Shown: one piece after another, positions 1 to 64,000 of the stretch
Position numbering within the stretch: position 1 is the stretch's first letter
Layout of the letters: every line of letters begins with the position of its first letter
The notes under the pieces: model-generated
Told to the model about the DNA's origin: nothing
Database searches by the model: none
What the model saw: only the letters and a program-made list of their open reading frames with translations
Program-made: the position numbers and the translations under genes
Assembly (NCBI GenBank): GCA_947460345.1
Contig: CANHGM010000003.1
Coordinates: 62,001-126,000 of the forward strand
Length of the DNA stretch: 64,000 bases
Direction of reading: 5' to 3'
Origin: Bacteroidota bacterium
Lineage (GTDB): Bacteria > Bacteroidota > Bacteroidia > UKL13-3

Positions 1-3000
1 ACGGTAGTTAACGCCAACAGTGTTTGGAAATACTTTTTGGGAACTACAGAACCAGATAGCAATTGGAGGAAAGTCAATTATAATGATACCAACTGGAGTT
101 CAGGAAAAGGAGGATTTGGCTATGGCGATGGAGATGACTCCACAATAATTGCAAGTAATATCAATTCAATATATATCAGAAAGACTTTTACTTTAGCTGA
201 CACATCGCTTATATGGGACGCCTTATTAAACATTGACTACGATGATGGATTTGTAGCCTATATAAATGATGTAGAAATTGCTAGGGTTAATTTAGGAACT
301 CCAGGAGACCACCCAAGATTTGATACACTAGCCCGATCATCGCATGAGGCCAATATGTATCAAGGAAAACAACCTGACTATATATTTATAAATAAAGATT
401 TATTAAAAAAATGTTTGATACAAGGAGTAAATGTGCTTTGTATACAAGTGCATAATACAAGCAATTCAAATGATTTATCAGCTATAGCATGGCTACATAT
501 GGGTATTAATAATAGCTCATATATGCTGCCATCTCCCCCTGCTTGGTTCAATGCTCCACTAACAACCCATTTACCCATATTTGTGATAAACACAGCTGGA
601 CAAGGCATCCCCAATACACCCAAATTGTTTTGTAAGCTTGGGGTTATAGATAATGGTAAAAATCAAAACCATTTAACAGATGTATACAATAACTATTCAG
701 GAAATATTGGAATAGAAACCAGAGGCTCTTCCTCATCTGGGTTCCCACAACAAAGTTATGGCTTTACTACACTAGACTCAGCTGGGAACAATAACAATGT
801 GAAATTATTAGACTTCCCAAAAGAACATGACTTTATTTTATATGCACCCTATACTGATAAAAGTTTGATGCGTAACAATTTGATGTATGAAATATCAAGA
901 CAAATGGGTTGGTATGCCAGTAGGTGTAGGTTTGTTGAACTGGTGTTGAATGGTAACTACCAAGGTATATATGTGTTGATGGAAAATATCAAAACAGATA
1001 AAAACAGAGTAGACGTGGCAACTATGACCAATACTATAAACACAGGCGACAGTATTACAGGTGGATATGTGATGAAAGTAGACAGGGTTAAACAAAATGG
1101 GTTGGGTTATTGGCAATCAGCTATCACTGTATTTAATGCTCAATCAAAAAATTATAATATACAAACCGTAGAGCCAGATATTCCTGATTTAACACAAGCT
1201 CAACGTAATTATATCAAGCCTTATATGGATAATTTTGAATCTATGATGCTTGGAAATAATTATAATTCAAACACCATTGGATACAAAAAATATATAGATG
1301 TAAATTCTTTTATAGACTTTTATATATGTAATGAATTATCTAAAAATGTAGATGCTTATAGATTAAGTTGTTTTTTTTATAAACAAAGAGAAAGTTTGGG
1401 TGGCAGGTTATATATGGGACCTATTTGGGATTTTAATATTGCCTTAGGCAATGCCAACTATTGCAATGGTGGAGACACAACAGGATGGAATACTTGTGGA
1501 TATGACGCCATTCCATTTTGGTTTGAAAGACTGATGCAAGACAATGATTATAAAAAACAATTTGTGTGTAGGTGGCAAAATTTCAGAAAAAATATACTCA
1601 AGCAACAAACCATATATGACTATATTGACTCAGTAGCTGAATACTTAGAAATACCTCAAAAAAGACATTACAAACAATGGCCTATTCTCGGGCAATATGT
1701 GTGGCCAAATTATTATATAGGCAATACATATAAAGATGAAGTAAACTTTTTAAAACAATATACACGAGGTAGGTTAAACTGGATTGATAAAAATTTACCA
1801 AAAGTAACCCCTGCCTGCAAAAGCAATATACTCACCGTTAGTATCACAGAAATCATGTATAACTGCAACCCTAAAACGAATAGTGGCAATTGGATAGAAC
1901 TATATAACAATTCGGCCATAGGGTTAAATATCAGCAATTATGTGCTTAGAGATGAATCAGGTTTTAGAAGTTTTGCTTTCCCAAACAATACCATTTTACC
2001 TGCAAAAGGATACCTGGTGGTAGTTGAAGACAGCAATGCATTTAAACAAATGTATCCACAAGTAAAAAACTATATAGGTCAAACCAATTGGGGGCTCGAC
2101 AACAATACAGGCACCATATCGCTTAGAGATCAAAACAATTTATTGATTACAACTTTAACTTATAGTGACCAAAAACCATGGCCTCAACTTGCTGATGGTT
2201 TTGGCAACAGTTTGGAATTAATTAGCTTTGGATTGAATCCTGCTTTAGCTTCATCATGGCAAGATGGCTGTTTTTTAGGCACACCGGGGTGGCTAGGAGC
2301 ATGCAGCCAAAAACTGTTAATCAATGAAATAAACTATGCTGGTCTTAAAAATGCAGATGCAGGTGATTGGGTAGAAATTTACAATACATCCTCAAGTGCA
2401 GTAAATTTATCAGGTTGGAGATTTAGAGACAACAACGATAGTAATTTATATAACTTCCCCATGAATACAACCATCAATGCAGGTGAATTTTTAGTTATAT
2501 GTAACGATACAGTTAAATTTAAAAATATATACCCAAATGTTCAGAATTATATAGGAAGTTTTAAATTCGGATTGTCATCTTCTAATGATGCCGTAAGACT
2601 CTATTTACCTAATGATACCCTATACTCACAAGTATATTATACTGACACGCTTCCGTTTCCGGTAGGTGCAAAAGGTACTGGTTATACCATCGAATTAAAA
2701 GATAGTTTGAAAAACATTGCTGTGGCAGCTAGTTGGACATTAAGTTGCCCCGATGGAACTCCCGGAAGAAAAAGAGATATTACTTGTATAAAACCACAAA
2801 TACCCAACCTCAACATTACTGAATTAAACCTTAGTCCTGATTTATACAATAACGACGGACAATGGATTGAAATATACAATAAAGACAGCTTAGATTTAGA
2901 TTTAAGCAATTGGAAAATATATACCAATGCTGGACTATTATATGTATTCCCTAAAAATATATATATTAAATCAAAAGACTATTTAATTGTTTCAGAAGAT

Positions 3001-4953
3001 ATAAATAAATTCAATACTTGGCATACCAATATTAGCAAACTTATTGGCAATTTTAATCATACAATAAACACACAATCAGATTCAATTATACTAAAAGACA
3101 GTACCAACAAATCATATATAAACTTAGGGATTGCTTATAAGAATTATATACACAGCAACAATACTGGAAGAACTCTAGAGTTTATAGATACGTTCAAAAA
3201 CATCAATAACATGAATGCATGGCACTCTGGTTGTATTTCAGGAAGTGCTTTCGATACATATAAGCCTTGTATAGAGCCTAATTATATTTCAGAAATAAGT
3301 TATAACAATGCTGCAGGAGATTGGTTAGAATTATACAACCCATTGAACACCAATTTAGACATGAATCAATGGAGAATTAGGCATTTTACTGATAGCAATT
3401 CAACCTTATTAAACCTAAGCAACCAATTGAGTAGCCATGCAAAAATACTATTGGTAAACAATGCATCAAGTTTCAAAAAGGTACATCCTTTTATTAAAAA
3501 CTATAACACATTAACAAAGAATTTAGACACTTTAGATGGAATTAAAATATATGACAACAACAACAAACTGATATATTCTTTGATTTATAATACTGATAGC
3601 AATTGGACTAAACAAGCAAACCATGGATATACATTAGAATTAGTAACTGATACTTTATTGCCTAATACAGCTTCTAACTGGAAAAATTATTGTTTGAATG
3701 GTTCTCCGTTGAGAAACAAAGACGCAGCATGTTTTCCTTCACAACAATCAAAACTATATATCACTGAAATTAATTACAAATCAGATTCTATTTTTAATGC
3801 TGGAAGTTGGTTTGAAATTTTAAACCATGATACTGTTGACATAGACATTACAGGTTGGGGCTTTACAACCAATACAGGTGTGTTATTTTCATTCGATTCT
3901 ACAACCAAATTAAAAGCCCATACCCGATATATATTTGTTGAAAACATAAGTAAGTTCAACAATGTTTATTTAAATGTGAATATATCTGGTGAATATAAAA
4001 AGCCATTGCTATTTATTTCAGATACCATAAGATTGTTAGATTATGCCAATACAAAAGCATGCGAAGCTAGTTATAACAGCTCATTCCCTTGGCCAAGAGT
4101 AGCCAATGGATTGGGTAGAACATTAGAACAAACAAACCTAAAATCATCAGCCGTATTGGCATCTGATTGGACCATGGGGTGTGTGAATGGAAGTCCGCTT
4201 AAAGCATATAACACTTGTAATGATTTGTTATACATTTCAGAAATACATTACCAAGGTTCAAGTATACATAATGCCGGTCAATGGTTTGAAATATATAATA
4301 AATATAAGTTTGATATAGACTTAAGTAATTATAAAATAAGGCATGCAATCAGTGGTGAAATATACACCATACCCAAAGGCACCCAATTAATTAAAGATTC
4401 ATTTATAGTATTTGCAAACGACAGCAATGCCTTTAATACTGTTCATCAACATTACCCTATTCAAGCTAAATATTATACTTTTAATTTATCTAAAAAGGGT
4501 GATGCTATACAAGTATATAATGCCAAAAACCAATTGATTCAAAGTGAAATTTGGGAATCTGATACCCCATGGAACACCATGGCCAACGGCAAAGGATATA
4601 CGTTAGAATTACTTAAAGATACAGGTGTATTGTGTACACCAGCATTTTGGGGAAATTCATGTCTATACGGAACACCAGGTGCAAGTAGGTTCTATACTTG
4701 CGATAATGTTGGCTTGCCTTTAATTAATGAAAAAACGAACGATACATATATATATCCAAACCCAGCCAACGACTTTATCACCATAGAACAAACTAATATC
4801 AAAAGCGATATTTATATATATGACAACCTAGGAAAATTAATCTATATACATAAGAAATCAGATTCACAAAGAATATCAACCAAACATTGGAGTGATGGTA
4901 TATATTTCTGGAGAAGTGATACAGATTATGGAAAAATAGCAATATTCAAATAA
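1..4953 (+). CDS. CotH-kinase-like, six lamin-tail-domain T9SS surface protein (5' partial)
   Basis: The reading frame is open to base 1, so the true start lies outside the window; the first in-frame start-like codon (TTG at 37) is not convincing. Numbering from that TTG, the visible protein is 1638 residues. A CotH-type domain spans about 175-590, with the motifs GNYQGIYVLMENIK near 306 and GPIWDFNIALGN near 460, which correspond to the protein-kinase-like CotH family. Six lamin-tail domains follow, starting near 598, 758, 924, 1081, 1240 and 1397; each opens with ITEI/INEI/ISEI, then GxWxEIYN, and closes with a Cys plus GTPG/GSP motif. A type A T9SS C-terminal sorting domain begins near 1571 (IYPNPANDF). 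The protein is therefore probably exported through the outer membrane and anchored or released at the surface. The substrate of the CotH domain is unknown. The stop lies two bases from the stop of the convergent icd gene. Confidence 0.88.
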   Translation, partial: TVVNANSVWKYFLGTTEPDSNWRKVNYNDTNWSSGKGGFGYGDGDDSTIIASNINSIYIRKTFTLADTSLIWDALLNIDYDDGFVAYINDVEIARVNLGTPGDHPRFDTLARSSHEANMYQGKQPDYIFINKDLLKKCLIQGVNVLCIQVHNTSNSNDLSAIAWLHMGINNSSYMLPSPPAWFNAPLTTHLPIFVINTAGQGIPNTPKLFCKLGVIDNGKNQNHLTDVYNNYSGNIGIETRGSSSSGFPQQSYGFTTLDSAGNNNNVKLLDFPKEHDFILYAPYTDKSLMRNNLMYEISRQMGWYASRCRFVELVLNGNYQGIYVLMENIKTDKNRVDVATMTNTINTGDSITGGYVMKVDRVKQNGLGYWQSAITVFNAQSKNYNIQTVEPDIPDLTQAQRNYIKPYMDNFESMMLGNNYNSNTIGYKKYIDVNSFIDFYICNELSKNVDAYRLSCFFYKQRESLGGRLYMGPIWDFNIALGNANYCNGGDTTGWNTCGYDAIPFWFERLMQDNDYKKQFVCRWQNFRKNILKQQTIYDYIDSVAEYLEIPQKRHYKQWPILGQYVWPNYYIGNTYKDEVNFLKQYTRGRLNWIDKNLPKVTPACKSNILTVSITEIMYNCNPKTNSGNWIELYNNSAIGLNISNYVLRDESGFRSFAFPNNTILPAKGYLVVVEDSNAFKQMYPQVKNYIGQTNWGLDNNTGTISLRDQNNLLITTLTYSDQKPWPQLADGFGNSLELISFGLNPALASSWQDGCFLGTPGWLGACSQKLLINEINYAGLKNADAGDWVEIYNTSSSAVNLSGWRFRDNNDSNLYNFPMNTTINAGEFLVICNDTVKFKNIYPNVQNYIGSFKFGLSSSNDAVRLYLPNDTLYSQVYYTDTLPFPVGAKGTGYTIELKDSLKNIAVAASWTLSCPDGTPGRKRDITCIKPQIPNLNITELNLSPDLYNNDGQWIEIYNKDSLDLDLSNWKIYTNAGLLYVFPKNIYIKSKDYLIVSEDINKFNTWHTNISKLIGNFNHTINTQSDSIILKDSTNKSYINLGIAYKNYIHSNNTGRTLEFIDTFKNINNMNAWHSGCISGSAFDTYKPCIEPNYISEISYNNAAGDWLELYNPLNTNLDMNQWRIRHFTDSNSTLLNLSNQLSSHAKILLVNNASSFKKVHPFIKNYNTLTKNLDTLDGIKIYDNNNKLIYSLIYNTDSNWTKQANHGYTLELVTDTLLPNTASNWKNYCLNGSPLRNKDAACFPSQQSKLYITEINYKSDSIFNAGSWFEILNHDTVDIDITGWGFTTNTGVLFSFDSTTKLKAHTRYIFVENISKFNNVYLNVNISGEYKKPLLFISDTIRLLDYANTKACEASYNSSFPWPRVANGLGRTLEQTNLKSSAVLASDWTMGCVNGSPLKAYNTCNDLLYISEIHYQGSSIHNAGQWFEIYNKYKFDIDLSNYKIRHAISGEIYTIPKGTQLIKDSFIVFANDSNAFNTVHQHYPIQAKYYTFNLSKKGDAIQVYNAKNQLIQSEIWESDTPWNTMANGKGYTLELLKDTGVLCTPAFWGNSCLYGTPGASRFYTCDNVGLPLINEKTNDTYIYPNPANDFITIEQTNIKSDIYIYDNLGKLIYIHKKSDSQRISTKHWSDGIYFWRSDTDYGKIAIFK

Positions 4954-4955
4954 CA

Positions 4956-6446
4956 TTATTGACCTTGAGCTAAACTATATCCTCTTTTTTCGCCATATAA
5001 ATTAAGCATCTCTACAGAGCATATTTTCAAGCTTTTAGAAAGCAATGTTGCTAATGCTAAAACATCTGTATCGTTTAATCTTAACCCTTTAGTTCCCTCA
5101 ATTCTTATTCTATATTGGTTAACACATTCAGTAAAAATTGAACTACTAGGCCATACTTGAGTTCCTCTGTTAGATATCATTACCAATTTTAAACCAGGAT
5201 GTAATTTTAACTTTACTTGAGCAGCAATTTCATTTGCTTGTTTTTCACTCTCGATAAATAAATCCATACCTAAAATGGCTTCTTTTTCTAATTTAGGAGA
5301 AGTCAACATTTTTTGGATTTCAGGTTTTACAGGTTTTTTAAATAAAGATTCTGAATTCTCCATTTCTTTTGCTTTACCTTTTTTAGGTACTTGTCCCAAA
5401 TTACTGATTATGGCTTTGGCAAATTCGTTTGTGCTTTTTGAAGTTACGGATTTATCACCAAAATCGCCTGTATGAATTCCTTTTTCTAAAGTATACAACA
5501 ACGCATTCTCAATAATAGAAGCTTGTTTCATGATACCTAAATGTCTCAACATCATTAAACCACTCATCAACAAAGCTGTAGGGTTGGCTTTATTTTGACC
5601 TGTTATATCAGGGGCTGTGCCATGTACAGCTTCAAAAATACATATATTATCGCCAATGTTTGCAGATGGAGCAAATCCTAAACCACCCACCAAGCCTGCA
5701 CACAAATCGCTTATAATATCCCCTTGTAAATTTGGTAATATCACCATTTGAAAATCTTGAGGTTTCACAACCAATTTCATAGCCAAATCATCTACTATAA
5801 TATCAGCAGTTTTAATTTCAGGGTAATCTTTCGCCACTTCATAAAACACATCTAAAAATAATCCATCAGTTAGTTTCATGATATTGGCTTTATGTCCACA
5901 AAACACTTTGGTTATCCCTTCTTTTCTTGCCATTTCGAAAGCAAACTTATGCACTTGTCTGCTGCCTTCTCTGGTAATAAATCTTCTGCCTAAGGCCACA
6001 TCTCTAGTAAGCATATGTTCTATTCCACCATAAGTATCTTCTATATTTTCTCTGATGATGGTTAAATTTATAGGAATACCAGCTTTGCTATATACCGTAT
6101 CAACTCCATGTAATGTTTTAAACACCCTTCTGTTGGCATAGGTATTCCACATTTTACGTGCAGTAACATTTAAACTTTTCATTCCTTTGCCTTTAGGTGT
6201 TTCCATAGGGCCTTTGAATAAAATGCCATTGGTTTCTATACTGTCTTTAGCATCTTCTGTCATACCTGTGCTATGGCCTTGCTCAAACCAATGTTTGCCC
6301 ATATGCACCATTTCGTAAGTAAGAGGCACATCAGCTGCGTTAAATATATCTAAAACAGCATTCATTATTTCTGGACCAATACCGTCACCTGAAGCAACTG
6401 AAATACGTTGAAAAGACTGGGGAGTTGAAGCTTTTTTCTTAGCCAT
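4956..6446 (-). CDS. icd: NADP-dependent isocitrate dehydrogenase, long Thermus/Rickettsia-type form
   Basis: This enzyme of the TCA cycle oxidatively decarboxylates isocitrate to 2-oxoglutarate, reducing NADP. The N-terminal segment [14 protein letters not shown] is the nucleotide-fold start of the isocitrate/isopropylmalate dehydrogenase family. [17 protein letters not shown] supplies the substrate-binding Ser/Asn/Arg set, and [10 protein letters not shown] and [14 protein letters not shown] carry the metal-binding aspartates. The protein is 496 residues long with an extra C-terminal domain of about 130 residues, as in the Thermus- and Rickettsia-type enzymes rather than the E. coli type. 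I place the start at the ATG at 6446 (MAKKKAS); the open frame continues 16 codons upstream from a TTG but that part is an unconvincing leader. The gene stands alone and converges on the surface-protein gene. Confidence 0.93.
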
Positions 6447-6612
6447 GGATATATATATATTCTTTAAAATTTTGCCGCAAAAATAAGCAGACAAGCATAT
6501 ATATCAATGGATACGTTTAATATTTATGAATTGTTTTGTGTTAGAATTTTATTTCAAAAAATGTTTTAAACTAAATACTATATTTTTTGTGTTTTTTTAT
6601 TAATATTGTAGT

Positions 6613-6837
6613 ATGAAACATTATTCAGAGGTAATTACAATTAATCCCAATATTAGATTTGGTAAACCTTGCATAAGAGGAATGAGAATTTCAGTTTTTG
6701 ATATTTTAGGTTGGTTGGCATCTGGAATGACAATCAAAGATATAATTGAAGACTATCCTGAACTATCTGAAGAAGATGTTAAATTAGTATTAGCCTATGC
6801 TGCAGATAGAGAACATAAAATTAAAATTGCTTCGTGA
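6613..6837 (+). CDS. DUF433 family antitoxin
   Basis: A 74-residue protein with the hallmark DUF433 pattern: NPNIRFGKPCIRGMRISV followed by a short winged-helix-like segment (ILGWLASGMTIKDIIEDYP). Members of this family are DNA-binding antitoxins paired with PIN-like DUF5615 toxins. The stop overlaps the start of the next gene by four bases (GTGA), which indicates translational coupling. No clear operator palindrome is visible upstream. The pairing with the downstream toxin is established for the family; activity here is inferred. Confidence 0.9.
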   Translation: MKHYSEVITINPNIRFGKPCIRGMRISVFDILGWLASGMTIKDIIEDYPELSEEDVKLVLAYAADREHKIKIAS

Positions 6838-7175
6838 AATTATTATTTGACCAAAATATTTCATTTAGAACCGTCCATTTACTTCAAGAATACTTCCCTC
6901 TTGCAAAACATGTTAAAGATTTTGAATTGCAATTTGCAACTGATATTCAGATTTGGAATTTTGCAAAAGCTAACAATTATCATATTGTAACTTTTGATGC
7001 AGATTTTTATGACTTAGTTACTTTGTATGGTCACCCACCAAAAATTATTTGGGGGAGACTTGGAAATACTTCAACTATTAATTTATCAAAAAGTATATTA
7101 CATCACATAGAAATTATATTTAGTTTTATAAATGATATAGAAGATTTTGAAATAGGTTGTTTAGAAATTAAATAA
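6834..7175 (+). CDS. DUF5615 PIN-like toxin
   Basis: A 113-residue PIN-domain-like protein of the DUF5615 group. It begins KLLFDQNIS, where the early Asp is the first acidic PIN residue, and continues with DIQIWNFAKANNYHIVTFDADF, which supplies further acidic residues of the presumed nuclease site. DUF5615 proteins are thought to be RNases inhibited by their DUF433 partner. It starts with GTG, overlapping the antitoxin stop by four bases. The length is normal, so the module looks intact. Its RNA target cannot be read from the sequence. Confidence 0.87.
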   Translation: MKLLFDQNISFRTVHLLQEYFPLAKHVKDFELQFATDIQIWNFAKANNYHIVTFDADFYDLVTLYGHPPKIIWGRLGNTSTINLSKSILHHIEIIFSFINDIEDFEIGCLEIK

Positions 7176-7234
7176 TAAATACTATGTTTTAAATAGAACA
7201 ATTACTAGAAAATGTTCATTGCATTAAACATCAA

Positions 7235-7492
7235 TTAATCATAATGAAACCTACATTTTACTATATATATATTATCATCTAATATTTTGTATATCAGTCT
7301 GTGTTCGTCATTTATTCTTCTTGACCAAAATCCTTTGTATTTGTGTTTCAAAGGTTCTGGTTTCCCTATACCAGTAAATGGATTTCTTGATATGTCTTTA
7401 AGAAGTTCGTTTATTCTCAACACCATTTTTTTATCTGTTTTCTGCCAATATATATAGTCTTCCCAAGATTCATCTACAAATATATATTTCAT
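7235..7492 (-). CDS. yoeB: YoeB-type mRNA interferase toxin
   Basis: An 85-residue toxin of the RelE/YoeB superfamily that cleaves mRNA in the ribosomal A site. The sequence tracks E. coli YoeB closely. The Glu in GIGKPEPLK, the Arg pair in WSRRINDEHRLIY and the C-terminal RFHYD match the catalytic Glu46, Arg65 and His83 region. It is encoded second in the operon, overlapping the antitoxin stop by four bases. All catalytic positions are present, so the toxin appears functional. Confidence 0.93.
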   Translation of the reverse strand: MKYIFVDESWEDYIYWQKTDKKMVLRINELLKDISRNPFTGIGKPEPLKHKYKGFWSRRINDEHRLIYKILDDNIYIVKCRFHYD

Positions 7493-7743
7493 TCTTCTAT
7501 GAGCGATTTTTCAAAAGAGTTTCCGTTATTTAGTTTTTCAATGGCAGCATCTAATCTTTTCTCATTTGCTTTTGAAGACAGTTCATGATTAGTTGTAATT
7601 AAAGAATTATACTCTCCTAATGACATGATAACTATCCCATTGTCTTTCCCTCTGTTTATTATTAATGTCTCAAAATTTTGTGAGACTATGTCTAAATATT
7701 TCTTAATGTCTTTTCTGAAATCTGAGATTGATGTAGTTAACAT
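7489..7743 (-). CDS. yefM: YefM/Phd-type antitoxin
   Basis: An 84-residue Phd/YefM antitoxin. The N-terminal dimerisation and DNA-binding fold is recognisable (MLTTSISDFRKDIKKYLD, then GIVIMSLGEYNSL). A charged C-terminal tail (residues 55-84) is expected to wrap the YoeB toxin. The protein should neutralise the toxin and, with it, repress its own promoter. Immediately upstream lies a 32-bp palindromic region with three TGTAC cores, annotated separately, which matches the known YefM recognition core. The start ATG is at 7741-7743. Confidence 0.92.
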   Translation of the reverse strand: MLTTSISDFRKDIKKYLDIVSQNFETLIINRGKDNGIVIMSLGEYNSLITTNHELSSKANEKRLDAAIEKLNNGNSFEKSLIEE

Positions 7744-7745
7744 TT

Positions 7746-7793
7746 TTGTACTTATTTTTGTACAAATTTAAGTACAACTTTTGATTTTTACAA
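7746..7793 (-). promoter_or_regulatory. yefM-yoeB promoter and overlapping palindromic operator
   Basis: The arms TTGTACTTA (7746-7754) and TAAGTACAA (7769-7777) are perfect inverted repeats. Centred exactly between them is TTTGTACAAA (7757-7766). The three TGTAC/GTACA cores are therefore spaced 12 bp apart. On the minus strand a consensus Bacteroidetes promoter overlaps: TTG (complement of 7791-7793), a 20-bp spacer, then TAAATTTG (complement of 7763-7770). Binding of YefM/YoeB here would cover the -7 box. E. coli YefM also recognises TGTACA-core repeats. Confidence 0.78.
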
Positions 7794-7809
7794 ATTAAAT
7801 AACCAACAT

Positions 7810-7846
7810 AAAAAGCCCCTGAAACTTAACATATCAAGGGCTTTGA
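7810..7846 (-). terminator. Intrinsic terminator downstream of the universal stress protein gene
   Basis: Read on the minus strand, a 7-bp stem AAAGCCC (complement of 7838-7844) pairs with GGGCTTT (complement of 7812-7818) and runs into a T stretch. It sits 24 bases past the stop of the usp gene and also insulates the yefM promoter. Confidence 0.72.
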
Positions 7847-7867
7847 ATTAAATATTTTTCAATTTAA

Positions 7868-8692
7868 TTATACCGGATAAATCAAAATGGGTAACTCAGC
7901 ATGGTAAGCAAAAAACTTAGTCACACTAAAGTGAAACAAGCTGCTTAAAAAGCCTCTGTGTTCGTGAGCCAATACTAAAATATCTGGCTTATGCGTGCGT
8001 ATATATGTCTCGATACCATGTTCTATTTCACCTCTTTTTAAGTTTCTAAAAGTTACAGCATCATTGGCAAAATATTGCTTAAATGAATCTGCTTTTTTGG
8101 TGGCATCATCTATTTGTGGCTCATAATCTTCTATGATATGAATGGCTTGAATATTGGCGTTAAAATGTTTAGCAAATTTAACTGCATCTTCTATGACCAA
8201 TTTATCTTTTTCTTCATAACTGGTTGCAAACAACATCTGATCTATTTTGTTTATTTTATATCCATAAGGAATGGCTAAAATTGGGATATTCACACGCTTA
8301 GCTACCCCCATAGTAATGGTGCCTGCAATCTTATCAATAATACCTGTTGCTCCTTTGGTTGCCATAATAACCATATCAGCATCAAATTCTTTACAAGCAT
8401 CCACAATATTATCAATAGGGAATCCAAACTTGGTGTAATATTCAACTTGTAAATTAGGGTATTTGCTTTTCATTTCAGCTTTCAAATGATCCATGCCATG
8501 TTTCGAATCATTCTCGGCATTGGTTATTAAAGTCTGCATGATTTCATTACTCAAACCTGATTCTTGTGCCATAGCAAAAAATGAATTTTGTATGATTAAT
8601 CTAGCATCGATTGATTGGCAATAATTAGCAGCAAATTCTAATGAACTGTGCGTTAATTCAGAAAAGTCAGATGGGAATATAATTGTTTTCAT
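7868..8692 (-). CDS. Tandem-domain universal stress protein (UspA family)
   Basis: A cytoplasmic stress protein with two UspA domains in tandem (about residues 1-143 and 150-274). The first domain carries the ATP-binding signature MATKGATGIIDKIAGT, a G-x2-G-x9-G-T-like loop, followed by ANIPILAIP-like residues (VNIPILAIP). The second ends with LAHEHRGFLSSLFHFSVT and lacks the Gly-rich loop, so probably only the first domain binds nucleotide. The start is the ATG at 8692 (MKTIIFPSDFS); the open frame extends seven codons upstream from a TTG that would add an atypical leader. It stands alone between two intrinsic terminators. Confidence 0.88.
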   Translation of the reverse strand: MKTIIFPSDFSELTHSSLEFAANYCQSIDARLIIQNSFFAMAQESGLSNEIMQTLITNAENDSKHGMDHLKAEMKSKYPNLQVEYYTKFGFPIDNIVDACKEFDADMVIMATKGATGIIDKIAGTITMGVAKRVNIPILAIPYGYKINKIDQMLFATSYEEKDKLVIEDAVKFAKHFNANIQAIHIIEDYEPQIDDATKKADSFKQYFANDAVTFRNLKRGEIEHGIETYIRTHKPDILVLAHEHRGFLSSLFHFSVTKFFAYHAELPILIYPV

Positions 8693-8794
8693 TAGTGATT
8701 TTATTTTAAGCAAATATACTTAAACAAAAATGAAATTATCATTAACAAAAATCAATTTAATAAATGATTTTAATCAGTTTTTATAATCAAAAAA

Positions 8795-8824
8795 AAAGCT
8801 GTTAACATATATGCTAACAGCTTT
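8795..8824 (-). terminator. Intrinsic terminator after the gyrA-TPR operon
   Basis: On the minus strand a 10-bp stem AAAGCTGTTA / TAACAGCTTT closes a short loop and is followed by a run of T residues (A residues at 8790-8797 on the plus strand). It lies 20 bases past the stop of the TPR gene. Confidence 0.8.
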
Positions 8825-8844
8825 TAATTAATTCTTATATTATT

Positions 8845-10173
8845 TTAACGAGTCAAAGCCTCTTTTTTCTTTTTAAATTCCATGGCTTTGTCTTTCATAT
8901 CAAGCTTTATATATAATTGTTGAAGTGCAAATACGATGTCATAATCATCTTGTTTTAATTCATATGATTTTTCTAAGAATGGTTTTGCTTTTTCAAACAA
9001 TTTTTTTAAATCATCTTTGAAAGCATTCAACTTTTGGGTGTAATCAGGTTTCTTTTCATTTAGAGCATTTATTTTCTCAATGATAGGGTTTCCTTGTTGA
9101 AGATATAATGCCCCTAATGAATATAATGCAAAAGTATCATTGGCATTTATTTCAATACATTTTAAATAATCAGCTTCAGCAAGTGCAGAGCAACTATCAG
9201 CTTCACGGGTTTTCTTTTTATTTAAAAACTCAAATTTATGTCTGTCATATAAGTTACCTCTAGTCAAAATATAATTGACATTGGTTGGATCAACTTCAAT
9301 AGATTTAGAGAGCTTTGCTATCAAACCATTCATATCATTTCTGGCTTGATATATTCTCAACTCTTCATTCATTAAATCTTTGTTATTTTCTATAACAGAC
9401 AATCCTTTTTCTATAGTGAGTAAAGCGTTGAATGTATCACCATCTGCCAATTGTAATTGTTCTAATTGTATATAAACAATAGGGTCAGGATAGTTTGCAG
9501 CAATCATCTTGGTTAAGGTGTTTTTTGCTTTATCGCTAAAGGCAAATTTATCAGTTAATAGTTGTTCGCAATCAGCAGTTTTATTTTCTTTACATTTTTT
9601 ATAGGCATTTTCTTTGTCATTTCTGGCATTAATGGCTGCATAACTATAGTAAAGTTGAATTTGAGTTGCTGTTAAGTTGTTTTTGGCTAAGTCTTTACCT
9701 TTATCGTAAGGGATAGCTTCTAAAATCAACTCGTAATTTCTCATCGCTCCATCATAATCTTTAGAGCCAAATAAATTAGCTGCTTTGTTGTTACATAAGA
9801 AAGAACTGTTCACTAAACTTGTGATAGAACCAATAGGGTAATTGTCATCATCCATTCTTTCTTCATATTTCTTTTTGGTGTCAAGTTTTATACACTCAAT
9901 AAATGATCTAAGTGCAATTTCACATGCATCTGGGAAGTTTGAATTGATAGTAGAATCATTAGCTATTTTTAAATGTATATATCCACGATAGTAATGCATT
10001 TTAGGAGAGTTTTTAGTCTCTTCATTTACATAAGCTTTATCAATATATTTTTTTGCACTTTCATATGATTTTGCTGAAAGATCAAGAACTGCACTCTCAA
10101 TATTTGAAGTTTGAGAAAAAACTATTGAAGTAAATGATGCGGCAAAAGCCAGGGTTAAAATAATTTTTTTCAT
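8845..10173 (-). CDS. Exported TPR protein downstream of gyrA
   Basis: A 442-residue protein with a clear Sec signal peptide (MKKIILTLAFAASFTSIVFS, then Q-T). The rest is helical and tetratricopeptide-like. Examples are the helices around SKSYESAKKYIDKAYV, the stretch NKAANLFGSKDYDGAMRNYE and, near residue 345, FALYSLGALYLQQGNP. The C-terminal 40 residues are Lys-rich. No catalytic motif is visible. The start codon is 27 bases downstream of the gyrA stop, so the two genes are probably cotranscribed; a TPR gene behind gyrA is common in Bacteroidetes. The function is unknown; a periplasmic scaffold role is a guess. Confidence 0.82.
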   Translation of the reverse strand: MKKIILTLAFAASFTSIVFSQTSNIESAVLDLSAKSYESAKKYIDKAYVNEETKNSPKMHYYRGYIHLKIANDSTINSNFPDACEIALRSFIECIKLDTKKKYEERMDDDNYPIGSITSLVNSSFLCNNKAANLFGSKDYDGAMRNYELILEAIPYDKGKDLAKNNLTATQIQLYYSYAAINARNDKENAYKKCKENKTADCEQLLTDKFAFSDKAKNTLTKMIAANYPDPIVYIQLEQLQLADGDTFNALLTIEKGLSVIENNKDLMNEELRIYQARNDMNGLIAKLSKSIEVDPTNVNYILTRGNLYDRHKFEFLNKKKTREADSCSALAEADYLKCIEINANDTFALYSLGALYLQQGNPIIEKINALNEKKPDYTQKLNAFKDDLKKLFEKAKPFLEKSYELKQDDYDIVFALQQLYIKLDMKDKAMEFKKKKEALTR

Positions 10174-10200
10174 TAAATAGAAATGTTTGGTTTTATTTAG

Positions 10201-12795
10201 TTAAACGATATCATCAGGTGTTTGGTTGCTGTCAGCTTCATTATTTTCGTCTGAAGGTTGAATATCAGTAGCTTCATTATTAGTAGCCTCTATATTTCCT
10301 TCGATTGCTTCATTTACAATAGGCATACCATTTTCATCTAACTCAATTTCTTCTACATCTTCTTCGTGAAGAATTTTTGCAATAGAAGCTATTTCATCTT
10401 TCTCACTCATTTTAATTAATTTAACACCTTGAGTAACCCTTCCAACTACCCTCATTGCAGATAATGGCATTCTGATGGCTGTACCTTTTTTCAAGATAAT
10501 CATCAAATCGTCTTCGTCATTTACATCAAGTATGGCTACTAGTTTACCTGTTTTATCAGTTACGTTCATGGCTTTTACTCCTTTACCTCCCCTTCCAGTA
10601 ACTCTATATTCATCAACCTCACTTCGTTTACCAAATCCTTTTTCAGTCACCACCATGACATTTCGTGTATTATCAGGCAAGCTAATTAAACCAATAATTT
10701 CATCACCGGTATTTAAGTTCATACCTTTAACACCTGTAGCATTTCTGCCCATTGGTCTCACTTTACTTTCATTAAATCTAATAGCTCTTCCATCGTTACT
10801 AGCCATAATAATTTCACATGTGCCATTAGTCAATTTCACATCTAACAATTGGTCATCTTCTCTAATATTGATTGCATTAATACCGTTGCTACGTGGTCTT
10901 GAATACGCATCAAGGGTGGTTTTTTTGATGATACCTTTTTTAGTTACCATGATAATATTGTTATTATCTAAGTACTCCTTATCAGTTAATGTTTTAACAT
11001 TGATAATGGCTCTAATTTTATCATCGGCTGGAATATTAATCATGTTTTGAATAGCACGTCCTTTGGTTGCTTTGGCACCTTCAGGAATTTCATATACTTT
11101 CATCCAGAAACATCTTCCTTGGTCGGTAAAGAACAATAAATAGTTGTGGTTTGAAGCAATAAATAAATGCTCAACAAAATCTTCATCACGATGAGAAACC
11201 CCTCTTTGTCCTCTGCCTCCTCTAGATTGTGCTCTATATTCAGCTGTAGATGTACGCTTGATATATCCCATATGGCTAATAGTTATCACCATATCATCAT
11301 CAGCAATCATATCTTCCATTCTAAACTCACCAGAAGAATATTGAATTTCAGTACGTCTTTCATCGCCATACTTTTCTTTCATTTCATTCAATTCTGATTT
11401 AATAATTGACATTCTGATAGCTTCATCATCAAGCACTGACTTTAAATAATCTATCAATTTCATTAACTCATCATACTCCGCTTTTATTTTATCTCTTTCT
11501 AATCCGGTGAGTGTACGCAAACGCATATCCAAAATAGCTTTGCTTTGTATGTCACTTAAACCAAAATTAGTAATTAATTGAGATCTTGCATCATCAGGAG
11601 TTGCAGCAGCACGAATAATTTTAATTACTTCATCTAAATGATCTAGGGCTATTAATAAACCCTCTAAAATATGTGCTCTTTTCTCCGCTTCGGCAAGTTC
11701 GTATCTGGTTCTTCTTGTTACTACTTCATGTCTATGATTAACATAGTGCTTAATCATATCTTTTAAGTTTAATGGCTCAGGACGGCCATTTACTAAAGCG
11801 ATATTGTTTATAGAAAATGATGTTTGAAGTGGTGTATATTTATATAATTTATTTAAGACAATATTTGGAATGGCATCTCTTTTCAAATCATAAACCACAC
11901 GCAATCCATCTCTATCACTTTCATCTCTGATATCACTAATACCATCTATTACTTTTTCTTCAATTAACGAAACGGTCTTTTTAATCATTTCCGCTTTGTT
12001 CACTTGGTAAGGCAATTCATTTACGATGATTTGATCTTTGCCTGTTTTAGTTGTTTCGAAAATAGCTTTACCTCTCATCATCACTCTACCTCTACCCGTT
12101 TCAAAACCTTCTTTAACTCCTTCATAGCCGTATATAATTCCACCTGTAGGAAAGTCAGGTGCTTTGATAAACTGCATCAACTCAGCTATGGTAATATCTC
12201 TGTTATCGATATATGCTAATATTCCATCTATTACTTCTGTTAAGTTATGCGGAGGCATATTAGTAGCCATACCTACAGCAATACCTGATGCACCGTTGAT
12301 AAGCAAATTAGGCACTTTAGCTGGCATTACTGAAGGCTCAGTTAAAGAATCGTCGAAGTTTGGTCTAAAGTCGACAGTGTCTTTGTCAATATCCACCATC
12401 ATTTCTTCAGCAATCTTACGCAGACGTGCTTCAGTATAACGCATAGCCGCAGGAGGGTCACCGTCTATTGATCCAAAGTTTCCTTGTCCGTCAACCAACA
12501 TGTAACGCATGTTCCATTCTTGAGCCATCCTTACCATGGTATCATACACACTTTGGTCGCCATGTGGGTGATACTTACCTAATACTTCCCCAACAATTCT
12601 AGCCGATTTTTTATGGGCTCTGTTGCTTGCCAATCCTAATTCTGTCATCCCATAGAGTACTCTACGATGAACAGGTTTTAGTCCGTCTCTAACATCTGGT
12701 AAAGCTCTGCTTACAATTACCGACATAGAATAATCTATGTAAGCGGTTTTCATCTCATCCTCGATGTTAATAGGTATAATTCTTCCGTCTGCCAT
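10201..12795 (-). CDS. gyrA: DNA gyrase subunit A
   Basis: This is the breakage-reunion subunit of gyrase, which introduces negative supercoils with GyrB. The N-terminus ([20 protein letters not shown]) is typical. The catalytic tyrosine is Tyr120 in [10 protein letters not shown]. The quinolone-determining region reads [15 protein letters not shown], so the position equivalent to E. coli Ser83 is Gln81. The GyrA box appears as QRGVSHRD-like sequence ([10 protein letters not shown] near residue 545), which supports gyrase rather than ParC. C-terminal beta-pinwheel repeats follow (residues 500-800), and then an acidic tail ([13 protein letters not shown] onward). At 864 residues the length is normal. 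The gene is followed within 27 bases by the TPR gene. Confidence 0.97.
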
Positions 12796-12945
12796 TTATA
12801 TTGAAATAATTTTTTGGTTATTTTTAAAAACGTCGCAATTTACAACCAAACCACGCTTTTGATTATACACTTTTTCCACATTTTTACTTAATTTCTTAAC
12901 CACTATTTTTCAAAAAATTAATACCCATGAAAAGGCTAAAAACTT

Positions 12946-12953
12946 TAACTTTG
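12946..12953 (+). promoter_or_regulatory. -7 box of the gtrA-like gene
   Basis: TAACTTTG matches TAnnTTTG exactly and is followed by CA, as at several other starts in this window. Only eight bases separate it from the ATG at 12962, so the transcript would be leaderless or nearly so. I see no good TTG at the -33 position. Confidence 0.5.
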
Positions 12954-12961
12954 CAAATTCT

Positions 12962-13474
12962 ATGAAGTTTGTTGTTACATGGGCTCGTCATAAGTTAATA
13001 GGTTATCCTCTATTAAAAAAACTCATTAAATTTGGTTTAGTGGGATTCTCTGCCGCTGTGGTCAGTATCTTAATTCACTGGCTCATTATTCTTCAATTTC
13101 CTCAATACAATCTTGTAGGTAAAGCCATTGGCAGTTTATTAGGTTTTTTTATGGGTTTTGCTCTAAACAAACTTTGGACTTATGTTGACAGAACAGATGA
13201 CAACGAAAAATACTTGGGTAAATATTTTATTGTATATTTTGTTACTTTTATTATATACTTGGTCATCAATTACTATTTAGACCATTGGGTATTTTTAAAC
13301 ATTATATATATATCTAAAGTGCAACCTTTTGATTTTGTTATTTTTAAAATAAACATACAACGTGAAGTGTTAAGCAATATTATTAGTATTGGTATCAATG
13401 CGGTGCTTAATTTTATAGGCACAAACTATCTGGTTTTTAGAATTAAAGAACAAGGAAAAATAACTGAAATTTAA
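12962..13474 (+). CDS. GtrA-like membrane protein
   Basis: A 170-residue integral membrane protein with four predicted transmembrane helices: about 25-45, 50-72, 88-108 and 142-162. The pattern LIKFGLVGFSAAVVSILIHWL, with GFALNKLWTYVDR between helices two and three, is typical of the GtrA family. These proteins are associated with membrane translocation of polyprenyl-linked sugars in surface glycan synthesis. The stop overlaps the next ATG by one base (TAATG), which indicates coupling with the SDR gene. No glycosyltransferase partner is adjacent. Confidence 0.85.
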   Translation: MKFVVTWARHKLIGYPLLKKLIKFGLVGFSAAVVSILIHWLIILQFPQYNLVGKAIGSLLGFFMGFALNKLWTYVDRTDDNEKYLGKYFIVYFVTFIIYLVINYYLDHWVFLNIIYISKVQPFDFVIFKINIQREVLSNIISIGINAVLNFIGTNYLVFRIKEQGKITEI

Positions 13475-14244
13475 TGGAACAAATTTTTGAAGGAAAAACA
13501 GCTTTGGTTGGTGGTTCAACTCAAGGAATCGGATTAGCCACCGCTAAACTATTAGCTTCTAAAGGTTGTAAACTGGTTTTACTTGCCCGCAATGAAGAAA
13601 AACTACAAGCGATAATAGATACACTAGGCCAGTCACATCAATATATTGTGTGCGACCAAAGTAATATAGACAGTGTGCATGCTGCTTGCTTTAAACTTAC
13701 TACTTTACCCATTGATATAGTAATTAACAATACAGGTGGACCAGCTGCTGGGCTAGCCAATTCTGCTACTTTCAATGAATATATAAATGCTTTTCAACAA
13801 CACCTTATTGCAAACCAATTAATTCTACAAGCTGTGTTACCTCATATGAAAGCCAATAACTTTGGTAGAATTATTAATATTATTAGTACTTCTGTAAAAC
13901 AACCTTTAAAAGGTCTTGGCGTTTCAAATACCATTAGAGGTGCTGTAGCCAGTTGGTCTAAAACCTTGGCCACCGAACTAGGTCCTTTTGCCATTACCGT
14001 AAACAATGTATTACCAGGAGCTACCAGTACTGAGCGTTTAGCTACTATTATCGAAAATAAATCTGCCAAACAAGGTTTAGAAAAAGATTACATAGAACAA
14101 GAAATGCTTGAAGAAATTCCTTTGAAAAGATTTGCTAAACCTGAAGAAATTGCAGAAGCTGTGTCATTTCTTGCGTCAAATGCAGCATCATATATTAATG
14201 GCATAAATTTACCTGTAGATGGAGGTAGAACCTTATGCTTATAA
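13474..14244 (+). CDS. SDR-family oxidoreductase with atypical active site
   Basis: A 256-residue Rossmann-fold protein of the short-chain dehydrogenase/reductase superfamily, FabG-like in layout. The dinucleotide loop reads GGSTQGIG (usually TGxxxGIG) and NNTGGPAAG stands where NNAG normally occurs. At the catalytic YxxxK position the sequence is SNTIRGAVASWSKTLA: aligned on SKTLA, the Tyr is replaced by Ser and the Lys by Arg. This matches the known subgroup of BKR-like SDRs that lack the canonical tetrad. NAD(P) binding is likely; classical ketoreductase chemistry is doubtful. It is coupled to the gtrA-like gene by a one-base overlap and followed after eight bases by a phosphoesterase gene. 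Confidence 0.88.
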   Translation: MEQIFEGKTALVGGSTQGIGLATAKLLASKGCKLVLLARNEEKLQAIIDTLGQSHQYIVCDQSNIDSVHAACFKLTTLPIDIVINNTGGPAAGLANSATFNEYINAFQQHLIANQLILQAVLPHMKANNFGRIINIISTSVKQPLKGLGVSNTIRGAVASWSKTLATELGPFAITVNNVLPGATSTERLATIIENKSAKQGLEKDYIEQEMLEEIPLKRFAKPEEIAEAVSFLASNAASYINGINLPVDGGRTLCL

Positions 14245-14252
14245 TATAATAT

Positions 14253-15491
14253 ATGAAACTTAGTGCAAAAATTACTATTGCTTTATTTGTTACCATCTTA
14301 ACCCTACTTATCGATTCTTATGTAATCAAAGGTGTACATATACTCACCCTCTTTAACGAATCAGTTAACACTATATATTGGTCGTTTTCGGTGTTAATGC
14401 TGATAATACTTTCTGTCTCCTTTTATTTTTTCAATCCAAGCAAACACGCAACAGGCTTCTTCTCCAGTTTTTTTTCATTTTTCATATCAGTTCTCATAGC
14501 CAAAATTGGGTTTGCCGTGGTATTAACTTTAGAAGATATATATAGATTAATTGCATCAACTATCATTAAAATTTCTCATTTTAACACACAAGATTTTGAA
14601 CTTATCAGCAGACATTTTGCGTGGAGTTATGCGGCATTGTTTTTTGGTTTATTTCTCTTGGTTTTTGTTATATATGGGATAATTTTTGGGAAGTATAGGT
14701 ATAAAGTTCACACACAAAATTTATACTTTGACGATTTGCCCGATGCGTTTGATGGTTTTAAAATTGTTCAAATTTCTGATATACATTCTGGAAGTTTTAC
14801 TGATGCCAAACCTATCGAAAAAGCTATTGAGCTAATCAATGCCCAAGGGGCAGATTTGTTTGTGTTTACTGGCGACTTGGTTAATAATGTTGCTCACGAA
14901 ATTGAACCTTGGATTGACTATTTCAAAAAAATAAAAGCACCACATGGCCAGTTTTCTATATTAGGCAATCACGACTATGGCGACTATATTCAATGGCCCA
15001 ATGATGAGTCCAAAAGACATAACCTAAACACACTTAAAACCCATCACCATTCTATGGGCTTTAAACTCTTGCTCGACGAACATGCAACCATATCAAAAGA
15101 TGGGCATCAACTCAAACTTTTAGGTATTGAAAATTGGGGAGTAGGATTTGGTCAAAGAGGTGATTTAAAAAAAGCGTTACAGGGTGTTCAACAAAATGAC
15201 TTCAAAGTATTGTTATCACACGACCCATCACATTGGGATGCTGAAGTTAAAGCACACGATTCACATATACATTTAACACTTTCAGGCCACACCCACGGTA
15301 TGCAATTTGGGATTGAATTATTTGGATTTAAATGGAGCCCTGTAAAATATAGATATAAAAATTGGGCTGGTCTCACCACTGAAAACAACAGAAATTTATA
15401 CGTAAATAGAGGTTTTGGATTTTTGGGGTTTAGAGGCAGAGTAGGCATATGGCCTGAAATAACCGTATTACATTTGCACAAAAAAAAATAG
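14253..15491 (+). CDS. Membrane-anchored metallophosphoesterase (YkuE-like)
   Basis: A 412-residue protein. About four hydrophobic helices fill residues 1-150, followed by a calcineurin-like phosphoesterase domain (about 165-405). All metal-binding motifs are present: QISDIHSG, GDLVNN, GNHDYGD, LLSHDPSHWD and LSGHTHGMQFG. The domain should hold a two-metal centre and hydrolyse phosphoesters; family members act on nucleotides, lipids or cell-envelope phosphates, and the substrate here is unknown. It belongs to the plus-strand run that begins with the gtrA-like gene, with gaps of eight and nine bases to its neighbours. Confidence 0.9.
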   Translation: MKLSAKITIALFVTILTLLIDSYVIKGVHILTLFNESVNTIYWSFSVLMLIILSVSFYFFNPSKHATGFFSSFFSFFISVLIAKIGFAVVLTLEDIYRLIASTIIKISHFNTQDFELISRHFAWSYAALFFGLFLLVFVIYGIIFGKYRYKVHTQNLYFDDLPDAFDGFKIVQISDIHSGSFTDAKPIEKAIELINAQGADLFVFTGDLVNNVAHEIEPWIDYFKKIKAPHGQFSILGNHDYGDYIQWPNDESKRHNLNTLKTHHHSMGFKLLLDEHATISKDGHQLKLLGIENWGVGFGQRGDLKKALQGVQQNDFKVLLSHDPSHWDAEVKAHDSHIHLTLSGHTHGMQFGIELFGFKWSPVKYRYKNWAGLTTENNRNLYVNRGFGFLGFRGRVGIWPEITVLHLHKKK

Positions 15492-15500
15492 TATATACAA

Positions 15501-16022
15501 ATGTTAAATCATTTGAAAAACGACTTCACATCTGAAAGATTATTCATCAGAAATTTAGAGATTACTGATACGTCATTTATATATACGTTAGTCAATACAA
15601 ATGAGTGGAAACAATTTATTGGCGAAAGAAATATACATTCAGAAGAAGACGCTTTACCCTATATACAAAATATACTCAACAATGACCATGTGAATTATTG
15701 GGTGGTAACACTTAAAGATACACAAACACCAGTTGGTATTGTTACTTTTATTAAAAAAGATTATTTAGCCTATCATGATTTAGGTTTTGCTTTTTTGCCA
15801 ACATTTATGGGCAAAGGTTATGCATATGAAGCAGCTAAAGAGGTATTAGATTATTTACTTCAACAAGAAATATATAAAAATATAGTTGCAGTAACTGTAA
15901 ACAGCAATCAGAAATCAACATTACTGTTATCTAAATTAGGGTTTAAATTTGAACGTATATTCAATCACCACCATGATTTATTAGAATTATATAGCATTAC
16001 AACTAATCAATCATTTTCCTAA
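15501..16022 (+). CDS. GNAT-family N-acetyltransferase (RimJ/RimL-like)
   Basis: A 173-residue acetyl-CoA-dependent acetyltransferase. It opens FTSERLFIRNLEITD, the typical first strand of RimJ/RimL-type enzymes. The acetyl-CoA-binding motif A is FAFLPTFMGKGYAYEAAKEV (the Q/RxxGxG/A loop appears as MGKGYA), and the C-terminal strand reads KLGFKFERIF. The acceptor could be a protein N-terminus or a small amine; it cannot be told from sequence. It is the last gene of the plus-strand run. Its final 20 bases overlap the end of the convergent AlkB-like gene. Confidence 0.88.
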   Translation: MLNHLKNDFTSERLFIRNLEITDTSFIYTLVNTNEWKQFIGERNIHSEEDALPYIQNILNNDHVNYWVVTLKDTQTPVGIVTFIKKDYLAYHDLGFAFLPTFMGKGYAYEAAKEVLDYLLQQEIYKNIVAVTVNSNQKSTLLLSKLGFKFERIFNHHHDLLELYSITTNQSFS

Positions 16023-16605
16023 AAGTTAAATTGATTCTTGGCTTATTTACTTTGGTGGATTTAGGCAAACAGTGTAGCCAATAATTTTGTGTTTGGCCTT
16101 TCATATTCAAAATACTTCCAGGCTCTAAGGGTATATATATAGTTTCTTTTGTATGTATATGTTTAAACCCAAACTTTCTTGTAGCTCCTAAGCTTAAAGA
16201 TGCTATAGAACTAAGTGGCACCAAAGTGTCTTCATTATCTGCATGCCAAGACATTCCTTCGCCCCCATCGTGATACAAATTTAACAAACATGAATTATAA
16301 GTGTCACCAGTAATTTGTTCTAATATATTTTTCAAATCCAATAATTCTTTAGTCCATATATTGGCTTTTCTAGTAATGCCTGAATATTTATATATATATT
16401 CTTTATCGCCATACCAAGACGTTTTTCTTTTGGTGATTATATGTTTACCAAAGAGCACTACTTCATCGTGCTTCCATTGAATTTGATGCAATAAGGTATC
16501 AAATAATTTGGCAGCATCATTATAGGTTAATGCATTTTCTATATAAAATACTTCTCCATCTTTGGGTAATATATTTAAGCTAGTTTCAGATTCAAATAGG
16601 TTCAT
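16003..16605 (-). CDS. alkB: AlkB-like 2-oxoglutarate/Fe(II)-dependent dioxygenase
   Basis: A 200-residue dioxygenase of the AlkB family, which removes alkyl lesions from nucleic-acid bases by oxidation. The iron ligands are visible as HAD in MSWHADNED and the distal His in YWLHCLPKS. The 2-oxoglutarate-binding Arg pair lies in KPRINLTFRKM. NSCLLNLYHDGGEGMSWH is the usual nucleotide-recognition segment, closer to the eukaryotic ALKBH2/3-like bacterial group than to E. coli AlkB. It overlaps the convergent acetyltransferase gene by 20 bases. No Ada-box regulator is nearby. Confidence 0.9.
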   Translation of the reverse strand: MNLFESETSLNILPKDGEVFYIENALTYNDAAKLFDTLLHQIQWKHDEVVLFGKHIITKRKTSWYGDKEYIYKYSGITRKANIWTKELLDLKNILEQITGDTYNSCLLNLYHDGGEGMSWHADNEDTLVPLSSIASLSLGATRKFGFKHIHTKETIYIPLEPGSILNMKGQTQNYWLHCLPKSTKVNKPRINLTFRKMID

Positions 16606-16628
16606 TACAGAGTAAACAAAATTAAAAT

Positions 16629-16665
16629 AAAAAAGCTTGTATCCGATACAGATACAAGCTTTTTT
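16629..16665 (-). terminator. Strong intrinsic terminator after the repeat-bearing T9SS gene
   Basis: A perfect 15-bp stem, AAAAAAGCTTGTATC (16629-16643) against GATACAAGCTTTTTT (16651-16665), with a seven-base loop. It is symmetrical enough to work in both directions. It lies 34 bases past the stop of the minus-strand gene at 16699. Confidence 0.88.
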
Positions 16666-16698
16666 AGAATTTAAAAACTTGAATGTTTTAAAATAAAA

Positions 16699-18375
16699 TT
16701 ATTGCTTGACAAATTTATTTCTTGAAGTTACACCATTTTCAGTAATCTCAACTATATATATACCTTGTGGTAATTTCGCAATATCAAAATTGAATTGTGA
16801 ACCAGCTACATTGGTCATATCTATAACCAATTGGCCAGTGATTGAAATCATTCTGATGGTTGCATGAGAAACTGTTTGTTCAATAGAAATTTGAATTTGA
16901 TTTTGAGCTGGATTTGGATAAATGCTGATACCATTTGTAGTATATGCATTATTTAAACCAACCAAAGTAAAGTCTCTACAGTTTGATGTGTCTACACAAG
17001 TATTTAACGTAACTACAACAGCATAACTTCCAGAAGCTACAGGGTTAAATGTTTTCGCAGTTGCACCGGCAACAGGCGAATTGTTTTTACTGCAATCTAT
17101 CCATTGGTATGTTGCACCTGCTTGGTTAGCGGTAAAGGTATTTACTGTTCTGGTAACAGAAGTATCAACATTGTTTATAGTTAAATTTATAGTGATGATA
17201 GAATCGCAACCGTTTGCATTTTTAATGGTGTCAGTATAAGCTTTTGAAATACTCCATACTTTACCACTAGGGCTGGTATAGCTATTACATGCAGTAGGAG
17301 AAATAGATGAAGTTGTGTTGGTGCTTATAGTTAAATTGATAGTAATGATAGAATCACAACCATTATAACTTTTCACAGTATCCATATAAGTATTAGAAGT
17401 GTTCCAAGTATATTTTCCACTTGGGCTGGTATAACTACCACAACCTACAGGAGAAATTGTAGATGACACACTGCTTTTGATTGTTAATTTGATAGTGATG
17501 ATTGAATCGCAACCACTATAACTTTTAATAGTGTCCATATAAGTATTAGAAGTTGTCCAAGAGTATTTTCCACTTGGGCTATTGTATTTACCGCAAGTAG
17601 TTGGTGATATTGAAGAAGTAACGCTGCTTTTGATTGTTAAGTTGATAGTGATAATTGAATCACAACCGTTAGCATTAGCAATAGTATCAATATAGGTATT
17701 GCTTGTATTCCAGTTGTATTTTCCACTTGGTGAAGAATAACTACCACATGTTGACACGTCAATAGTATCAGCAGAACTAGTACAACAAGAAGCACCAGAA
17801 TGTGAACCTATATAACCAAATTCATCTTGAGCATATACATCCCATTGGGTTTCAACTACAGTCCAATCACTGTCTCCATATTTTACAGAATTCATTCTAA
17901 CGAGTGTATACTCACTTGTAGCTCCATTTCCAACAGGCCAGTTGGTACCTGGGTCAACTCCAATCACACCTATAATATCAATAAATTTACAAGTACTAAT
18001 TTGGTATAAGGCTAAAACATCATCGCCATTATAAAAAGTGATGGTGTGTAAAGTATCAGCAACAGCAAGAATGGTTGCATTTGCTTGTGGATTAGCAGCT
18101 ACATATACATCTTTAGCAGCTAAAAAATGGCCCGCAAGTACCAATGAATCTTGAGCAGTTGGAGAACCGTTATTATAACGATATACAACATAGTCACTTA
18201 AGTCAAGTGTGCTGTTAGTAGGGTTATAAAATTCTAATGCTTTGTTATTACTTGTTCCTTCTATATATTCTGAAATAAACAAGTTACAAGATTGAGCTTG
18301 AATTTTTTGGGTTAATTGAACGCCAAAAGCCAAGCAAATAACCAACGAAATTTTAAAAAGTAATGATTTACGCAT
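16699..18375 (-). CDS. T9SS-exported lamin-tail protein with four tandem 51-residue repeats
   Basis: A 558-residue secreted protein. The signal peptide (MRKSLLFKISLVICLAFGVQ, ending near IQA-QSC) is followed by one lamin-tail domain (about 30-195, opening NLFISEYIEGTSNNKALEFYNP). Four tandem repeats of about 51 residues come next (about 200-405). Each contains a Cys, SPSGK, a Trp, the phrase AYTDTI/TYMDTI and GCDSIITINLTI. An Ig-like or PKD-like segment follows, then a T9SS type A sorting domain (IYPNPAQNQIQISI near 478). The pattern is that of a cell-surface adhesin or filament component. The repeats are also conserved at DNA level with a spacing of 150-153 bp. A strong terminator follows. 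Confidence 0.86.
   Translation of the reverse strand: MRKSLLFKISLVICLAFGVQLTQKIQAQSCNLFISEYIEGTSNNKALEFYNPTNSTLDLSDYVVYRYNNGSPTAQDSLVLAGHFLAAKDVYVAANPQANATILAVADTLHTITFYNGDDVLALYQISTCKFIDIIGVIGVDPGTNWPVGNGATSEYTLVRMNSVKYGDSDWTVVETQWDVYAQDEFGYIGSHSGASCCTSSADTIDVSTCGSYSSPSGKYNWNTSNTYIDTIANANGCDSIITINLTIKSSVTSSISPTTCGKYNSPSGKYSWTTSNTYMDTIKSYSGCDSIITIKLTIKSSVSSTISPVGCGSYTSPSGKYTWNTSNTYMDTVKSYNGCDSIITINLTISTNTTSSISPTACNSYTSPSGKVWSISKAYTDTIKNANGCDSIITINLTINNVDTSVTRTVNTFTANQAGATYQWIDCSKNNSPVAGATAKTFNPVASGSYAVVVTLNTCVDTSNCRDFTLVGLNNAYTTNGISIYPNPAQNQIQISIEQTVSHATIRMISITGQLVIDMTNVAGSQFNFDIAKLPQGIYIVEITENGVTSRNKFVKQ
17160..17760. repeat. Tandem 150-153 bp intragenic repeats
   Basis: The landmark GAATC(A/G)CAACC (complement encodes the GCDSI core) recurs at 17201, 17351, 17504 and 17657, giving unit lengths of 150, 153 and 153 bp. 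Copies are similar but not identical, so they are expanded coding repeats with the potential for recombination-driven length change. Confidence 0.85.
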
Positions 18376-18473
18376 GTTTTATAATATTTGCCGCAAAAAT
18401 ACCTATTAATTGTTACTTATGCATATAAGAAACAATTATTTAATTTAAAAGATGAACTAATAAATCAAATACA

Positions 18474-19871
18474 CTAATACACCATCAAAAAACCATCATC
18501 AAACATCACATATTTGCTTTTCCAAATTTGTAAGCTTAAAGCAATGTCTACCGCATAACCAGACACACCAAATGGAACACTCTGACTTGAAGTGAAACAA
18601 CCAGTAAGGGCATCTAAAGTTTCTTTTAATGTAATATTATACCCTTCATGTGCTTCTGGTTTTATATAACCCTTTTCTGATTGAACTGCTGTAAATTCTG
18701 CTAGTCTGATTAAAAAAAGAATGGCTCTTGGGTCATTTATTTTTTTTAATGCTTGCAATGCATATTCTCCAATCTCAGGAACTGTATGTGTTGTAGTGAT
18801 GCATAACAAATATATACTGCCATGCGATGCTAATTTGTCTATATACTCTTTGGCTCTTGCTATATAATCAGGCATGGTCTGATAATCGTGATATAAACGG
18901 TAATCCTCATCAAATGCTGAAGCTAACAATACATCTTCATCACTCAATTCCATTCTGTTGCCATATATCTTTTGCATAGTAGTATCAGTTAACATATATG
19001 TAAATGAATGTTTATAGGCTTGTATATAGGAAGCTGTATAATTTGAATCGAGATAGAATTTTCTTAATATCAAAGTATCCGTTTTTTCTTTGCTAAAATG
19101 TCTGTATGCATTGCGATACCCCATTCTGCTTATCAGATATGGCAACCAAGTCATATAGGTTTTAACATACCCTACTTGTAATCCTAAATATATATGCCTT
19201 TCGCTTTTTTGAGTGGTTACCATCAATCTCATCCCCATGCTGCTTGGCAATATGGCTAATATATTTTTATCATACAACATCCACTTGACTCTTCGGTGAG
19301 TATGCCATTTGATGCCCCTACTTATATGTTTTTTGATATATTTTTCAAGTTTACCCCATTCTTCAAATTGTATATGGTGACATAGCTCACAGTTAGACAG
19401 ACAAAGTTTGTTGCGATAGTAATCATTCACCACCAGCTTTTGTTCCTTTACACTATTACCCACTGCCGCTTCTATGTCCTTATAAAAAGGAAGTATATGA
19501 GAATTTTTAAGTTCCTCTCCTCCATGTATATGTTTTTTGTCTAAAAAAAATATATACTTCTTTTGTGAATAATGCTCAATACAAGCTCTTAAATCAGTTT
19601 GATTACAATTGCCCTTGGTAACTATCCAAGTAAAAGTTTGTTGCTTGCTATTGATAAAAATATTTTGTTTATAAATACTGTCTATATCAATTGTTACTTG
19701 ATAATATTCAGTACCTACATCATCCATACTTGCCCCTGAAATTCTAGTAATTTGACCACCCACAACTATATCTGATTGCATCACCAAACTATCAACAGAC
19801 AAGGCAAAACTAGGAATACAGCCTATAAAAAAACTCCATATCAATAAACATATATATTTGTTAATGAACAT
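18474..19871 (-). CDS. Exported protein of unknown function
   Basis: I do not recognise this 465-residue protein. It has a signal peptide (residues 1-24, cleavage probably after SFA). An N-terminal beta-rich segment (about 25-110) contains DIVVGGQITRISG and an ITVDIDS-like strand. Cysteines occur in pairs in the middle (LCLSNCELCHHIQ, about 160-170). Residues 375-420 look like a single HEAT-type helical pair (EIGEYALQALKKINDPRAI). The mature protein is rich in Tyr, Lys and His. The gene begins 22 bases after the M1-peptidase stop on the same strand, so the two are probably cotranscribed. It could be an accessory lipid- or peptide-handling periplasmic factor, but that is a guess. Confidence 0.7.
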   Translation of the reverse strand: MFINKYICLLIWSFFIGCIPSFALSVDSLVMQSDIVVGGQITRISGASMDDVGTEYYQVTIDIDSIYKQNIFINSKQQTFTWIVTKGNCNQTDLRACIEHYSQKKYIFFLDKKHIHGGEELKNSHILPFYKDIEAAVGNSVKEQKLVVNDYYRNKLCLSNCELCHHIQFEEWGKLEKYIKKHISRGIKWHTHRRVKWMLYDKNILAILPSSMGMRLMVTTQKSERHIYLGLQVGYVKTYMTWLPYLISRMGYRNAYRHFSKEKTDTLILRKFYLDSNYTASYIQAYKHSFTYMLTDTTMQKIYGNRMELSDEDVLLASAFDEDYRLYHDYQTMPDYIARAKEYIDKLASHGSIYLLCITTTHTVPEIGEYALQALKKINDPRAILFLIRLAEFTAVQSEKGYIKPEAHEGYNITLKETLDALTGCFTSSQSVPFGVSGYAVDIALSLQIWKSKYVMFDDGFLMVY

Positions 19872-19892
19872 GGAGTTTAATGTATATATTTT

Positions 19893-22800
19893 TTAGAATG
19901 CCCTATTGATACCCATCACCCATCTAAAGGCAATATTCTCAGTTCCGGCAGGAGCATTACTAATATATAATGGGCAATCAAACCTGATGGTTAATGGTTG
20001 AATTTCATCAAGTCTACCAAAACGTTTAATAGTAACTGCCATGCCCAAACCCGCATCAGCTCTTACTGAACCCATTTGTTGTTTGCCTGCTAGATCTTGA
20101 TACCATATCACACCCGCATCTCCAAAAAGATATGGCGTGATGTGTAAAAAGTTTCTAAGTCCTTTTGGTTTCCAATTGATTAGTCTATCAAATTCTAACT
20201 CAGCATTTATTGCAGTTCCTGATTTTCCATTATATGCAGGCATTACAGTTCCATTTTTAATTTCAGGAGCTAGATACCCAGCATACCCTCTTAAATTCAA
20301 CCCACCACCAAAATGAAAATGATTGATATCAGCTCCATATCCTTGCCAAGCGTTAGGCATGATTCCTATTGATCTGGTATATTTATTTTCAACCAATTCT
20401 TCTCCATTGGCTCCAGCTAAATTCAATCTACTTTCAGGTGCTATATTTCCAGTTGAAAATTGTCCTATCCAACGTGTTTTCAAAGTCAACTTTTTAATTT
20501 GATTGGTATTAATTAACGTTGCTCTTAATGAGGTATAATTATAATCACTAAACAATGATGGTGTTCTCAATTGCACATGATAATCGAGATTGGCTTTTTG
20601 CCAATTATATACTTTCGATCCTTTAAATCCTAGATTCAACACATTATTTAAAAAGCCGTTTTGCCATTCTGATTCTAAAGCATAATTTCTATCTATCAAC
20701 TTATCTCTATATAAAGCTTTTGCTTCCATATATACTTTCACACCGTTGTTTAATACTTTATCTACCATGATGTTATTCATATATAAACCATCTAAATATC
20801 TAGAACCTAAGCTTACATATTGGTTTTTGCCTATTTTATTTTTATAAGTAAACAGGTAATTTACAGGAGCTTTTTCATTTGCTACTTCATATTTCTTGTC
20901 TTTCATTAGACCTGTATTATACCAAACAGTTGCCTCGAATATGTGCTTCATTTGCATATAATGGCCTCTTAAATTCAATCCTGCTTTTACACCATCAACT
21001 GCATTAAACCACAAGTCAGGTCTCCAATATATACGGTATCTATATAAGTCGTTAGGCTGACGAATTTGTGCATCAAACCTCAACTTCTTAGGGCATTTCC
21101 AACTGTTGTTTAAGTAATTTACATCAGCCATTCTTCTGCTGGGATCAATCACTACATTTTTTAAAGGTGCTTTGGTAAAAATTAATGCTTCATAAGTCTC
21201 ATTCAAATTATCCCAACCTTTCCAATATTGGTCTATTCCATTGGCAGGATATTTTTTCACAAAATAAGTGTTTCTTAAAATTGTCCATGAAGTGTCTCCA
21301 TTCTTATCTATGGCTGCCAAATCTACTGGCATTTGCATGCGTTCGTTTCTTTTCACTTTCACCACATACGAGTACTTATATTCTTTAAACTGAGGGTCGC
21401 CTTGAACTTTACTTACTTTCTCAATGCTATAATCATTTCTTTTTGTGGTTTCCATCCATTGGTCAAAAAACCAGTTCAAATCTACATGTGTATATTGTAT
21501 AATAGAATTTCTAAAATCTTCGAAGTAAGGATGGCAAATTTTCCATTGGTTAAAATAATGGCTCATGGCATCTCTAAACAATTCATCACCCAATACATAT
21601 TCTAAATTCATCAACATGGTAGCTGTTTTATAGTATACATGTCTATAGCCTCCACCATGACCTAGAGCTCCATTAAACTGGTCACTATGGGTGTTAAGAG
21701 GTTCATCGTTTTCATTCATAGCATCAGTCAAATAACCCATATATACATTGCTTACAATTACAGGATTTGTTTCTTTAAATTTATCATAATACTTATGCCC
21801 TGTTTTGCCTGAGATAGGATATTCACCATCTAACCTTCTTAAACTCCAAGCGGTTAAAAACTGGGTAAATCCTTCGTCTAGAGCGGCTCTATAAGTTTCG
21901 TTACTACCTACCATTCCAAAGAACCAATTGTGACCTACTTCATGAGCTATTACCCCATGATTGCCCGGAGCCCAGCCACCATCAAGCGTGAGCATCGGGT
22001 ATTCCATGCCATCGCGTGCATCAGCAGCCACCATCTTAGGATAAGCATACATTCCAAAATCAGTCGAGTAGCACTTCACCACTTTGGCTACAAAATCTGA
22101 AGTTTCTTGCCATCCCGGAGCATTAGGTTCTTGAGCCAATGCCACACATTTTACGCCATTCCATTCAGTTTCATGAATTCTGTATAATGGGTCGGCAGTC
22201 CAAGCAAAGTCGTGCACATTGTCTGCATGAAATTTCCATGTTTTGGTTTTGCCATCAGCGGGGTTACAAGCATTCGGTATATATGGATTAGGCAATTTTG
22301 CAAAATTATTGATATCTATTTTAGCTCTATATTCAGCTGGCAAAGCTTCATCAGGGTTTTGTAACAAGCCAGTAGCTTCAAGCACATAATGAGAAGGCAG
22401 ATTCAATTCTACATCAAACGAACCAAAGTCGCCATAAAATTCTTTACCTAAATGTTGGTCGGTTTCCCAGCCAAACTTAGCATCATACACACATATACGT
22501 GGATACCAATGCACACAGTCATAATGCTTAAAACCAAATGTTTTAAAAGTTTTCATACGTCTACGCATGCTACCAGTATCGAAATAGCTTTTGAACTTAA
22601 TAGTGACTTGTATAGACTTACCTGGCAATATAGGTGCAGCTAAATGTATACGCATAATGGTATTGTCGAACATAGGTTTTACATCAGTTCTATCTATCGA
22701 AACGCTTTCAACTGCAGTACCTAATTTTTGGGCTTCGTATTTGCCAAATTGAGATTTAACTCCGTTGGCTTTTTCTAATATAGCAGCATAACTTTCAGGT

Positions 22801-23081
22801 TGAAAAGCATTTTGGTATAAGTGAAAATAAATATCGAATAAGGTGTCGGGTGAGTTGTTAAAGTATGTTAAAGTCTCCACAGCATCAACTATATCTGTTT
22901 GATCAGATAAGGTAGCGTTGATATTATAATGCACATCTTGTTGCCAATAGCCTGCTTTGGGAGAGCGGTTTTTCCAATAATATTGGTTGAAGGCATTGCG
23001 GTAGGAATTCTCTTGAGCCTGACAAATAGAGGCTACTAAAATCAATAGAAGCGTAATTTTTTTCTTCATTGTATGTTTCAT
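19893..23081 (-). CDS. M1-family metallopeptidase fused to an Omp85-like outer-membrane beta-barrel
   Basis: A 1062-residue exported protein; the signal peptide reads ITLLLILVASICQAQ (a second possible start is MKKK, four codons later). Residues 40-600 form an M1 aminopeptidase-like region with the zinc site HEVGHNWFF, the third ligand in ALDEGFTQF and the substrate loop MEYPMLTLDGGW (a variant of GxMEN). From about residue 680 the sequence changes to alternating amphipathic strands, starting YRIYWRPDLWFNAVDGVKAG. It contains GGLNLRGYAG, which resembles the conserved (V/I)RG(F/Y) loop of Omp85 proteins. It ends PLTIRFDCPLYIS...FRWVMGINRAF with the terminal Phe expected of a barrel. I infer a peptidase tethered to, or passed across, the outer membrane by its own barrel. 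The gene is followed by an unknown exported protein. Confidence 0.87.
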   Translation of the reverse strand: MKHTMKKKITLLLILVASICQAQENSYRNAFNQYYWKNRSPKAGYWQQDVHYNINATLSDQTDIVDAVETLTYFNNSPDTLFDIYFHLYQNAFQPESYAAILEKANGVKSQFGKYEAQKLGTAVESVSIDRTDVKPMFDNTIMRIHLAAPILPGKSIQVTIKFKSYFDTGSMRRRMKTFKTFGFKHYDCVHWYPRICVYDAKFGWETDQHLGKEFYGDFGSFDVELNLPSHYVLEATGLLQNPDEALPAEYRAKIDINNFAKLPNPYIPNACNPADGKTKTWKFHADNVHDFAWTADPLYRIHETEWNGVKCVALAQEPNAPGWQETSDFVAKVVKCYSTDFGMYAYPKMVAADARDGMEYPMLTLDGGWAPGNHGVIAHEVGHNWFFGMVGSNETYRAALDEGFTQFLTAWSLRRLDGEYPISGKTGHKYYDKFKETNPVIVSNVYMGYLTDAMNENDEPLNTHSDQFNGALGHGGGYRHVYYKTATMLMNLEYVLGDELFRDAMSHYFNQWKICHPYFEDFRNSIIQYTHVDLNWFFDQWMETTKRNDYSIEKVSKVQGDPQFKEYKYSYVVKVKRNERMQMPVDLAAIDKNGDTSWTILRNTYFVKKYPANGIDQYWKGWDNLNETYEALIFTKAPLKNVVIDPSRRMADVNYLNNSWKCPKKLRFDAQIRQPNDLYRYRIYWRPDLWFNAVDGVKAGLNLRGHYMQMKHIFEATVWYNTGLMKDKKYEVANEKAPVNYLFTYKNKIGKNQYVSLGSRYLDGLYMNNIMVDKVLNNGVKVYMEAKALYRDKLIDRNYALESEWQNGFLNNVLNLGFKGSKVYNWQKANLDYHVQLRTPSLFSDYNYTSLRATLINTNQIKKLTLKTRWIGQFSTGNIAPESRLNLAGANGEELVENKYTRSIGIMPNAWQGYGADINHFHFGGGLNLRGYAGYLAPEIKNGTVMPAYNGKSGTAINAELEFDRLINWKPKGLRNFLHITPYLFGDAGVIWYQDLAGKQQMGSVRADAGLGMAVTIKRFGRLDEIQPLTIRFDCPLYISNAPAGTENIAFRWVMGINRAF

Positions 23082-23623
23082 TCGATGGGCAAATATATTT
23101 GAAACTGGGCGAATTGTGGTATGGGAGGAGGGAATAAGTTTTTTGAAGTATGATGCCTCGAATGATGCTTCGCATTTTTAGTTATGATGCCTCGAATGTA
23201 TGAATGATGCTTCGCTTTTGATGTTGTGTTGCCACGAATGCACGAATGTTTTAATTTAATAATTAATGCTTCGCATTTGTTGTTGCCACGAATGCACGAA
23301 TGGTTTGTATGAATAGTTTTTTAAGTAATACTATTAATCCCATGAATGCACGATGGTTAATATGATTAATTTTTTTCATGAGCATTTATCCGCTCTGAAA
23401 ACATATTGGGGAATATCCAAAATTGTTCAAATAGATTTCCAGGACTATACATCATAATAACTGAATCAATTCCCTCAAGTGATTTTAACAAATTAATTTA
23501 GAAATTAGAATAAAAGGAATTTAATCAAAAAAATATAGTTTGTTTGTAGTACTAATAAATTCGTATTTTTACACACTTAATGCTTAATAAAATTTTATTC
23601 TATTAATTCACCTCTACTTTTAT
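23082..23623. other. Gene-free spacer with repeat cluster
   Basis: This 542-bp spacer holds no convincing gene. Its first 275 bases carry degenerate direct repeats (annotated separately). A short minus-strand open stretch at about 23366-23497 reads like a decayed coding fragment (LFEQFWIFPNMFSERINAHE) but has no start and no neighbours in frame. Near 23557 TATTTTTA, preceded 17 bases upstream by TTTG, may be the promoter of the downstream plus-strand pair. Confidence 0.55.
23154..23357. repeat. Cluster of degenerate TGCC(A/T)CGAATG direct repeats
   Basis: TGCCTCGAATG occurs at 23154 and 23188. The extended form TGCCACGAATGCACGAAT occurs at 23230 and 23284, and a weaker copy (CATGAATGCACGATGG) at 23341. 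Between copies the phrase ATGCTTCGCATTT recurs (near 23165, 23205 and 23267). The last full units are 54 bp apart. An exact inverted copy of the 18-mer lies at 27061. Confidence 0.8.
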
Positions 23624-25252
23624 ATGAGAATCTTTATATTTATTTTTTTTATCTTTTTTACTTATTTTAAAAGTACAGCACAAACAGCTGGCTCAGGTAC
23701 GCTTTCAACTATTGAATCTTTGGTCCAAAAAGAAATTGAAAATTCTAAGCAAGTAGGTGAGTTAAATCGTAAACATGCAGATACTTATATATCAGAAGAC
23801 CTTAAACAAAAACGTTTAATTGAGGAATTAGCTGATTTAGAAAAAAAGAAAAGTGATAATGATGAGGCTGTAAAAGGATTGATGCAGGCTAAACTTGATG
23901 AAATAGAGAACGGCCAAGCATGGAAAAATAGAAGAGCCTCCGCTCAGAGTGGTTGGAAAGAAAAAAATCCTGGGGCATGCGGTGCAGGTGGCCCACCTCC
24001 AATTTGCCCTGTAGACCATTGGTATAGGGTGTCTGTGAGTGAAGCTATGGCTGAATATAATGCTTTAGTTGAAAAGGAATTAGACAAAGTGAGAAACCAA
24101 ACCACTAAGTACGACAAACCACTTTCAAACAAAAGAGCTGAACTTCAAGACTTTCAATTTGGAGAGAATGAATTTTATAAAAAGAGAAAGCAGTTGACTG
24201 AAGATATGAATAAACTGACCAGTGAAAATACAGATATAAGAGAAGAAATTGCCAAACTAAGTAAAGTATATGTAACTAAAATTGAAGCTGAAATAAAAAG
24301 TACCCAAAACGCTTATATTAGAGATTTGATGAATGAAATAGCTACAAGCCATTATACCATTGTTAAAATTGGAATTATTGAAGTTAAAATTATAGAATTG
24401 AATGAGGAAGAAAGAAAAGCAGAAGCTGATTTGAGAGATAAACTTACTAAACAAAACGACAAGAAAATAGAGGAACAAAAAAACTTAGCATTGCTTAAAA
24501 GCAACGAGTTAATTGATTTAGAAACAAATACTAACGCTAAGGTTTCAGAATTGAATACCAAACTAGCAAAAAGTAAAAGAGAGTTATATGATATAGAACA
24601 AGACTTAAAATTAACTGATTTATCGATAGATAGAAAGAACAATTTAGAAGCAAGAAAAAGTGATTTATCTAGTTTAATTGGTTCTATTGAAAGTCAAATT
24701 GAAAGTTTAAATAGCAATTATATATCAAAGAAAAGTGTTTTAGATGGTGAGATTTTAAAGCATAAAAACGAAAGTTGGAATTTGTTAGTAAACCTTCCAT
24801 CTTTGATAACTAAAGCAGTTGAGGCGTTAAAAGAAGCATATACAGTTAAAAGAGAAATACTTGAAGATGCACTAGCTGGAAGAAAAGCCAAATTAATTAC
24901 CGTAAATGAAAATATTCCGCTCCAAAAAGATATATTTAGAAAAAAAGCAAAAGCATATGCCGATTTAGTAGAACCAGAAAGGATAAGACTAATGGATGCC
25001 TGTAAAGAAAGTGGTGCCTCATGTTGGGGAAGCGATATAACAGGGAAAATATGGCAACACACCAATATGTTACTAGATTGTGCAGCAAGCGTTGAAAATA
25101 AAAGCATTATGTATACAGGTTGTGAAGAAGCTTCAAGTCATTACAACAGTTATTATCAATCTTTAATGAGTGGCGTTTCAGATGAAGATCTTGGCAAATT
25201 AATAAGAAGCAATCCTTCAAATCAATATAAAAAAATACTCGAAAAATTTTAA
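23624..25252 (+). CDS. Secreted long coiled-coil protein, unknown function
   Basis: I do not recognise a family for this 542-residue protein. It has a signal peptide (hydrophobic residues 2-18, cleavage probably after STA). Most of the mature chain is charged and helical with long heptad-like stretches (about 25-100, 150-300 and 300-440), so an extended coiled coil is likely. The coil is broken near residue 115 by a Cys/Gly/Pro-rich turn (NPGACGAGGPPPICP). A C-terminal region carries four more cysteines (DACKESGASCW, LLDCAAS and YTGCEEAS). The six cysteines fit disulfides outside the cytoplasm. It precedes by five bases a TPR/beta-barrel gene, and both are on the strand opposite to their neighbours. 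Confidence 0.75.
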   Translation: MRIFIFIFFIFFTYFKSTAQTAGSGTLSTIESLVQKEIENSKQVGELNRKHADTYISEDLKQKRLIEELADLEKKKSDNDEAVKGLMQAKLDEIENGQAWKNRRASAQSGWKEKNPGACGAGGPPPICPVDHWYRVSVSEAMAEYNALVEKELDKVRNQTTKYDKPLSNKRAELQDFQFGENEFYKKRKQLTEDMNKLTSENTDIREEIAKLSKVYVTKIEAEIKSTQNAYIRDLMNEIATSHYTIVKIGIIEVKIIELNEEERKAEADLRDKLTKQNDKKIEEQKNLALLKSNELIDLETNTNAKVSELNTKLAKSKRELYDIEQDLKLTDLSIDRKNNLEARKSDLSSLIGSIESQIESLNSNYISKKSVLDGEILKHKNESWNLLVNLPSLITKAVEALKEAYTVKREILEDALAGRKAKLITVNENIPLQKDIFRKKAKAYADLVEPERIRLMDACKESGASCWGSDITGKIWQHTNMLLDCAASVENKSIMYTGCEEASSHYNSYYQSLMSGVSDEDLGKLIRSNPSNQYKKILEKF

Positions 25253-25257
25253 TATAT

Positions 25258-26883
25258 ATGAATCTTAAAAAAACTACTTTAAATATTTTTTTAGTGTTAG
25301 TAACTAGCTTTAGTTTTAGTCAAGAAATTTCATTTGAGCAAAAAAAGCAAAAAATTGAGTATCAAATTAAACAAAATCTTTGGGATGAGATTTTAATCAC
25401 TGCACCTGATTTAATCATTGAAGATCCAACAAAGGGTGATGGTTATTATTACACTTCAATGGCTTTCTTTAAACTTGGCAATAAAGATAAAGCCCTAAAA
25501 TATATAGAAAAAGCAACCCTTTTTGCTGATGAAGAGTTGAGTAAAAAAATCAATTCATTAAAATCAAATTTTGAGGCACAAGATCAAGTAAAAGTATATA
25601 TTAAAAATGCTCAGCATTATGAAGCACAAGGGGAAACAGCTTTAGAGGCAAACGAATGGTTATCAGCTTGGAAATTAGACAAAAAAAACACAGAAATGGC
25701 TTTGAATGCAGTTGATCTTTTTATAGATATGAACGAATACGAAAAGGCAATAGAAATATTAAATAGTCCAGAACTGAGCAACGACCCAGAAACGAAAGAA
25801 TTATTAGACAAAATTAATCATACGCCTAAAATGATTAAAATAAATGGTTATAACAATTCTATGAAATTAGGTGACAATTATTTTAATACAAATAATTTTG
25901 AACAAGCCAAAGCATACTATGAAAAAGCCTTAAGTTACCAAAACTACGATCAGGATGCTTTAAACAAAATTGAAAAAACAAAAGAGGAAATAGTTTGGCA
26001 AAAAGCACAAAAGAGTAATTATGTTGAAGATATTGAAAAATATGTAGACACCTATCCAATAGGGAAATACTCAAAAGACGCTAATGATATCATTAAAAGA
26101 AGTTATAATGTGATTGCAGAAAAGTTTTATTTAGAAAAAAACCAGACACGGCTTGAAGAATTTTATCAAAAACACTTAAATAGGTTTAGAAGTGAATATG
26201 AAGCAAAAACTATTAAAAATTTACTTGAAAAATTTTATTTCGAAAAAGCTGAATCTGAATATCTTCTTAAAAACTGGTCTGTTGCAAAAGATTATTATAC
26301 CAAATATATAATTTTATCGCCATTAGGTTCAAATGCAAATGCATCAAAAAAACGAATTAAAAAATCTCAACGCAAGATGAACCAAACTGATGCTGATTTT
26401 TTCTTATATACTTATGATGTTCAAAGTCCGATAGGAATAAGCTTTGGCGATTTATATAGAGATAATTTAGGTTATTATATCAATTTTAAAATGAATGGAG
26501 ATATATTTAAAGGATTAAATGTATTATATAAAATTGATAACCAAGGTGTTTCTGACTCTCCATGGGATATGAAAACAACTGGTAAAACAGTAGATGGCAA
26601 TATATCTTTATCAGGTGGTGCTACTTTTAAATTAGCTTATCCTTTGTGGGGATATGTTGGAATAGGATTGGGATATTATCCTAAATATGTTGAAGTTGAT
26701 GAATTTTTAAGTAATGGTGATTTTTATGAAACTGTTTGGATGAAAAACACAGATGAAAGTAAATTTAGTATTAACCCAGAAGCAGGATTAAAACTAAAGC
26801 TGGGTGAAAGTTTAGTGTTAAAATATGGAGTAAAATATCAGAAAGAAATCATTCATCAGTTTGGACTTGGATTTCAATTTTAA
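25258..26883 (+). CDS. TPR protein with C-terminal outer-membrane beta-barrel-like domain
   Basis: A 541-residue exported protein; the signal peptide is residues 1-22 (cleavage before QEISF). TPR-like helices fill residues 25-365: for example GYYYTSMAFFKLGNKDKALKYIEKA, and FEQAKAYYEKALSY near 215. From about 370 the chain turns beta-rich with alternating strands (PIGISFGDLYRDNLGYYINF, KLAYPLWGYVGIGLGYYP and LKLKLGESLVLKYGVKYQ) and ends in HQFGLGFQF, an outer-membrane C-terminal pattern. I infer a small barrel of about eight strands with a periplasmic TPR arm. It starts five bases after the coiled-coil gene, so the two are almost certainly cotranscribed and may form one envelope complex. Confidence 0.78.
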   Translation: MNLKKTTLNIFLVLVTSFSFSQEISFEQKKQKIEYQIKQNLWDEILITAPDLIIEDPTKGDGYYYTSMAFFKLGNKDKALKYIEKATLFADEELSKKINSLKSNFEAQDQVKVYIKNAQHYEAQGETALEANEWLSAWKLDKKNTEMALNAVDLFIDMNEYEKAIEILNSPELSNDPETKELLDKINHTPKMIKINGYNNSMKLGDNYFNTNNFEQAKAYYEKALSYQNYDQDALNKIEKTKEEIVWQKAQKSNYVEDIEKYVDTYPIGKYSKDANDIIKRSYNVIAEKFYLEKNQTRLEEFYQKHLNRFRSEYEAKTIKNLLEKFYFEKAESEYLLKNWSVAKDYYTKYIILSPLGSNANASKKRIKKSQRKMNQTDADFFLYTYDVQSPIGISFGDLYRDNLGYYINFKMNGDIFKGLNVLYKIDNQGVSDSPWDMKTTGKTVDGNISLSGGATFKLAYPLWGYVGIGLGYYPKYVEVDEFLSNGDFYETVWMKNTDESKFSINPEAGLKLKLGESLVLKYGVKYQKEIIHQFGLGFQF

Positions 26884-26953
26884 AAATTAACTTTTTTGCC
26901 TCGAATACTCTAATAAATTAATTTAAGTATATAATTTTATGTATTAATTTTTT

Positions 26954-26971
26954 TGCCACGAGTGCACAAAT
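26954..26971 (+). repeat. Diverged copy of the 18-bp repeat
   Basis: TGCCACGAGTGCACAAAT differs at two positions from TGCCACGAATGCACGAAT. It lies 71 bases after the stop of the TPR/barrel gene, in the same direction as the upstream cluster. A second related fragment (TTGCCTCGAATAC) begins near 26897. Confidence 0.7.
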
Positions 26972-27060
26972 GATATTTATTTATTTATTTTTTGATTCAT
27001 AAGCTATTATAAAAAAAACGACATAAACTTAGGGCATATTTATACAAAAAAAACAACACT

Positions 27061-27078
27061 ATTCGTGCATTCGTGGCA
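27061..27078 (-). repeat. Exact inverted copy of the 18-bp repeat
   Basis: ATTCGTGCATTCGTGGCA is the exact reverse complement of the 18-mer at 23230-23247 and 23284-23301. It lies 18 bases from the end of the DUF5686 gene and closes the interval that holds the two-gene unit. Confidence 0.85.
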
Positions 27079-27095
27079 TTACATTACCTTAGTGG

Positions 27096-29600
27096 CTAAA
27101 ACTGCCACCTATTCCTCACTGGGTCAAAATATTCAATTGAAAACTTAAATCCCCGGCCTACAAAATCGCCATTCGTAACTCCATATGCTGAATATACACC
27201 CAACCTAAACGATCGGCCTAATACCTTGATGGCTTTCTCTAGCCCTATAAAAACCTCAGCATGTGTTTTCTTCACTTCAGGTGCATATAAAAAAGCAGCC
27301 CCAGCCACTTCATTCAATTTTAATTTCTTAAACAATGGAATCTTATTGGTGAAATATCCATTAAATCTATGGTAATAATGCCCCTCTAAAAACAAGTTAA
27401 AAGTAGGGAATGATGAATCGAGGAGTTGATAGGTTTGCAACGGATTGGTAAACAAATATGGGTCGCCTTTTCTGTGGTATTTATAGTCTATCAAATACAC
27501 TTTGCTCGTATTTAAAAAAGTTCCAGTTTTGATGTTGTACTCCGCATTGCCAAGCAATTTCATACTAAACTTTTGCCTGATTTGAAACTCTACATAATCA
27601 AAATTGACGATGCTATTCACTATATCTGGAATGCCTTTTCTATACCTGATTTGAAACATCGGCCACCTACTTCCTAATATGATTTTTTCTTTAGGCTCTC
27701 TCAAATATAATTGATGGGGCGTATATCTTAATCTAACTTCTCCTGTGAATGCATTATATGTATTAAAATCTACTGGTTTTCCTTTCACGCCATATAAAGT
27801 ATCAAAAGCTGTTTGAAACCCGTATTTAACCACACTTTGTCTGGTAGAGAGTTGCATATACCCTGATAAATATAACCCATTTACCAACTCAATGGTATTA
27901 TCAATATTGATAAATTTATGCTCATAAAAATTGGTCGATTTAAACACATTTAAATAGGCATCATAAGGAAAAATCAAATCAAACTGGCTTCCTACATTCA
28001 CACTCAGTTCCCCTCGTTTGATGGGGTTATATACCCAATCAAATCCTAGACTTCCCTTCACATCTTTATATTTAAAACCATAGCTTAAATTAGGACTGGT
28101 AGAAATCACTCTTCGGTTTTTAAACTTCTTGTAATAGTTAAAATTCAATACCACTCTAGGTCCACCCAATACTACGCCATTAAAAAAACTATTCAAAAAC
28201 ATCTCAGCTACCGACTGAAAACTATAATATTCTTGTTTCTTTCTGTTTACATGCGACTGCCCCCACCACATCACATTCCAAAAAGTGACTCTATTGGTAA
28301 CTGAGTCGATACTGTCTAAATATTCTTTTCGCTCGTGTGCCATTTTTATACTATCACTATAATTCATGGCTTGAATTTCTTTTACATTTAATGGAACTGC
28401 CCTAACACTGTCCCACCAAGTATTTGTCTTGTCGTAAGCATCATCTTTAGCACTCATCAATTCATCTCCAAAAAACTTTTTAGGAAATTCAGGGTTTATT
28501 TTAAAATCACTTTGTATACATATAGTTCTGCCTTCTGTGGTTTTTTTGCCCACCTTTCTGGTATATATATATTCTTGTTTGGGCAATAACATCAAACTAT
28601 CATTATATAATATATAGTCTTGTTTTATTTGCATAGAATGAAACTCATTCAACTTGCTTCCTTCTATTGATAAATTTATCCTATATATACTCCATAAACT
28701 ATCAACTATATATATATCACCACTAAAAAGTGCATTGCCCATTGCCCTAGGTGTGACTTTGATTTTATAGATACCTAATCCATTTTCATAATAAAATCCT
28801 TTCAAATCAAATTTGTATGAAAGGGTTGCCAACGGACTCAGAGGCGATAGAAACGTATTCTCGCTAAGCCCTCTGTTTTGTATGGTAGATTTATAAAAAT
28901 TAAACTCTGCTTCTGTAGTGGTCAGGTAAAACAGGTTTTGTTTTTGACCGACAATCTTTCCCGCTTCCTTTATCTCTTTTATTTTATTGGGAAACTGCCA
29001 ATACCGTATATATTGAAATTCGGCAATATTGATATCTGGCCTAGTGGTATCAGGTAACAATGCCCTAATAGAGTCTTCAAAACTAGTAGCCTTTTTCTTC
29101 TTTTTATTGGTTTCGTCGCTGGCTCTTATATATATCTTGCTTTCTAAACTTTGTATCTGTTTAAGCCAATATTCACGTTTCTGAATGGCATTCTTCATTA
29201 TCTCCATTCCTCTGTCTTTTTTATTAGATTTTACATTCACATTGGCAAGCTCCTTAGATTCGGGTATCAGTACAATTTTTCTAAACACATCTTGGTGCAA
29301 GGCCAAGTTCATTTGAGTTTGCTTAAATCCTAAATAATTAAAAACAATGGTATATAACCCTTCTTGCAATCTTAATTTAAACTCGCCTTTGGCATTGCTT
29401 CTAGTTACTTCTTCTTCCATACGGGCACTCACCTGCACGCCTTGTAATGGCATACCTAAAGAATCTGAAACAATTCCTCTAAGTGTATAATAATTTTGAG
29501 CTGAAATATGTGAGGTTACCATCAAAAAAAACAATATATATACTACCCGTTTTACCGAATGATATTTATATATATTGATTTTCTCTGTTTTTAAAAACAT
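27096..29600 (-). CDS. DUF5686 outer-membrane protein with carboxypeptidase-regulatory-like domain
   Basis: An 834-residue protein. A signal-anchor-like N-terminus (hydrophobic stretch VVYILFFLMVTSHISAQ) is followed by a carboxypeptidase D regulatory-like domain at about 37-115. That domain reads YYTLRGIVSDSLGMPLQGVQ and includes GLYTIVFNYLGF, as in TonB-dependent receptor plug regions. The remainder is the DUF5686 region. It has a Lys-rich linker (NKKKKKATSF) and then many amphipathic strands ending GRGFKFSIEYFDPVRNRWQF with a terminal Phe, so it is probably an outer-membrane barrel. The family is common in Bacteroidetes; its function is not established. It lies downstream of alaS on the same strand with a 60-base gap. 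Confidence 0.85.
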   Translation of the reverse strand: MFLKTEKINIYKYHSVKRVVYILFFLMVTSHISAQNYYTLRGIVSDSLGMPLQGVQVSARMEEEVTRSNAKGEFKLRLQEGLYTIVFNYLGFKQTQMNLALHQDVFRKIVLIPESKELANVNVKSNKKDRGMEIMKNAIQKREYWLKQIQSLESKIYIRASDETNKKKKKATSFEDSIRALLPDTTRPDINIAEFQYIRYWQFPNKIKEIKEAGKIVGQKQNLFYLTTTEAEFNFYKSTIQNRGLSENTFLSPLSPLATLSYKFDLKGFYYENGLGIYKIKVTPRAMGNALFSGDIYIVDSLWSIYRINLSIEGSKLNEFHSMQIKQDYILYNDSLMLLPKQEYIYTRKVGKKTTEGRTICIQSDFKINPEFPKKFFGDELMSAKDDAYDKTNTWWDSVRAVPLNVKEIQAMNYSDSIKMAHERKEYLDSIDSVTNRVTFWNVMWWGQSHVNRKKQEYYSFQSVAEMFLNSFFNGVVLGGPRVVLNFNYYKKFKNRRVISTSPNLSYGFKYKDVKGSLGFDWVYNPIKRGELSVNVGSQFDLIFPYDAYLNVFKSTNFYEHKFINIDNTIELVNGLYLSGYMQLSTRQSVVKYGFQTAFDTLYGVKGKPVDFNTYNAFTGEVRLRYTPHQLYLREPKEKIILGSRWPMFQIRYRKGIPDIVNSIVNFDYVEFQIRQKFSMKLLGNAEYNIKTGTFLNTSKVYLIDYKYHRKGDPYLFTNPLQTYQLLDSSFPTFNLFLEGHYYHRFNGYFTNKIPLFKKLKLNEVAGAAFLYAPEVKKTHAEVFIGLEKAIKVLGRSFRLGVYSAYGVTNGDFVGRGFKFSIEYFDPVRNRWQF

Positions 29601-29660
29601 ATGTTACCTTAACGATAAAATATTTTTTTTATTACATCACTCCTCTCAAGCATAAATAGT

Positions 29661-32261
29661 TTATATAAACGAACTTGCTTTTTGTATAGCTGCCTGCAAA
29701 CCTTCAGCATTATTACCGCCAGCTGTTGCATAGAATGGTTGACCGCCGCCACCACCTTGCATCAATTTGGCTGCTTCTTTAATGATATTACCCGCATGCA
29801 AATTATTCTTTTTTACCAATTCTTCTGTAATGATGATACTTAACAATGGCTTTTGATTGATGACCACACCCAATACACAAAACAAATTAGGAATTTCATT
29901 TTTCAACTGAAATGATAGGTTCTTTAACTGGTCTGCTGATGATATATCAACTTGCTCAGCTAATATATGTACCCCATTTTTCTCTGTTACTTTATTTTTT
30001 AATTCTTGTTTGATGACAGCCGTTTTTTCTGCTTCAAGTACTTCAAGTTTTTTCAACAACTCCGTTCTTTCATCCACTACTTGTTGCAAACTTTTTAAAA
30101 TATCTTGCGATTTTAGGATTTCTTTTACTTGTGTAAACGTTTGCTCGTATTCATTTACCAAGCTTTCAACTTTATCAGCTGTGATGGCTTCTATCCTTCT
30201 AACACCTGCTGCTACTGCACTTTCAGAAGTGATTTTCATCAAACCAATACTCCCAGTTGCTTTTACATGTGTACCTCCGCACAATTCGCGTGAGTAGTTT
30301 TCGTCAAAGGTAATCACCCTTACCGAGTCGCCATATTTTTCACCAAACAAAGCCATAGCTCCCATATTTTTAGCTTCACTTATTGGCACATTTCTGCGTT
30401 CGTCTAATGATATATTTTCTCTGATTTTCTGATTCACTATATGTTCTACTTCTGCAATCTCTTCATCGGTCATGGCTTTGAAGTGTGAGAAGTCGAAACG
30501 CAGATATTCGCTGTTTACCAACGAACCTTTTTGCTCTACATGTGTGCCCAACACCTTACGCAATGCTGCATGCAGCAAGTGTGTAGCCGAGTGGTTGTTC
30601 TCCGTTAGTCTTCGTTTTTTCACATCCACTTTGGCTGTAAAAACCGTCTCAGGGTTCTCAGGCAAGCGGTCGCACAGGTGTATAATAAGGTTGTTTTCTT
30701 TTTGTGTATCGGTGATGATGACTTTCTCGTTGATGCTTTCAATGGTTCCGGTATCGCCAACCTGACCGCCACTTTCAGCATAGAAAGGCGTTTGGTCGAA
30801 TACCAATTGAAATTGCTCTTTGTTTTTGTTTTTAACTTTGCGGTAGCGATTGATATGCACTTGCTCTAAAGCTACTTCATCATAGCCTAAGAACTTAGTA
30901 GGTGCTTCTTCTTCTCTCACCATAACCCAATCATCGGTAACCATCGAGGTAGCTTTTCGACTGCGTTCTTTTTGTTGTTGAAGTAGGGCTTCGAAACCGG
31001 CTTCGTCAACTGTGAATCCTTTTTCAGATGCAATTAGTTTTGTTAAATCGATAGGAAAACCAAAAGTGTCATATAATTCAAATACGAATTCACTATGTAA
31101 AGAACTGACAGTTTCTAATTTTTGTAATCCGTTTGCTAATGTTCTTAAAAACGCTGCTTCCTCCTCCTTTATTACATTCTCTAAAAACGCTGTCTTTTGC
31201 TTCACTTCAGGGAAGATATCTTTAAAAGATTCACCCATGATAGGCAACAACTTATATAAGAAAGGTTCTTTTACGTTTAAGAAAGAATAATAATACCTTA
31301 CTGCTCTTCTCAAAATTCTACGTATCACATAACCAGCTCCATTATTACTTGGCATTTGCCCATCAATAATAGCAAAAGCAATGGTACGAATGTGGTCAGA
31401 AAGTACACGCATCGCAATATCCGTTTTGGCATCTGAGTTCAAATATTTGATACCTGTTTCATTCTCCATAAACTGTATATATGGCAAAAATACATCTGTA
31501 TCATAATTGCTAATCTTGCCCTCTATAGCCCTTACCAAACGCTCGAAGCCCATGCCTGTGTCAACGTGTTGTGCAGGAAGCTTTTCTAAACTGCTATCAG
31601 CTTTGCGGTTAAACTCCATAAACACATTGTTCCAAATCTCAATCACTTGAGGATGGTCGTTGTTGACTAAACTAGCACCGCTTATATCCTTACGTTCGTT
31701 ATCAGGTCTTAAGTCTATATGTATTTCGCTACAAGGCCCGCACGGACCAGTATCGCCCATCTCCCAAAAATTATCTTTCTTGTTTCCGGGTAAAATTCTT
31801 TTCTCAGGTATCCATTTTTTCCATTCGTCATATGCTTCTTGGTCCATGGCCAAACCTTCTTTTTCATCCCCTTCAAAATAGGTCACATATAAACGGTCTT
31901 TGTCCAACTTATATACTTCGGTTAATAATTCCCAAGCCCACTCAATGGCTTCTTTTTTAAAGTAATCGCCAAAGCTCCAATTGCCAAGCATTTCGAACAT
32001 GGTGTGGTGATAGGTATCAACGCCCACTTCTTCTAGGTCGTTGTGTTTTCCACTCACACGCAGGCATTTTTGTGTATCAACCACCCTCTTATATTTAGGT
32101 GTTTCGTTGCCTAAAAACCAATCTTTAAATTGGTTCATCCCTGCGTTGGTAAACATAAGGGTTGGGTCGTTTTTAACTACTATAGGGGCAGAAGGCAAAA
32201 TGGTATGGCCTTTACTTTCAAAGAAATCTAAGAATTGTTTGCGTATATCGTTTGACGTCAC
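29661..32261 (-). CDS. alaS: Alanyl-tRNA synthetase
   Basis: An 866-residue class II synthetase that charges tRNA-Ala and edits mischarged Ser/Gly. Class II motif 1 region: FFESKGHTILPSAPIV, and then DPTLMFTNAGMNQFKDWFLG. The editing-domain zinc motifs are HSATHLLHAAL and CGGTHVKATG. The C-terminal C-Ala domain ends with MQGGGGGQPFYATAGG. The start is GTG at 32261 (followed by TSNDIRKQF), preceded on the minus strand by a promoter-like TATATTTG. All expected motifs are intact and the length is normal. Confidence 0.97.
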   Translation of the reverse strand: MTSNDIRKQFLDFFESKGHTILPSAPIVVKNDPTLMFTNAGMNQFKDWFLGNETPKYKRVVDTQKCLRVSGKHNDLEEVGVDTYHHTMFEMLGNWSFGDYFKKEAIEWAWELLTEVYKLDKDRLYVTYFEGDEKEGLAMDQEAYDEWKKWIPEKRILPGNKKDNFWEMGDTGPCGPCSEIHIDLRPDNERKDISGASLVNNDHPQVIEIWNNVFMEFNRKADSSLEKLPAQHVDTGMGFERLVRAIEGKISNYDTDVFLPYIQFMENETGIKYLNSDAKTDIAMRVLSDHIRTIAFAIIDGQMPSNNGAGYVIRRILRRAVRYYYSFLNVKEPFLYKLLPIMGESFKDIFPEVKQKTAFLENVIKEEEAAFLRTLANGLQKLETVSSLHSEFVFELYDTFGFPIDLTKLIASEKGFTVDEAGFEALLQQQKERSRKATSMVTDDWVMVREEEAPTKFLGYDEVALEQVHINRYRKVKNKNKEQFQLVFDQTPFYAESGGQVGDTGTIESINEKVIITDTQKENNLIIHLCDRLPENPETVFTAKVDVKKRRLTENNHSATHLLHAALRKVLGTHVEQKGSLVNSEYLRFDFSHFKAMTDEEIAEVEHIVNQKIRENISLDERRNVPISEAKNMGAMALFGEKYGDSVRVITFDENYSRELCGGTHVKATGSIGLMKITSESAVAAGVRRIEAITADKVESLVNEYEQTFTQVKEILKSQDILKSLQQVVDERTELLKKLEVLEAEKTAVIKQELKNKVTEKNGVHILAEQVDISSADQLKNLSFQLKNEIPNLFCVLGVVINQKPLLSIIITEELVKKNNLHAGNIIKEAAKLMQGGGGGQPFYATAGGNNAEGLQAAIQKASSFI

Positions 32262-32333
32262 TGTTTATATTTTTTTGCTAGCTATTTTTAATAAAGAGTG
32301 CAAATTTCGTTTGTAAGGCCTTATTAAAAAAAA

Positions 32334-32366
32334 CAAATATATAATTAAAATGTTGGTAACTAGCAA
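32334..32366 (-). promoter_or_regulatory. Probable alaS promoter
   Basis: On the minus strand TTG (complement of 32364-32366) is followed by a 22-bp spacer and TATATTTG (complement of 32334-32341), within the usual TTG / TAnnTTTG spacing. The leader would be about 65 bases. Confidence 0.55.
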
Positions 32367-32371
32367 AAGCT

Positions 32372-32379
32372 TATATTTG
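32372..32379 (+). promoter_or_regulatory. -7 box of the paaD-like gene
   Basis: TATATTTG lies only five bases before the ATG at 32385, with TTG at 32353-32355 (16-bp spacer). If used, the transcript would begin at or next to the start codon. Confidence 0.5.
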
Positions 32380-32384
32380 CTCAA

Positions 32385-32873
32385 ATGAATTTGGTAACTT
32401 CAGAAACAGTCAGAGAATTATTATGCACCGTAATGGATCCAGAAATCCCTACCATATCTTTAGTAGATTTGGGGATTGTGACAGACATTGTAGTGACCAA
32501 TCAATTGATTGAAGTAACCCTCACCCCTACTTTTTCAGGTTGCCCTGCCTTGCGAGTGATGGAAGAATTAGTGGCACAAAAACTTTCAGAATTACCAAAA
32601 TATACTATTAAAGTTAAAACCAATTTTGACAAACCATGGAACAGCGATTTGATTTCTGACCATGGCAGAGAAATGTTGTTAAAACACGGATTGGCCCCAC
32701 CACCTAAACATCATGGCTATTTAGAATTAGATGTATTGAGCGATATAGCTTGCCCCTATTGTGGAAGCAGAAATACAGATATAAAATCACCTTTCGGACC
32801 CACATTGTGTAGGTCTTTACATTATTGTAAAAATTGTTTGCAAGCTTTCGAACAATTTAAACCTATCATGTAA
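32385..32873 (+). CDS. paaD: PaaD-like DUF59/MIP18 protein with zinc ribbon
   Basis: A 162-residue protein. An N-terminal MIP18/DUF59 domain reads LCTVMDPEIPTISLVDLGIV, and its SGCPAL contains the conserved Cys. A C-terminal zinc-ribbon-like motif follows: CPYCGSRNTD, then CRSLHYCKNC. This layout is that of PaaD, which is thought to mature or support the phenylacetyl-CoA epoxidase, probably through Fe-S or di-iron cofactor assembly. None of paaA, B, C or E is in the window, so the gene is isolated from its usual operon here. It could alternatively act as a general Fe-S assembly factor. Confidence 0.83.
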   Translation: MNLVTSETVRELLCTVMDPEIPTISLVDLGIVTDIVVTNQLIEVTLTPTFSGCPALRVMEELVAQKLSELPKYTIKVKTNFDKPWNSDLISDHGREMLLKHGLAPPPKHHGYLELDVLSDIACPYCGSRNTDIKSPFGPTLCRSLHYCKNCLQAFEQFKPIM

Positions 32874-32945
32874 ATTTAAAATATTGTTTAATAGATACTT
32901 AACTAAAAGGTATTTTCATAATAGTCTATTAATCAAAAAAATATT

Positions 32946-32975
32946 TTGTGTACAAGTGAAGTACTATTACTTTTG
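32946..32975 (+). promoter_or_regulatory. rpsA promoter
   Basis: TTG (32946-32948), a 19-bp spacer and TACTTTTG (32968-32975) followed by CA: a full match to the Bacteroidetes TTG / TAnnTTTG promoter. The leader before the rpsA start is about 25 bases. Confidence 0.75.
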
Positions 32976-32986
32976 CACCCCCTAAG

Positions 32987-32993
32987 AAAGGAG
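32987..32993 (+). promoter_or_regulatory. Shine-Dalgarno-like AAAGGAG before rpsA
   Basis: AAAGGAG lies 11 bases before the rpsA ATG. The other gene starts I checked in this window have A-rich leaders with no such sequence, as is normal in this phylum, so this one stands out. Confidence 0.65.
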
Positions 32994-33004
32994 AACCATA
33001 ATTA

Positions 33005-34819
33005 ATGACAGAAACAACAACAACAACACAAGCAACTCCAGATTTTGATTGGAGTATGGATCATGCCGGTTTTGGCAATTACAACAACTCAGAACGTGAA
33101 CGTTTAGAAGCACTTTATGAAAAGACTTTAAATGTTATTACTGAGAAACAATTAATCAAAGGTTCTGTAGTATCTATTACAGACAAAGAAGTGGTTTTAA
33201 ACATCGGTTTTAAATCAGACGGATTAATTGCATTATCTGAATTTAGAGATTTACCAGGATTAAAAATTGGTGATGAAGTAGAAGTTTTCGTTGAATCAAC
33301 TGAAGATGCTACGGGTCAATTATTACTTTCTCGCAAAAAAGCGATGAATGAAAGAGCTTGGGAAAATATTGTTAAAGTTCACGAGAATGATGAAATAGTT
33401 GAAGGACTTGTTAAAACACGTACCAAAGGCGGATTGGTTGTTGAGGTATTAGGTTTAGATGCATTCTTACCTGGCTCACAAATAGACATTAAACCTATCA
33501 GAGACTACGATATATATGTAAACAGAACTATGCAATTTAAAGTGGTGAAATTAAATCATCAATTTAAAAATGTAGTAGTATCACATAAAGTTTTAATTGA
33601 AGATGATATCGAAGCTCAAAAGAGCGATATCTTAAAGAAATTAGAAAAAGGTCAAGTATTAGAAGGTGTAGTGAAAAATATGACTTCTTTCGGTGTATTC
33701 ATCGATTTAGGAGGATTAGATGGCTTACTTCATATCACTGATATTTCATGGGGTAGAATTAACCACCCAGAAGAAGTATTGCACTTAGATCAAAAAATAA
33801 ATGTTGCCGTGTTAGATTACGATCCTGAAAAGAACCGTATCTCTCTTGGTTTAAAACAATTAACTCCTCACCCTTGGGATAATTTAGCTGCTAACTTAGA
33901 AGTTGGTAACAAAATCAAAGGCAAAATTGTAACAGTTGCTGACTATGGTGCATTTGTAGAAATAGCTCCAGGAGTAGAAGGATTGATACACGTTTCTGAA
34001 TTGTCATGGAGCAGCCATTTACGTAACCCTCAAGATTTCTTGAAAGTGGGTGAAGAAATTGAAGCTGTTATCTTATCAATTGACAAAGAAGAGCGTAAAA
34101 TGAGCTTAGGTGTTAAACAATTAACTTCAGACCCTTGGGGTAATATTGCTGACAGATACCCAGTAGGTTCTAAACATAAAGGTATTGTTAGAAACATGAC
34201 TAGCTACGGATTGTTCGTAGAACTTGAGCCAGGTGTTGACGGATTACTTCACGTATCTGACTTATCTTGGACTAAGAAAATCAAACATCCAAATGAGTTT
34301 GTGAAGAAAGACCAAGAATTAGATGTTATCGTACTTGAATTAGACGTTGAAAACCGTCGTTTGAGTTTAGGTCACAGACAATTAGAAGAAAACCCTTGGG
34401 ATACTTTCGAAACTGTATTCCCTGTTGGATCAGAGCACGAAGCTACCGTTCTTAAAATACAAGACAAAGCAGCTACATTAGCTTTACAATATGGTGTTGA
34501 AGGTTATGCTAACTTAAAACAATTACAAAAAGAAGACAAGTCTACTGCTAAAGAAGACGAAGTAATCAACGTAAAAGTGATTGAGTTTAACAAAGAAAAC
34601 AAGCGTATTGTAGTTTCTCATACAGCTCTTTGGAAAGAAGAGGAAATGAAGAAGGCTGATGAAGCAGAGAAAAAATCAGTGAAAGATGCTGAGAAAACTG
34701 TGAAAAACGTGAAGAAAATAAACGAGAAAAACAGCGAACGCAGCACAATGGCAGACTTAGAAGGTCTTAGCGAATTAAAAGCTAAGATGGAAGCTGCTAA
34801 AGATGATAAAGCAGAGTAA
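33005..34819 (+). CDS. rpsA: 30S ribosomal protein S1
   Basis: A 604-residue protein of the small ribosomal subunit that binds mRNA and aids initiation. Six S1 OB-fold repeats can be read, opening at KGSVVSITDKEVVLNIG, EGLVKTRTKGGLVVEV, EGVVKNMTSFGVFIDLG, KGKIVTVADYGAFVEI, KGIVRNMTSYGLFVEL and EATVLKIQDKAATLAL. A Lys/Glu-rich tail (about 540-604) follows. Repeats 3-5 are the most canonical (mRNA-binding in E. coli). The gene has its own consensus promoter and an unusual AAAGGAG motif before the start, and it ends in an intrinsic terminator. Confidence 0.96.
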   Translation: MTETTTTTQATPDFDWSMDHAGFGNYNNSERERLEALYEKTLNVITEKQLIKGSVVSITDKEVVLNIGFKSDGLIALSEFRDLPGLKIGDEVEVFVESTEDATGQLLLSRKKAMNERAWENIVKVHENDEIVEGLVKTRTKGGLVVEVLGLDAFLPGSQIDIKPIRDYDIYVNRTMQFKVVKLNHQFKNVVVSHKVLIEDDIEAQKSDILKKLEKGQVLEGVVKNMTSFGVFIDLGGLDGLLHITDISWGRINHPEEVLHLDQKINVAVLDYDPEKNRISLGLKQLTPHPWDNLAANLEVGNKIKGKIVTVADYGAFVEIAPGVEGLIHVSELSWSSHLRNPQDFLKVGEEIEAVILSIDKEERKMSLGVKQLTSDPWGNIADRYPVGSKHKGIVRNMTSYGLFVELEPGVDGLLHVSDLSWTKKIKHPNEFVKKDQELDVIVLELDVENRRLSLGHRQLEENPWDTFETVFPVGSEHEATVLKIQDKAATLALQYGVEGYANLKQLQKEDKSTAKEDEVINVKVIEFNKENKRIVVSHTALWKEEEMKKADEAEKKSVKDAEKTVKNVKKINEKNSERSTMADLEGLSELKAKMEAAKDDKAE

Positions 34820-34840
34820 TCTGAAACACATTCAAATTCA

Positions 34841-34874
34841 AAAATCCCACTTAGTTTTAAGTGGGATTTTTTTT
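34841..34874 (+). terminator. Intrinsic terminator of rpsA
   Basis: A 13-bp perfect stem, AAAATCCCACTTA (34841-34853) with TAAGTGGGATTTT (34858-34870), has a GTTT loop and continues into T residues. It begins 21 bases after the rpsA stop. Confidence 0.92.
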
Positions 34875-35189
34875 GCTTTAATGTTTTGTTTATTGATTCT
34901 TTTCTTACTTGTTCCCCGCTCCATTCGTCTTCGAGGAGCGAAAAGTTACAAAGAGATGCTGAAACAAGTTCAGCATAACGCTTTTGATGGTGTATTTATG
35001 TTCGTATAATTCGTTACTGTTGATAGCTTCTATATGCTACTTTCTAACGTCACCATGGATTTATTTCAGGGTCTCGTGTTATTAGACTAGCCATATGATG
35101 GATAGCTCTCAATATATATTTGAAAATATAAAATTTTGCCGAGCTTATTATACCTAATTTTGAAAAAATATTTTTAGGACAATCACCCC
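34875..35189. other. Spacer with hairpin repeat, no gene seen
   Basis: No convincing gene. It contains the hairpin repeat at 34957-34975 and, just upstream, a weaker stem CGCTCC/GGAGCG (34917-34940). Near its end TAATTTTG (35155-35162), with TTG 16 bases upstream, could be the promoter of the small gene at 35190. Confidence 0.5.
34957..34975. repeat. Dispersed hairpin repeat, copy 1
   Basis: TGCTGAA-ACAAG-TTCAGCA, a 7-bp stem with a five-base loop. The surrounding 26 bases match the copy near 39720 at 23 positions. The two differing stem positions change together and keep pairing. Confidence 0.75.
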
Positions 35190-35525
35190 ATGAAAGAATC
35201 AAGCATTTATACGCAACTTTGGCAAAAGTACAGACCTGTAATTATTAGTAAAATGAAACTGGCTGTTGATGGTCCTCAAGAATACCAACTCTCTAAACAT
35301 GAGTTTGAAGTGATTAGTGAAAGAAAAAGCTCTGGCCATGCGTTTAATTTAGAAATAAACAAGGGCATGTTGGTGAATAAGATTAGTGGTACAGCTGTCG
35401 TAAGAGATTTATTTGAGGTGCTTAAAAGTTCTAATACTGCTACTGAAATGATGCAAGGCAATTATTTCAAGATAAATCTGACCAAAGATTATAGAATCAA
35501 AATTCAAATTATTCCTGCGGTTTAA
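35190..35525 (+). CDS. Small protein of unknown function
   Basis: A 111-residue protein I do not recognise. It has no signal peptide or membrane segment. The sequence is a plausible alpha/beta globular protein: a basic N-terminal third (LWQKYRPVIISKMKLA), the central stretch FNLEINKGMLVNKISGTAVVRDLFEVL and a C-terminal strand pair ending YRIKIQIIPAV. A promoter-like TAATTTTG sits 28 bases before the ATG. Its position in a gene-poor, repeat-bearing stretch suggests an accessory gene. Confidence 0.6.
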   Translation: MKESSIYTQLWQKYRPVIISKMKLAVDGPQEYQLSKHEFEVISERKSSGHAFNLEINKGMLVNKISGTAVVRDLFEVLKSSNTATEMMQGNYFKINLTKDYRIKIQIIPAV

Positions 35526-35594
35526 TTTTATAAAAGCCTTTTTGATCTGTTATACTTGGTAAATTACTGATACCAGCCTTTTCACTTATTTTTA

Positions 35595-35604
35595 GTTATA
35601 GGCT
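35595..35604. repeat. Left 10-bp inverted repeat of a small-ORF segment
   Basis: GTTATAGGCT, the exact reverse complement of AGCCTATAAC at 35981-35990. The GTT...AAC polarity recalls integron attC core ends, but the internal bases do not fit the attC consensus. Confidence 0.5.
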
Positions 35605-35623
35605 ACAAAAAAAGTAAATTGCA

Positions 35624-35884
35624 GTGAAAGCTAACTTTGAAATAAAATATGAAAATCATTTTAAACTTTATGTACTTCAAAAGGACCAAATAATTTTTGA
35701 AAGCGAATTAGTTAGAAATAAAATAGATTTTTATAACGACATAGAAAATCAGCCTAATATTGTTGGAGTAATTACATAATTTTTTCTGGATCGTGATAGT
35801 AAAGAAATTGACAAAATTATTATTGAAAATGAAATAATAGCAAGTACTGAAACAATCGCAAATGCTGATTATCGTGATGGATAA
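35624..35884 (+). pseudogene. Small ORF interrupted by an in-frame stop
   Basis: From GTG at 35624 the frame reads 51 codons of plausible coding sequence (for example YENHFKLYVLQKDQIIFESE), then meets TAA at 35777-35779. It continues in the same frame for 34 more plausible codons (IIIENEIIASTETIANADYRDG) to a stop at 35882-35884. A single nonsense change in a gene of about 86 codons would explain this. The end overlaps the start of the next small ORF by eight bases, an arrangement typical of functional gene pairs, so the ancestor was probably a real two-gene unit. I do not recognise the family. Confidence 0.45.
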
Positions 35885-35969
35885 AAAGGCAAATAAAATT
35901 TACTTAATAATTGCTGGAATTGTTATTGGAATATTGTTGTTGATTATATTTATTGATTCACTAAAATAG
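35877..35969 (+). CDS. Possible 30-residue single-span membrane protein
   Basis: ATG at 35877 opens a 30-codon ORF: a basic start (MDKKANK), one strongly hydrophobic span of about 18 residues (IYLIIAGIVIGILLLIIF) and a short tail IDSLK. It overlaps the end of the interrupted ORF by eight bases. The composition is that of a small transmembrane peptide. With no homologue known to me, it could also be the remnant of a longer gene. Confidence 0.4.
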   Translation: MDKKANKIYLIIAGIVIGILLLIIFIDSLK

Positions 35970-35980
35970 CGAAGATTTGC

Positions 35981-35990
35981 AGCCTATAAC
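35981..35990. repeat. Right 10-bp inverted repeat of a small-ORF segment
   Basis: AGCCTATAAC, the exact reverse complement of 35595-35604. It lies 12 bases past the stop of the 30-residue ORF. Confidence 0.5.
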
Positions 35991-36208
35991 ACTTGCTAAA
36001 ACTTATGGCTAGTTTTCGGTAGATTGTTCTTTCTTGAGTCAGCCGCAGTTGGGGCAATACTTTCAAATTAAATAAGGGCAAAGTTGATTATCCATATTAA
36101 AAAATTAATGACAAAAGAAAAAGGGAAAGTGGATATATAAATTCTTTAAGAATTTATATAATTAACTTCAAGTATAAATGCTATTGAATCTATATAAAAA
36201 GTATATAT

Positions 36209-36817
36209 CTACCCCATTATTTGAGAAAAGAAATGTGATATCAAATCGGGTTTGCATAATATGGTATATATAATTCCAAATAAAGCTCCTTCAAAATGTG
36301 CCCCATGGTTTACATTCCCCATGCTTTTCTTGCTTAAATAATATTCTATGGCTAAAAAAAAAGCTCCATAAATGACCGCCTTCATAGGTATAAAAAATAT
36401 GTTAATCTCAGCCATAGGTGCTATAACCACAAACGAAAAAATAACAGCACTCACAGCTCCTGAGGCTCCAATAGAATTATAACCAGGATTGTTTTTGTAT
36501 TTATATATATCACTAAAGCAAGAAAATACAGCACCTAACACATATAAACCTAAGTAATACAGTTTGCCTAAGTCGGGAAAAATATCAACAAACACTTTTT
36601 CAACATAGTTTCCTATGCTATAAAACGAAAACATGTTGAAAGCTAAATGGATATAATCAGCATGGATGAGTGTACACGTTATTAATCTCCAAAATTCTTT
36701 CTTGTGATAAACAGCATATGAGTTTAATTTAAACTTATCAAACAACTCAGCATTTTGCCATGCCCCAAAACTGGTTAAAACTGTAATAAGAACAATAGCA
36801 TTGGTTAAGGTTAGCAT
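36209..36817 (-). CDS. Rhomboid-family intramembrane serine protease
   Basis: A 202-residue membrane protein with about six hydrophobic segments. The catalytic serine lies in NSIGASGAVSAVIFSF (GxSGx motif). The catalytic histidine is in NHGAHFEGALFGI in the last helix, and the HADYIHLAFNMFSF segment supplies the conserved H-x3-H-x3-N of rhomboids. It should cleave transmembrane substrates within the bilayer; the substrate is unknown. It starts four bases after the stop of the upstream cytochrome gene on the same strand, so the two are probably cotranscribed. Confidence 0.92.
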   Translation of the reverse strand: MLTLTNAIVLITVLTSFGAWQNAELFDKFKLNSYAVYHKKEFWRLITCTLIHADYIHLAFNMFSFYSIGNYVEKVFVDIFPDLGKLYYLGLYVLGAVFSCFSDIYKYKNNPGYNSIGASGAVSAVIFSFVVIAPMAEINIFFIPMKAVIYGAFFLAIEYYLSKKSMGNVNHGAHFEGALFGIIYTILCKPDLISHFFSQIMG

Positions 36818-36821
36818 ATAT

Positions 36822-38726
36822 TTATTTTAATGTTGAAAGTAATGATTTGATAGGATGATTGGGTTGCAATTTTAACAATCGACTGATGGCTTTTTGCATG
36901 TCTTTGTTTTTGTTTTGCATGTGACAAAGGTCTATATAATTTTCTAAAGCTTTTATATAATCAGGTTCTAAAGCCAATGCTTGCTCGAAACATTTCATAG
37001 CTTCATCAAATTTGTTTTGTGTTTTTAATATATACCCTTTATTACTCCATGCCATAGCTAGCTTTGGTTGTATTGATATAAGCATATTCAATTCTTTTAA
37101 AGCTTCAGTATATTTAATGTTTATTATATACGTTGAAGCTAATTTCTCTCTGAATTCTAAGTTTTTAGGAGCTAAACTTACTGCTTTATTATAATATTTT
37201 TTTGCTTGTATATAGTCTTGCATCACTGAAGACGCTTCCCCTACCCTATAAGCAGACCATGCATCCTTTATAGATGATACATCTATTTTCAATAAATATA
37301 TATCGCTATATTTATTTAATAAAAACAACTGTCTTACTTTGAATGGTAATTGTTGGTCTTTAGTTAATTTATCTATATACAAGCCAGCCGAATCTAAAGT
37401 ATGCTTATGGTTGCCAAATTGCTCAAATGCATTGAGCCAAGCTGTTGCCCTTGAATGGTTGCTCGAAGTTGGATTGTTTATACACCTTAACCCCCTAAAA
37501 ACAATTTCTGCAGTTTTGTCTTCAACTTTTTTATTTGGTTTGCGTATATAATGATCGTGGACGGTTACATGTGGTATATCTCCAGTACCACTTTTAGGCA
37601 TATGGCATTGAACACAATTATCATTTAATTTATCTCGAACTTTTTTGCTTTCTTTACATATATCTGTTTGATGACATTTGATACAAGCGTTATTAAATAT
37701 AGCTGTTCCTGTTTTTTTAACTGACACATGCGGGTTGTGACAATTGATACAAGTTAAATTATTTTTAGTAGTTTGGTTGCTCTTAATAAAACAGGCACTT
37801 TGTTGAAGCCTTTGTGCATGTGATGCCATGATAAATTGATTGCCCCCATCATATTCTGGTGCATATACATCTATATATTCGTTAAGCTTCATTCCTGGCC
37901 TAAAACTGTTCCAATCTTTGCCTTCGTGCAATACAGCATTGCCCTGCAAATGACAACGTTGACACACATCTACTTGTCTGTCCCATGGAAGTTTTTTAGG
38001 ATTAACAATAGTATAATCTATATCATTTTGCGTATTGACTATAATTCCATTTTTCTTTTCTTCTACATGAATACTACCCGGCCCATGACAACGCTCGCAA
38101 CTAATGCCTTTGGGTATTTTAGTAAATTTATTTTCACTCCCATTTTCATATTCAGGAAGTGAATTGTGACACGACATACATTCATAACCAATGATGCGTG
38201 AAAATCTAGAATTATTGCCATTTTCAAAACCGGGGGGCAAATCCCATTTCTTAGCTTGCGTATAAAATGTTAATGGGGCCTGATAAAGATAGCCGTTTAC
38301 TTGAAATAAATGAGAATTGGTATGATGGCCTGATCCAATCACATAATCAATTTTTTCTTGCCTTTTATATACAGTGTCTGTATTATCAAGTCTGTATTCT
38401 AATATAAATAATTGTTTGTTTTCAAATTTTGCTACATAGTACATTTGATTGGAAGCGTCATAAACTGGTTTAAAGCTATGAAACTCCCCTACCGATTTTT
38501 CTTGAGTAGCATCTCCGAATGATTGCCCCATTCCGGTCTCTGTAAAAGATTTATATTTATCAGCATGACATTCTTTACATGCCTCACCTCCTATATATTT
38601 GGCACTATCTGAGTGATTTCTATATATATAAACATCATCTTGTTTTTTTTGATTACAAGCATCATGCACCACTAACCACAGCAGCCAAACAAAAGTAAAA
38701 ATAAATATTGATGATAATTTATTCAT
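36822..38726 (-). CDS. Seven-haem c-type cytochrome with C-terminal TPRs
   Basis: A 634-residue exported protein. The N-terminus has a hydrophobic segment ending VVHDACNQ, which may be a lipoprotein signal although the lipobox is imperfect. Seven CXXCH haem-binding motifs lie between residues 50 and 380: CKECH, CMSCH, CERCH, CQRCH, CINCH, CIKCH and CVQCH. From about 480 to 634 there are at least three TPRs (SVMQDYIQAKKYYNKAVSLA, and AWSNKGYILKTQNKFDEAMK). Electron transfer in the periplasm is expected. The arrangement resembles cytochrome c554-like or DmsE-like multihaem proteins joined to TPRs. No partner reductase is in the window. The gene shares a palindromic promoter region with the divergent WD40 gene. 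Confidence 0.92.
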   Translation of the reverse strand: MNKLSSIFIFTFVWLLWLVVHDACNQKKQDDVYIYRNHSDSAKYIGGEACKECHADKYKSFTETGMGQSFGDATQEKSVGEFHSFKPVYDASNQMYYVAKFENKQLFILEYRLDNTDTVYKRQEKIDYVIGSGHHTNSHLFQVNGYLYQAPLTFYTQAKKWDLPPGFENGNNSRFSRIIGYECMSCHNSLPEYENGSENKFTKIPKGISCERCHGPGSIHVEEKKNGIIVNTQNDIDYTIVNPKKLPWDRQVDVCQRCHLQGNAVLHEGKDWNSFRPGMKLNEYIDVYAPEYDGGNQFIMASHAQRLQQSACFIKSNQTTKNNLTCINCHNPHVSVKKTGTAIFNNACIKCHQTDICKESKKVRDKLNDNCVQCHMPKSGTGDIPHVTVHDHYIRKPNKKVEDKTAEIVFRGLRCINNPTSSNHSRATAWLNAFEQFGNHKHTLDSAGLYIDKLTKDQQLPFKVRQLFLLNKYSDIYLLKIDVSSIKDAWSAYRVGEASSVMQDYIQAKKYYNKAVSLAPKNLEFREKLASTYIINIKYTEALKELNMLISIQPKLAMAWSNKGYILKTQNKFDEAMKCFEQALALEPDYIKALENYIDLCHMQNKNKDMQKAISRLLKLQPNHPIKSLLSTLK

Positions 38727-38742
38727 GTTGAATAAGCAAAGG

Positions 38743-38754
38743 CAAATATATTTG
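38743..38754. promoter_or_regulatory. Palindromic -7 element between divergent cytochrome and WD40 genes
   Basis: CAAATATATTTG reads as TATATTTG on both strands (38747-38754 plus, 38743-38750 minus). It can therefore serve as the -7 box for both genes. For the plus direction TTG at 38728-38730 lies 16 bases upstream. Confidence 0.55.
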
Positions 38755-38780
38755 TAAGTATTTATATAATTTCATTTTTA

Positions 38781-39683
38781 ATGAGCATAAAGGTAGAAAA
38801 GATAAAAGATTACAACGGACACAAAGATAGCATATATGGCCTTTGCAAGGGAATTAAACCCGATACATTTATCAGCGGTGGTGGTGATGGATATATAGTT
38901 GAATGGGACACGAATAGCCATTCTGATGGCAAATTAATTGCGAGGATTGAAGGCTCAGTTTATACACTTTATACCGAAACAGAAAAACCTTATTTATATG
39001 TAGGAACGGCTAAAGGAGATTTATATATATTCGATTTACAACAAGTAACATTGCTTTATACGTTGCCTTTACATATAGGTGGCATTTTTGATATATTAAA
39101 AATAGGGCAATACCTATATGTAGCTGGTGCAGATGGAATAATTTCAGTTCTTAATTATCACGATTTTTCTATTCATCAAAAGATAAAAGTTTCTGACAAA
39201 TCTATTCGCAAAATAATACATGATACAACTACCAATACCTTATTTGCTGGATGTTCAGATGCATATATTTATAAATTACCACTTGACCACTTATACCAAG
39301 TTACTAGAATTGAAGGGCATGAGAACTCCATATTTGCTTTGCTTTTAAACCCTATCAATCATCACTTACTCAGCGGAGGAAGAGATGCACAGTTGCATAT
39401 ATACGATTTAGAAAAACAAATAGAACTAGAGAAAATAGCAGCCCATTTACTACATATAAAAGACATCATATATATACCTAAATTTGAGTTATTAGCCAGC
39501 AGTTCGATGGATAAAAGCATTAAACTTTGGGATGCTCATACCTATACACTTTTAAAAGTACTAGATAAACCTAAGTATATAGCTCATTCTTCATCAATAA
39601 ACAAACTATTGATGATACAGGATGAAACACTGCTCAGTGTTAGCGACGACAAGAATATTATTGCTTGGAAATTGAGCGTTTAA
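38781..39683 (+). CDS. WD40-repeat beta-propeller protein
   Basis: A 300-residue cytoplasmic protein without signal peptide. Seven repeats can be traced, enough for one closed propeller. They include SGGGDGYIVEWD near 38-50, YVGTAKGDLYIFDL, YVAGADGIISVLN, FAGCSDAYIYKL, SGGRDAQLHIYDL, ASSSMDKSIKLWD and SVSDDKNIIAWKL. It has no fused catalytic domain, so it is presumably a protein-interaction platform. It is divergently transcribed from the seven-haem cytochrome gene. Confidence 0.9.
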   Translation: MSIKVEKIKDYNGHKDSIYGLCKGIKPDTFISGGGDGYIVEWDTNSHSDGKLIARIEGSVYTLYTETEKPYLYVGTAKGDLYIFDLQQVTLLYTLPLHIGGIFDILKIGQYLYVAGADGIISVLNYHDFSIHQKIKVSDKSIRKIIHDTTTNTLFAGCSDAYIYKLPLDHLYQVTRIEGHENSIFALLLNPINHHLLSGGRDAQLHIYDLEKQIELEKIAAHLLHIKDIIYIPKFELLASSSMDKSIKLWDAHTYTLLKVLDKPKYIAHSSSINKLLMIQDETLLSVSDDKNIIAWKLSV

Positions 39684-39719
39684 GTTATTTAAAATTGAGT
39701 TTTTGAATACTTTTGTAGA

Positions 39720-39738
39720 TCCTGAAACAAGTTCAGGA
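39720..39738. repeat. Dispersed hairpin repeat, copy 2
   Basis: TCCTGAA-ACAAG-TTCAGGA, a 7-bp stem with the same ACAAG loop as the copy at 34957. It lies 36 bases after the WD40 stop and may double as a weak transcription end. Confidence 0.75.
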
Positions 39739-39796
39739 TGACGGTTTAAATATTCTACTTATTATGAAATTCAATTTTTGTTTAGACTATATAAAT

Positions 39797-39832
39797 AAAA
39801 AAAATGGATGCAGAATTACCTACACCCATTTT
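39797..39832 (-). terminator. Intrinsic terminator of rimP-nusA
   Basis: On the minus strand AAAATGGGTGTAG pairs with CTGCATCCATTTT over 13 positions (two G-U wobbles), with a GTAATT loop, and is followed by T residues. It lies 25 bases past the nusA stop. Confidence 0.85.
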
Positions 39833-39857
39833 GAATATGTTTAAAACGAACTTAAAA

Positions 39858-41099
39858 TTAACTCTCGAATTCGTTTTGAAGAATTTGTTTCAATTCTTTA
39901 ATGGTTTCTTCTTCAAGTTCAGTTCTTCTCACTAGATCTTCATCAGAAGTATTTAATACCGCTTTAGCAGTATCTAAACCAATACCTTTCAACTCATCTA
40001 AAATCCAGCTATCAATTTCATCAGCAAATTCTTCCAAATCAATATCAAAGTCTTCTTCTTCTGTTTCGCGATATACATCTATTTCATAACCTACTAGTTT
40101 ACCTGCAAGTTTGATATTGTGTCCACCTTTACCAATAGCTAAAGAAACTTGGTCAGGTTTTAAATATACTGCAATACGTTTCTTATCTTCATCAACTTGA
40201 ACACTGCTAATTTTAGCTGGGCTTAAAGCTCTACTAACCAATAATGGTAAGTTTGAAGTATAATTAATTACATCTATATTTTCGTTTTTCAATTCTCTAA
40301 CGATACCATGAATACGTGAACCTTTCATACCCACACAAGCACCTACTGGGTCAATTCTATCATCATAACTTTCAACAGCTATTTTTGCTCTTTCGCCTGG
40401 TTCTCTTACAATTTTCTTAATGGTAATTAAACCATCAATAATTTCAGGTACTTCTAGTTCTAACATTCTTTCTAAAAACACAGGTGCAGTTCTAGACAAA
40501 ATAATTTTAGGACTGCCATTAACCATTTCTACTTTATAAACAACAGCTTTTAAGTTGTCACCTTTTTTATAGAAATCTTCAGGAATCATTTCTTTTTTAG
40601 GCAATGAAAGTTCGTTACCGTCTTCATCAAGCACCATCAATTCATTTTTCCAAATTTGGTACACTTCACCATTGGTAATAAGTTCACCTACGCGGTCTTT
40701 ATACTTTTTGTACAATTCATCTTTCTCTAATTCAAGAATTCTTGACATTAATGTTTGACGAGCGGTAAGAATAGCTCTTCTGCCAAACACAGCCATCGGA
40801 ACTTCTTCAACACACTCATCACCAACTTCTAAACTTGGATCCACTTTTAAAGCGTCAGCAAGTTCAATTTCTAACAAAGTAGAATAACAATCGTCATCGT
40901 CTACAACTGTTCTGTTACGGTATATTTCTAAGTCACCATTTTGGTCATTTATAACCACGTCAAAGGTTTCGTCAGTACCAAATTTCTTTTTAATCATTTG
41001 GCGAAACACGTCTTCAACCACACGAATCATGGTTACACGGTCGATGTTTTTGAGCTCTTTAAACTCAGAAAACGATTCAATTAGGCCTTCACTATGCAT
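39858..41099 (-). CDS. nusA: Transcription termination/antitermination factor NusA
   Basis: A 413-residue RNA-polymerase-associated factor that promotes pausing and intrinsic termination. The N-terminal domain includes IDRVTMIRVVEDVFRQM and the later REIL-type helix. An S1 domain lies at about 135-200 (GEVYQIWKNELMVLDEDG). The two KH domains contain DPVGACVGMKGSRIHGIV and SLAIGKGGHNIKLA. A short acidic linker and one C-terminal helix-hairpin-helix-like segment (ELKGIGLDTAKAVL) end the protein, without the duplicated repeats of E. coli. It lies 18 bases downstream of rimP, the conserved bacterial order. The leader of this operon contains an intrinsic terminator. Confidence 0.96.
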   Translation of the reverse strand: MHSEGLIESFSEFKELKNIDRVTMIRVVEDVFRQMIKKKFGTDETFDVVINDQNGDLEIYRNRTVVDDDDCYSTLLEIELADALKVDPSLEVGDECVEEVPMAVFGRRAILTARQTLMSRILELEKDELYKKYKDRVGELITNGEVYQIWKNELMVLDEDGNELSLPKKEMIPEDFYKKGDNLKAVVYKVEMVNGSPKIILSRTAPVFLERMLELEVPEIIDGLITIKKIVREPGERAKIAVESYDDRIDPVGACVGMKGSRIHGIVRELKNENIDVINYTSNLPLLVSRALSPAKISSVQVDEDKKRIAVYLKPDQVSLAIGKGGHNIKLAGKLVGYEIDVYRETEEEDFDIDLEEFADEIDSWILDELKGIGLDTAKAVLNTSDEDLVRRTELEEETIKELKQILQNEFES

Positions 41100-41117
41100 T
41101 GTTGTATATATTTATTT

Positions 41118-41585
41118 TTAATTAAAACTGATTACTACGATAGATTCTTTTATATCTTCAAAAGGTATTTCAATATCTGGTTTTGGTTTGCGTTTGGTAA
41201 GCAAATTGGTTATTTTTTCACCTAAAACAATACTTGACTCTTTTACCTCTTTTAGATTATTAGTTACTTGTTTATCGTCATTTAATGTCACTTCTATTTT
41301 TCTTCCTATATGTTTTTTGTACTGTCTAATAAACTTCAAAGGTTTGTCTGCACCGGGGCTACCTACTTCTAAAGCATAAGGATGACCAGGCATAACTGCT
41401 TCTAATTGCTCGTCAACAAACCTACTTACATCTGCACATCTATATATATTTATTCCATCGTCAGCATCTAAAAATATTTGTATTTTTTCGCCTGTCTTAT
41501 GGTGTTTTATTTGATATATAAAAGCATCCGTGCCTTTTATAGCCTCGTTTACCCAATCAGTAATTTTTAATTCTATGTCTGTCAT
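41118..41585 (-). CDS. rimP: Ribosome maturation factor RimP
   Basis: A 155-residue factor needed for 30S subunit assembly. The N-terminal domain includes KIQIFLDADDGINIYRCADVS, where DxDxGI..DC is the family signature. The motif LEVGSPGADKPLK (usually SPGxxRPL) sits at the domain boundary, followed by a small Sm-like C-terminal domain. It is the first gene of the rimP-nusA operon. The ATG lies about 60 bases after the predicted transcription start, and a terminator hairpin lies between them. Confidence 0.93.
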   Translation of the reverse strand: MTDIELKITDWVNEAIKGTDAFIYQIKHHKTGEKIQIFLDADDGINIYRCADVSRFVDEQLEAVMPGHPYALEVGSPGADKPLKFIRQYKKHIGRKIEVTLNDDKQVTNNLKEVKESSIVLGEKITNLLTKRKPKPDIEIPFEDIKESIVVISFN

Positions 41586-41600
41586 GCTTAAATTAGTTCA

Positions 41601-41624
41601 ATAAAAAAGGGGCTTATGGCCCCT
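41601..41624 (-). terminator. Intrinsic terminator in the rimP-nusA leader (candidate attenuator)
   Basis: On the minus strand AGGGGC pairs with GCCCCT around a CATAA loop and is followed directly by TTTTTTATT. It lies between the consensus promoter (41652-41681) and the rimP start (41585). No minus-strand gene ends upstream of it, so it is not an ordinary end-of-gene terminator. Confidence 0.82.
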
Positions 41625-41651
41625 CTTAAACATTTCCTATTTTTTACGCTA

Positions 41652-41681
41652 CAAATATAGGGCATTTTAATTTCAGTTCAA
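41652..41681 (-). promoter_or_regulatory. rimP-nusA promoter
   Basis: On the minus strand TTG (complement of 41679-41681), a 19-bp spacer and TATATTTG (complement of 41652-41659) give a full Bacteroidetes consensus. The predicted start near 41645 leaves about 20 bases before the leader hairpin. Confidence 0.78.
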
Positions 41682-41755
41682 ATATTTTTTTGAATTGCTC
41701 ATATTAAAAGAACTAAATAAAGACAAATTGCACCCACTTATATTAACTACAACCT

Positions 41756-41763
41756 TATTTTTG
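41756..41763 (+). promoter_or_regulatory. -7 box of queA
   Basis: TATTTTTG followed by CA, 13 bases before the queA ATG. The nearest TTG upstream (41728-41730) is 25 bases away, slightly too far. Confidence 0.5.
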
Positions 41764-41776
41764 CAGCCTATTATAT

Positions 41777-42973
41777 ATGCATCCAAGTAAACTCAAAATT
41801 TTAGATTATACCTATGAGCTGCCTAACGACAAAATTGCTCTTTTCCCGTTAGAGGCTCGCGACCAATCTAAACTCTTGGTTTATAAAAACAATCATATAT
41901 ATGAATCTGATTTTAGTCAACTAGTCAAGTATATACAACCGGAAACTTTGTTGGTATTTAATAATACACGGGTCATTAACGCTCGAATTATTATGCATAA
42001 ATCTACTGGAGCTAAAATAGAAATTTTCTGTCTTGAACCTCTTGGCGATTTTCAACTTTCAACTAATAATAACAACCAAAACGCTTGTATTTGGACATGT
42101 TTGGTTGGAAACGCAAAAAAATGGAATGAAGAATATTTAAAATTAAATTTTGGCAACAATCATTTTTTTAAAGCTGAAATAGTTAGTCGTACCGAAGAAT
42201 TTTTCCAAATAAAATTTAGTTGGGATACCCATCAAACATTTTGGGAAATTATTGATATCATTGGCAAACTCCCCTTACCTCCTTATATCAAAAGAGAGGC
42301 AACCCAAGATGACCAAGAAACTTACCAAACAGTATATGCTAAAAACAAAGGTTCTGTTGCTGCCCCCACTGCAGGATTACATTTTACTGAACATGTTTTA
42401 AAACAACTAGAGGACAACAAAATACACATAGACGAAATAACATTACATGTGGGTGCAGGCACTTTTAAACCAGTTAAAGCAGAAACCATGCAAAACCATC
42501 AAATGCATGCTGAATATATATATATAACTAAACAGAACATTGAAAATTTACTAAAACACAACCAAAGAATATGTGTGGGTACAACTTCTTTGAGAACATT
42601 AGAAAGCTTATACTGGATTGGCGTAAAAATATTAAAGAATATTCCTTTGAATGATATATTAGTTTCGCAATGGGATGCCTATGAATTAGAAGGAAATTAT
42701 ACGTATAAAGAATGCTTAGAAGCAATTCATACATATTTAGGTGACGCTGAATATATAAGTGGTAAAACAGAAATATTAATTGCTCCAGGTTACCGTATAA
42801 GAAGTGTTGAAGCCATTATTACAAATTTTCACCAGCCTCAAAGTACCTTATTGTTATTAGTAGCAGCTGTTGTTGGCGAAACTTGGAAACAGATTTATCA
42901 ATATGCGTTAGACAACAATTTTAGGTTTTTAAGCTATGGAGATTCGTCTTTGCTTTATGTCAATAATGAATGA
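41777..42973 (+). CDS. queA: S-adenosylmethionine:tRNA ribosyltransferase-isomerase QueA
   Basis: A 398-residue enzyme that transfers and isomerises the ribosyl part of SAM onto preQ1-tRNA to form epoxyqueuosine at wobble position 34. Conserved landmarks are the opening YTYELPNDKIALFPLEARDQSKLL and NNTRVINARI. Further ones are APTAGLHFTEHVL, ITLHVGAGTFKPV and, near the C-terminus, ITNFHQPQSTLLLLVAA. All are at the expected spacing and the length is slightly above that of E. coli QueA. The last 19 bases overlap the end of the convergent glycosyltransferase gene. No other queuosine gene is in the window. Confidence 0.95.
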   Translation: MHPSKLKILDYTYELPNDKIALFPLEARDQSKLLVYKNNHIYESDFSQLVKYIQPETLLVFNNTRVINARIIMHKSTGAKIEIFCLEPLGDFQLSTNNNNQNACIWTCLVGNAKKWNEEYLKLNFGNNHFFKAEIVSRTEEFFQIKFSWDTHQTFWEIIDIIGKLPLPPYIKREATQDDQETYQTVYAKNKGSVAAPTAGLHFTEHVLKQLEDNKIHIDEITLHVGAGTFKPVKAETMQNHQMHAEYIYITKQNIENLLKHNQRICVGTTSLRTLESLYWIGVKILKNIPLNDILVSQWDAYELEGNYTYKECLEAIHTYLGDAEYISGKTEILIAPGYRIRSVEAIITNFHQPQSTLLLLVAAVVGETWKQIYQYALDNNFRFLSYGDSSLLYVNNE

Positions 42974-44082
42974 TATATATTTACTAAGTCTTGTGTCAAT
43001 TTTTTAGAATCAAACTTCAGTAGTTCTTGCGAGCAATTGCTTACTAATTGTTCATATAAATTTTTGTCTGAAATCAATTGCATAATGGCTTCAGCTATTG
43101 CTTCAGGGTTTAATACATCAATATATAAGGCCGCAGTACCTGAAACTTCTTTAAAGCAACCATTTATATTTGTAATGATTGGTTTATTTCTTCTTAAACT
43201 TTCAATCAATGGGATACCAAAACCTTCGAACATGCTTGGATAGATTGAAGCATAACTTGCATCATATATATAGGGCAATACTTGATGTGGAATATTTTTT
43301 AACCTAACCACCGGTAATTTTTTTTCTTTGATGTAAGCCATCACATTTTTTTCTTCCTCCCCTTCCCCTCCTATGAATACCAGCGAAAATGGAATGTCCT
43401 TATGAATCTTTTCGAAAGCTTGCAGCAAAGTAAGGTGGTTCTTTCTCTTTTCAGTTTTAGAAACCATCAATAAAAAATGCTCAGGTAAATGATAGTTTTT
43501 AACTACCAAATTGAACATTTCTACATCTTTATTCTCACTAAAAATCTCATCACAATCTTGATAAACTACATCAATTTTACTATGGTCAATTCCATAATAC
43601 TTAATTATATCCTTCTGTGTATGAATGCTTGTAGCTATTATCTTATCGGCTCTTGAACATGCACTTTCGAATTTTCTATCGTATATAATTTTATCTGTTC
43701 TAGTATAACCTTCAGAGAAATATTTAAAAATCAAATCATGAATAGTGACCACAGATTTAACACCCGTTTTTTCAATTCCAACAGGCAGTTCATTGCTTAA
43801 GCCATGGTATATATCTAACTGATTTTTTTGTGCTAAAGCATCAATTTCAAATGAACGCCAAAGTGTATGTAGTTTTTTGTAAATTAAATTACTAGGTCTA
43901 ACTATAGTTGTATTTAACTGGTTGGCAAACTTTTGCTCTAATTGGTCTAAAACTTTAGGCGTGTATAAAATATATTCATTTTGAGGGTTGTGTTTTAATA
44001 AACCATCTAAAACAAAACGGCTGTAATTACCCAATCCGGTGGTATTATTAAATAATCGTTTTGCATCAAACCCTATACGCAT
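42955..44082 (-). CDS. GT4-type glycosyltransferase
   Basis: A 375-residue GT-B glycosyltransferase. The N-terminal Gly-rich start reads MRIGFDAKRLFNNTTGLGNYSRF, typical of mannosyltransferase-like GT4 enzymes. VVTIHDLIFKYF and the nucleotide-sugar motif SMFEGFGIPLIESL (EX7E) follow. It should transfer a sugar, probably mannose-like, onto a surface glycan precursor on the cytoplasmic face. It stands between queA and pdhB, not in a glycan cluster, although a flippase and another glycosyltransferase lie 2-4 kb away. Confidence 0.9.
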   Translation of the reverse strand: MRIGFDAKRLFNNTTGLGNYSRFVLDGLLKHNPQNEYILYTPKVLDQLEQKFANQLNTTIVRPSNLIYKKLHTLWRSFEIDALAQKNQLDIYHGLSNELPVGIEKTGVKSVVTIHDLIFKYFSEGYTRTDKIIYDRKFESACSRADKIIATSIHTQKDIIKYYGIDHSKIDVVYQDCDEIFSENKDVEMFNLVVKNYHLPEHFLLMVSKTEKRKNHLTLLQAFEKIHKDIPFSLVFIGGEGEEEKNVMAYIKEKKLPVVRLKNIPHQVLPYIYDASYASIYPSMFEGFGIPLIESLRRNKPIITNINGCFKEVSGTAALYIDVLNPEAIAEAIMQLISDKNLYEQLVSNCSQELLKFDSKKLTQDLVNIYHSLLT

Positions 44083-44242
44083 AGTAAGGCAAATATAATA
44101 TCAATGTTTATGTGGTTATAAATTTATTAAAATAGTAACGTTTTTAACTTGTCAGTAAATACTTTAAAACAAAGCCTATCAATCATTTATTCTATTCATA
44201 AAAATATAAATAGAATCAAATAAATATTTAAAAATTCAAACC

Positions 44243-44250
44243 TATTTTTG
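44243..44250 (+). promoter_or_regulatory. -7 box of pdhB
   Basis: TATTTTTG followed by CA, 20 bases before the pdhB ATG. No good -33 TTG is visible. Confidence 0.45.
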
Positions 44251-44269
44251 CAGACATTTTAATTAAAAT

Positions 44270-45253
44270 ATGAGAACCATACAATTTAGAGAAGCGTTAA
44301 GAGAAGCCCTAAACGAGGAAATGCGTAAAGATGAAAGAGTGTTTTTAATTGGTGAAGAAGTGGCTGAATATAATGGTGCCTATAAAGTGAGCCAAGGCAT
44401 GTTAGAAGAATTTGGCGAAAAAAGGGTTATAGACACTCCCATTGCTGAACTTGGTTTTGCTGGAATAGCTGTTGGTGCAGCTATGAATGGCTTAAGACCA
44501 GTGTGTGAGTTCATGACTTTCAACTTTTCATTAGTAGCCATTGACCAAGTGATAAATGCCGCAGCAAAAATGCTTTCAATGAGTGGAGGTCAATTTGGAT
44601 GTCCAATGGTTTTTAGAGGGCCAACAGGAAGTGCCGGCCAATTGGGAGCTCAACATTCTCAAAACTTCGAAAATTGGTATGCTAATACGCCAGGTCTTAA
44701 AGTAGTAGTGCCTTCAAATCCATACGATGCTAAGGGATTATTAAAAGCCGCTATACGTGATGAAAATCCAGTGATATTTATGGAGTCAGAACAAATGTAT
44801 GGCGACAAAGGTGAGGTGCCTGAAGAAGAATATATAATTCCACTTGGAGTAGCTGACATCAAAAGAGTTGGCCATTCTGTTACTATTGTTTCTTTCGGAA
44901 AAATAATGAAAGTAGCATTAACCGCAGCAGACGAATTGGCTAAAGAAGGTATTGAAGCTGAAGTAATAGATTTAAGAACTGTAAGACCGATAGATTACAA
45001 CACTATTATCGAGTCTGTTAAAAAGACCAATAGATTGGTTGTAGTAGAAGAAGCTTGGCCATTAGCCAGTATCTCAAGTGAGATTGCTTATATGGTTCAA
45101 AAAAATGCTTTTGACTATTTGGATGCTCCAGTTAAAAGAGTTACATGTTTAGATGTGCCTCTGGGCTATGCTCCTGTTTTTGTTGAAACATATTTGCCAA
45201 GTGTAAAAAAAGTGATTGATGCTGTTAATTCTGTAATGTATAAAAATAAATAA
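44270..45253 (+). CDS. pdhB: Pyruvate dehydrogenase E1 component, beta subunit
   Basis: A 327-residue thiamine-diphosphate-dependent E1 beta subunit, which with the alpha subunit decarboxylates pyruvate and acetylates lipoyl-E2. Landmarks are the opening IQFREALREALNEEMRKDERVF, where the conserved Glu (GEEVAEYNGAYKVSQGM) contacts ThDP. The segment FMTFNFSLVAIDQVINAAAK and the C-terminal VVVEEAWPLASISSEI are also typical. A branched-chain 2-oxoacid E1 beta cannot be excluded. Neither the alpha subunit nor E2 is adjacent. The next gene starts one base after the stop. Confidence 0.92.
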   Translation: MRTIQFREALREALNEEMRKDERVFLIGEEVAEYNGAYKVSQGMLEEFGEKRVIDTPIAELGFAGIAVGAAMNGLRPVCEFMTFNFSLVAIDQVINAAAKMLSMSGGQFGCPMVFRGPTGSAGQLGAQHSQNFENWYANTPGLKVVVPSNPYDAKGLLKAAIRDENPVIFMESEQMYGDKGEVPEEEYIIPLGVADIKRVGHSVTIVSFGKIMKVALTAADELAKEGIEAEVIDLRTVRPIDYNTIIESVKKTNRLVVVEEAWPLASISSEIAYMVQKNAFDYLDAPVKRVTCLDVPLGYAPVFVETYLPSVKKVIDAVNSVMYKNK

Positions 45254-45254
45254 A

Positions 45255-45881
45255 ATGGGTAAGAAAAATATGCATATTGCCATTGCCGGAAATATTGGTT
45301 CAGGTAAAACTACTTTAACCACACTTTTAGCTAAGCACTATGGTTGGGAACCTCAATTTGAAGATGTAGAAGACAACCCATATATATCAGATTTTTATGA
45401 AGACATGCAACGTTGGTCTTTTAACTTACAAATCTATTTTTTAAACAGCAGGTTTAATTCTATCATTAAATTTAGAGAAGGAAATCAAACCATTATTCAA
45501 GATAGAACTATTTATGAAGATGCATACATATTTGCTCCCAATCTTCATGCAATGGGATTAATGACTACCCGTGATTTTGAAAATTATCAAGAACTTTTCA
45601 AAACCATGAACAAATTTATAGCTCCGCCTGATTTATTAATTTACCTTAGAGGTTCAATACCTACTCTGGTAAATAATATCCAAAAAAGAGGAAGAGAATA
45701 TGAAGACAATATCCGTTTAGATTATTTAAAAAGACTAAACGAAAGATATGAAGCTTGGATTTCTACATACAAAGACCGATTATTAGTTATAGACATAGAA
45801 AATCTTGATTACTTTGATAAGCCTGAAGATTTAGGTTTTGTAATTGGTAAAATTGAGGCTGAATTAAACGGCTTATTCTAA
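45255..45881 (+). CDS. Deoxynucleoside kinase (dCK/dGK family)
   Basis: A 208-residue kinase that phosphorylates deoxynucleosides for nucleotide salvage. The P-loop is AGNIGSGKTTL. The DRS-like motif appears as QDRTIYEDAY, and the LID-region arginines are in IQKRGREYEDNI. The substrate-binding Glu follows in EDVEDNPYISDFYED. The size matches bacterial deoxyadenosine/deoxyguanosine kinases. The start ATG lies one base after the pdhB stop, so cotranscription is likely although the two functions are unrelated. Confidence 0.92.
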   Translation: MGKKNMHIAIAGNIGSGKTTLTTLLAKHYGWEPQFEDVEDNPYISDFYEDMQRWSFNLQIYFLNSRFNSIIKFREGNQTIIQDRTIYEDAYIFAPNLHAMGLMTTRDFENYQELFKTMNKFIAPPDLLIYLRGSIPTLVNNIQKRGREYEDNIRLDYLKRLNERYEAWISTYKDRLLVIDIENLDYFDKPEDLGFVIGKIEAELNGLF

Positions 45882-45926
45882 TGATTAAGAGCAAAAATAA
45901 AGCTCTTAAAATTTACAAATCGTTTC

Positions 45927-47267
45927 ATGTTTAAACATGTATTAGACAACATTCTAAACCGAATGATGCCCAATGCAAACGGCACCATCAGAAAAATAGG
46001 CCTAAATATGTTTTGGCTTATTTTAGATAAATTCCTAAGATATGGTTTAGCACTATTTGTTGGCTTTTGGCTTGCCAGATATCTTGGGGTCGAAAATTTT
46101 GGAATTATAAATAATGCTATTGCTTTTGTTACTCTTTTTACTGCTTTATATACCTTAGGCATAGATAGTATTATTGTTAAAGAATTAACTATTAACCCTC
46201 ATAAAAGAACTGAATTATTAGGAACTTCATTTATTCTAAGACTCATAGGAAGTTTGATAACAATGGGTATATGCCTCACCTATCATTATATATATTCTGA
46301 TATTCTTGTTTTCAAAATAATAGCTATCACTACCTTGATGCCCATTTTCCAGTCGTTTGAAGTGACTGATTTCCATTTTCAATCTATCACTAAAAGCAAA
46401 ATGACTGTATTTGGAAAGTTTGTGGGATTAATAGCCGTTTTATCTTTAAGAATATTTTTTATTATTAACCATGCTCCACTTATATGGTTTGCTATAGCTA
46501 ATATAGCTGAATATTTAGCAACTTCAATTGCTCTTATATATATATATCAAAAAAATGTGAAAGACCTTTTTCAATGGTCTTACAATCAGATATTAGCTAT
46601 TAAAATATTTCGTGAAAGTTGGCCAATTGCCATAAGCATGTTAGGCACTTTTGTCTATTTTAAAATGGGACAAATTCAGATTGGGGTCATTGCCGGAGAA
46701 GCCGCAGCTGGTATATATGCAGCTGGAATTAAATTTTCTGAGTTTTGGTATTTTATCCCTGGTATTATTTTTATATCTGTATATCCAAATCTCATTGAAA
46801 GCAAAAGAGTAGATGAAAACTTCTTTAACACCAAACTTCTTAAAATTCACATGCTTATGATATGGCTCTCATTAAGCATTGGATTAATTATCTATATTTT
46901 AGCTCCTTATTTAATTAAATATAGTTATGGCAATGATTACTTGGCTTCCATAGATATTCTAAGAATTCATATATGGTCAGGTGTGTTTATATTTCTAAAT
47001 TCTTCTTCTCAAATTTGGTATTTAGCAAATGGCAAAACCAAACTTGTTATTTTTAACAATCTGCTTGGTGCTTTGGTAAATATTATAGCAAACTATTTCT
47101 TTATCCACCAATGGGGTGCTATAGGTGCTTGCTATTCTTGTATTTTATCATATATGGTTTGCAACATGCTGGCTCCTGCCCTTGTTTCTTCTTCTCGTCC
47201 TTTATTTTATCAATTGATTAAATCATTTAACCCCCTAAATTTAAGATTATTACTTAATAATAAATAG
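45927..47267 (+). CDS. Flippase of the polysaccharide-transport (MATE/Wzx) superfamily
   Basis: A 446-residue integral membrane protein with about 12-14 hydrophobic helices. The first conserved helix reads FWLILDKFLRYGLALFVGFWLARYLGVENFG, and a later segment carries INNAIAFVTLF, characteristic of Wzx/RfbX O-unit flippases. It should move a lipid-linked oligosaccharide from the inner to the outer leaflet. It is followed, tail to tail with one base between stops, by a CgeB-like glycosyltransferase. The overall set looks like a small scattered surface-glycan locus. Confidence 0.9.
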   Translation: MFKHVLDNILNRMMPNANGTIRKIGLNMFWLILDKFLRYGLALFVGFWLARYLGVENFGIINNAIAFVTLFTALYTLGIDSIIVKELTINPHKRTELLGTSFILRLIGSLITMGICLTYHYIYSDILVFKIIAITTLMPIFQSFEVTDFHFQSITKSKMTVFGKFVGLIAVLSLRIFFIINHAPLIWFAIANIAEYLATSIALIYIYQKNVKDLFQWSYNQILAIKIFRESWPIAISMLGTFVYFKMGQIQIGVIAGEAAAGIYAAGIKFSEFWYFIPGIIFISVYPNLIESKRVDENFFNTKLLKIHMLMIWLSLSIGLIIYILAPYLIKYSYGNDYLASIDILRIHIWSGVFIFLNSSSQIWYLANGKTKLVIFNNLLGALVNIIANYFFIHQWGAIGACYSCILSYMVCNMLAPALVSSSRPLFYQLIKSFNPLNLRLLLNNK

Positions 47268-47268
47268 G

Positions 47269-48348
47269 TTAACCAAACTTTTTTATTTTAGACAAATACT
47301 TTTTTTGCCATATATATTCTTTTAAATAACGAAACTTATATTTCACTTTCTTTAAAAGATTTTGATTATTAAAAGCTGCATCTATTTCATCCGTTTTTTG
47401 AACTTTGAATTGTCTATGATTCATCATAAAATACTTCCTTGTTATATATATATCTGAATCAAACCTATCAGCCTTACCACCTTTAACATCAGCTAATATT
47501 TGGTTTACTCTGTGCATATATGTATGTTTATTCCTAACCAGTTCATATCCATTTTGAGCAATTTCCATTACTTTCTCTGGCATTTTTTTATATAAATCTA
47601 TAATAGATGCAGCATCATTTAAATGGTGTACAACAATATGCTCATCTGGCACAAATAAATCCCTTAATCCATTTTGTATATCTTGAGTAATAAGCAAACA
47701 ACCGCATGACATCGCTTCAAAGGTTCTCATGTTTAAATCACCTCTCATTGATAAGTTAAATACCATTTGACAGTGATTATAAAAACTTGACATTTCAGTT
47801 GGATTCAAACCAGAAACCATTTCAATAGGTGTATTAGAAGTAAGCATATCAAAATACTTTTGCCTGTATTTATTCATATTGCCTACAAAACCACAAGCAA
47901 TATCTCGAGTTAAATTTAATTGTGTTTGAATAGTAGGTTCACAAGCTAACGGCAACCATTGTATATTTTTATTAGAATAGCGAATGGCTGGTTTTACAAA
48001 ATCTTTTTGAGCAAAATATACAAAATCAAAAAACACAGCAAACTCTTTATGCCATCTGTAATTGATATGATTGTCTATAGCCCACCAAGTGGTTATACAT
48101 GTTACATTTTCTAAGCCAATTGGTAAAAGTAAAGGATGCACGCTTGATTCTACCATCAGCAACAAATCAGGATTAAAATTTAAACGTTGGATTAACTTTG
48201 GTACATCAACTCTAGATTCACAAGCTATCATGTTGTTCTCGGCTTGTGGCGATACAAATACTACATCATGCCCTATATTTACTAATGTTTGATATACATA
48301 CCCCGAAATGGAAGTTTTTGAAAAATTGGCTAGTAATAAAATTTTCAT
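47269..48348 (-). CDS. CgeB-like glycosyltransferase
   Basis: A 359-residue GT-B protein of the CgeB (spore-maturation-like) group. The N-terminal domain is MKILLLANFSKTSISGYVYQ, followed by NPDLLLMVESS and TTWWAIDNH, where family members have a similar TTWW/W-x-D-D pattern. The C-terminal Glyco_trans_1_2 domain contains CGFVGNMNKYR and LNMRTFEAMSCGCLLITQ. The donor and acceptor are unknown. It converges with the flippase gene and is separated from trmB by 37 bases. Confidence 0.82.
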   Translation of the reverse strand: MKILLLANFSKTSISGYVYQTLVNIGHDVVFVSPQAENNMIACESRVDVPKLIQRLNFNPDLLLMVESSVHPLLLPIGLENVTCITTWWAIDNHINYRWHKEFAVFFDFVYFAQKDFVKPAIRYSNKNIQWLPLACEPTIQTQLNLTRDIACGFVGNMNKYRQKYFDMLTSNTPIEMVSGLNPTEMSSFYNHCQMVFNLSMRGDLNMRTFEAMSCGCLLITQDIQNGLRDLFVPDEHIVVHHLNDAASIIDLYKKMPEKVMEIAQNGYELVRNKHTYMHRVNQILADVKGGKADRFDSDIYITRKYFMMNHRQFKVQKTDEIDAAFNNQNLLKKVKYKFRYLKEYIWQKKYLSKIKKFG

Positions 48349-48385
48349 ATATATATGTTATCAAACAATTAAACTTATATATATA

Positions 48386-49033
48386 TTAATTAATTTTGAA
48401 TCTGATATACTTTATGGTTTCACCTTTTGCAGCAAATATTGCTTCATAGGTAGTTTTAATATATAAAATATCGTCTTCAGGCAATTGAAGTTTATATACA
48501 TTGTCAGTATTAAAATCAACTATATAATGATGCTCTTTACATATATCTAATGTATACTCGTAAAGTTGGGTATTGTCTGTTTTTAAATGTACCCAGCCTC
48601 CTTTTTTCAAGATTTGCTTATACCTATTCAAAAACATAGGTGAAGTTAGTCTCTTTCTTTCATGCGGCTTACGAGGTTGAGGATCGGGAAAAGTAATCCA
48701 AATTTCATCTACTTCGCCTTCTGAAAACCAATCTAAAATATGGTCAATTTGAGTTCTAACAAACCTTCCATTCGAAATTTTTTCATCAAATAAAGTTTTA
48801 GCCCCACGCCATATTCTATTGCCTTTAATATCTACCCCTATAAAATTTCTTTCAGGATACTTTTTTGCTAAATTAACAGTGTACTCTCCTTTGCCACAGC
48901 CAAGTTCAAGTGTAATAGGTTTCACATCCTTAAATATATTTGATGACCAAGTGCCTTTAAGTCCTTCTGAATCCTGAAACGTGTTATTAAACGTAAGTAG
49001 TTCAGCCCATTTGAATAATTTATTTTTTCCCAC
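48386..49033 (-). CDS. trmB: tRNA (guanine-N7-)-methyltransferase
   Basis: A 215-residue SAM-dependent enzyme that makes m7G46 in the variable loop of tRNAs. The SAM-binding motif is LELGCGKGEYTVNLA, the acidic strand end NFIGVDIKG, and the signature TFPDPQPRKPHERKRLTSP, which is diagnostic for TrmB. All are intact. It is the downstream member of a minus-strand run with DUF4294, lgt and mtaB. Confidence 0.95.
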   Translation of the reverse strand: MGKNKLFKWAELLTFNNTFQDSEGLKGTWSSNIFKDVKPITLELGCGKGEYTVNLAKKYPERNFIGVDIKGNRIWRGAKTLFDEKISNGRFVRTQIDHILDWFSEGEVDEIWITFPDPQPRKPHERKRLTSPMFLNRYKQILKKGGWVHLKTDNTQLYEYTLDICKEHHYIVDFNTDNVYKLQLPEDDILYIKTTYEAIFAAKGETIKYIRFKIN

Positions 49034-49071
49034 TAATATAAAATTTTAGCTAAATGTTTTGATATAAATTG

Positions 49072-49635
49072 TTATTCTATTTTTAAAGATTTAATAATTT
49101 GTTCAATTTTATAGTCTTGAACAGGATCATATTTTGTATCTAAATCTGAATCCCAAAATTTAGAAAAACTATTCCAAAAAAAACGCTCAGCACTTCCTGA
49201 ATAGTCACCTAATAATTCATATACTGTATTTCCTGTTTCTCTATGAATAAGCTTAACCAATAATTTCCCTTGATTGATAGATAAGTTTTTTAACTGATCC
49301 GTAAACTCTTTTTTAAGTTGTTTTTCAGTTTCTTTTATATAGGCTTTTTTCTCTCTTTTAGAAGTCATTTGTTGTAAATTTTGCTCCATCATTTGCAACC
49401 TAAAAGAAGCCATTTTAGCATAGGGTAACACAGATTTTATTCTGCTAATTAAAATCAAACGTTCTCTTCTTTCTTCGGGTGTAAGCTTGCCATAAAAAAC
49501 ATAACTTGGCAACTCTATAATAGGAACTGTATCACCTTCCATCACAATACATCTTACTTTTTTATTACCACCATCTTGAGCCATTGAAAGACAACTCAAA
49601 AAAATAAAGCATATATATAATCCAAACTTTAACAT
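49072..49635 (-). CDS. DUF4294 exported protein
   Basis: A 187-residue protein of the Bacteroidetes family DUF4294, whose function is unknown. The signal peptide is MLKFGLYICFIFLSCLSMAQ. The core reads VMEGDTVPIIELPSYVFYGKLTPEER (family signature GDT.P...L). A long charged helix and the conserved block GKLLVKLIHRETGNTVYEL, then AERFFWNSFSKFWD, follow. I start it at the ATG at 49635, where the signal peptide begins; an in-frame TTG four codons earlier is less likely. It sits 18 bases downstream of lgt. Confidence 0.85.
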   Translation of the reverse strand: MLKFGLYICFIFLSCLSMAQDGGNKKVRCIVMEGDTVPIIELPSYVFYGKLTPEERRERLILISRIKSVLPYAKMASFRLQMMEQNLQQMTSKREKKAYIKETEKQLKKEFTDQLKNLSINQGKLLVKLIHRETGNTVYELLGDYSGSAERFFWNSFSKFWDSDLDTKYDPVQDYKIEQIIKSLKIE

Positions 49636-49653
49636 GGGGTAAGGCAAATATCT

Positions 49654-50823
49654 TTAAGTTATAACGTTGTTCGTTGGTTTTTTATTTTGTTTTAAGGCAT
49701 ACCAAATCATAGCTATACCTCCAAACATTAAAGCTATGGAAATAATTGTAGCCTGTGTAGCTGCTATACCAAAAAAATGATAATCAGGATTAACTCTAAT
49801 TTTTTCAATTAAGAATCTTTCAAGTCCGTTGATGAATAAATATATACCAAATAATAACCCTGGCGTTTTAATTTTTTTTCTAAGTGACCACAACATAAAA
49901 AACAGCAAGATACAAGTAATGGCTTCATATAATGCTGTTGGAAATACTGAAGGAACTAGATGTCTTTGAAAGTGATCAGAAGTTGCACCAGGTAAGAGTT
50001 CGCCGGCATTCACAACATTATGCGGATAATCATAGCTCCAAAACCAATCAGGTAAAAAAGCAATGAGATCAGGCTTGGGCCATACATTTTCAATACCCCA
50101 ATCTCCATCTCCACTTAAATGACACCCTACCCTACCTATGCCATAAGCTAACATCATGGCTGGAGCAAAACAATCTAACAAAGGAACCAATGGAATATTC
50201 TTTTTCTTTGAATAATATATAACTCCTATAGCCGCACAAATCAACCCTCCATAAAAAGTAAGTCCGCTGAATGAAAGTAATGAGCCTATAGGGTCTTCAA
50301 TTAACTCATCAATATTTTCTAAATTATGAAAAATCTTTGCACCTAAAATGCCTGCAATGGCAGCGATGGCTGTGAAATTACCTAAGTGCAAATCGTATGC
50401 TCCTGTTGTTACTTCTACTTCTTTTATTTCTTCTTTTCTTGAATAATCTCTGTATATATATAGTCCAAAAAGCACTGCCCCTATTAAGCCAGCAATAAAA
50501 TTACCGCTTAATGAGAATATAACTACTTGCGGATCGTTTGCAAAAGTCCCATAATCACTCAACACCAAACCCAATTTATAGCCTATAAAAAAACCAAAAA
50601 CTATATACAGAATCAAATCGTTTAAAGTACTTTTTTTACCTGTTTTAACGATGATAGTTTCTAATGGCATTAACTTCTCAATTGTTTTTCTTTTGAGTTC
50701 TTTATACATAACCCAATAGGCCCCCATAAAAGAAATTGCCATAAACAAACCAAAGGTTTTAATAGGCAGAAGAAGGTTTATACCGAAAACTTCTTTTAAA
50801 AAAAATGATAAATCTGGATACAA
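49654..50823 (-). CDS. lgt: Prolipoprotein diacylglyceryl transferase
   Basis: A 389-residue inner-membrane enzyme that moves diacylglycerol from phosphatidylglycerol to the lipobox cysteine of prolipoproteins. The diagnostic motif GRVGCHLSGDGDWG lies near residue 235. HNLENID contributes the conserved His region, and GLERFLIEKIRVN is the C-terminal Lgt signature. About eight membrane helices are visible. The start is TTG (50821-50823), giving MYPDLSFFLKEVFGI, which matches the usual Bacteroidetes N-terminus; the next ATG would remove the first conserved segment. The longer length, compared with E. coli (291), is usual for this phylum. Confidence 0.93.
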   Translation of the reverse strand: MYPDLSFFLKEVFGINLLLPIKTFGLFMAISFMGAYWVMYKELKRKTIEKLMPLETIIVKTGKKSTLNDLILYIVFGFFIGYKLGLVLSDYGTFANDPQVVIFSLSGNFIAGLIGAVLFGLYIYRDYSRKEEIKEVEVTTGAYDLHLGNFTAIAAIAGILGAKIFHNLENIDELIEDPIGSLLSFSGLTFYGGLICAAIGVIYYSKKKNIPLVPLLDCFAPAMMLAYGIGRVGCHLSGDGDWGIENVWPKPDLIAFLPDWFWSYDYPHNVVNAGELLPGATSDHFQRHLVPSVFPTALYEAITCILLFFMLWSLRKKIKTPGLLFGIYLFINGLERFLIEKIRVNPDYHFFGIAATQATIISIALMFGGIAMIWYALKQNKKPTNNVIT

Positions 50824-50850
50824 AATATATAGTGGTTTTAGGGTTATTTA

Positions 50851-52158
50851 TTATACGCTTAATTGATAAATTGGGTCGCCAATGATATTTCCCAAAGCAT
50901 TAAAATCTAGCAAGTTTGTTTGTATTATTTCGTTTGTTAATAAAGGATCAAAGGGCGTCTCAACTTTGATGTAATTATCAGTAAAACCAGTCATAAAACC
51001 ATTTTTATCTTCTACTTCAAAAAGCACTTTTCTTGAAGTATTTAAATGTTGGTTATAGAAATACCTCCTCTTTTTCTCGCTTAAATTTCTTAGCATTTCT
51101 GTTCTTTCGCCTCTTATTTTTACAGGCACTTGGTTAGCCATTTTATTAGCCGACGTATTGGCTCTTTCTGAATAAGGGAACACATGTAAATAAGAAATGT
51201 CTAGCTCATTCAAAAATTCATATGTTTCTAAAAAATCTTCAAGAGTTTCATCAGGGAATCCAACAATAACATCCACCCCAATACAAGCATGCGGCATTAA
51301 TTGCTTGATTAATTTAACACGTTCGACATATAAATCTTTCTCATATTTTCTTCTCATCAACTTCAAAATCTTATTACTACCTGATTGAAGTGGAATATGA
51401 AAATGAGGCATAAACTTATAAGAAGCTGCAACAATTCTAATAATTTCATCGGTCAACAAATTGGGCTCTATACTTGAAATTCTATATCTTGAAACCTCTT
51501 CAATTGCCTCAAGTTCTTTCACTAATTGTGTAAAAGTTTCACCAGTTTGAACTCCAAAATCACCGAGATTAACCCCCGTTAAAACTATTTCTTTCGTTCC
51601 ATTTTGAGTTATTTTTTTTACTTCAGGCAAAACGTCTTTTATATATGAACTTCTGCTTTTACCTCTTGCTAAAGGTATCGTGCAGAAAGAACAAAAATAA
51701 TCGCAACCATCTTGAAGTTTTAGAAAAGTACGTGTTCTATCGCCTATAGAATATGCAGGGATAAAAGTATTTACTTCTTTGATGTTTGAATGTATAACTG
51801 ATGCTTTTTCTGTCTTTACTAAATGTTGTAAGTGTTCAGTAATATTAAATTTCTCAGCAGCACCTAAAACCATATCTACTCCAGGAATACTTGAAATTTC
51901 CTGAGGTTTAAGTTGGGCATAACATCCAACTATGACAATATATGCATTGGGATTATATCTTAAAGCTTCATTTACTACTTTCTTACATTTTCTATCGGCA
52001 TGGTCAGTAACTGAGCAAGTATTTATCACATATACATCAGACCCGCTTTGAAAATCAGCTTTAACAAAACCAGAATCAGCCATTTGTCTGGCTAATGTGG
52101 ATGTTTCGCTAAAATTAAGCTTACAACCCAAAGTATAAAAACTAACTGTCTTATTCAA
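50851..52158 (-). CDS. mtaB: tRNA t6A37 methylthiotransferase MtaB
   Basis: A 435-residue radical-SAM enzyme that adds a methylthio group to t6A37, yielding ms2t6A in ANN-decoding tRNAs. The N-terminal UPF0004 cluster ligands are TLGCKLNFSET, NTCSVTDHAD and VGCYAQ. The radical-SAM cluster is CDYFCSFCTIP, and the SAM and base-contact segment is HIPLQSGSNKIL. A TRAM-like C-terminal part follows. The HADRKCKK extension after the second Cys is typical of MtaB rather than MiaB. It lies 27 bases upstream of lgt on the same strand. Confidence 0.93.
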   Translation of the reverse strand: MNKTVSFYTLGCKLNFSETSTLARQMADSGFVKADFQSGSDVYVINTCSVTDHADRKCKKVVNEALRYNPNAYIVIVGCYAQLKPQEISSIPGVDMVLGAAEKFNITEHLQHLVKTEKASVIHSNIKEVNTFIPAYSIGDRTRTFLKLQDGCDYFCSFCTIPLARGKSRSSYIKDVLPEVKKITQNGTKEIVLTGVNLGDFGVQTGETFTQLVKELEAIEEVSRYRISSIEPNLLTDEIIRIVAASYKFMPHFHIPLQSGSNKILKLMRRKYEKDLYVERVKLIKQLMPHACIGVDVIVGFPDETLEDFLETYEFLNELDISYLHVFPYSERANTSANKMANQVPVKIRGERTEMLRNLSEKKRRYFYNQHLNTSRKVLFEVEDKNGFMTGFTDNYIKVETPFDPLLTNEIIQTNLLDFNALGNIIGDPIYQLSV

Positions 52159-52415
52159 TACTGCAAAGATAAGTATGAATAACTGTTTGTTTATCTTGAT
52201 TCAGATATTGTTTTAATATTTGAATAAGTAAAAAACATCTTGAATAGCCTATATATATTTAGCAATTTTAAAGTCTTTAATTATAGCACTAAATATTTGA
52301 TATAAAAAAATTGTATGATCAGGCATTAAATATAAATATTCTATAAAAGCAACAACTTAAGTTAGATTATTAAAAAATATTTAGACAATTGTTTTATTAT
52401 TTTAATTCATACTCC

Positions 52416-52423
52416 TATATTTG
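52416..52423 (+). promoter_or_regulatory. -7 box of the tRNA-Leu gene
   Basis: TATATTTG followed by CA, nine bases before the mature tRNA 5' end. The nearest TTG (52389-52391) is 24 bases upstream. Confidence 0.6.
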
Positions 52424-52432
52424 CAGCCCTTT

Positions 52433-52514
52433 GCGGATGTGGCGTAATTGGTAGCCGTGCCAGACTTAGGATCTGGTGCCGAAAGGCGTGGGGGTTCGAG
52501 TCCCTTCATCCGCA
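52433..52514 (+). tRNA. tRNA-Leu (anticodon UAG)
   Basis: Acceptor stem GCGGATG (52433-52439) pairs with CATCCGC (52507-52513), with A as discriminator. The anticodon stem CCAGA/TCTGG holds loop CTTAGGA, giving anticodon TAG at 52467-52469. A long variable arm (TGCC-GAAA-GGCG) and a GGTTCGAGTCC T-arm identify a class II leucine tRNA. CCA is not encoded. Confidence 0.97.
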
Positions 52515-52539
52515 CAAAGAACTGACAAAAGTTCATTTT

Positions 52540-52568
52540 AAAAGCCAAATCACCATTTGGCTTTTTTA
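52540..52568 (+). terminator. Intrinsic terminator after tRNA-Leu
   Basis: A perfect 11-bp stem, AAAAGCCAAAT (52540-52550) with ATTTGGCTTTT (52555-52565), has a CACC loop and is followed by T residues. Confidence 0.85.
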
Positions 52569-52601
52569 TTGTATAAACGTTTTATAAAAAATAAATTCAT
52601 A

Positions 52602-54026
52602 GTGAAAACCCAACTAAACAAAACCGACGAGCTTAACGCTTCATTACACCTTACCATTGAGCCAGAAGACTTTTTACCTGAATATGAAAAGCAAATCAAA
52701 CAAATAAACAAAACAACCAAAATGCCCGGTTTTAGACCAGGACATATTCCAAAATCTATGATTGAGAAGAAGTTTGGTGATCAAGTTTTAGTTGAATCAG
52801 TATTAAATATAGCAAATGATAAAGTTAATTCTTATGTTAAAGAAGAAAAACTAGATATTTTAGGTTATCCTTTAAGCAGCGAAAACCAAGCTCCAATTGA
52901 TGTATTTACTAAAGATAAAAGTTACGAATTTATTTTTGATTTAGGTTTTACCCCTAAAATAGAATTGAATTTAGAAGGCCTTCAAACATTTGAAAAAATG
53001 GTTTTAAAACCTTCAGATACTATGATCAATGAAGAAATCGAACACGTTTGTAGACAATTTGGCAACCAAGAATCTACGGATATGGCAGTTGAAGGTGATT
53101 CAGTGTTGATTTTGTTAAACGAATTAAATGAAAACAATGAAGTAATTGAAGGTGGTGTCAGCAGCAAGTCAACTAGAATATTAATAAACACCATTAAAGA
53201 TGAACCAACTAAGCAATTATTCCTGACCACTAAGAAAGGTGACGAATGTAAAGTAGCAATTAAAAATCTTTTTAATGATGATCACAATGAGATGATGCAT
53301 GCTTTGAATATTAGTCATGATGCCGTTCATGATTTGTCTGCAAACTTTTCAGCTAAAATTGAAGAAATTACCCATATTCAACCAGCTGAAAACAATCAAG
53401 AATTATGGGATAAAGCATTTGGTGAAGGCACTTGTAAAAGTGAAGAAGATTTTAGAAATGAAATTGGTAAAATGCTAACCAATATGTACGAAGCCAACAC
53501 ACAACACATTTTAGAACACGATGTCACTGATACTTTAATAAACAATACTAACATCACTTTACCTGATGAGTTTATGAAAAGATGGTTGATTCAAGCCCAC
53601 CCTAAAGAATATACAACAGAAAATGTTGAAAGTAAATATGGTGTTGAAAGAAAAGGCTTACAATGGCAATTGATTAGAGAAAAAATCGAAGAAAGATTTG
53701 CTGTAGAAATAAACAATGATGATTTAGAACTTGCAGCATTTATGAAAATCCGTGATTTATTTGCTCAAGTAGGTATGCCCAATGCCCCTTACGAACAAAT
53801 TAAAGGCTTTGCAATGGATAGAATGAAAGATGAAAAATTTGTAAAAGAAATAGCTCCAATGGCCATGCAACAAAAAGTAATGTCAGCACTTATTTCTAAT
53901 TTGCAAGTAAATCAAGTTGAATACAACCACGAAGAATTAATTGAAAAAATAAAAGCACATAATGCTAAACATCATGCCCACCATCATGCCCACGAACATG
54001 AGCATGAGCATGAACACAACCACTAA
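52602..54026 (+). CDS. tig: Trigger factor with histidine-rich C-terminal tail
   Basis: A 474-residue ribosome-associated chaperone. The start is GTG at 52602 (KTQLNKTDELNASLHLTIE); a longer frame begins with a TTG inside the tRNA terminator and is rejected. The N-terminal ribosome-binding domain contains the signature GFRPGHIPKSMI (GFRxGxxP). The PPIase-like domain (about 145-250) is diverged, as is usual in Bacteroidetes. The C-terminal helical domain ends near 450. The last 24 residues include 12 histidines in runs (KHHAHHHAHEHEHEHEHNH), unlike the E. coli protein. It is followed after 36 bases by clpP, a common pairing. Confidence 0.95.
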   Translation: MKTQLNKTDELNASLHLTIEPEDFLPEYEKQIKQINKTTKMPGFRPGHIPKSMIEKKFGDQVLVESVLNIANDKVNSYVKEEKLDILGYPLSSENQAPIDVFTKDKSYEFIFDLGFTPKIELNLEGLQTFEKMVLKPSDTMINEEIEHVCRQFGNQESTDMAVEGDSVLILLNELNENNEVIEGGVSSKSTRILINTIKDEPTKQLFLTTKKGDECKVAIKNLFNDDHNEMMHALNISHDAVHDLSANFSAKIEEITHIQPAENNQELWDKAFGEGTCKSEEDFRNEIGKMLTNMYEANTQHILEHDVTDTLINNTNITLPDEFMKRWLIQAHPKEYTTENVESKYGVERKGLQWQLIREKIEERFAVEINNDDLELAAFMKIRDLFAQVGMPNAPYEQIKGFAMDRMKDEKFVKEIAPMAMQQKVMSALISNLQVNQVEYNHEELIEKIKAHNAKHHAHHHAHEHEHEHEHNH

Positions 54027-54062
54027 ACATAAAACCACTAATTAAATTAAACAAATAAAATC

Positions 54063-54734
54063 ATGAATTTTGGAAAAGAATTTCATCGCTATGCTACAAA
54101 ACACCACGGTATTAGTAGCTTAAAAACCGAAGCTTATATTCAAAGTGAGGTTCAAGGTATGACCAGAACAGTTATTGAAGAACGCCCTGTAAACTTTAGA
54201 GAAATAGATGTGTTTTCAAGGTTAATGGCCGATAGAATTATATTTTTAGGAAGCGGCATCGACGATTATTTTGCGAATATTGTACAAGCTCAATTATTGT
54301 TTTTACAATCAATTGATGCCAAAAGAGATATTCAAATGTATATCAATTCACCAGGAGGATCAGTATACGCAGGTTTAGGTATATATGACACTATGCAATA
54401 TATAACACCAGATGTAGCAACAATATGCACAGGTATGGCTGCAAGTATGGGTGCTGTGTTAATGTGTGCTGGTGTAAAAGGAAAAAGAGCTGCATTAAAA
54501 CACAGTAGAGTAATGATTCACCAACCTATGGGCGGTGCTCAAGGACAAGAAAGTGATATCGAAATTACAGCTAGAGAAATTAAAAAATTAAAGCGTGAAT
54601 TGTATGAAATTATTGCTTCTCATAGCGGACAATCATATGAGAAAGTAGAAGCAGATAGCGATCGCGATTATTGGATGACAGCTGATGAAGCTAAAGAATA
54701 CGGAATGCTTGACGAAGTATTAAGCAGAAAATAA
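54063..54734 (+). CDS. clpP: ATP-dependent Clp protease proteolytic subunit
   Basis: A 223-residue serine peptidase that forms the double heptameric chamber of ClpXP/ClpAP. The catalytic Ser is in [11 protein letters not shown], the His in VMIHQPMGG, and the Asp lies near RDYWM. The head-domain motif [19 protein letters not shown] is intact. The N-terminal extension of about 25 residues probably includes a cleaved propeptide. It is 36 bases after tig and ends in a strong terminator. clpX is not in the window. Confidence 0.97.
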
Positions 54735-54754
54735 TATTCTATAATCTAATTATT

Positions 54755-54790
54755 AAAAAAGCCTCAACAAATTATGTTGAGGCTTTTTAA
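54755..54790 (+). terminator. Intrinsic terminator of tig-clpP
   Basis: A 13-bp stem, AAAAAGCCTCAAC (54756-54768) with GTTGAGGCTTTTT (54776-54788), has an AAATTAT loop. It is symmetrical enough to serve the convergent gene as well. Confidence 0.9.
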
Positions 54791-54815
54791 TTTAAAAACT
54801 TTTTAATATATAAAT

Positions 54816-56048
54816 CTAAAGAATTTCTCTCAAAGTTTCGGCATATTTTTTCCCCTCTTCATTTTTATAAGGAATCTTATTTTCATGTCCATATGTATCT
54901 AAAATAAGCAGTAATTCTTTTGCTTTTTGTTTGTCATTTTTAGATATATAATCATATATTTTTCCAAACAATTCATATCTAAATATATCATAGAGCCATA
55001 TTTCATCGGTGCTATTTACATTTATAAATTTAGATAAAGACAATACACTTTCCATAGTGGATTTATATTGGGTGTATGATAACTCTTTTACTTTTTGTGT
55101 AGTTAATTGATCAATTATAATTTTTTTATTTATAAAATTTTTCAAACTCAATCTAGATTCTTCAGCAAAGGCAATAGTGAAATAAAAATCTCTTTGAAAT
55201 TGATTTTGTTTAAGCATACTTAACAATAATCTATCTCCTCGTATTAAATAAGTATCATATAAACTGGGCTTAACTGTCCATGAAAAATTATTAATAGAAA
55301 CAATTGAATCAGACCAAGTAATATATTCTATAGTATCTAATATTGAATTAGGTATATCAAAACCCACTAGGTTGTTTTTAGACAAATATGTAGGAAACCA
55401 AGTTGTATTTAATAAACTAACATCTATAACAGAAACATCTTTTCTATAATTATTGAGAATTTGCAAATACCAAAGAGCAAAAGTAAAATTATCTCCTGAA
55501 GAAATTAAAATTGCATTGGGGCTACAAGCATCTAAAAATTTCTTATTTAATTCGAGTACAAAATCACTAAACCCTCCTCTTTTTTTTCCTTGATTAAATG
55601 CCCAATAGGCTGAATCTTTTTGATTTCTATACCAATAACTCATGGCCAAAGACCCCCATTCTGAAGAGATTTTTGAATAAGGATCAAGTACAATTATTTC
55701 ACCCGAATATTTTGGTGCAAGTTTTATAATTTCTTCAAATTGTGTACTTGATTTCTCAACCAAATCCTTATTGGTATGCATCATACCCCTTCCATCTCTC
55801 GAATTTAATTTACTATATGTATAACCTAAGAAATATCTGGCTTCTATATTATTAGGTTGTATATCAACTATATGTTCTAGTAGTTCAATTAAGTTATTAT
55901 AGTCAAATTGGTCTAATTCATCTTGTATTAATCCATTTTGTTTTTTATACATATTTTTAGCACTGTCTAATAGTTCATTATAATCATTTGTTTGGCTATA
56001 TAATGATGAGAACAAAAAAACATATACTATAAATAAAAACGATCTCAT
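54816..56048 (-). CDS. Exported protein with a region resembling the DUF2723 C-terminal domain
   Basis: A 410-residue protein with signal peptide (MRSFLFIVYVFLFSSLYSQ). An N-terminal TPR-like helical part spans about 25-150 (QPNNIEARYFLGYTYSKLNS). Then the segment ILISSGDNFTFALWYLQI, with NYRKDVSVIDVSLLNTTWF, closely recalls the soluble C-terminal region of large Bacteroidetes DUF2723 membrane proteins (typically GDNDTFPLWYLQ...DVRVVNLSLLNT). Here the membrane domain is absent, so it is a free-standing exported version. The function is unknown. It is convergent with clpP, and its start lies 55 bases downstream of the stop of the trans-sulfuration enzyme gene on the same strand. Confidence 0.72.
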   Translation of the reverse strand: MRSFLFIVYVFLFSSLYSQTNDYNELLDSAKNMYKKQNGLIQDELDQFDYNNLIELLEHIVDIQPNNIEARYFLGYTYSKLNSRDGRGMMHTNKDLVEKSSTQFEEIIKLAPKYSGEIIVLDPYSKISSEWGSLAMSYWYRNQKDSAYWAFNQGKKRGGFSDFVLELNKKFLDACSPNAILISSGDNFTFALWYLQILNNYRKDVSVIDVSLLNTTWFPTYLSKNNLVGFDIPNSILDTIEYITWSDSIVSINNFSWTVKPSLYDTYLIRGDRLLLSMLKQNQFQRDFYFTIAFAEESRLSLKNFINKKIIIDQLTTQKVKELSYTQYKSTMESVLSLSKFINVNSTDEIWLYDIFRYELFGKIYDYISKNDKQKAKELLLILDTYGHENKIPYKNEEGKKYAETLREIL

Positions 56049-56103
56049 TTAGCTAGTCATTTTATATATATATATAAATATTATTTACAAATGGAGAAGA
56101 ACT

Positions 56104-57246
56104 TTATGCATCAATTGCCTGAGCTAAATCTAACAACAAATCATCAATATCTTCAATACCAACACTTAACCTAAGCAACGAATCAGTAACACCCGATTTT
56201 TCTCTTTCTTCTTTAGGTATACTGGCATGTGTCATACTAGCAGGATGACCAATCAAAGATTCAACACCACCTAAAGATTCGGCTAAAGAAAATACTTTAC
56301 AGTTTGATGCTAATTTAAAGGCAGCTTCTTTAGAATCTTGTTTTAAAGTAAAGCTCATCATTCCTCCAAAGTCTCTCATTTGTGATGCACCAATTTCATA
56401 GTTAGGCATATCAGTAAATCCTGGCCAATATACTTTATCTACCTTTGGGTGGTTTCTTAAAAATTCAGCTACCTTTCTTCCATTAAAGCAGTGGCGTTCC
56501 ATCCTTATATGTAACGTTTTTAACCCACGTAAAACTAAAAAGCTATCTTGTGGACCAGGAACAGCCCCACATGAGTTGTGAATAAAAGCTAAATCATCAA
56601 ACAATTTATCATCGTTTACACATAATGCACCCATAATTACATCACTATGTCCGCTTAAATATTTGGTTACTGAATGCATCACTATATGGGCTCCCATATC
56701 TAACGGATTCTGCAAAAAAGGACTTGCAAACGTATTGTCAACTGCTAACAATAAACCATGCTCTTGAGCTATACTAGCACATGCTTTTATATCTATTATT
56801 CTACAGGTTGGGTTAGTGGGTGTTTCAACCCAAAGTAGCTTTGTATTATTGTTTATATAGTTTTTAATATTATGGGCTTCTTGCATATTTACAAAGTGAA
56901 ACTTGATTCCAAATCTTGCAAACACTTTTGTAAACATTCTATAAGTGCCACCATATAAATCATCTGTAGCAATCACTTCGTCGCCAGGATTAAGCAACTT
57001 TGCTACAGCATCTATTGCACCCATACCACTACTAAAACACAAACAATGTTTCGCATTTTCTAAAGCAGCAATACATTGTTGCAAGGCCTCGCGGGTTGGA
57101 TTTTTACCTCTAGCATATGCATATCCTTTATGATTTCCGGGGCTTTCTTGAACATAAGTACTTGTTTGGTAAATAGGAGTCATAATAGCTCCGTTTGTTG
57201 GGTCAGGCTCTTGACCTGCATGGATGGCTTTGGTTCCGAATTTCAT
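56104..57246 (-). CDS. Trans-sulfuration PLP enzyme (cystathionine gamma-synthase / lyase family)
   Basis: A 380-residue PLP-dependent enzyme of the Cys/Met metabolism family. It opens MKFGTKAIHAGQEPDPTNGAI and carries YARGKNPTREALQ, the cofactor phosphate-binding CLCFSSGMGAIDAV, and the Schiff-base Lys in HSVTKYLSGHSDV. Near the C-terminus SLGGVESLIGHPASMTHASI is the usual substrate-binding block. Sequence alone does not separate cystathionine gamma-synthase, gamma-lyase or beta-lyase; the length and opening fit cystathionine gamma-synthase/lyase-like enzymes. No other methionine gene adjoins it. Confidence 0.9.
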   Translation of the reverse strand: MKFGTKAIHAGQEPDPTNGAIMTPIYQTSTYVQESPGNHKGYAYARGKNPTREALQQCIAALENAKHCLCFSSGMGAIDAVAKLLNPGDEVIATDDLYGGTYRMFTKVFARFGIKFHFVNMQEAHNIKNYINNNTKLLWVETPTNPTCRIIDIKACASIAQEHGLLLAVDNTFASPFLQNPLDMGAHIVMHSVTKYLSGHSDVIMGALCVNDDKLFDDLAFIHNSCGAVPGPQDSFLVLRGLKTLHIRMERHCFNGRKVAEFLRNHPKVDKVYWPGFTDMPNYEIGASQMRDFGGMMSFTLKQDSKEAAFKLASNCKVFSLAESLGGVESLIGHPASMTHASIPKEEREKSGVTDSLLRLSVGIEDIDDLLLDLAQAIDA

Positions 57247-57269
57247 TTGAATAATGATGTTTAAATAAA

Positions 57270-57300
57270 AAACGCAAAACCGTGTTATAGTTTTGCGTTT
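57270..57300 (-). terminator. Intrinsic terminator after the DUF6580 gene
   Basis: An 11-bp perfect stem, AAACGCAAAAC (57270-57280) with GTTTTGCGTTT (57290-57300), is followed on the minus strand by TTTT. It lies 24 bases past the DUF6580 stop. Confidence 0.85.
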
Positions 57301-57324
57301 ATAAATTTTTTTTATTGAATTGAG

Positions 57325-57864
57325 TTATGCTATAGTAAGTTTCTTATTAGAAATAAATGTATAGGCTATATAGAACAATAACATGACAGCTGTATTTGAT
57401 AATAATGAAGCTCCAACAAATGGAATTGCAGATATATAGCATGTAGTTAATCCGCTAATATCATGAGAGTATAGTGGTGTAGCTATCCAAGTAATAAAAT
57501 TTGATGCTATGAAAAAGAAAATAACAGAAACAATTGAAGAGAAAAGTGAATTGGTTAAATTTACTTTATTATTGATTCTGTTACCAATATAAACTGCTGA
57601 TAAATATAAAATATAGTTTAATATAAAATCTCCAGAAGTAATATAATGAGTGTAACTAGAATCATTTTGAGTAATTGCTAAAACAAAGTCACATACAAAC
57701 AAAGATATAAGAGGTAAAGTATAGGCAACTCTTTTGTTAGTAATAAAGGCTCCACAAATGATAGCCATTGCAATAGTTGGGTTAAAGTTCGGAATTTGTA
57801 ATAGTCTGAATAAAACTATTGAAATAAAAACTATAGAAGCAATTAAAATATGTTGTTTGTTCAT
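57325..57864 (-). CDS. DUF6580 family membrane protein
   Basis: A 179-residue integral membrane protein with about five helices. The opening (HILIASIVFISIVLFRLLQI), then NFNPTIAMAIICGAFITNKRVAY and the PLISLFVCDFVLA segment, is characteristic of DUF6580. This family resembles the substrate-binding membrane subunits of ECF transporters, so a vitamin or small-molecule uptake role is possible but unproven. I start it at the ATG at 57864; the frame remains open 19 codons upstream from a GTG. No ECF ATPase is nearby and I see no riboswitch in the 170 bases upstream. Confidence 0.8.
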   Translation of the reverse strand: MNKQHILIASIVFISIVLFRLLQIPNFNPTIAMAIICGAFITNKRVAYTLPLISLFVCDFVLAITQNDSSYTHYITSGDFILNYILYLSAVYIGNRINNKVNLTNSLFSSIVSVIFFFIASNFITWIATPLYSHDISGLTTCYISAIPFVGASLLSNTAVMLLFYIAYTFISNKKLTIA

Positions 57865-57996
57865 GTGTTGTAACTTATAAATAAATATGTCGTTTATAAA
57901 GGCAAAAGTAGTGTTAAACACACTATGTAACCAAATTGCTGTTCAACAATAAATCCACAATTTATTTTTAATAGCTAAAATTGGGTTACTAAACTT

Positions 57997-58004
57997 TAAT
58001 TTTG
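57997..58004 (+). promoter_or_regulatory. -7 box of the M16 peptidase gene
   Basis: TAATTTTG followed by CA, 29 bases before the ATG at 58034. The only nearby TTG (57981) is closer than normal. Confidence 0.45.
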
Positions 58005-58033
58005 CAACCAAATTAATACATTATAAAAGAAAA

Positions 58034-60901
58034 ATGAGTAGATTTTTTCAACCAATTGCTATAGCATTTGCAGTGATGTTTAGCACAGCAAGTTATTCTC
58101 AAATTAAAGAATTAGAGAAAGTAGAATCAAAGCCAGGCGAATTAAAAATTGGGTATTCTAAATACCAATTGAGTAATGGTTTAACAATTATTGTTCATGA
58201 AGATCATAGCGACCCTTTGGTGCATGTAAATGTAGCATACCACGTAGGCTCTGCTCGTGAAGTAAAAGACCGTTCAGGTTTTGCTCACTTTTTCGAACAT
58301 ATGTTGTTTCAAGGCACAGAACATGTGGCTGATGAAGAACACATGCATTTAGTAGATGCTGCTGGTGGTAGCTGGAACGGTAATACAACCCGTGACCGTA
58401 CAAAATATTTTGAAACAGTGCCTAGCAACTATTTAGAAATGGCCTTGTATTTAGAAGCAGATAGAATGGGTTTTGTATTAGACTCAGTTACTCAAAAGAA
58501 ATTTGAAGTACAAAGAGCCACTGTAAAAAACGAAAAAGGACAAAATGTAGAAAACGTACCTTATGGTATGTTTGATGAAATTAAAAACAAACTTATTTAC
58601 CCAATGGGACATCCATATAGTTGGACTACAATTGGATACACAGAAGATTTAGATAGAGCTAATGTAGAAGATATGAAAAATTTCTTCATGCGTTGGTATG
58701 GCCCTAATAATGCTTGTTTAATAGTTGCTGGAGATGTCAATACTTCAGAAGTAATAAAATATGCTGAAAAATATTTTGGAAGCATACCTCGTTGCCCAGA
58801 AGTAAAGAAAATGAAACTAGAATCCGTTATTATCCCTGAAAACAAATATGCTTATTACGAAGACAAAGTAGGTATTCCTGTTGCTTTAATTAATTATGTA
58901 TCTGTTCCTTCATACCATGCTGATGAACCAGCTTTAGATATTTTAGGTCAAATATTAGGTAGTGGAAAAAATTCATATTTATATAAACATTTTGAATTGT
59001 CAGAAAACTCTTTAGGAGCAGCTTCATTCAATTCATCTGATGAATTAGCTGGTGAGTTCGGTATTCAAGTTTCTATGTTCCCCGCTACTTCTCTTGACAG
59101 TGTAGAACTATGGTTAAAAGAAACTTTTGATGATTTTGAAAAAAATGGAATTAGCGATGATGCTATGGCTCGAGCTAAAGCTAGAATAGAAACAACATTA
59201 TTAGGAATCATGGAAAGTAATTCAGGTAAAGCAAATTACTTAGGTGATTCTTGGTTATACGCTCCAAAAACAATGAATCTTAATGATGAATTAGATAGAT
59301 ATAGAAAAGTTACAAAAGAAGATATCATCAGAGTATTTAATAAATATATTAAAACTAAAAAATCAGCATGGGTTATTTTCCAACCTAAAGGTTCAAATGC
59401 AGCTGATAATGAGAAAAAGCCAACTTCTACAAACAATTTAGCTCCTGTTGAAATTCCAAATGAGTATAAAGGTTTGACTTATAAAAAAGCTGTTGACAAT
59501 TTTGACAGAAGCATAAGACCAACTGCAGGTCCTGATAAAACTATTTCATTACCACAAATTTGGAAAGAAAAGTTTGACAACGGTTTAACAATGATGGGAA
59601 CTGAATATAAAGAAACACCGTTTGTTACTGTTTCTTTAAAAATCAAAGGTGGAGAATTGCATGAAATGAAAATGTTAGACAAAATTGGTTTAACATCATT
59701 TACAGCTACTATGATGAATGAAGGTACTCAAAAATACTCAGCTGAAGATTTTGAAAACATTGAAGAAAAATTAGGTAGTAATGTTTCTATTACTAGTGGT
59801 GGAGATGCTTTATATGTATCTATCAGATGCCATGTTGATAAATTAGATGACGTTTTAAAATTAATGGAAGAAAGATTATTCCATCCTAAATTTGATGAAA
59901 AAGATTTTAAACGTTTGAAAAAACAAAGTATTGAGAATATAAAAGACTTAGAATATAATGCGGGTGCTGTTGCTGATGTGGTATTTGGCAAACTTATGTA
60001 TGGAAACAATACTGCAGGAATGAGTTCAACTGCAAAATCACTTAAGAAGATTACGCTTGATGACGTAAAAGCTTATTACAATAATTTTATTAGTCCTTCC
60101 ATTTCTGAATTAACTGTTGTTGGTCCTTTAAACAAAGATCAAATATTAGCTAAACTTGATTTCTTAAAGTCTTGGACAGCTAAACCTGTGGAAATTCCAT
60201 CGCTTGGAGATTTTTATGAAACAGAAAATACCAAAATATATTTTTATGACAAGCCAGAAGCTGCTCAATCTGAATTGAGAGTAGGCTATATCACCAATCC
60301 TTATTCAATCACTGGTGAATTGTTTAAATGTAATATCATGAACTTTCAATTGGGTGGCAACTTTAATAGCCGTTTAAATCAAAACATTCGTGAAACTAGA
60401 GGTTATACATATGGTATCAGAGGAGGTTTCTTTGGTAGTAAAGATATCGGCACATTCGAAATTTCGACTAGTGTTAAATCTGAAACTACTGATACAGCAT
60501 TAAGTGAAATATTTAGAGAAATGAACGATTGGAAAGCGGGTAAATTCACTGCTGATGATTTAAACTTCACTAAAAGCTCTATGAGCAATGGATATTACTT
60601 GCGTTATGAAACAGGAAATCAAAAATTAAGTTTCTTAAATCAATTAATGAACTACAATTTATCTCCTGATTATTATAAACAACAATTAGAAGTAATTAAA
60701 AACTTTAGCATGGATGATATGAAAAACTATGCAATCAAATATCTACCTACAAATAAAATGTTGGTTGTGGTTGTAGGTGATAAAGCATTGTTAAAGAAAA
60801 GAATTGATTCTTTAAAAATTGGACCTATTGAAATGGTAACAGATTATAGCAATATGCCATTTAACCCTAAAAGTAAAGTTAAGTTTATTAAAAAAGACTA
60901 A
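58034..60901 (+). CDS. Two-domain M16 (pitrilysin-like) zinc peptidase
   Basis: A 955-residue exported peptidase; the signal peptide is at residues 1-22 (FFQPIAIAFAVMFSTASYSQ). The N-terminal M16 unit has the inverted zinc motif HFFEH in GFAHFFEHMLFQGTEH. The distal Glu is expected about 75 residues later (KNEKGQNVENVPYGM region). The second M16 unit begins near 515 (KEKFDNGLTMMG) and lacks HxxEH, having IGLTSFTATMMNEGT at the equivalent place, so it is the inactive partner half. The conserved R-x-x-x-Y of the C-terminal half appears as NQNIRETRGYTYGIRGGF. It should degrade peptides in the periplasm. A strong terminator follows. Confidence 0.94.
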   Translation: MSRFFQPIAIAFAVMFSTASYSQIKELEKVESKPGELKIGYSKYQLSNGLTIIVHEDHSDPLVHVNVAYHVGSAREVKDRSGFAHFFEHMLFQGTEHVADEEHMHLVDAAGGSWNGNTTRDRTKYFETVPSNYLEMALYLEADRMGFVLDSVTQKKFEVQRATVKNEKGQNVENVPYGMFDEIKNKLIYPMGHPYSWTTIGYTEDLDRANVEDMKNFFMRWYGPNNACLIVAGDVNTSEVIKYAEKYFGSIPRCPEVKKMKLESVIIPENKYAYYEDKVGIPVALINYVSVPSYHADEPALDILGQILGSGKNSYLYKHFELSENSLGAASFNSSDELAGEFGIQVSMFPATSLDSVELWLKETFDDFEKNGISDDAMARAKARIETTLLGIMESNSGKANYLGDSWLYAPKTMNLNDELDRYRKVTKEDIIRVFNKYIKTKKSAWVIFQPKGSNAADNEKKPTSTNNLAPVEIPNEYKGLTYKKAVDNFDRSIRPTAGPDKTISLPQIWKEKFDNGLTMMGTEYKETPFVTVSLKIKGGELHEMKMLDKIGLTSFTATMMNEGTQKYSAEDFENIEEKLGSNVSITSGGDALYVSIRCHVDKLDDVLKLMEERLFHPKFDEKDFKRLKKQSIENIKDLEYNAGAVADVVFGKLMYGNNTAGMSSTAKSLKKITLDDVKAYYNNFISPSISELTVVGPLNKDQILAKLDFLKSWTAKPVEIPSLGDFYETENTKIYFYDKPEAAQSELRVGYITNPYSITGELFKCNIMNFQLGGNFNSRLNQNIRETRGYTYGIRGGFFGSKDIGTFEISTSVKSETTDTALSEIFREMNDWKAGKFTADDLNFTKSSMSNGYYLRYETGNQKLSFLNQLMNYNLSPDYYKQQLEVIKNFSMDDMKNYAIKYLPTNKMLVVVVGDKALLKKRIDSLKIGPIEMVTDYSNMPFNPKSKVKFIKKD

Positions 60902-60921
60902 TTAAATATCTTTAAAAATAT

Positions 60922-60957
60922 AAAAAGCCAGTTTGAACGCATTCAAGCTGGCTTTTT
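60922..60957 (+). terminator. Intrinsic terminator of the M16 peptidase gene
   Basis: A 16-bp stem, AAAAAGCCAGTTTGAA (60922-60937) with TTCAAGCTGGCTTTTT (60942-60957), has one G-U pair and a CGCA loop. Confidence 0.9.
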
Positions 60958-60983
60958 ATTTATAAATTTGCCCTTCAAATTAT

Positions 60984-62177
60984 ATGAAAAATTATATCCT
61001 TTATATTTTACTATTTTCCATTAATATAGGATGTAGTAGCAATGTCGACCCGAAAGTTAAAAATACTCAAGGTATACAAAAAAATATTGATACTACAACC
61101 ATATCTAAACCTATTGCAACGGTAAATAGGAATACCAATCCAAACAGAATAGCAAAGTTTATCGCTGGCCTAGAGCAAATAGATAGCAATGAACTTACCC
61201 ACCTACAAAGCAGAAGTGATTGGAAAAACTTTAAAATGGTTTTTGATAGCCTTTGGTTCAAAATGGAAACCAATAGATTAAATAAACAAAAAGATTGGGT
61301 TAAAGAAAATATGAAAGCAATTACACCTGAAATAGATTTTTTATTTTATCCTTTTAGTGGTGCTGATTTTTTAAACTCAAATGTGTTTTTCCCGAATGCT
61401 AAAAAAACCATTATGATTGGTCTTGAACCTGCAGGCACATTGCCAGATATGAACAAATTTAGCAAAGATTCACTTGACAAATACTTCAACAATATTCGCA
61501 ATTCTCTTTATTCAATCCTTAAGTTTAGTTTTTATAGAACAAACTCAATGGCTAAAGATTTTAAATCAGAAGATATAAATGGTACGTTACCCAATATATT
61601 AATTTTTTTAGCTAGAAATGGCAATGATGTAATAGATGTTGAACCCACAACTATAGACGCAAAAGGAAATTTAAAAATTAAGAAATTTAGTGATTTTAAA
61701 AAATCAAAAAACAAGGGTGTTAAAATCACCTATTGTTCTAATAAATCAGACACCTTAAGAGAGCTTTATTATTTCTCAGGTGATATTTCAAATTTAGGTT
61801 TCAAAAATGATTCATCATTTTATGTATATTTAAATTCATTAGATTTTGAAGCTACTTTTCTTAAATCAGCTAGCTTCTTAATGCATAAAGATTATTTCTC
61901 ATATATTAGAAATATTATATTAAATAAGTCTGAATATATATTGCAAGATGACTCAGGTGTGCCATTTAGGTTCTTTCAAAACAAAACTTGGCAAACCAAA
62001 GTATTTGGCACCTATGACAAACCCATTTCTCTGTTTTCAAACTATTTCCAAAAAGACTTTAAAGACGCTTATAAAGATAGCACTAAAGTAGGGAAACTAC
62101 CTTTTGGAATTGGATATGACTGGAAACCCAATCAATCTAATTTAACGTTAGCTACAAAAATCAGAGCAAAAAAATAG
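60984..62177 (+). CDS. Lipoprotein of unknown function
   Basis: A 397-residue protein I cannot assign. The signal (MKNYILYILLFSINIGC) ends in a good lipobox, INIGC, followed by SSN, so it is probably a lipoprotein made by Lgt. A Thr/Asn-rich linker (about 20-50) leads into a globular region. That region contains FLFYPFSGADFLNSNVFFPN and MIGLEPAGTLPD, which suggests an alpha/beta fold. Later segments are IKFSDFKKSKNKGVKITY and FEATFLKSASFLMHKDYF. I see no catalytic signature. The stop is immediately followed by the ATG of the YihY-like gene, so the two genes are translationally coupled. Confidence 0.75.
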   Translation: MKNYILYILLFSINIGCSSNVDPKVKNTQGIQKNIDTTTISKPIATVNRNTNPNRIAKFIAGLEQIDSNELTHLQSRSDWKNFKMVFDSLWFKMETNRLNKQKDWVKENMKAITPEIDFLFYPFSGADFLNSNVFFPNAKKTIMIGLEPAGTLPDMNKFSKDSLDKYFNNIRNSLYSILKFSFYRTNSMAKDFKSEDINGTLPNILIFLARNGNDVIDVEPTTIDAKGNLKIKKFSDFKKSKNKGVKITYCSNKSDTLRELYYFSGDISNLGFKNDSSFYVYLNSLDFEATFLKSASFLMHKDYFSYIRNIILNKSEYILQDDSGVPFRFFQNKTWQTKVFGTYDKPISLFSNYFQKDFKDAYKDSTKVGKLPFGIGYDWKPNQSNLTLATKIRAKK

Positions 62178-63152
62178 ATGAGATGGTTGCATCATTTCTT
62201 ATGGAATAAAATGGCTATTTACAGATGGCTTTTTAAGAAATTGCACCATGTTACTTTACCCGGTTTTCAACAAATACCTATAGCTGTAGTTTTAGGTAAT
62301 TTAATTAGTTCTCTCGAAAAAGAAGATATCAATATGCGTTCTTCTGCAATGGCATTTAATTTCTTTATGGCACTGTTTCCAACCGTAATTTTTTTCTTTA
62401 CTTTAATTGCGTTTATACCCATTGATTACTTGCATAGCAGTATTATGTTAAACTTAAGTGAATTGATGCCAAAAGCTGCTTTTCAAAGCATAGAAAGTAC
62501 TATTGAAGATATACTCAAAAACCAACACGGTGGGTTATTATCTTTTGGATTTTTTTCAGCAATGTTGTTTTCTTCTAATGCTGTTTTCAATATGTTTAGT
62601 GCATTTAATAAGTATGACAATGCAGTTGAGTCACGTTCGGTTTTATATAGAAGACTTTTAAGCTTAATACTTACCATTTTTTTAGCCATCTTTATCATTA
62701 TTTCTATTATCCTTATAACTTTCGGACAAACGATTATTGATTTTTTAGTGACAAAGCACTGGTTAACTGACAATGTTAGTTATATTGGATTAATCATAAT
62801 TAAATGGAGTGCCGCTTTGCTTATATTTTATACGGTCATATCATGTTTGTATTTTTTTGGAAGTTCACTAAAAAGAAAGTTTAAGTTTATTTCTGTCGGA
62901 ACCACTATCGCAACCATTGGATCAATTGTAACTACTGTAGGATTTGCTGCTTATGTAAACAATTTCAATAGTTACAACAAACTATATGGTTCTATCGGAA
63001 CATTAATAGTAGTTATGCTTTTAATCTATTTTAACTCTTTAATGATACTTTATGGTTACGAGCTAAATACGAGTATAGAAAAAGCAGTTAGAGATAAGAA
63101 AAAACTAGAGAAAATAAGTGTTGCAGATTTAGAGCCTAAATCTAAGGTTTGA
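62178..63152 (+). CDS. YihY/BrkB family membrane protein
   Basis: A 324-residue inner-membrane protein. The conserved first block reads DINMRSSAMAFNFFMALFPTVIFFF, with the family's R..ALA(Y/F)..(L/F)..FP pattern. About six helices are visible, with the later block LYGSIGTLIVVMLLIYFNSLMILYGYELN diagnostic for YihY/BrkB (once called ribonuclease BN). Its transport or lipid-related role is not settled. Its ATG directly follows the stop of the lipoprotein gene. Confidence 0.9.
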   Translation: MRWLHHFLWNKMAIYRWLFKKLHHVTLPGFQQIPIAVVLGNLISSLEKEDINMRSSAMAFNFFMALFPTVIFFFTLIAFIPIDYLHSSIMLNLSELMPKAAFQSIESTIEDILKNQHGGLLSFGFFSAMLFSSNAVFNMFSAFNKYDNAVESRSVLYRRLLSLILTIFLAIFIIISIILITFGQTIIDFLVTKHWLTDNVSYIGLIIIKWSAALLIFYTVISCLYFFGSSLKRKFKFISVGTTIATIGSIVTTVGFAAYVNNFNSYNKLYGSIGTLIVVMLLIYFNSLMILYGYELNTSIEKAVRDKKKLEKISVADLEPKSKV

Positions 63153-63162
63153 TTATATATAA

Positions 63163-64000
63163 TTACCAAACCCATCTCAATTGATAGTTTTCAAATTTCA
63201 GAATTTTAAAACTGTTATTGATTACATTTTGATTTAAAGGATCTCGACTATAATTGATATTACTGATTAGCCCATTTCCATTGCTCCATTGTTCAGGGTG
63301 TTGCTTCCAATCTAGCGGATTGGCTAACCAACCTTGACCGATACTCATTAATTGATCAAAAGCTTTAAAGGAATATTCAGTTGGTTCAGTATAAAACTTA
63401 ACATGAAATTTTTTGATCATTGCTTGAACATCATCATCAGCATAATCAACATAGTTGGTTGAAACAATTGAAACATGAAACTTTTCCCAAGTATCAAAAT
63501 TGGTGTTTTTAAATCCCATCCAACTTTCAATACCATATACAGATATGCCCATAGCCGTATCTGTGATTGATTTAAATACTTTTTGCACCAATGCATCATT
63601 ATTAGATGGGAATATGATTGAATTCTTTTTATCACTTGCTATTAATGAACTCCAATTTATTTCTTTATTAGTTGCATCCGCTCTCTTAAAACTTATATGC
63701 AATGAATCAGTTAAGTTTTTTATTTTATCAGCAAACTTGATTGTTGATTTTTTTGCATCTGTAAAAACTATAATCTGACTTCCTGAATCGGCCTTTGATA
63801 TATATTTCAATAGCTCTAAACTATAATTACTGATTTCAGAATTTGGCTGAATAAAATAGGGTGAAACAATAGGTGAGGTTACATTTATAGTGGGTGCAAT
63901 GTGGTATACCTTAATTTCATTGCAAATTTTTATTGCCATCTCTACTCCTTCTTTAAAAAACGGACCAATAATCAAATCCATTTCTTTCATTTCTTTATTT
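63163..64000 (-). CDS. Type 1 periplasmic-binding-fold protein (5' partial)
   Basis: The frame is open to the window edge, so only the C-terminal 278 or so residues are seen; the ATG at 63990 is internal. The opening DLIIGPFFKEGVEMAIKIC is the typical IIGP strand-loop of type 1 periplasmic-binding proteins (LivJ/LppC-like). It is followed by VTSPIVSPYFIQPNSE and by SSLIASDKKNSIIFPSNNDA, equivalents of the second lobe. In Bacteroidetes such domains often follow LysM repeats in peptidoglycan-associated proteins rather than serving ABC transporters; the missing N-terminus would decide. It is convergent with the YihY-like gene. Confidence 0.75.
   Translation of the reverse strand, partial: NKEMKEMDLIIGPFFKEGVEMAIKICNEIKVYHIAPTINVTSPIVSPYFIQPNSEISNYSLELLKYISKADSGSQIIVFTDAKKSTIKFADKIKNLTDSLHISFKRADATNKEINWSSLIASDKKNSIIFPSNNDALVQKVFKSITDTAMGISVYGIESWMGFKNTNFDTWEKFHVSIVSTNYVDYADDDVQAMIKKFHVKFYTEPTEYSFKAFDQLMSIGQGWLANPLDWKQHPEQWSNGNGLISNINYSRDPLNQNVINNSFKILKFENYQLRWVW

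Follow-up and report, generated by a model that had tools for sequence, protein, structure and literature searches.

A predicted three-core operator interlocked with a Bacteroidota-type promoter ahead of a yefM-yoeB toxin-antitoxin operon

Control of a toxin-antitoxin operon depends on the number of repressor units bound at the promoter and on the contacts between them. How such units may be arranged on a promoter of the Bacteroidota type is the question raised by a yefM-yoeB locus in a Bacteroidota bacterium, where three evenly spaced GTAC cores lie directly ahead of the antitoxin gene. The locus was analysed within the window, that is, the whole 64,000-nucleotide (64-kb) stretch of DNA presented above, and alongside yefM-yoeB loci from the same and other phyla.

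The antitoxin gene, yefM (7489-7743, minus strand), encodes 84 amino acids assigned to the Phd/YefM family (PF02604, 3e-16; 59.4 bits, cut-off 29.8). The 85-residue YoeB/Txe toxin gene, yoeB (7235-7492, minus strand; PF06769, 3.6e-40; TIGR02116, 2e-36, 124 bits against a cut-off of 51.8), lies immediately 3' of it with an overlap of 4 bp. For both proteins the nearest solved relatives by sequence are in 2a6q, with E. coli YefM at 3.1e-8 and YoeB (2a6q_E) at 1.3e-36. Judged by its score against the strict equivalog NF008499 (46.7, with a cut-off of 121), the window YefM falls outside the E. coli equivalog. It has both R10 and R31, described as the recognition arginines of YefM in the accessible text of PMC3303803 and PMC3920265, and these are common to the window repressor and its E. 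coli homolog. The possibility that the module came from a phage or plasmid was considered and rejected, as no phage match was found and the window YefM is unmatched in viral contigs.

The three-core array occupies 7746-7777, with no strand assigned, and leaves a gap of only 2 bp before the yefM start codon; its sequence is TTGTACTTATTTTTGTACAAATTTAAGTACAA. The earlier note had described a 32-bp region palindromic at 28 positions and holding three TGTAC/GTACA cores exactly 12 bp apart, and both properties are present, with 28 of 32 palindromic positions and GTAC tetramers starting at 7748, 7760, and 7772. A full TGTACA is found only at the central core; those on either side read TGTACT/AGTACA. 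The ladder GTAC-N8-GTAC-N8-GTAC occurs once in the window and once in the genome of 3,000,683 bp, at yefM, and no triple and a total of six pairs arose in 40 dinucleotide-shuffled versions of the window. By itself, the palindrome is less special than the core triple: four 32-mers in the window, three of them elsewhere, are palindromic at 28 or more of 32 positions, compared with none in four shuffles. A TGTAC-N7-TGTAC pair is found at one further genome site, C2:81357, and a reversed-pattern control yields more. Regulation of other genes in trans by the array was rejected, as the triple is unique in the genome and the C2:81357 pair is likely due to chance.

Promoter and operator are interlocked. 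A standard sigma-70 promoter scan found no minus-strand match here, as expected for the phylum, where the elements of the housekeeping sigma factor are TTTG at -33 and TANNTTTG at -7, the latter box being numbered from T-12 to G-5 in the accessible text of PMC6847099. On the minus strand, a -33 element TTTG (7791-7794) stands 20 bp from a -7 element TAAATTTG (7763-7770), giving TTTG-N20-TAAATTTG, in agreement with the separation of about 19-21 bp typical of Bacteroidetes sigma-ABfr promoters. The promoter is thus of the Bacteroidetes type, as had been suggested, and its -7 box (7770-7763) does lie inside the operator. The extent of 7746-7793 originally given to the whole feature encloses the operator but stops 1 bp short of the promoter, since TTTG runs from 7794 to 7791. 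From the published numbering of the box, transcription is predicted to start at an A at 7758 on the minus strand, which would give a leader of 15 nt (7758-7744). The final G of TAAATTTG is the G of the middle GTAC, so that core 2 (7760-7763, minus strand; predicted -5 to -2) is fused to the -7 box, while core 1 (7772-7775, minus strand; predicted -17 to -14) falls within the -33/-7 spacer and core 3 (7748-7751, minus strand; predicted +8 to +11) lies just 3' of the predicted transcription start.

Very probably the array serves the yefM-yoeB operon as its autorepression operator, bound by YefM as predicted from its layout. In the portions available of PMC3920265 and PMC4803016, YefM is described as a repressor and YoeB as a co-repressor acting on a pair of TGTACA palindromes spaced 12 bp, and a change in the distance between palindromes abolishes cooperative binding at the second site. 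Binding, cooperativity over three sites, and repression are all predicted for the window operator from its sequence. YefM dimers would recognize GTAC-centred sites through the N-terminal R10 and R31, with YoeB tightening the binding as co-repressor, and neighbouring sites 12 bp apart would be bound cooperatively. Given that the G of the -7 box belongs to core 2, that core 1 takes up the spacer behind this box, and that core 3 lies over the earliest transcribed bases, occupied cores would exclude the sigma factor and simultaneously block the start region, and YefM and the sigma factor would be mutually exclusive on the middle site. Degradation of YefM would then empty the sites and derepress the operon.

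Several known operators are built from the same unit. That TGTACA-core repeats are the recognition elements of E. coli YefM, as the earlier note stated, agrees with the accessible text of PMC7730913, where YefM-YoeB footprints a TGTACA-core motif, and of PMC3920265, as well as with the control locus from E. coli (L126, ATTGTACAATGAACTGTACAA), which contains GTAC-N8-GTAC as published; the same is true of the E. faecium control (L142, ATTGTACAATATAATGTACAATT). Operators from E. coli and enterococci carry a pair of TGTACA cores spaced 12 bp, a distance that the literature consulted describes as precisely maintained, and the same two sources give core and spacing as conserved in diverse species. 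Like the window array, the E. coli yefM-yoeB operator, composed of a long and a short palindrome, has TGTACA/GTAC cores 12 bp apart from centre to centre. It has two cores, which cover the -10 box and the start site, respectively (accessible parts of PMC7730913, PMC3920265, and PMC4803016), whereas the window has three, and the -10 box of its sigma-70 promoter, TACAAT, has TAC in common with the core, whereas TAnnTTTG in the window shares the G. The Enterococcus axe-txe operator also has cores 12 bp apart, one within the spacer of the promoter and the other over the -10 box, but it has only two, its start site is without a core, and its strong promoter is weakly repressed (PMC7730913 and PMC3760812, in their available portions). 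In the Streptomyces yefM/yoeB operator, TCGTACGA and TGTACC are likewise 12 bp apart, although there are two cores, the flanks are GC-rich, and the promoter is actinobacterial (PMC3303803, from the text accessible). By analogy, the window operator can be regarded as the sum of the E. coli (-10 box and start) and Enterococcus (spacer and -10 box) arrangements, with all three positions filled.

For a comparison across related loci, YoeB-bearing loci were collected from the best 80 matches to the window YoeB, on named genome contigs, and from further genomes of the phylum and family. Parsing of 197 loci left 188 with a usable upstream frame and 174 with a YefM-like frame, 149 of them on the Bacteroidota side and 25 others; 142 of the 149 were kept once upstream regions with more than 85 percent similarity had been taken out. 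About a dozen non-YefM antitoxins, recognized by eye (examples are L021, L028, L030, L168, L180, L188, L194, L195, L200, L201, L204, and L206), were kept in the 142-locus counts, which they can only lower. Among these Bacteroidota-side loci, in which near relatives of the window are over-represented so that kinship inflates conservation, GTAC pairs spaced 12 bp were found in 112 of 142, the outcome sought by the proposed check of Bacteroidota yefM upstream regions; the three-core ladder is present in 58, and TAnnTTTG runs into a GTAC core in 88. In 200 rounds of dinucleotide shuffling of the upstream regions, a mean of 0.125 loci (maximum 2) had a pair, and triples never arose. The -7 box falls on core 2 in 48 of the 58 ladders, on core 1 in four, and on core 3 in one, and of the 88 fused loci, 31 have TTTG 19-20 bp upstream of the -7 box, every other gap occurring at most three times. 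R10 and R31 are present together in 59 of 59 three-core loci; R31 is absent in 6 of 78 two-core loci. A search of 296 genomes of the phylum for TTTGTAC-N8-GTAC-N8-GTAC found seven, of which four adjoin a YoeB match (G000, G057, G064, and G068) and three are from G238, G283, and G123.

The sample from other phyla, drawn from plasmid records of Pseudomonadota, Bacillota, Actinomycetota, Cyanobacteriota, and Fusobacteriota, comprises 25 parsable loci. A 12-bp pair is present in 18 of these, and none of the 25 has three exact cores or TAnnTTTG fused to a core. With imperfect third cores (at least 3/4 matches) counted, one accompanies 1 of 20 other-phyla 12-bp pairs versus 82 of 117 on the Bacteroidota side. 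Fisher tests of the Bacteroidota-side loci against the others gave p = 1.4e-5 for three cores and p = 7e-10 for the fusion, values that assume independent loci, which these are not. Confounding of antitoxin lineage with phylum is extensive in the sample, so the third core could be a property of the lineage and not of the phylum.

An issue for any reading of the array is whether all three cores are operator sites or only two of them, as in E. coli, with the third a relic or a by-product of an AT-rich promoter. The third core is dispensable, since 54 of the 142 Bacteroidota-side loci have exactly two exact ladder cores, and a 12-bp pair suffices in 20 of 30 other-phyla loci of a stricter set. 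Yet across 87 loci every base of the flanking cores, at -12 and +12, shows 75-91 percent conservation, a level far higher than that of the intervening bases, and the third core found at 82 of 117 pairs compares with 2-8 of 117 at off-register offsets. In the stricter set, an exact GTAC stands at -12 from the fused core in 71 of 90 loci and at +12 in 63 of 90, as opposed to 0-1 at offsets of 10, 11, 13, or 14. A two-site operator with an idle third core is thus unlikely, and three functional sites are the preferred reading.

The proposal that the operator logic is conserved across phyla holds in so far as core and 12-bp spacing recur, in the controls as well, but the pattern is not universal. 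The stricter set, of 183 unique loci across the Bacteroidota side and others, contains 78 with a 12-bp pair, 59 with three cores, 21 with a 13-bp pair, 16 with GTAC but neither pair, and nine with none. In a tree of 107 YefM proteins, built on few columns and with rough bootstraps, 16 rows fall on one branch (support 96/93), 14 of them with 13-bp spacing; the remaining two rows are L223, with a degenerate first core (GTCC) at 13 bp, and L146 (Gloeocapsa), spaced 12 bp. Off the branch are two 13-bp rows, the adjoining L225 and L143 (Mycobacterium), which lies elsewhere in the tree. The 13-bp clade includes the cyanobacterium Picosynechococcus (L242) and a locus on a viral contig (L240), a near-copy of which (L241) was left off the tree. 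When a single 13-bp member was then used as query, all 13 matched loci were spaced 13 bp, seven of them in genomes that had not come up before.

The loci listed for the 13-bp lineage are L175, L177, L181, L182, L184, L186, L187, L189, L190, L198, L199, L208, L209, L221, L224, L225, L240, L241, L242, and L261, and in 19 of these 20 the yoeB match starts at least 10 bp past the yefM stop. With start codons as predicted, the R10 equivalent is residue 11 in 16 of 20 13-bp loci and residue 10 in 133 of 137 12-bp loci, so that a longer arm may go with the wider spacing. Five YefM-like antitoxins ahead of yoeB (L254, L256, L257, L258, and L259) have neither a 12- nor a 13-bp GTAC pair, and TGTCA/TGACA repeats, noted by eye, take its place. 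Both the core and its spacing seem to go with the lineage of the antitoxin. A broader reading, offered tentatively and at somewhat less than an even chance, is that operator geometry is heritable with the YefM-type antitoxin lineage and not with the host, a 12-bp lineage in which Bacteroidota have an additional, third core interlocked with the -7 box being set against a 13-bp sister lineage common to Bacteroidota, cyanobacteria, and viral contigs, where one more residue in the N-terminal arm may accompany one more base pair between sites.

These lineages also bear on the identity of the protein that reads the sites. Palindromes with short cores are commonly targeted by other repressors, but a regulator other than YefM is very improbable here, given that the only triple in the genome is the one at yefM, that spacing of 12 or 13 bp tracks the YefM lineage across phyla, and that YefM-YoeB of E. 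coli leaves a footprint on the same motif (PMC7730913, accessible text). Least probable of all is an RNA hairpin or terminator in place of a protein site, for although 28 of 32 bases are complementary, the palindrome is AT-rich and broken by mismatches, it spans the -7 box and so would be mostly untranscribed from the yefM promoter, and its conservation runs in 12-bp steps.

Conservation of the TGTACA/GTAC core and of the 12-bp spacing across diverse bacteria is already published. A literature search, mainly of non-subscription papers, found no Bacteroidota YefM operator, three-core YefM operator, or 13-bp lineage, and what goes beyond print, as far as searched, is the usual third core and the fusion of middle core and -7 box seen in the Bacteroidota-side upstream regions. 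Together, the third core and its integration with a promoter of Bacteroidota type look like a local variant of wide occurrence. Many Bacteroidota have a three-site version that uses the 12-bp unit of the two-site E. coli operator with a different promoter box, and together these operators provide a natural series for relating site number to repression: two sites at -10 box and start, two at spacer and -10 box, and three. The 12-bp and 13-bp lineages offer a ready test of how antitoxin contacts fix operator spacing.

Upstream of the operator, a universal-stress-protein gene (7868-8713, minus strand) is followed by a hairpin with a U-run (7812-7844, minus strand; -16.3 kcal/mol, z -4.5), absent from the output of a simple consensus terminator scan, that likely ends this gene and thereby isolates the yefM promoter. 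The other near-perfect 32-bp palindromes of the window, at 8794-8825 (30/32), 34840-34871 (28/32), and 60924-60955 (28/32), are probably intergenic terminators. Convergent with yefM-yoeB, DUF433 and DUF5615 genes at 6613-7175 (plus strand; PF04255, 4.2e-26; PF18480, 4.3e-30) overlap by 4 bp and are probably a second toxin-antitoxin-like pair beside it. Among the collected loci, a 3.4-kb contig labelled Thermodesulfobacteriales (L043) carries a Bacteroidota-like yefM-yoeB pair (YoeB identity 82 percent) with a three-core operator, a case of misbinning or transfer.

Follow-up and report, generated by a model that had tools for sequence, protein, structure and literature searches.

The rimP-nusA operon raises the question of why a hairpin and a T run should follow its promoter before the first gene is reached. 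An earlier note on this DNA had suggested feedback attenuation, with abundant NusA terminating its own message. The arrangement was followed through the 64-kb stretch of DNA under study (the window), through the genome that contains it and across the class Bacteroidia.

Organization of the rimP-nusA locus

All elements of the operon lie on the minus strand. The promoter (41652..41682) comprises TTTG at 41682-41679, a 19-bp spacer and the TAnnTTTG box TATATTTG at 41659-41652, TAnnTTTG being the -7 box of the Bacteroidetes primary sigma factor. It is followed by a predicted intrinsic terminator (41603..41627), a 17-nt spacer from the T tract to the start codon (41586..41602), and rimP (41118..41585, ATG at 41585). 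This order of promoter, hairpin, T run and rimP was described in the earlier note and is confirmed by direct reading. The gene for the ribosome maturation factor RimP was identified from NCBIfam NF002531 (E = 1.2e-29; 103 bits, under the curated cut-off of 123) together with its position before nusA. The identity of nusA (39858..41099), encoding the transcription termination factor, rests on TIGR01953 (E = 5e-112) and the Pfam NusA_N and KH domains. If the TAnnTTTG box is placed at -12 to -5, as in Flavobacterium, transcription is predicted to start near 41647, which puts the beginning of the hairpin at about +24, the end of the T run at about +45 and the rimP ATG at about +63.

Upstream of the leader lies the divergent queA (41777-42973, plus strand). 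The nearest upstream gene on the minus strand ends at 42955, 1.3 kb away, and the hairpin is thus not an end-of-gene terminator, as the note had also held. Downstream of nusA comes a convergent gene for a WD40 beta-propeller (39858-38781), and the region 36822-38726 (minus strand) encodes a protein with cytochrome c554/c7-type heme motifs, then TPR repeats.

Structure of the leader hairpin

The core of the terminator, AGGGGC/GCCCCT (41624-41608), is a 6-bp stem that grows to 9 bp (AAGAGGGGC/GCCCCTTTT) through A-U and G-U pairs, enclosing the loop CATAA (41618-41614) and followed by T6 (41608-41603). The hairpin alone has a predicted folding energy of -13.1 kcal/mol, while that of the whole leader is unexceptional (z = -1.45). 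A standard terminator scan of the window did not pick up the hairpin, apparently because the extended stem consumes part of the T run. Its rarity was assessed by scanning the window and ten dinucleotide shuffles for stems that have at least five G-C pairs and lead into a T run. The window has four such strong sites, one of them read on both strands, and the ten shuffles have none; the three sites other than the leader all follow the 3' ends of genes. Throughout the 3.0-Mb genome, the pattern GGGGN{3,9}CCCCTTTT occurs at two places, the rimP leader and one 3' terminator at a gene end. The leader hairpin is beyond chance.

No antiterminator is visible in the ~60-nt leader, in which only the 3' arm is complementary to the GGGGC arm. 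A short open reading frame does run across the hairpin in the window (ATG TTT AAG AGG GGC CAT AAG CCC CTT TTT TAT TGA), but attenuation through a leader peptide can be rejected, as short frames enter the hairpin in 33 of the 89 leaders with a strict hairpin (37%; see below) and in 39% of shuffles.

Conservation across the class Bacteroidia

RimP was found in 55 of the 58 relatives searched, and the regions upstream of their rimP genes show the same order of elements nearly everywhere, mostly GAGGGGAC-loop-GTCCCCTC-T run. Adding leaders from further families gave a set of 105 from about 68 families of the class. Prevalence was determined by gene-anchored search, since a short covariance model misses many true leaders genome-wide. 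A strict hairpin with a G-rich 5' arm, a C-rich 3' arm and a T run was found in 89 of the 105 leaders, compared with 4 of 1050 after shuffling. By eye, several of the 16 failures do show the hairpin or a variant. No obvious hairpin was seen in L131, L135, L144 or the 0.5-Mb genome L099 (family f25). The T run is interrupted in L038, L046 and L053, and also in L105 and L106, which lack rimP. Among further public genomes with enough upstream sequence, a set that takes in Pedobacter, Mucilaginibacter, Sphingobacterium, Crocinitomicaceae, Prolixibacteraceae and Bacteroidales, the element is present in 69 of 73.

Among the strict leaders, a TAnnTTTG box lies 4-48 nt 5' of the hairpin in 82 of 89, compared with 89 of 1780 shuffled windows (5%), and the median distance from the box to the first G-C pair is 23 nt. 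The stem reads GGGGAC/GTCCCC in 57 of the 89. Its pairing survives two-sided changes; for example, the fourth G position can have A-U or C-G in place of G-C, and the position after it C-G or T-G in place of A-U. After the stem, the fraction of T is 0.54-0.98 across nine positions and falls to 0.22-0.35 beyond them. The order expected from the earlier note thus recurs across the class, and a promoter-proximal terminator before rimP-nusA is, given this conservation, a strongly supported prediction.

A covariance model was built from other genomes only and restricted to 43-nt sequences, because mixed loop lengths misplaced gaps in the MAFFT alignment. Although the window's sequence had no part in it, the model finds the window's leader as its best match in the window (E = 0.00036). 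Of the 30 strongest matches fetched among 295 genomes, 28 adjoin rimP. Under a strict whole-genome filter, 167 of the 295 genomes have a match, and the window's own genome has none.

Two loci depart from the common pattern. The rimP leader of Daejeonella sp. JGW-45 (L194) has inverted arms, GAGCCCC..GGGGCTC followed by T7, much like the second of the upstream motifs known from Gammaproteobacteria, and its CCCC..GGGG stem indicates that the 5' arm need not be G-rich in every case. In L092 (G252:C61:49881-49923), conversely, an almost identical GAAGGGGACCGGAAGTCCCC terminator is found close to the end of a gene and without a RimP in the vicinity; the stem is therefore not strictly unique to nusA leaders.

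The gene served by the element

RimP was not detected in 16 of 396 genomes of the class (all at least 95% complete), of which 14 contain nusA. No RimP-like open reading frame occurs in the 1.5 kb upstream of these nusA genes. In 13 of the 14 loci, a GGG..CCC or GGAGG..CCTCC terminator precedes nusA directly. Families f15 (6 genomes), f24 (1) and f62 (3) have the first type, placed after a TAnnTT-type promoter and before nusA itself. The second occurs in family f45 (3 genomes), where the T run is interrupted in two of three, and the same stem variant precedes rimP in a rimP-bearing relative (L219). The fourteenth locus (f72, a single genome) has a AGAGAGAGG/CCTCTCTCT variant before nusA. On the NusA tree, well-supported branches require at least four changes of the rimP-less label. 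It appears that rimP was lost several times in the class (G048, G057, G078, G171, G300 and relatives; L093, L095, L103-L114) and that nusA was kept along with its leader terminator.

As for infB, it comes after nusA in several relatives but is unlinked to it in the window's genome, lying on another contig (G000:C20:22838-24580), and can be set aside as the tracked gene; the 237-nt stretch upstream of it contains no such hairpin. The terminators before nusA in rimP-less genomes, together with the unlinked infB, indicate that the element follows nusA. On this comparative evidence nusA, and neither rimP nor infB, is the gene it tracks, in line with the prediction of NusA feedback. The order of promoter, terminator and gene, its deep conservation and its tracking of nusA are thus supported by comparison of genomes. 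Loss of rimP serves as a natural experiment that points to nusA as the controlled gene, a matter left open by the description of 2010 (Naville and Gautheret, 2010).

Proposed control of read-through

On leaving the TAnnTTTG promoter, the polymerase would make the hairpin almost at once, and would then either release a short RNA of ~45 nt or read through into rimP-nusA. As the leader offers no alternative fold or antiterminator and no conserved peptide, the likely control of read-through is a protein that acts on the elongating polymerase. NusA strengthens intrinsic termination, its own gene is the one tracked, and there is a precedent in B. subtilis, which together make it the best candidate for the sensor: more NusA would give more termination and so less NusA would be made. 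The element is probably the Bacteroidota form of the rimP-leader, in which an intrinsic terminator spans about +24 to +45 of the rimP-nusA transcript and enables NusA to limit its own synthesis. Of the attenuation proposed in the earlier note, the conserved leader terminator and its association with nusA hold good. Termination here would affect part of the transcripts, with NusA as its putative effector. A bolder version can be offered tentatively, in which the element is a class-wide minimal nusA attenuator placed ~24 nt after the start, its GGGGAC/GTCCCC stem is recognised specifically by NusA, NusA senses itself on newly escaped polymerase, and the whole is kept when rimP is lost.

Alternatively, the terminator may simply let a constant fraction of transcripts from a strong promoter pass, with no feedback. 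Such a fixed attenuator would suit a ~60-nt leader that has neither antiterminator nor sensor domain, and a stem and T run alone can tune the efficiency of termination. It is nevertheless unlikely, as a single stem sequence predominates beyond the needs of a generic terminator and NusA feedback has been reported at the equivalent B. subtilis leader (PMC12288461). Another factor (Rho/NusG, a cold-shock protein or a growth-rate signal) could also set read-through, NusA being merely the target gene. The E. coli operon is indeed cold-induced and has the terminators t1 and t2 before rimP, but the leader shows neither a binding site nor an alternative fold, and NusA is the sole candidate with a reported precedent at an equivalent leader, making control by another factor rather improbable. 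That RimP is the sensor, regulating its own operon through the conserved stem to which it would bind, a feedback raised as a possibility by Naville and Gautheret (PMC2965389) and in keeping with the usual position of the element directly 5' of rimP, is very improbable, as the element is kept before nusA in lineages without detectable rimP. Finally, the hairpin ends 17 nt from the ATG and initiation in Bacteroidetes is described as tuned by secondary structure (PMC6847099), yet a structure controlling translation or stabilising the mRNA, with an incidental T run, can practically be dismissed, as a nine-position T tract that starts right after the stem and then drops to background is the hallmark of intrinsic termination.

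Relation to known leaders

The rimP-leader (Rfam RF01770) is known as a widespread attenuator, called the most ubiquitous by its authors, who describe a short GGGc..gCCC terminator that has a T stretch, lies 4-130 nt from the gene and lacks an antiterminator, and propose NusA as the best candidate for its regulator (Naville and Gautheret, 2010; PMC2965389). The window's element resembles it in operon, in position within the 5' UTR, in the G-rich 5' and C-rich 3' arms, in the T stretch and in the absence of an antiterminator; its GGGGC..GCCCC stem and T6, 17 nt from the ATG, fall within that description. It differs in that the Bacteroidota core is mostly GGGGAC..GTCCCC, ~23 nt past a TAnnTTTG box. 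In the window, RF01770 is not among matches listed at E <= 5, and Rfam families give only weak matches, all far below their gathering scores. The RF01770 gathering threshold was reached in none of 198 genomes of the class, and the four sub-threshold loci that were fetched contain no RimP. Bacteroidetes are named nowhere in the main text of the rimP-leader paper (PMC2965389).

The novelty that the earlier note had claimed for Bacteroidetes holds only in part. The attenuator family was known (PMC2965389), and a structured element in the transcribed region 5' of rimP, which is conserved in Flavobacteriaceae and has no Rfam match, has been listed in Flavobacterium psychrophilum (PMC9723704). The listing gives neither structure nor mechanism for that element, which is likened to the window's hairpin by description only. 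No other description of a Bacteroidetes rimP leader was found in the literature searched, which covered non-subscription papers. If NusA feedback is true, a core transcription factor is controlled in the same way in Bacteroidota, which have a different promoter code and no Shine-Dalgarno sequences; as a reporter of NusA activity, the 60-nt leader would be both natural and minimal.

In E. coli, the metY-rimP-nusA-infB operon contains GGGC..GCCC and T7 just 5' of rimP, with the arms oriented as in the window, and expression of NusA is described as repressing the operon (PMC2965389). Its leader, however, has the tandem terminators t1 and t2, a tRNA gene and several promoters, whereas the window has one promoter and one terminator. 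In the nusA operon leader of B. subtilis, NusA-stimulated intrinsic termination is reported to limit nusA transcription (Mondal et al., 2016; PMC12288461). The B. subtilis rimP leader is ~180 nt long (PMC2965389), against ~60 nt here, where NusA would act in the same way. Thus, the rimP-leader family and, for B. subtilis, feedback attenuation by NusA were already on record (PMC2965389; PMC12288461), and what is new here is the class-wide anatomy missed by Rfam RF01770, together with a test of which gene is served.
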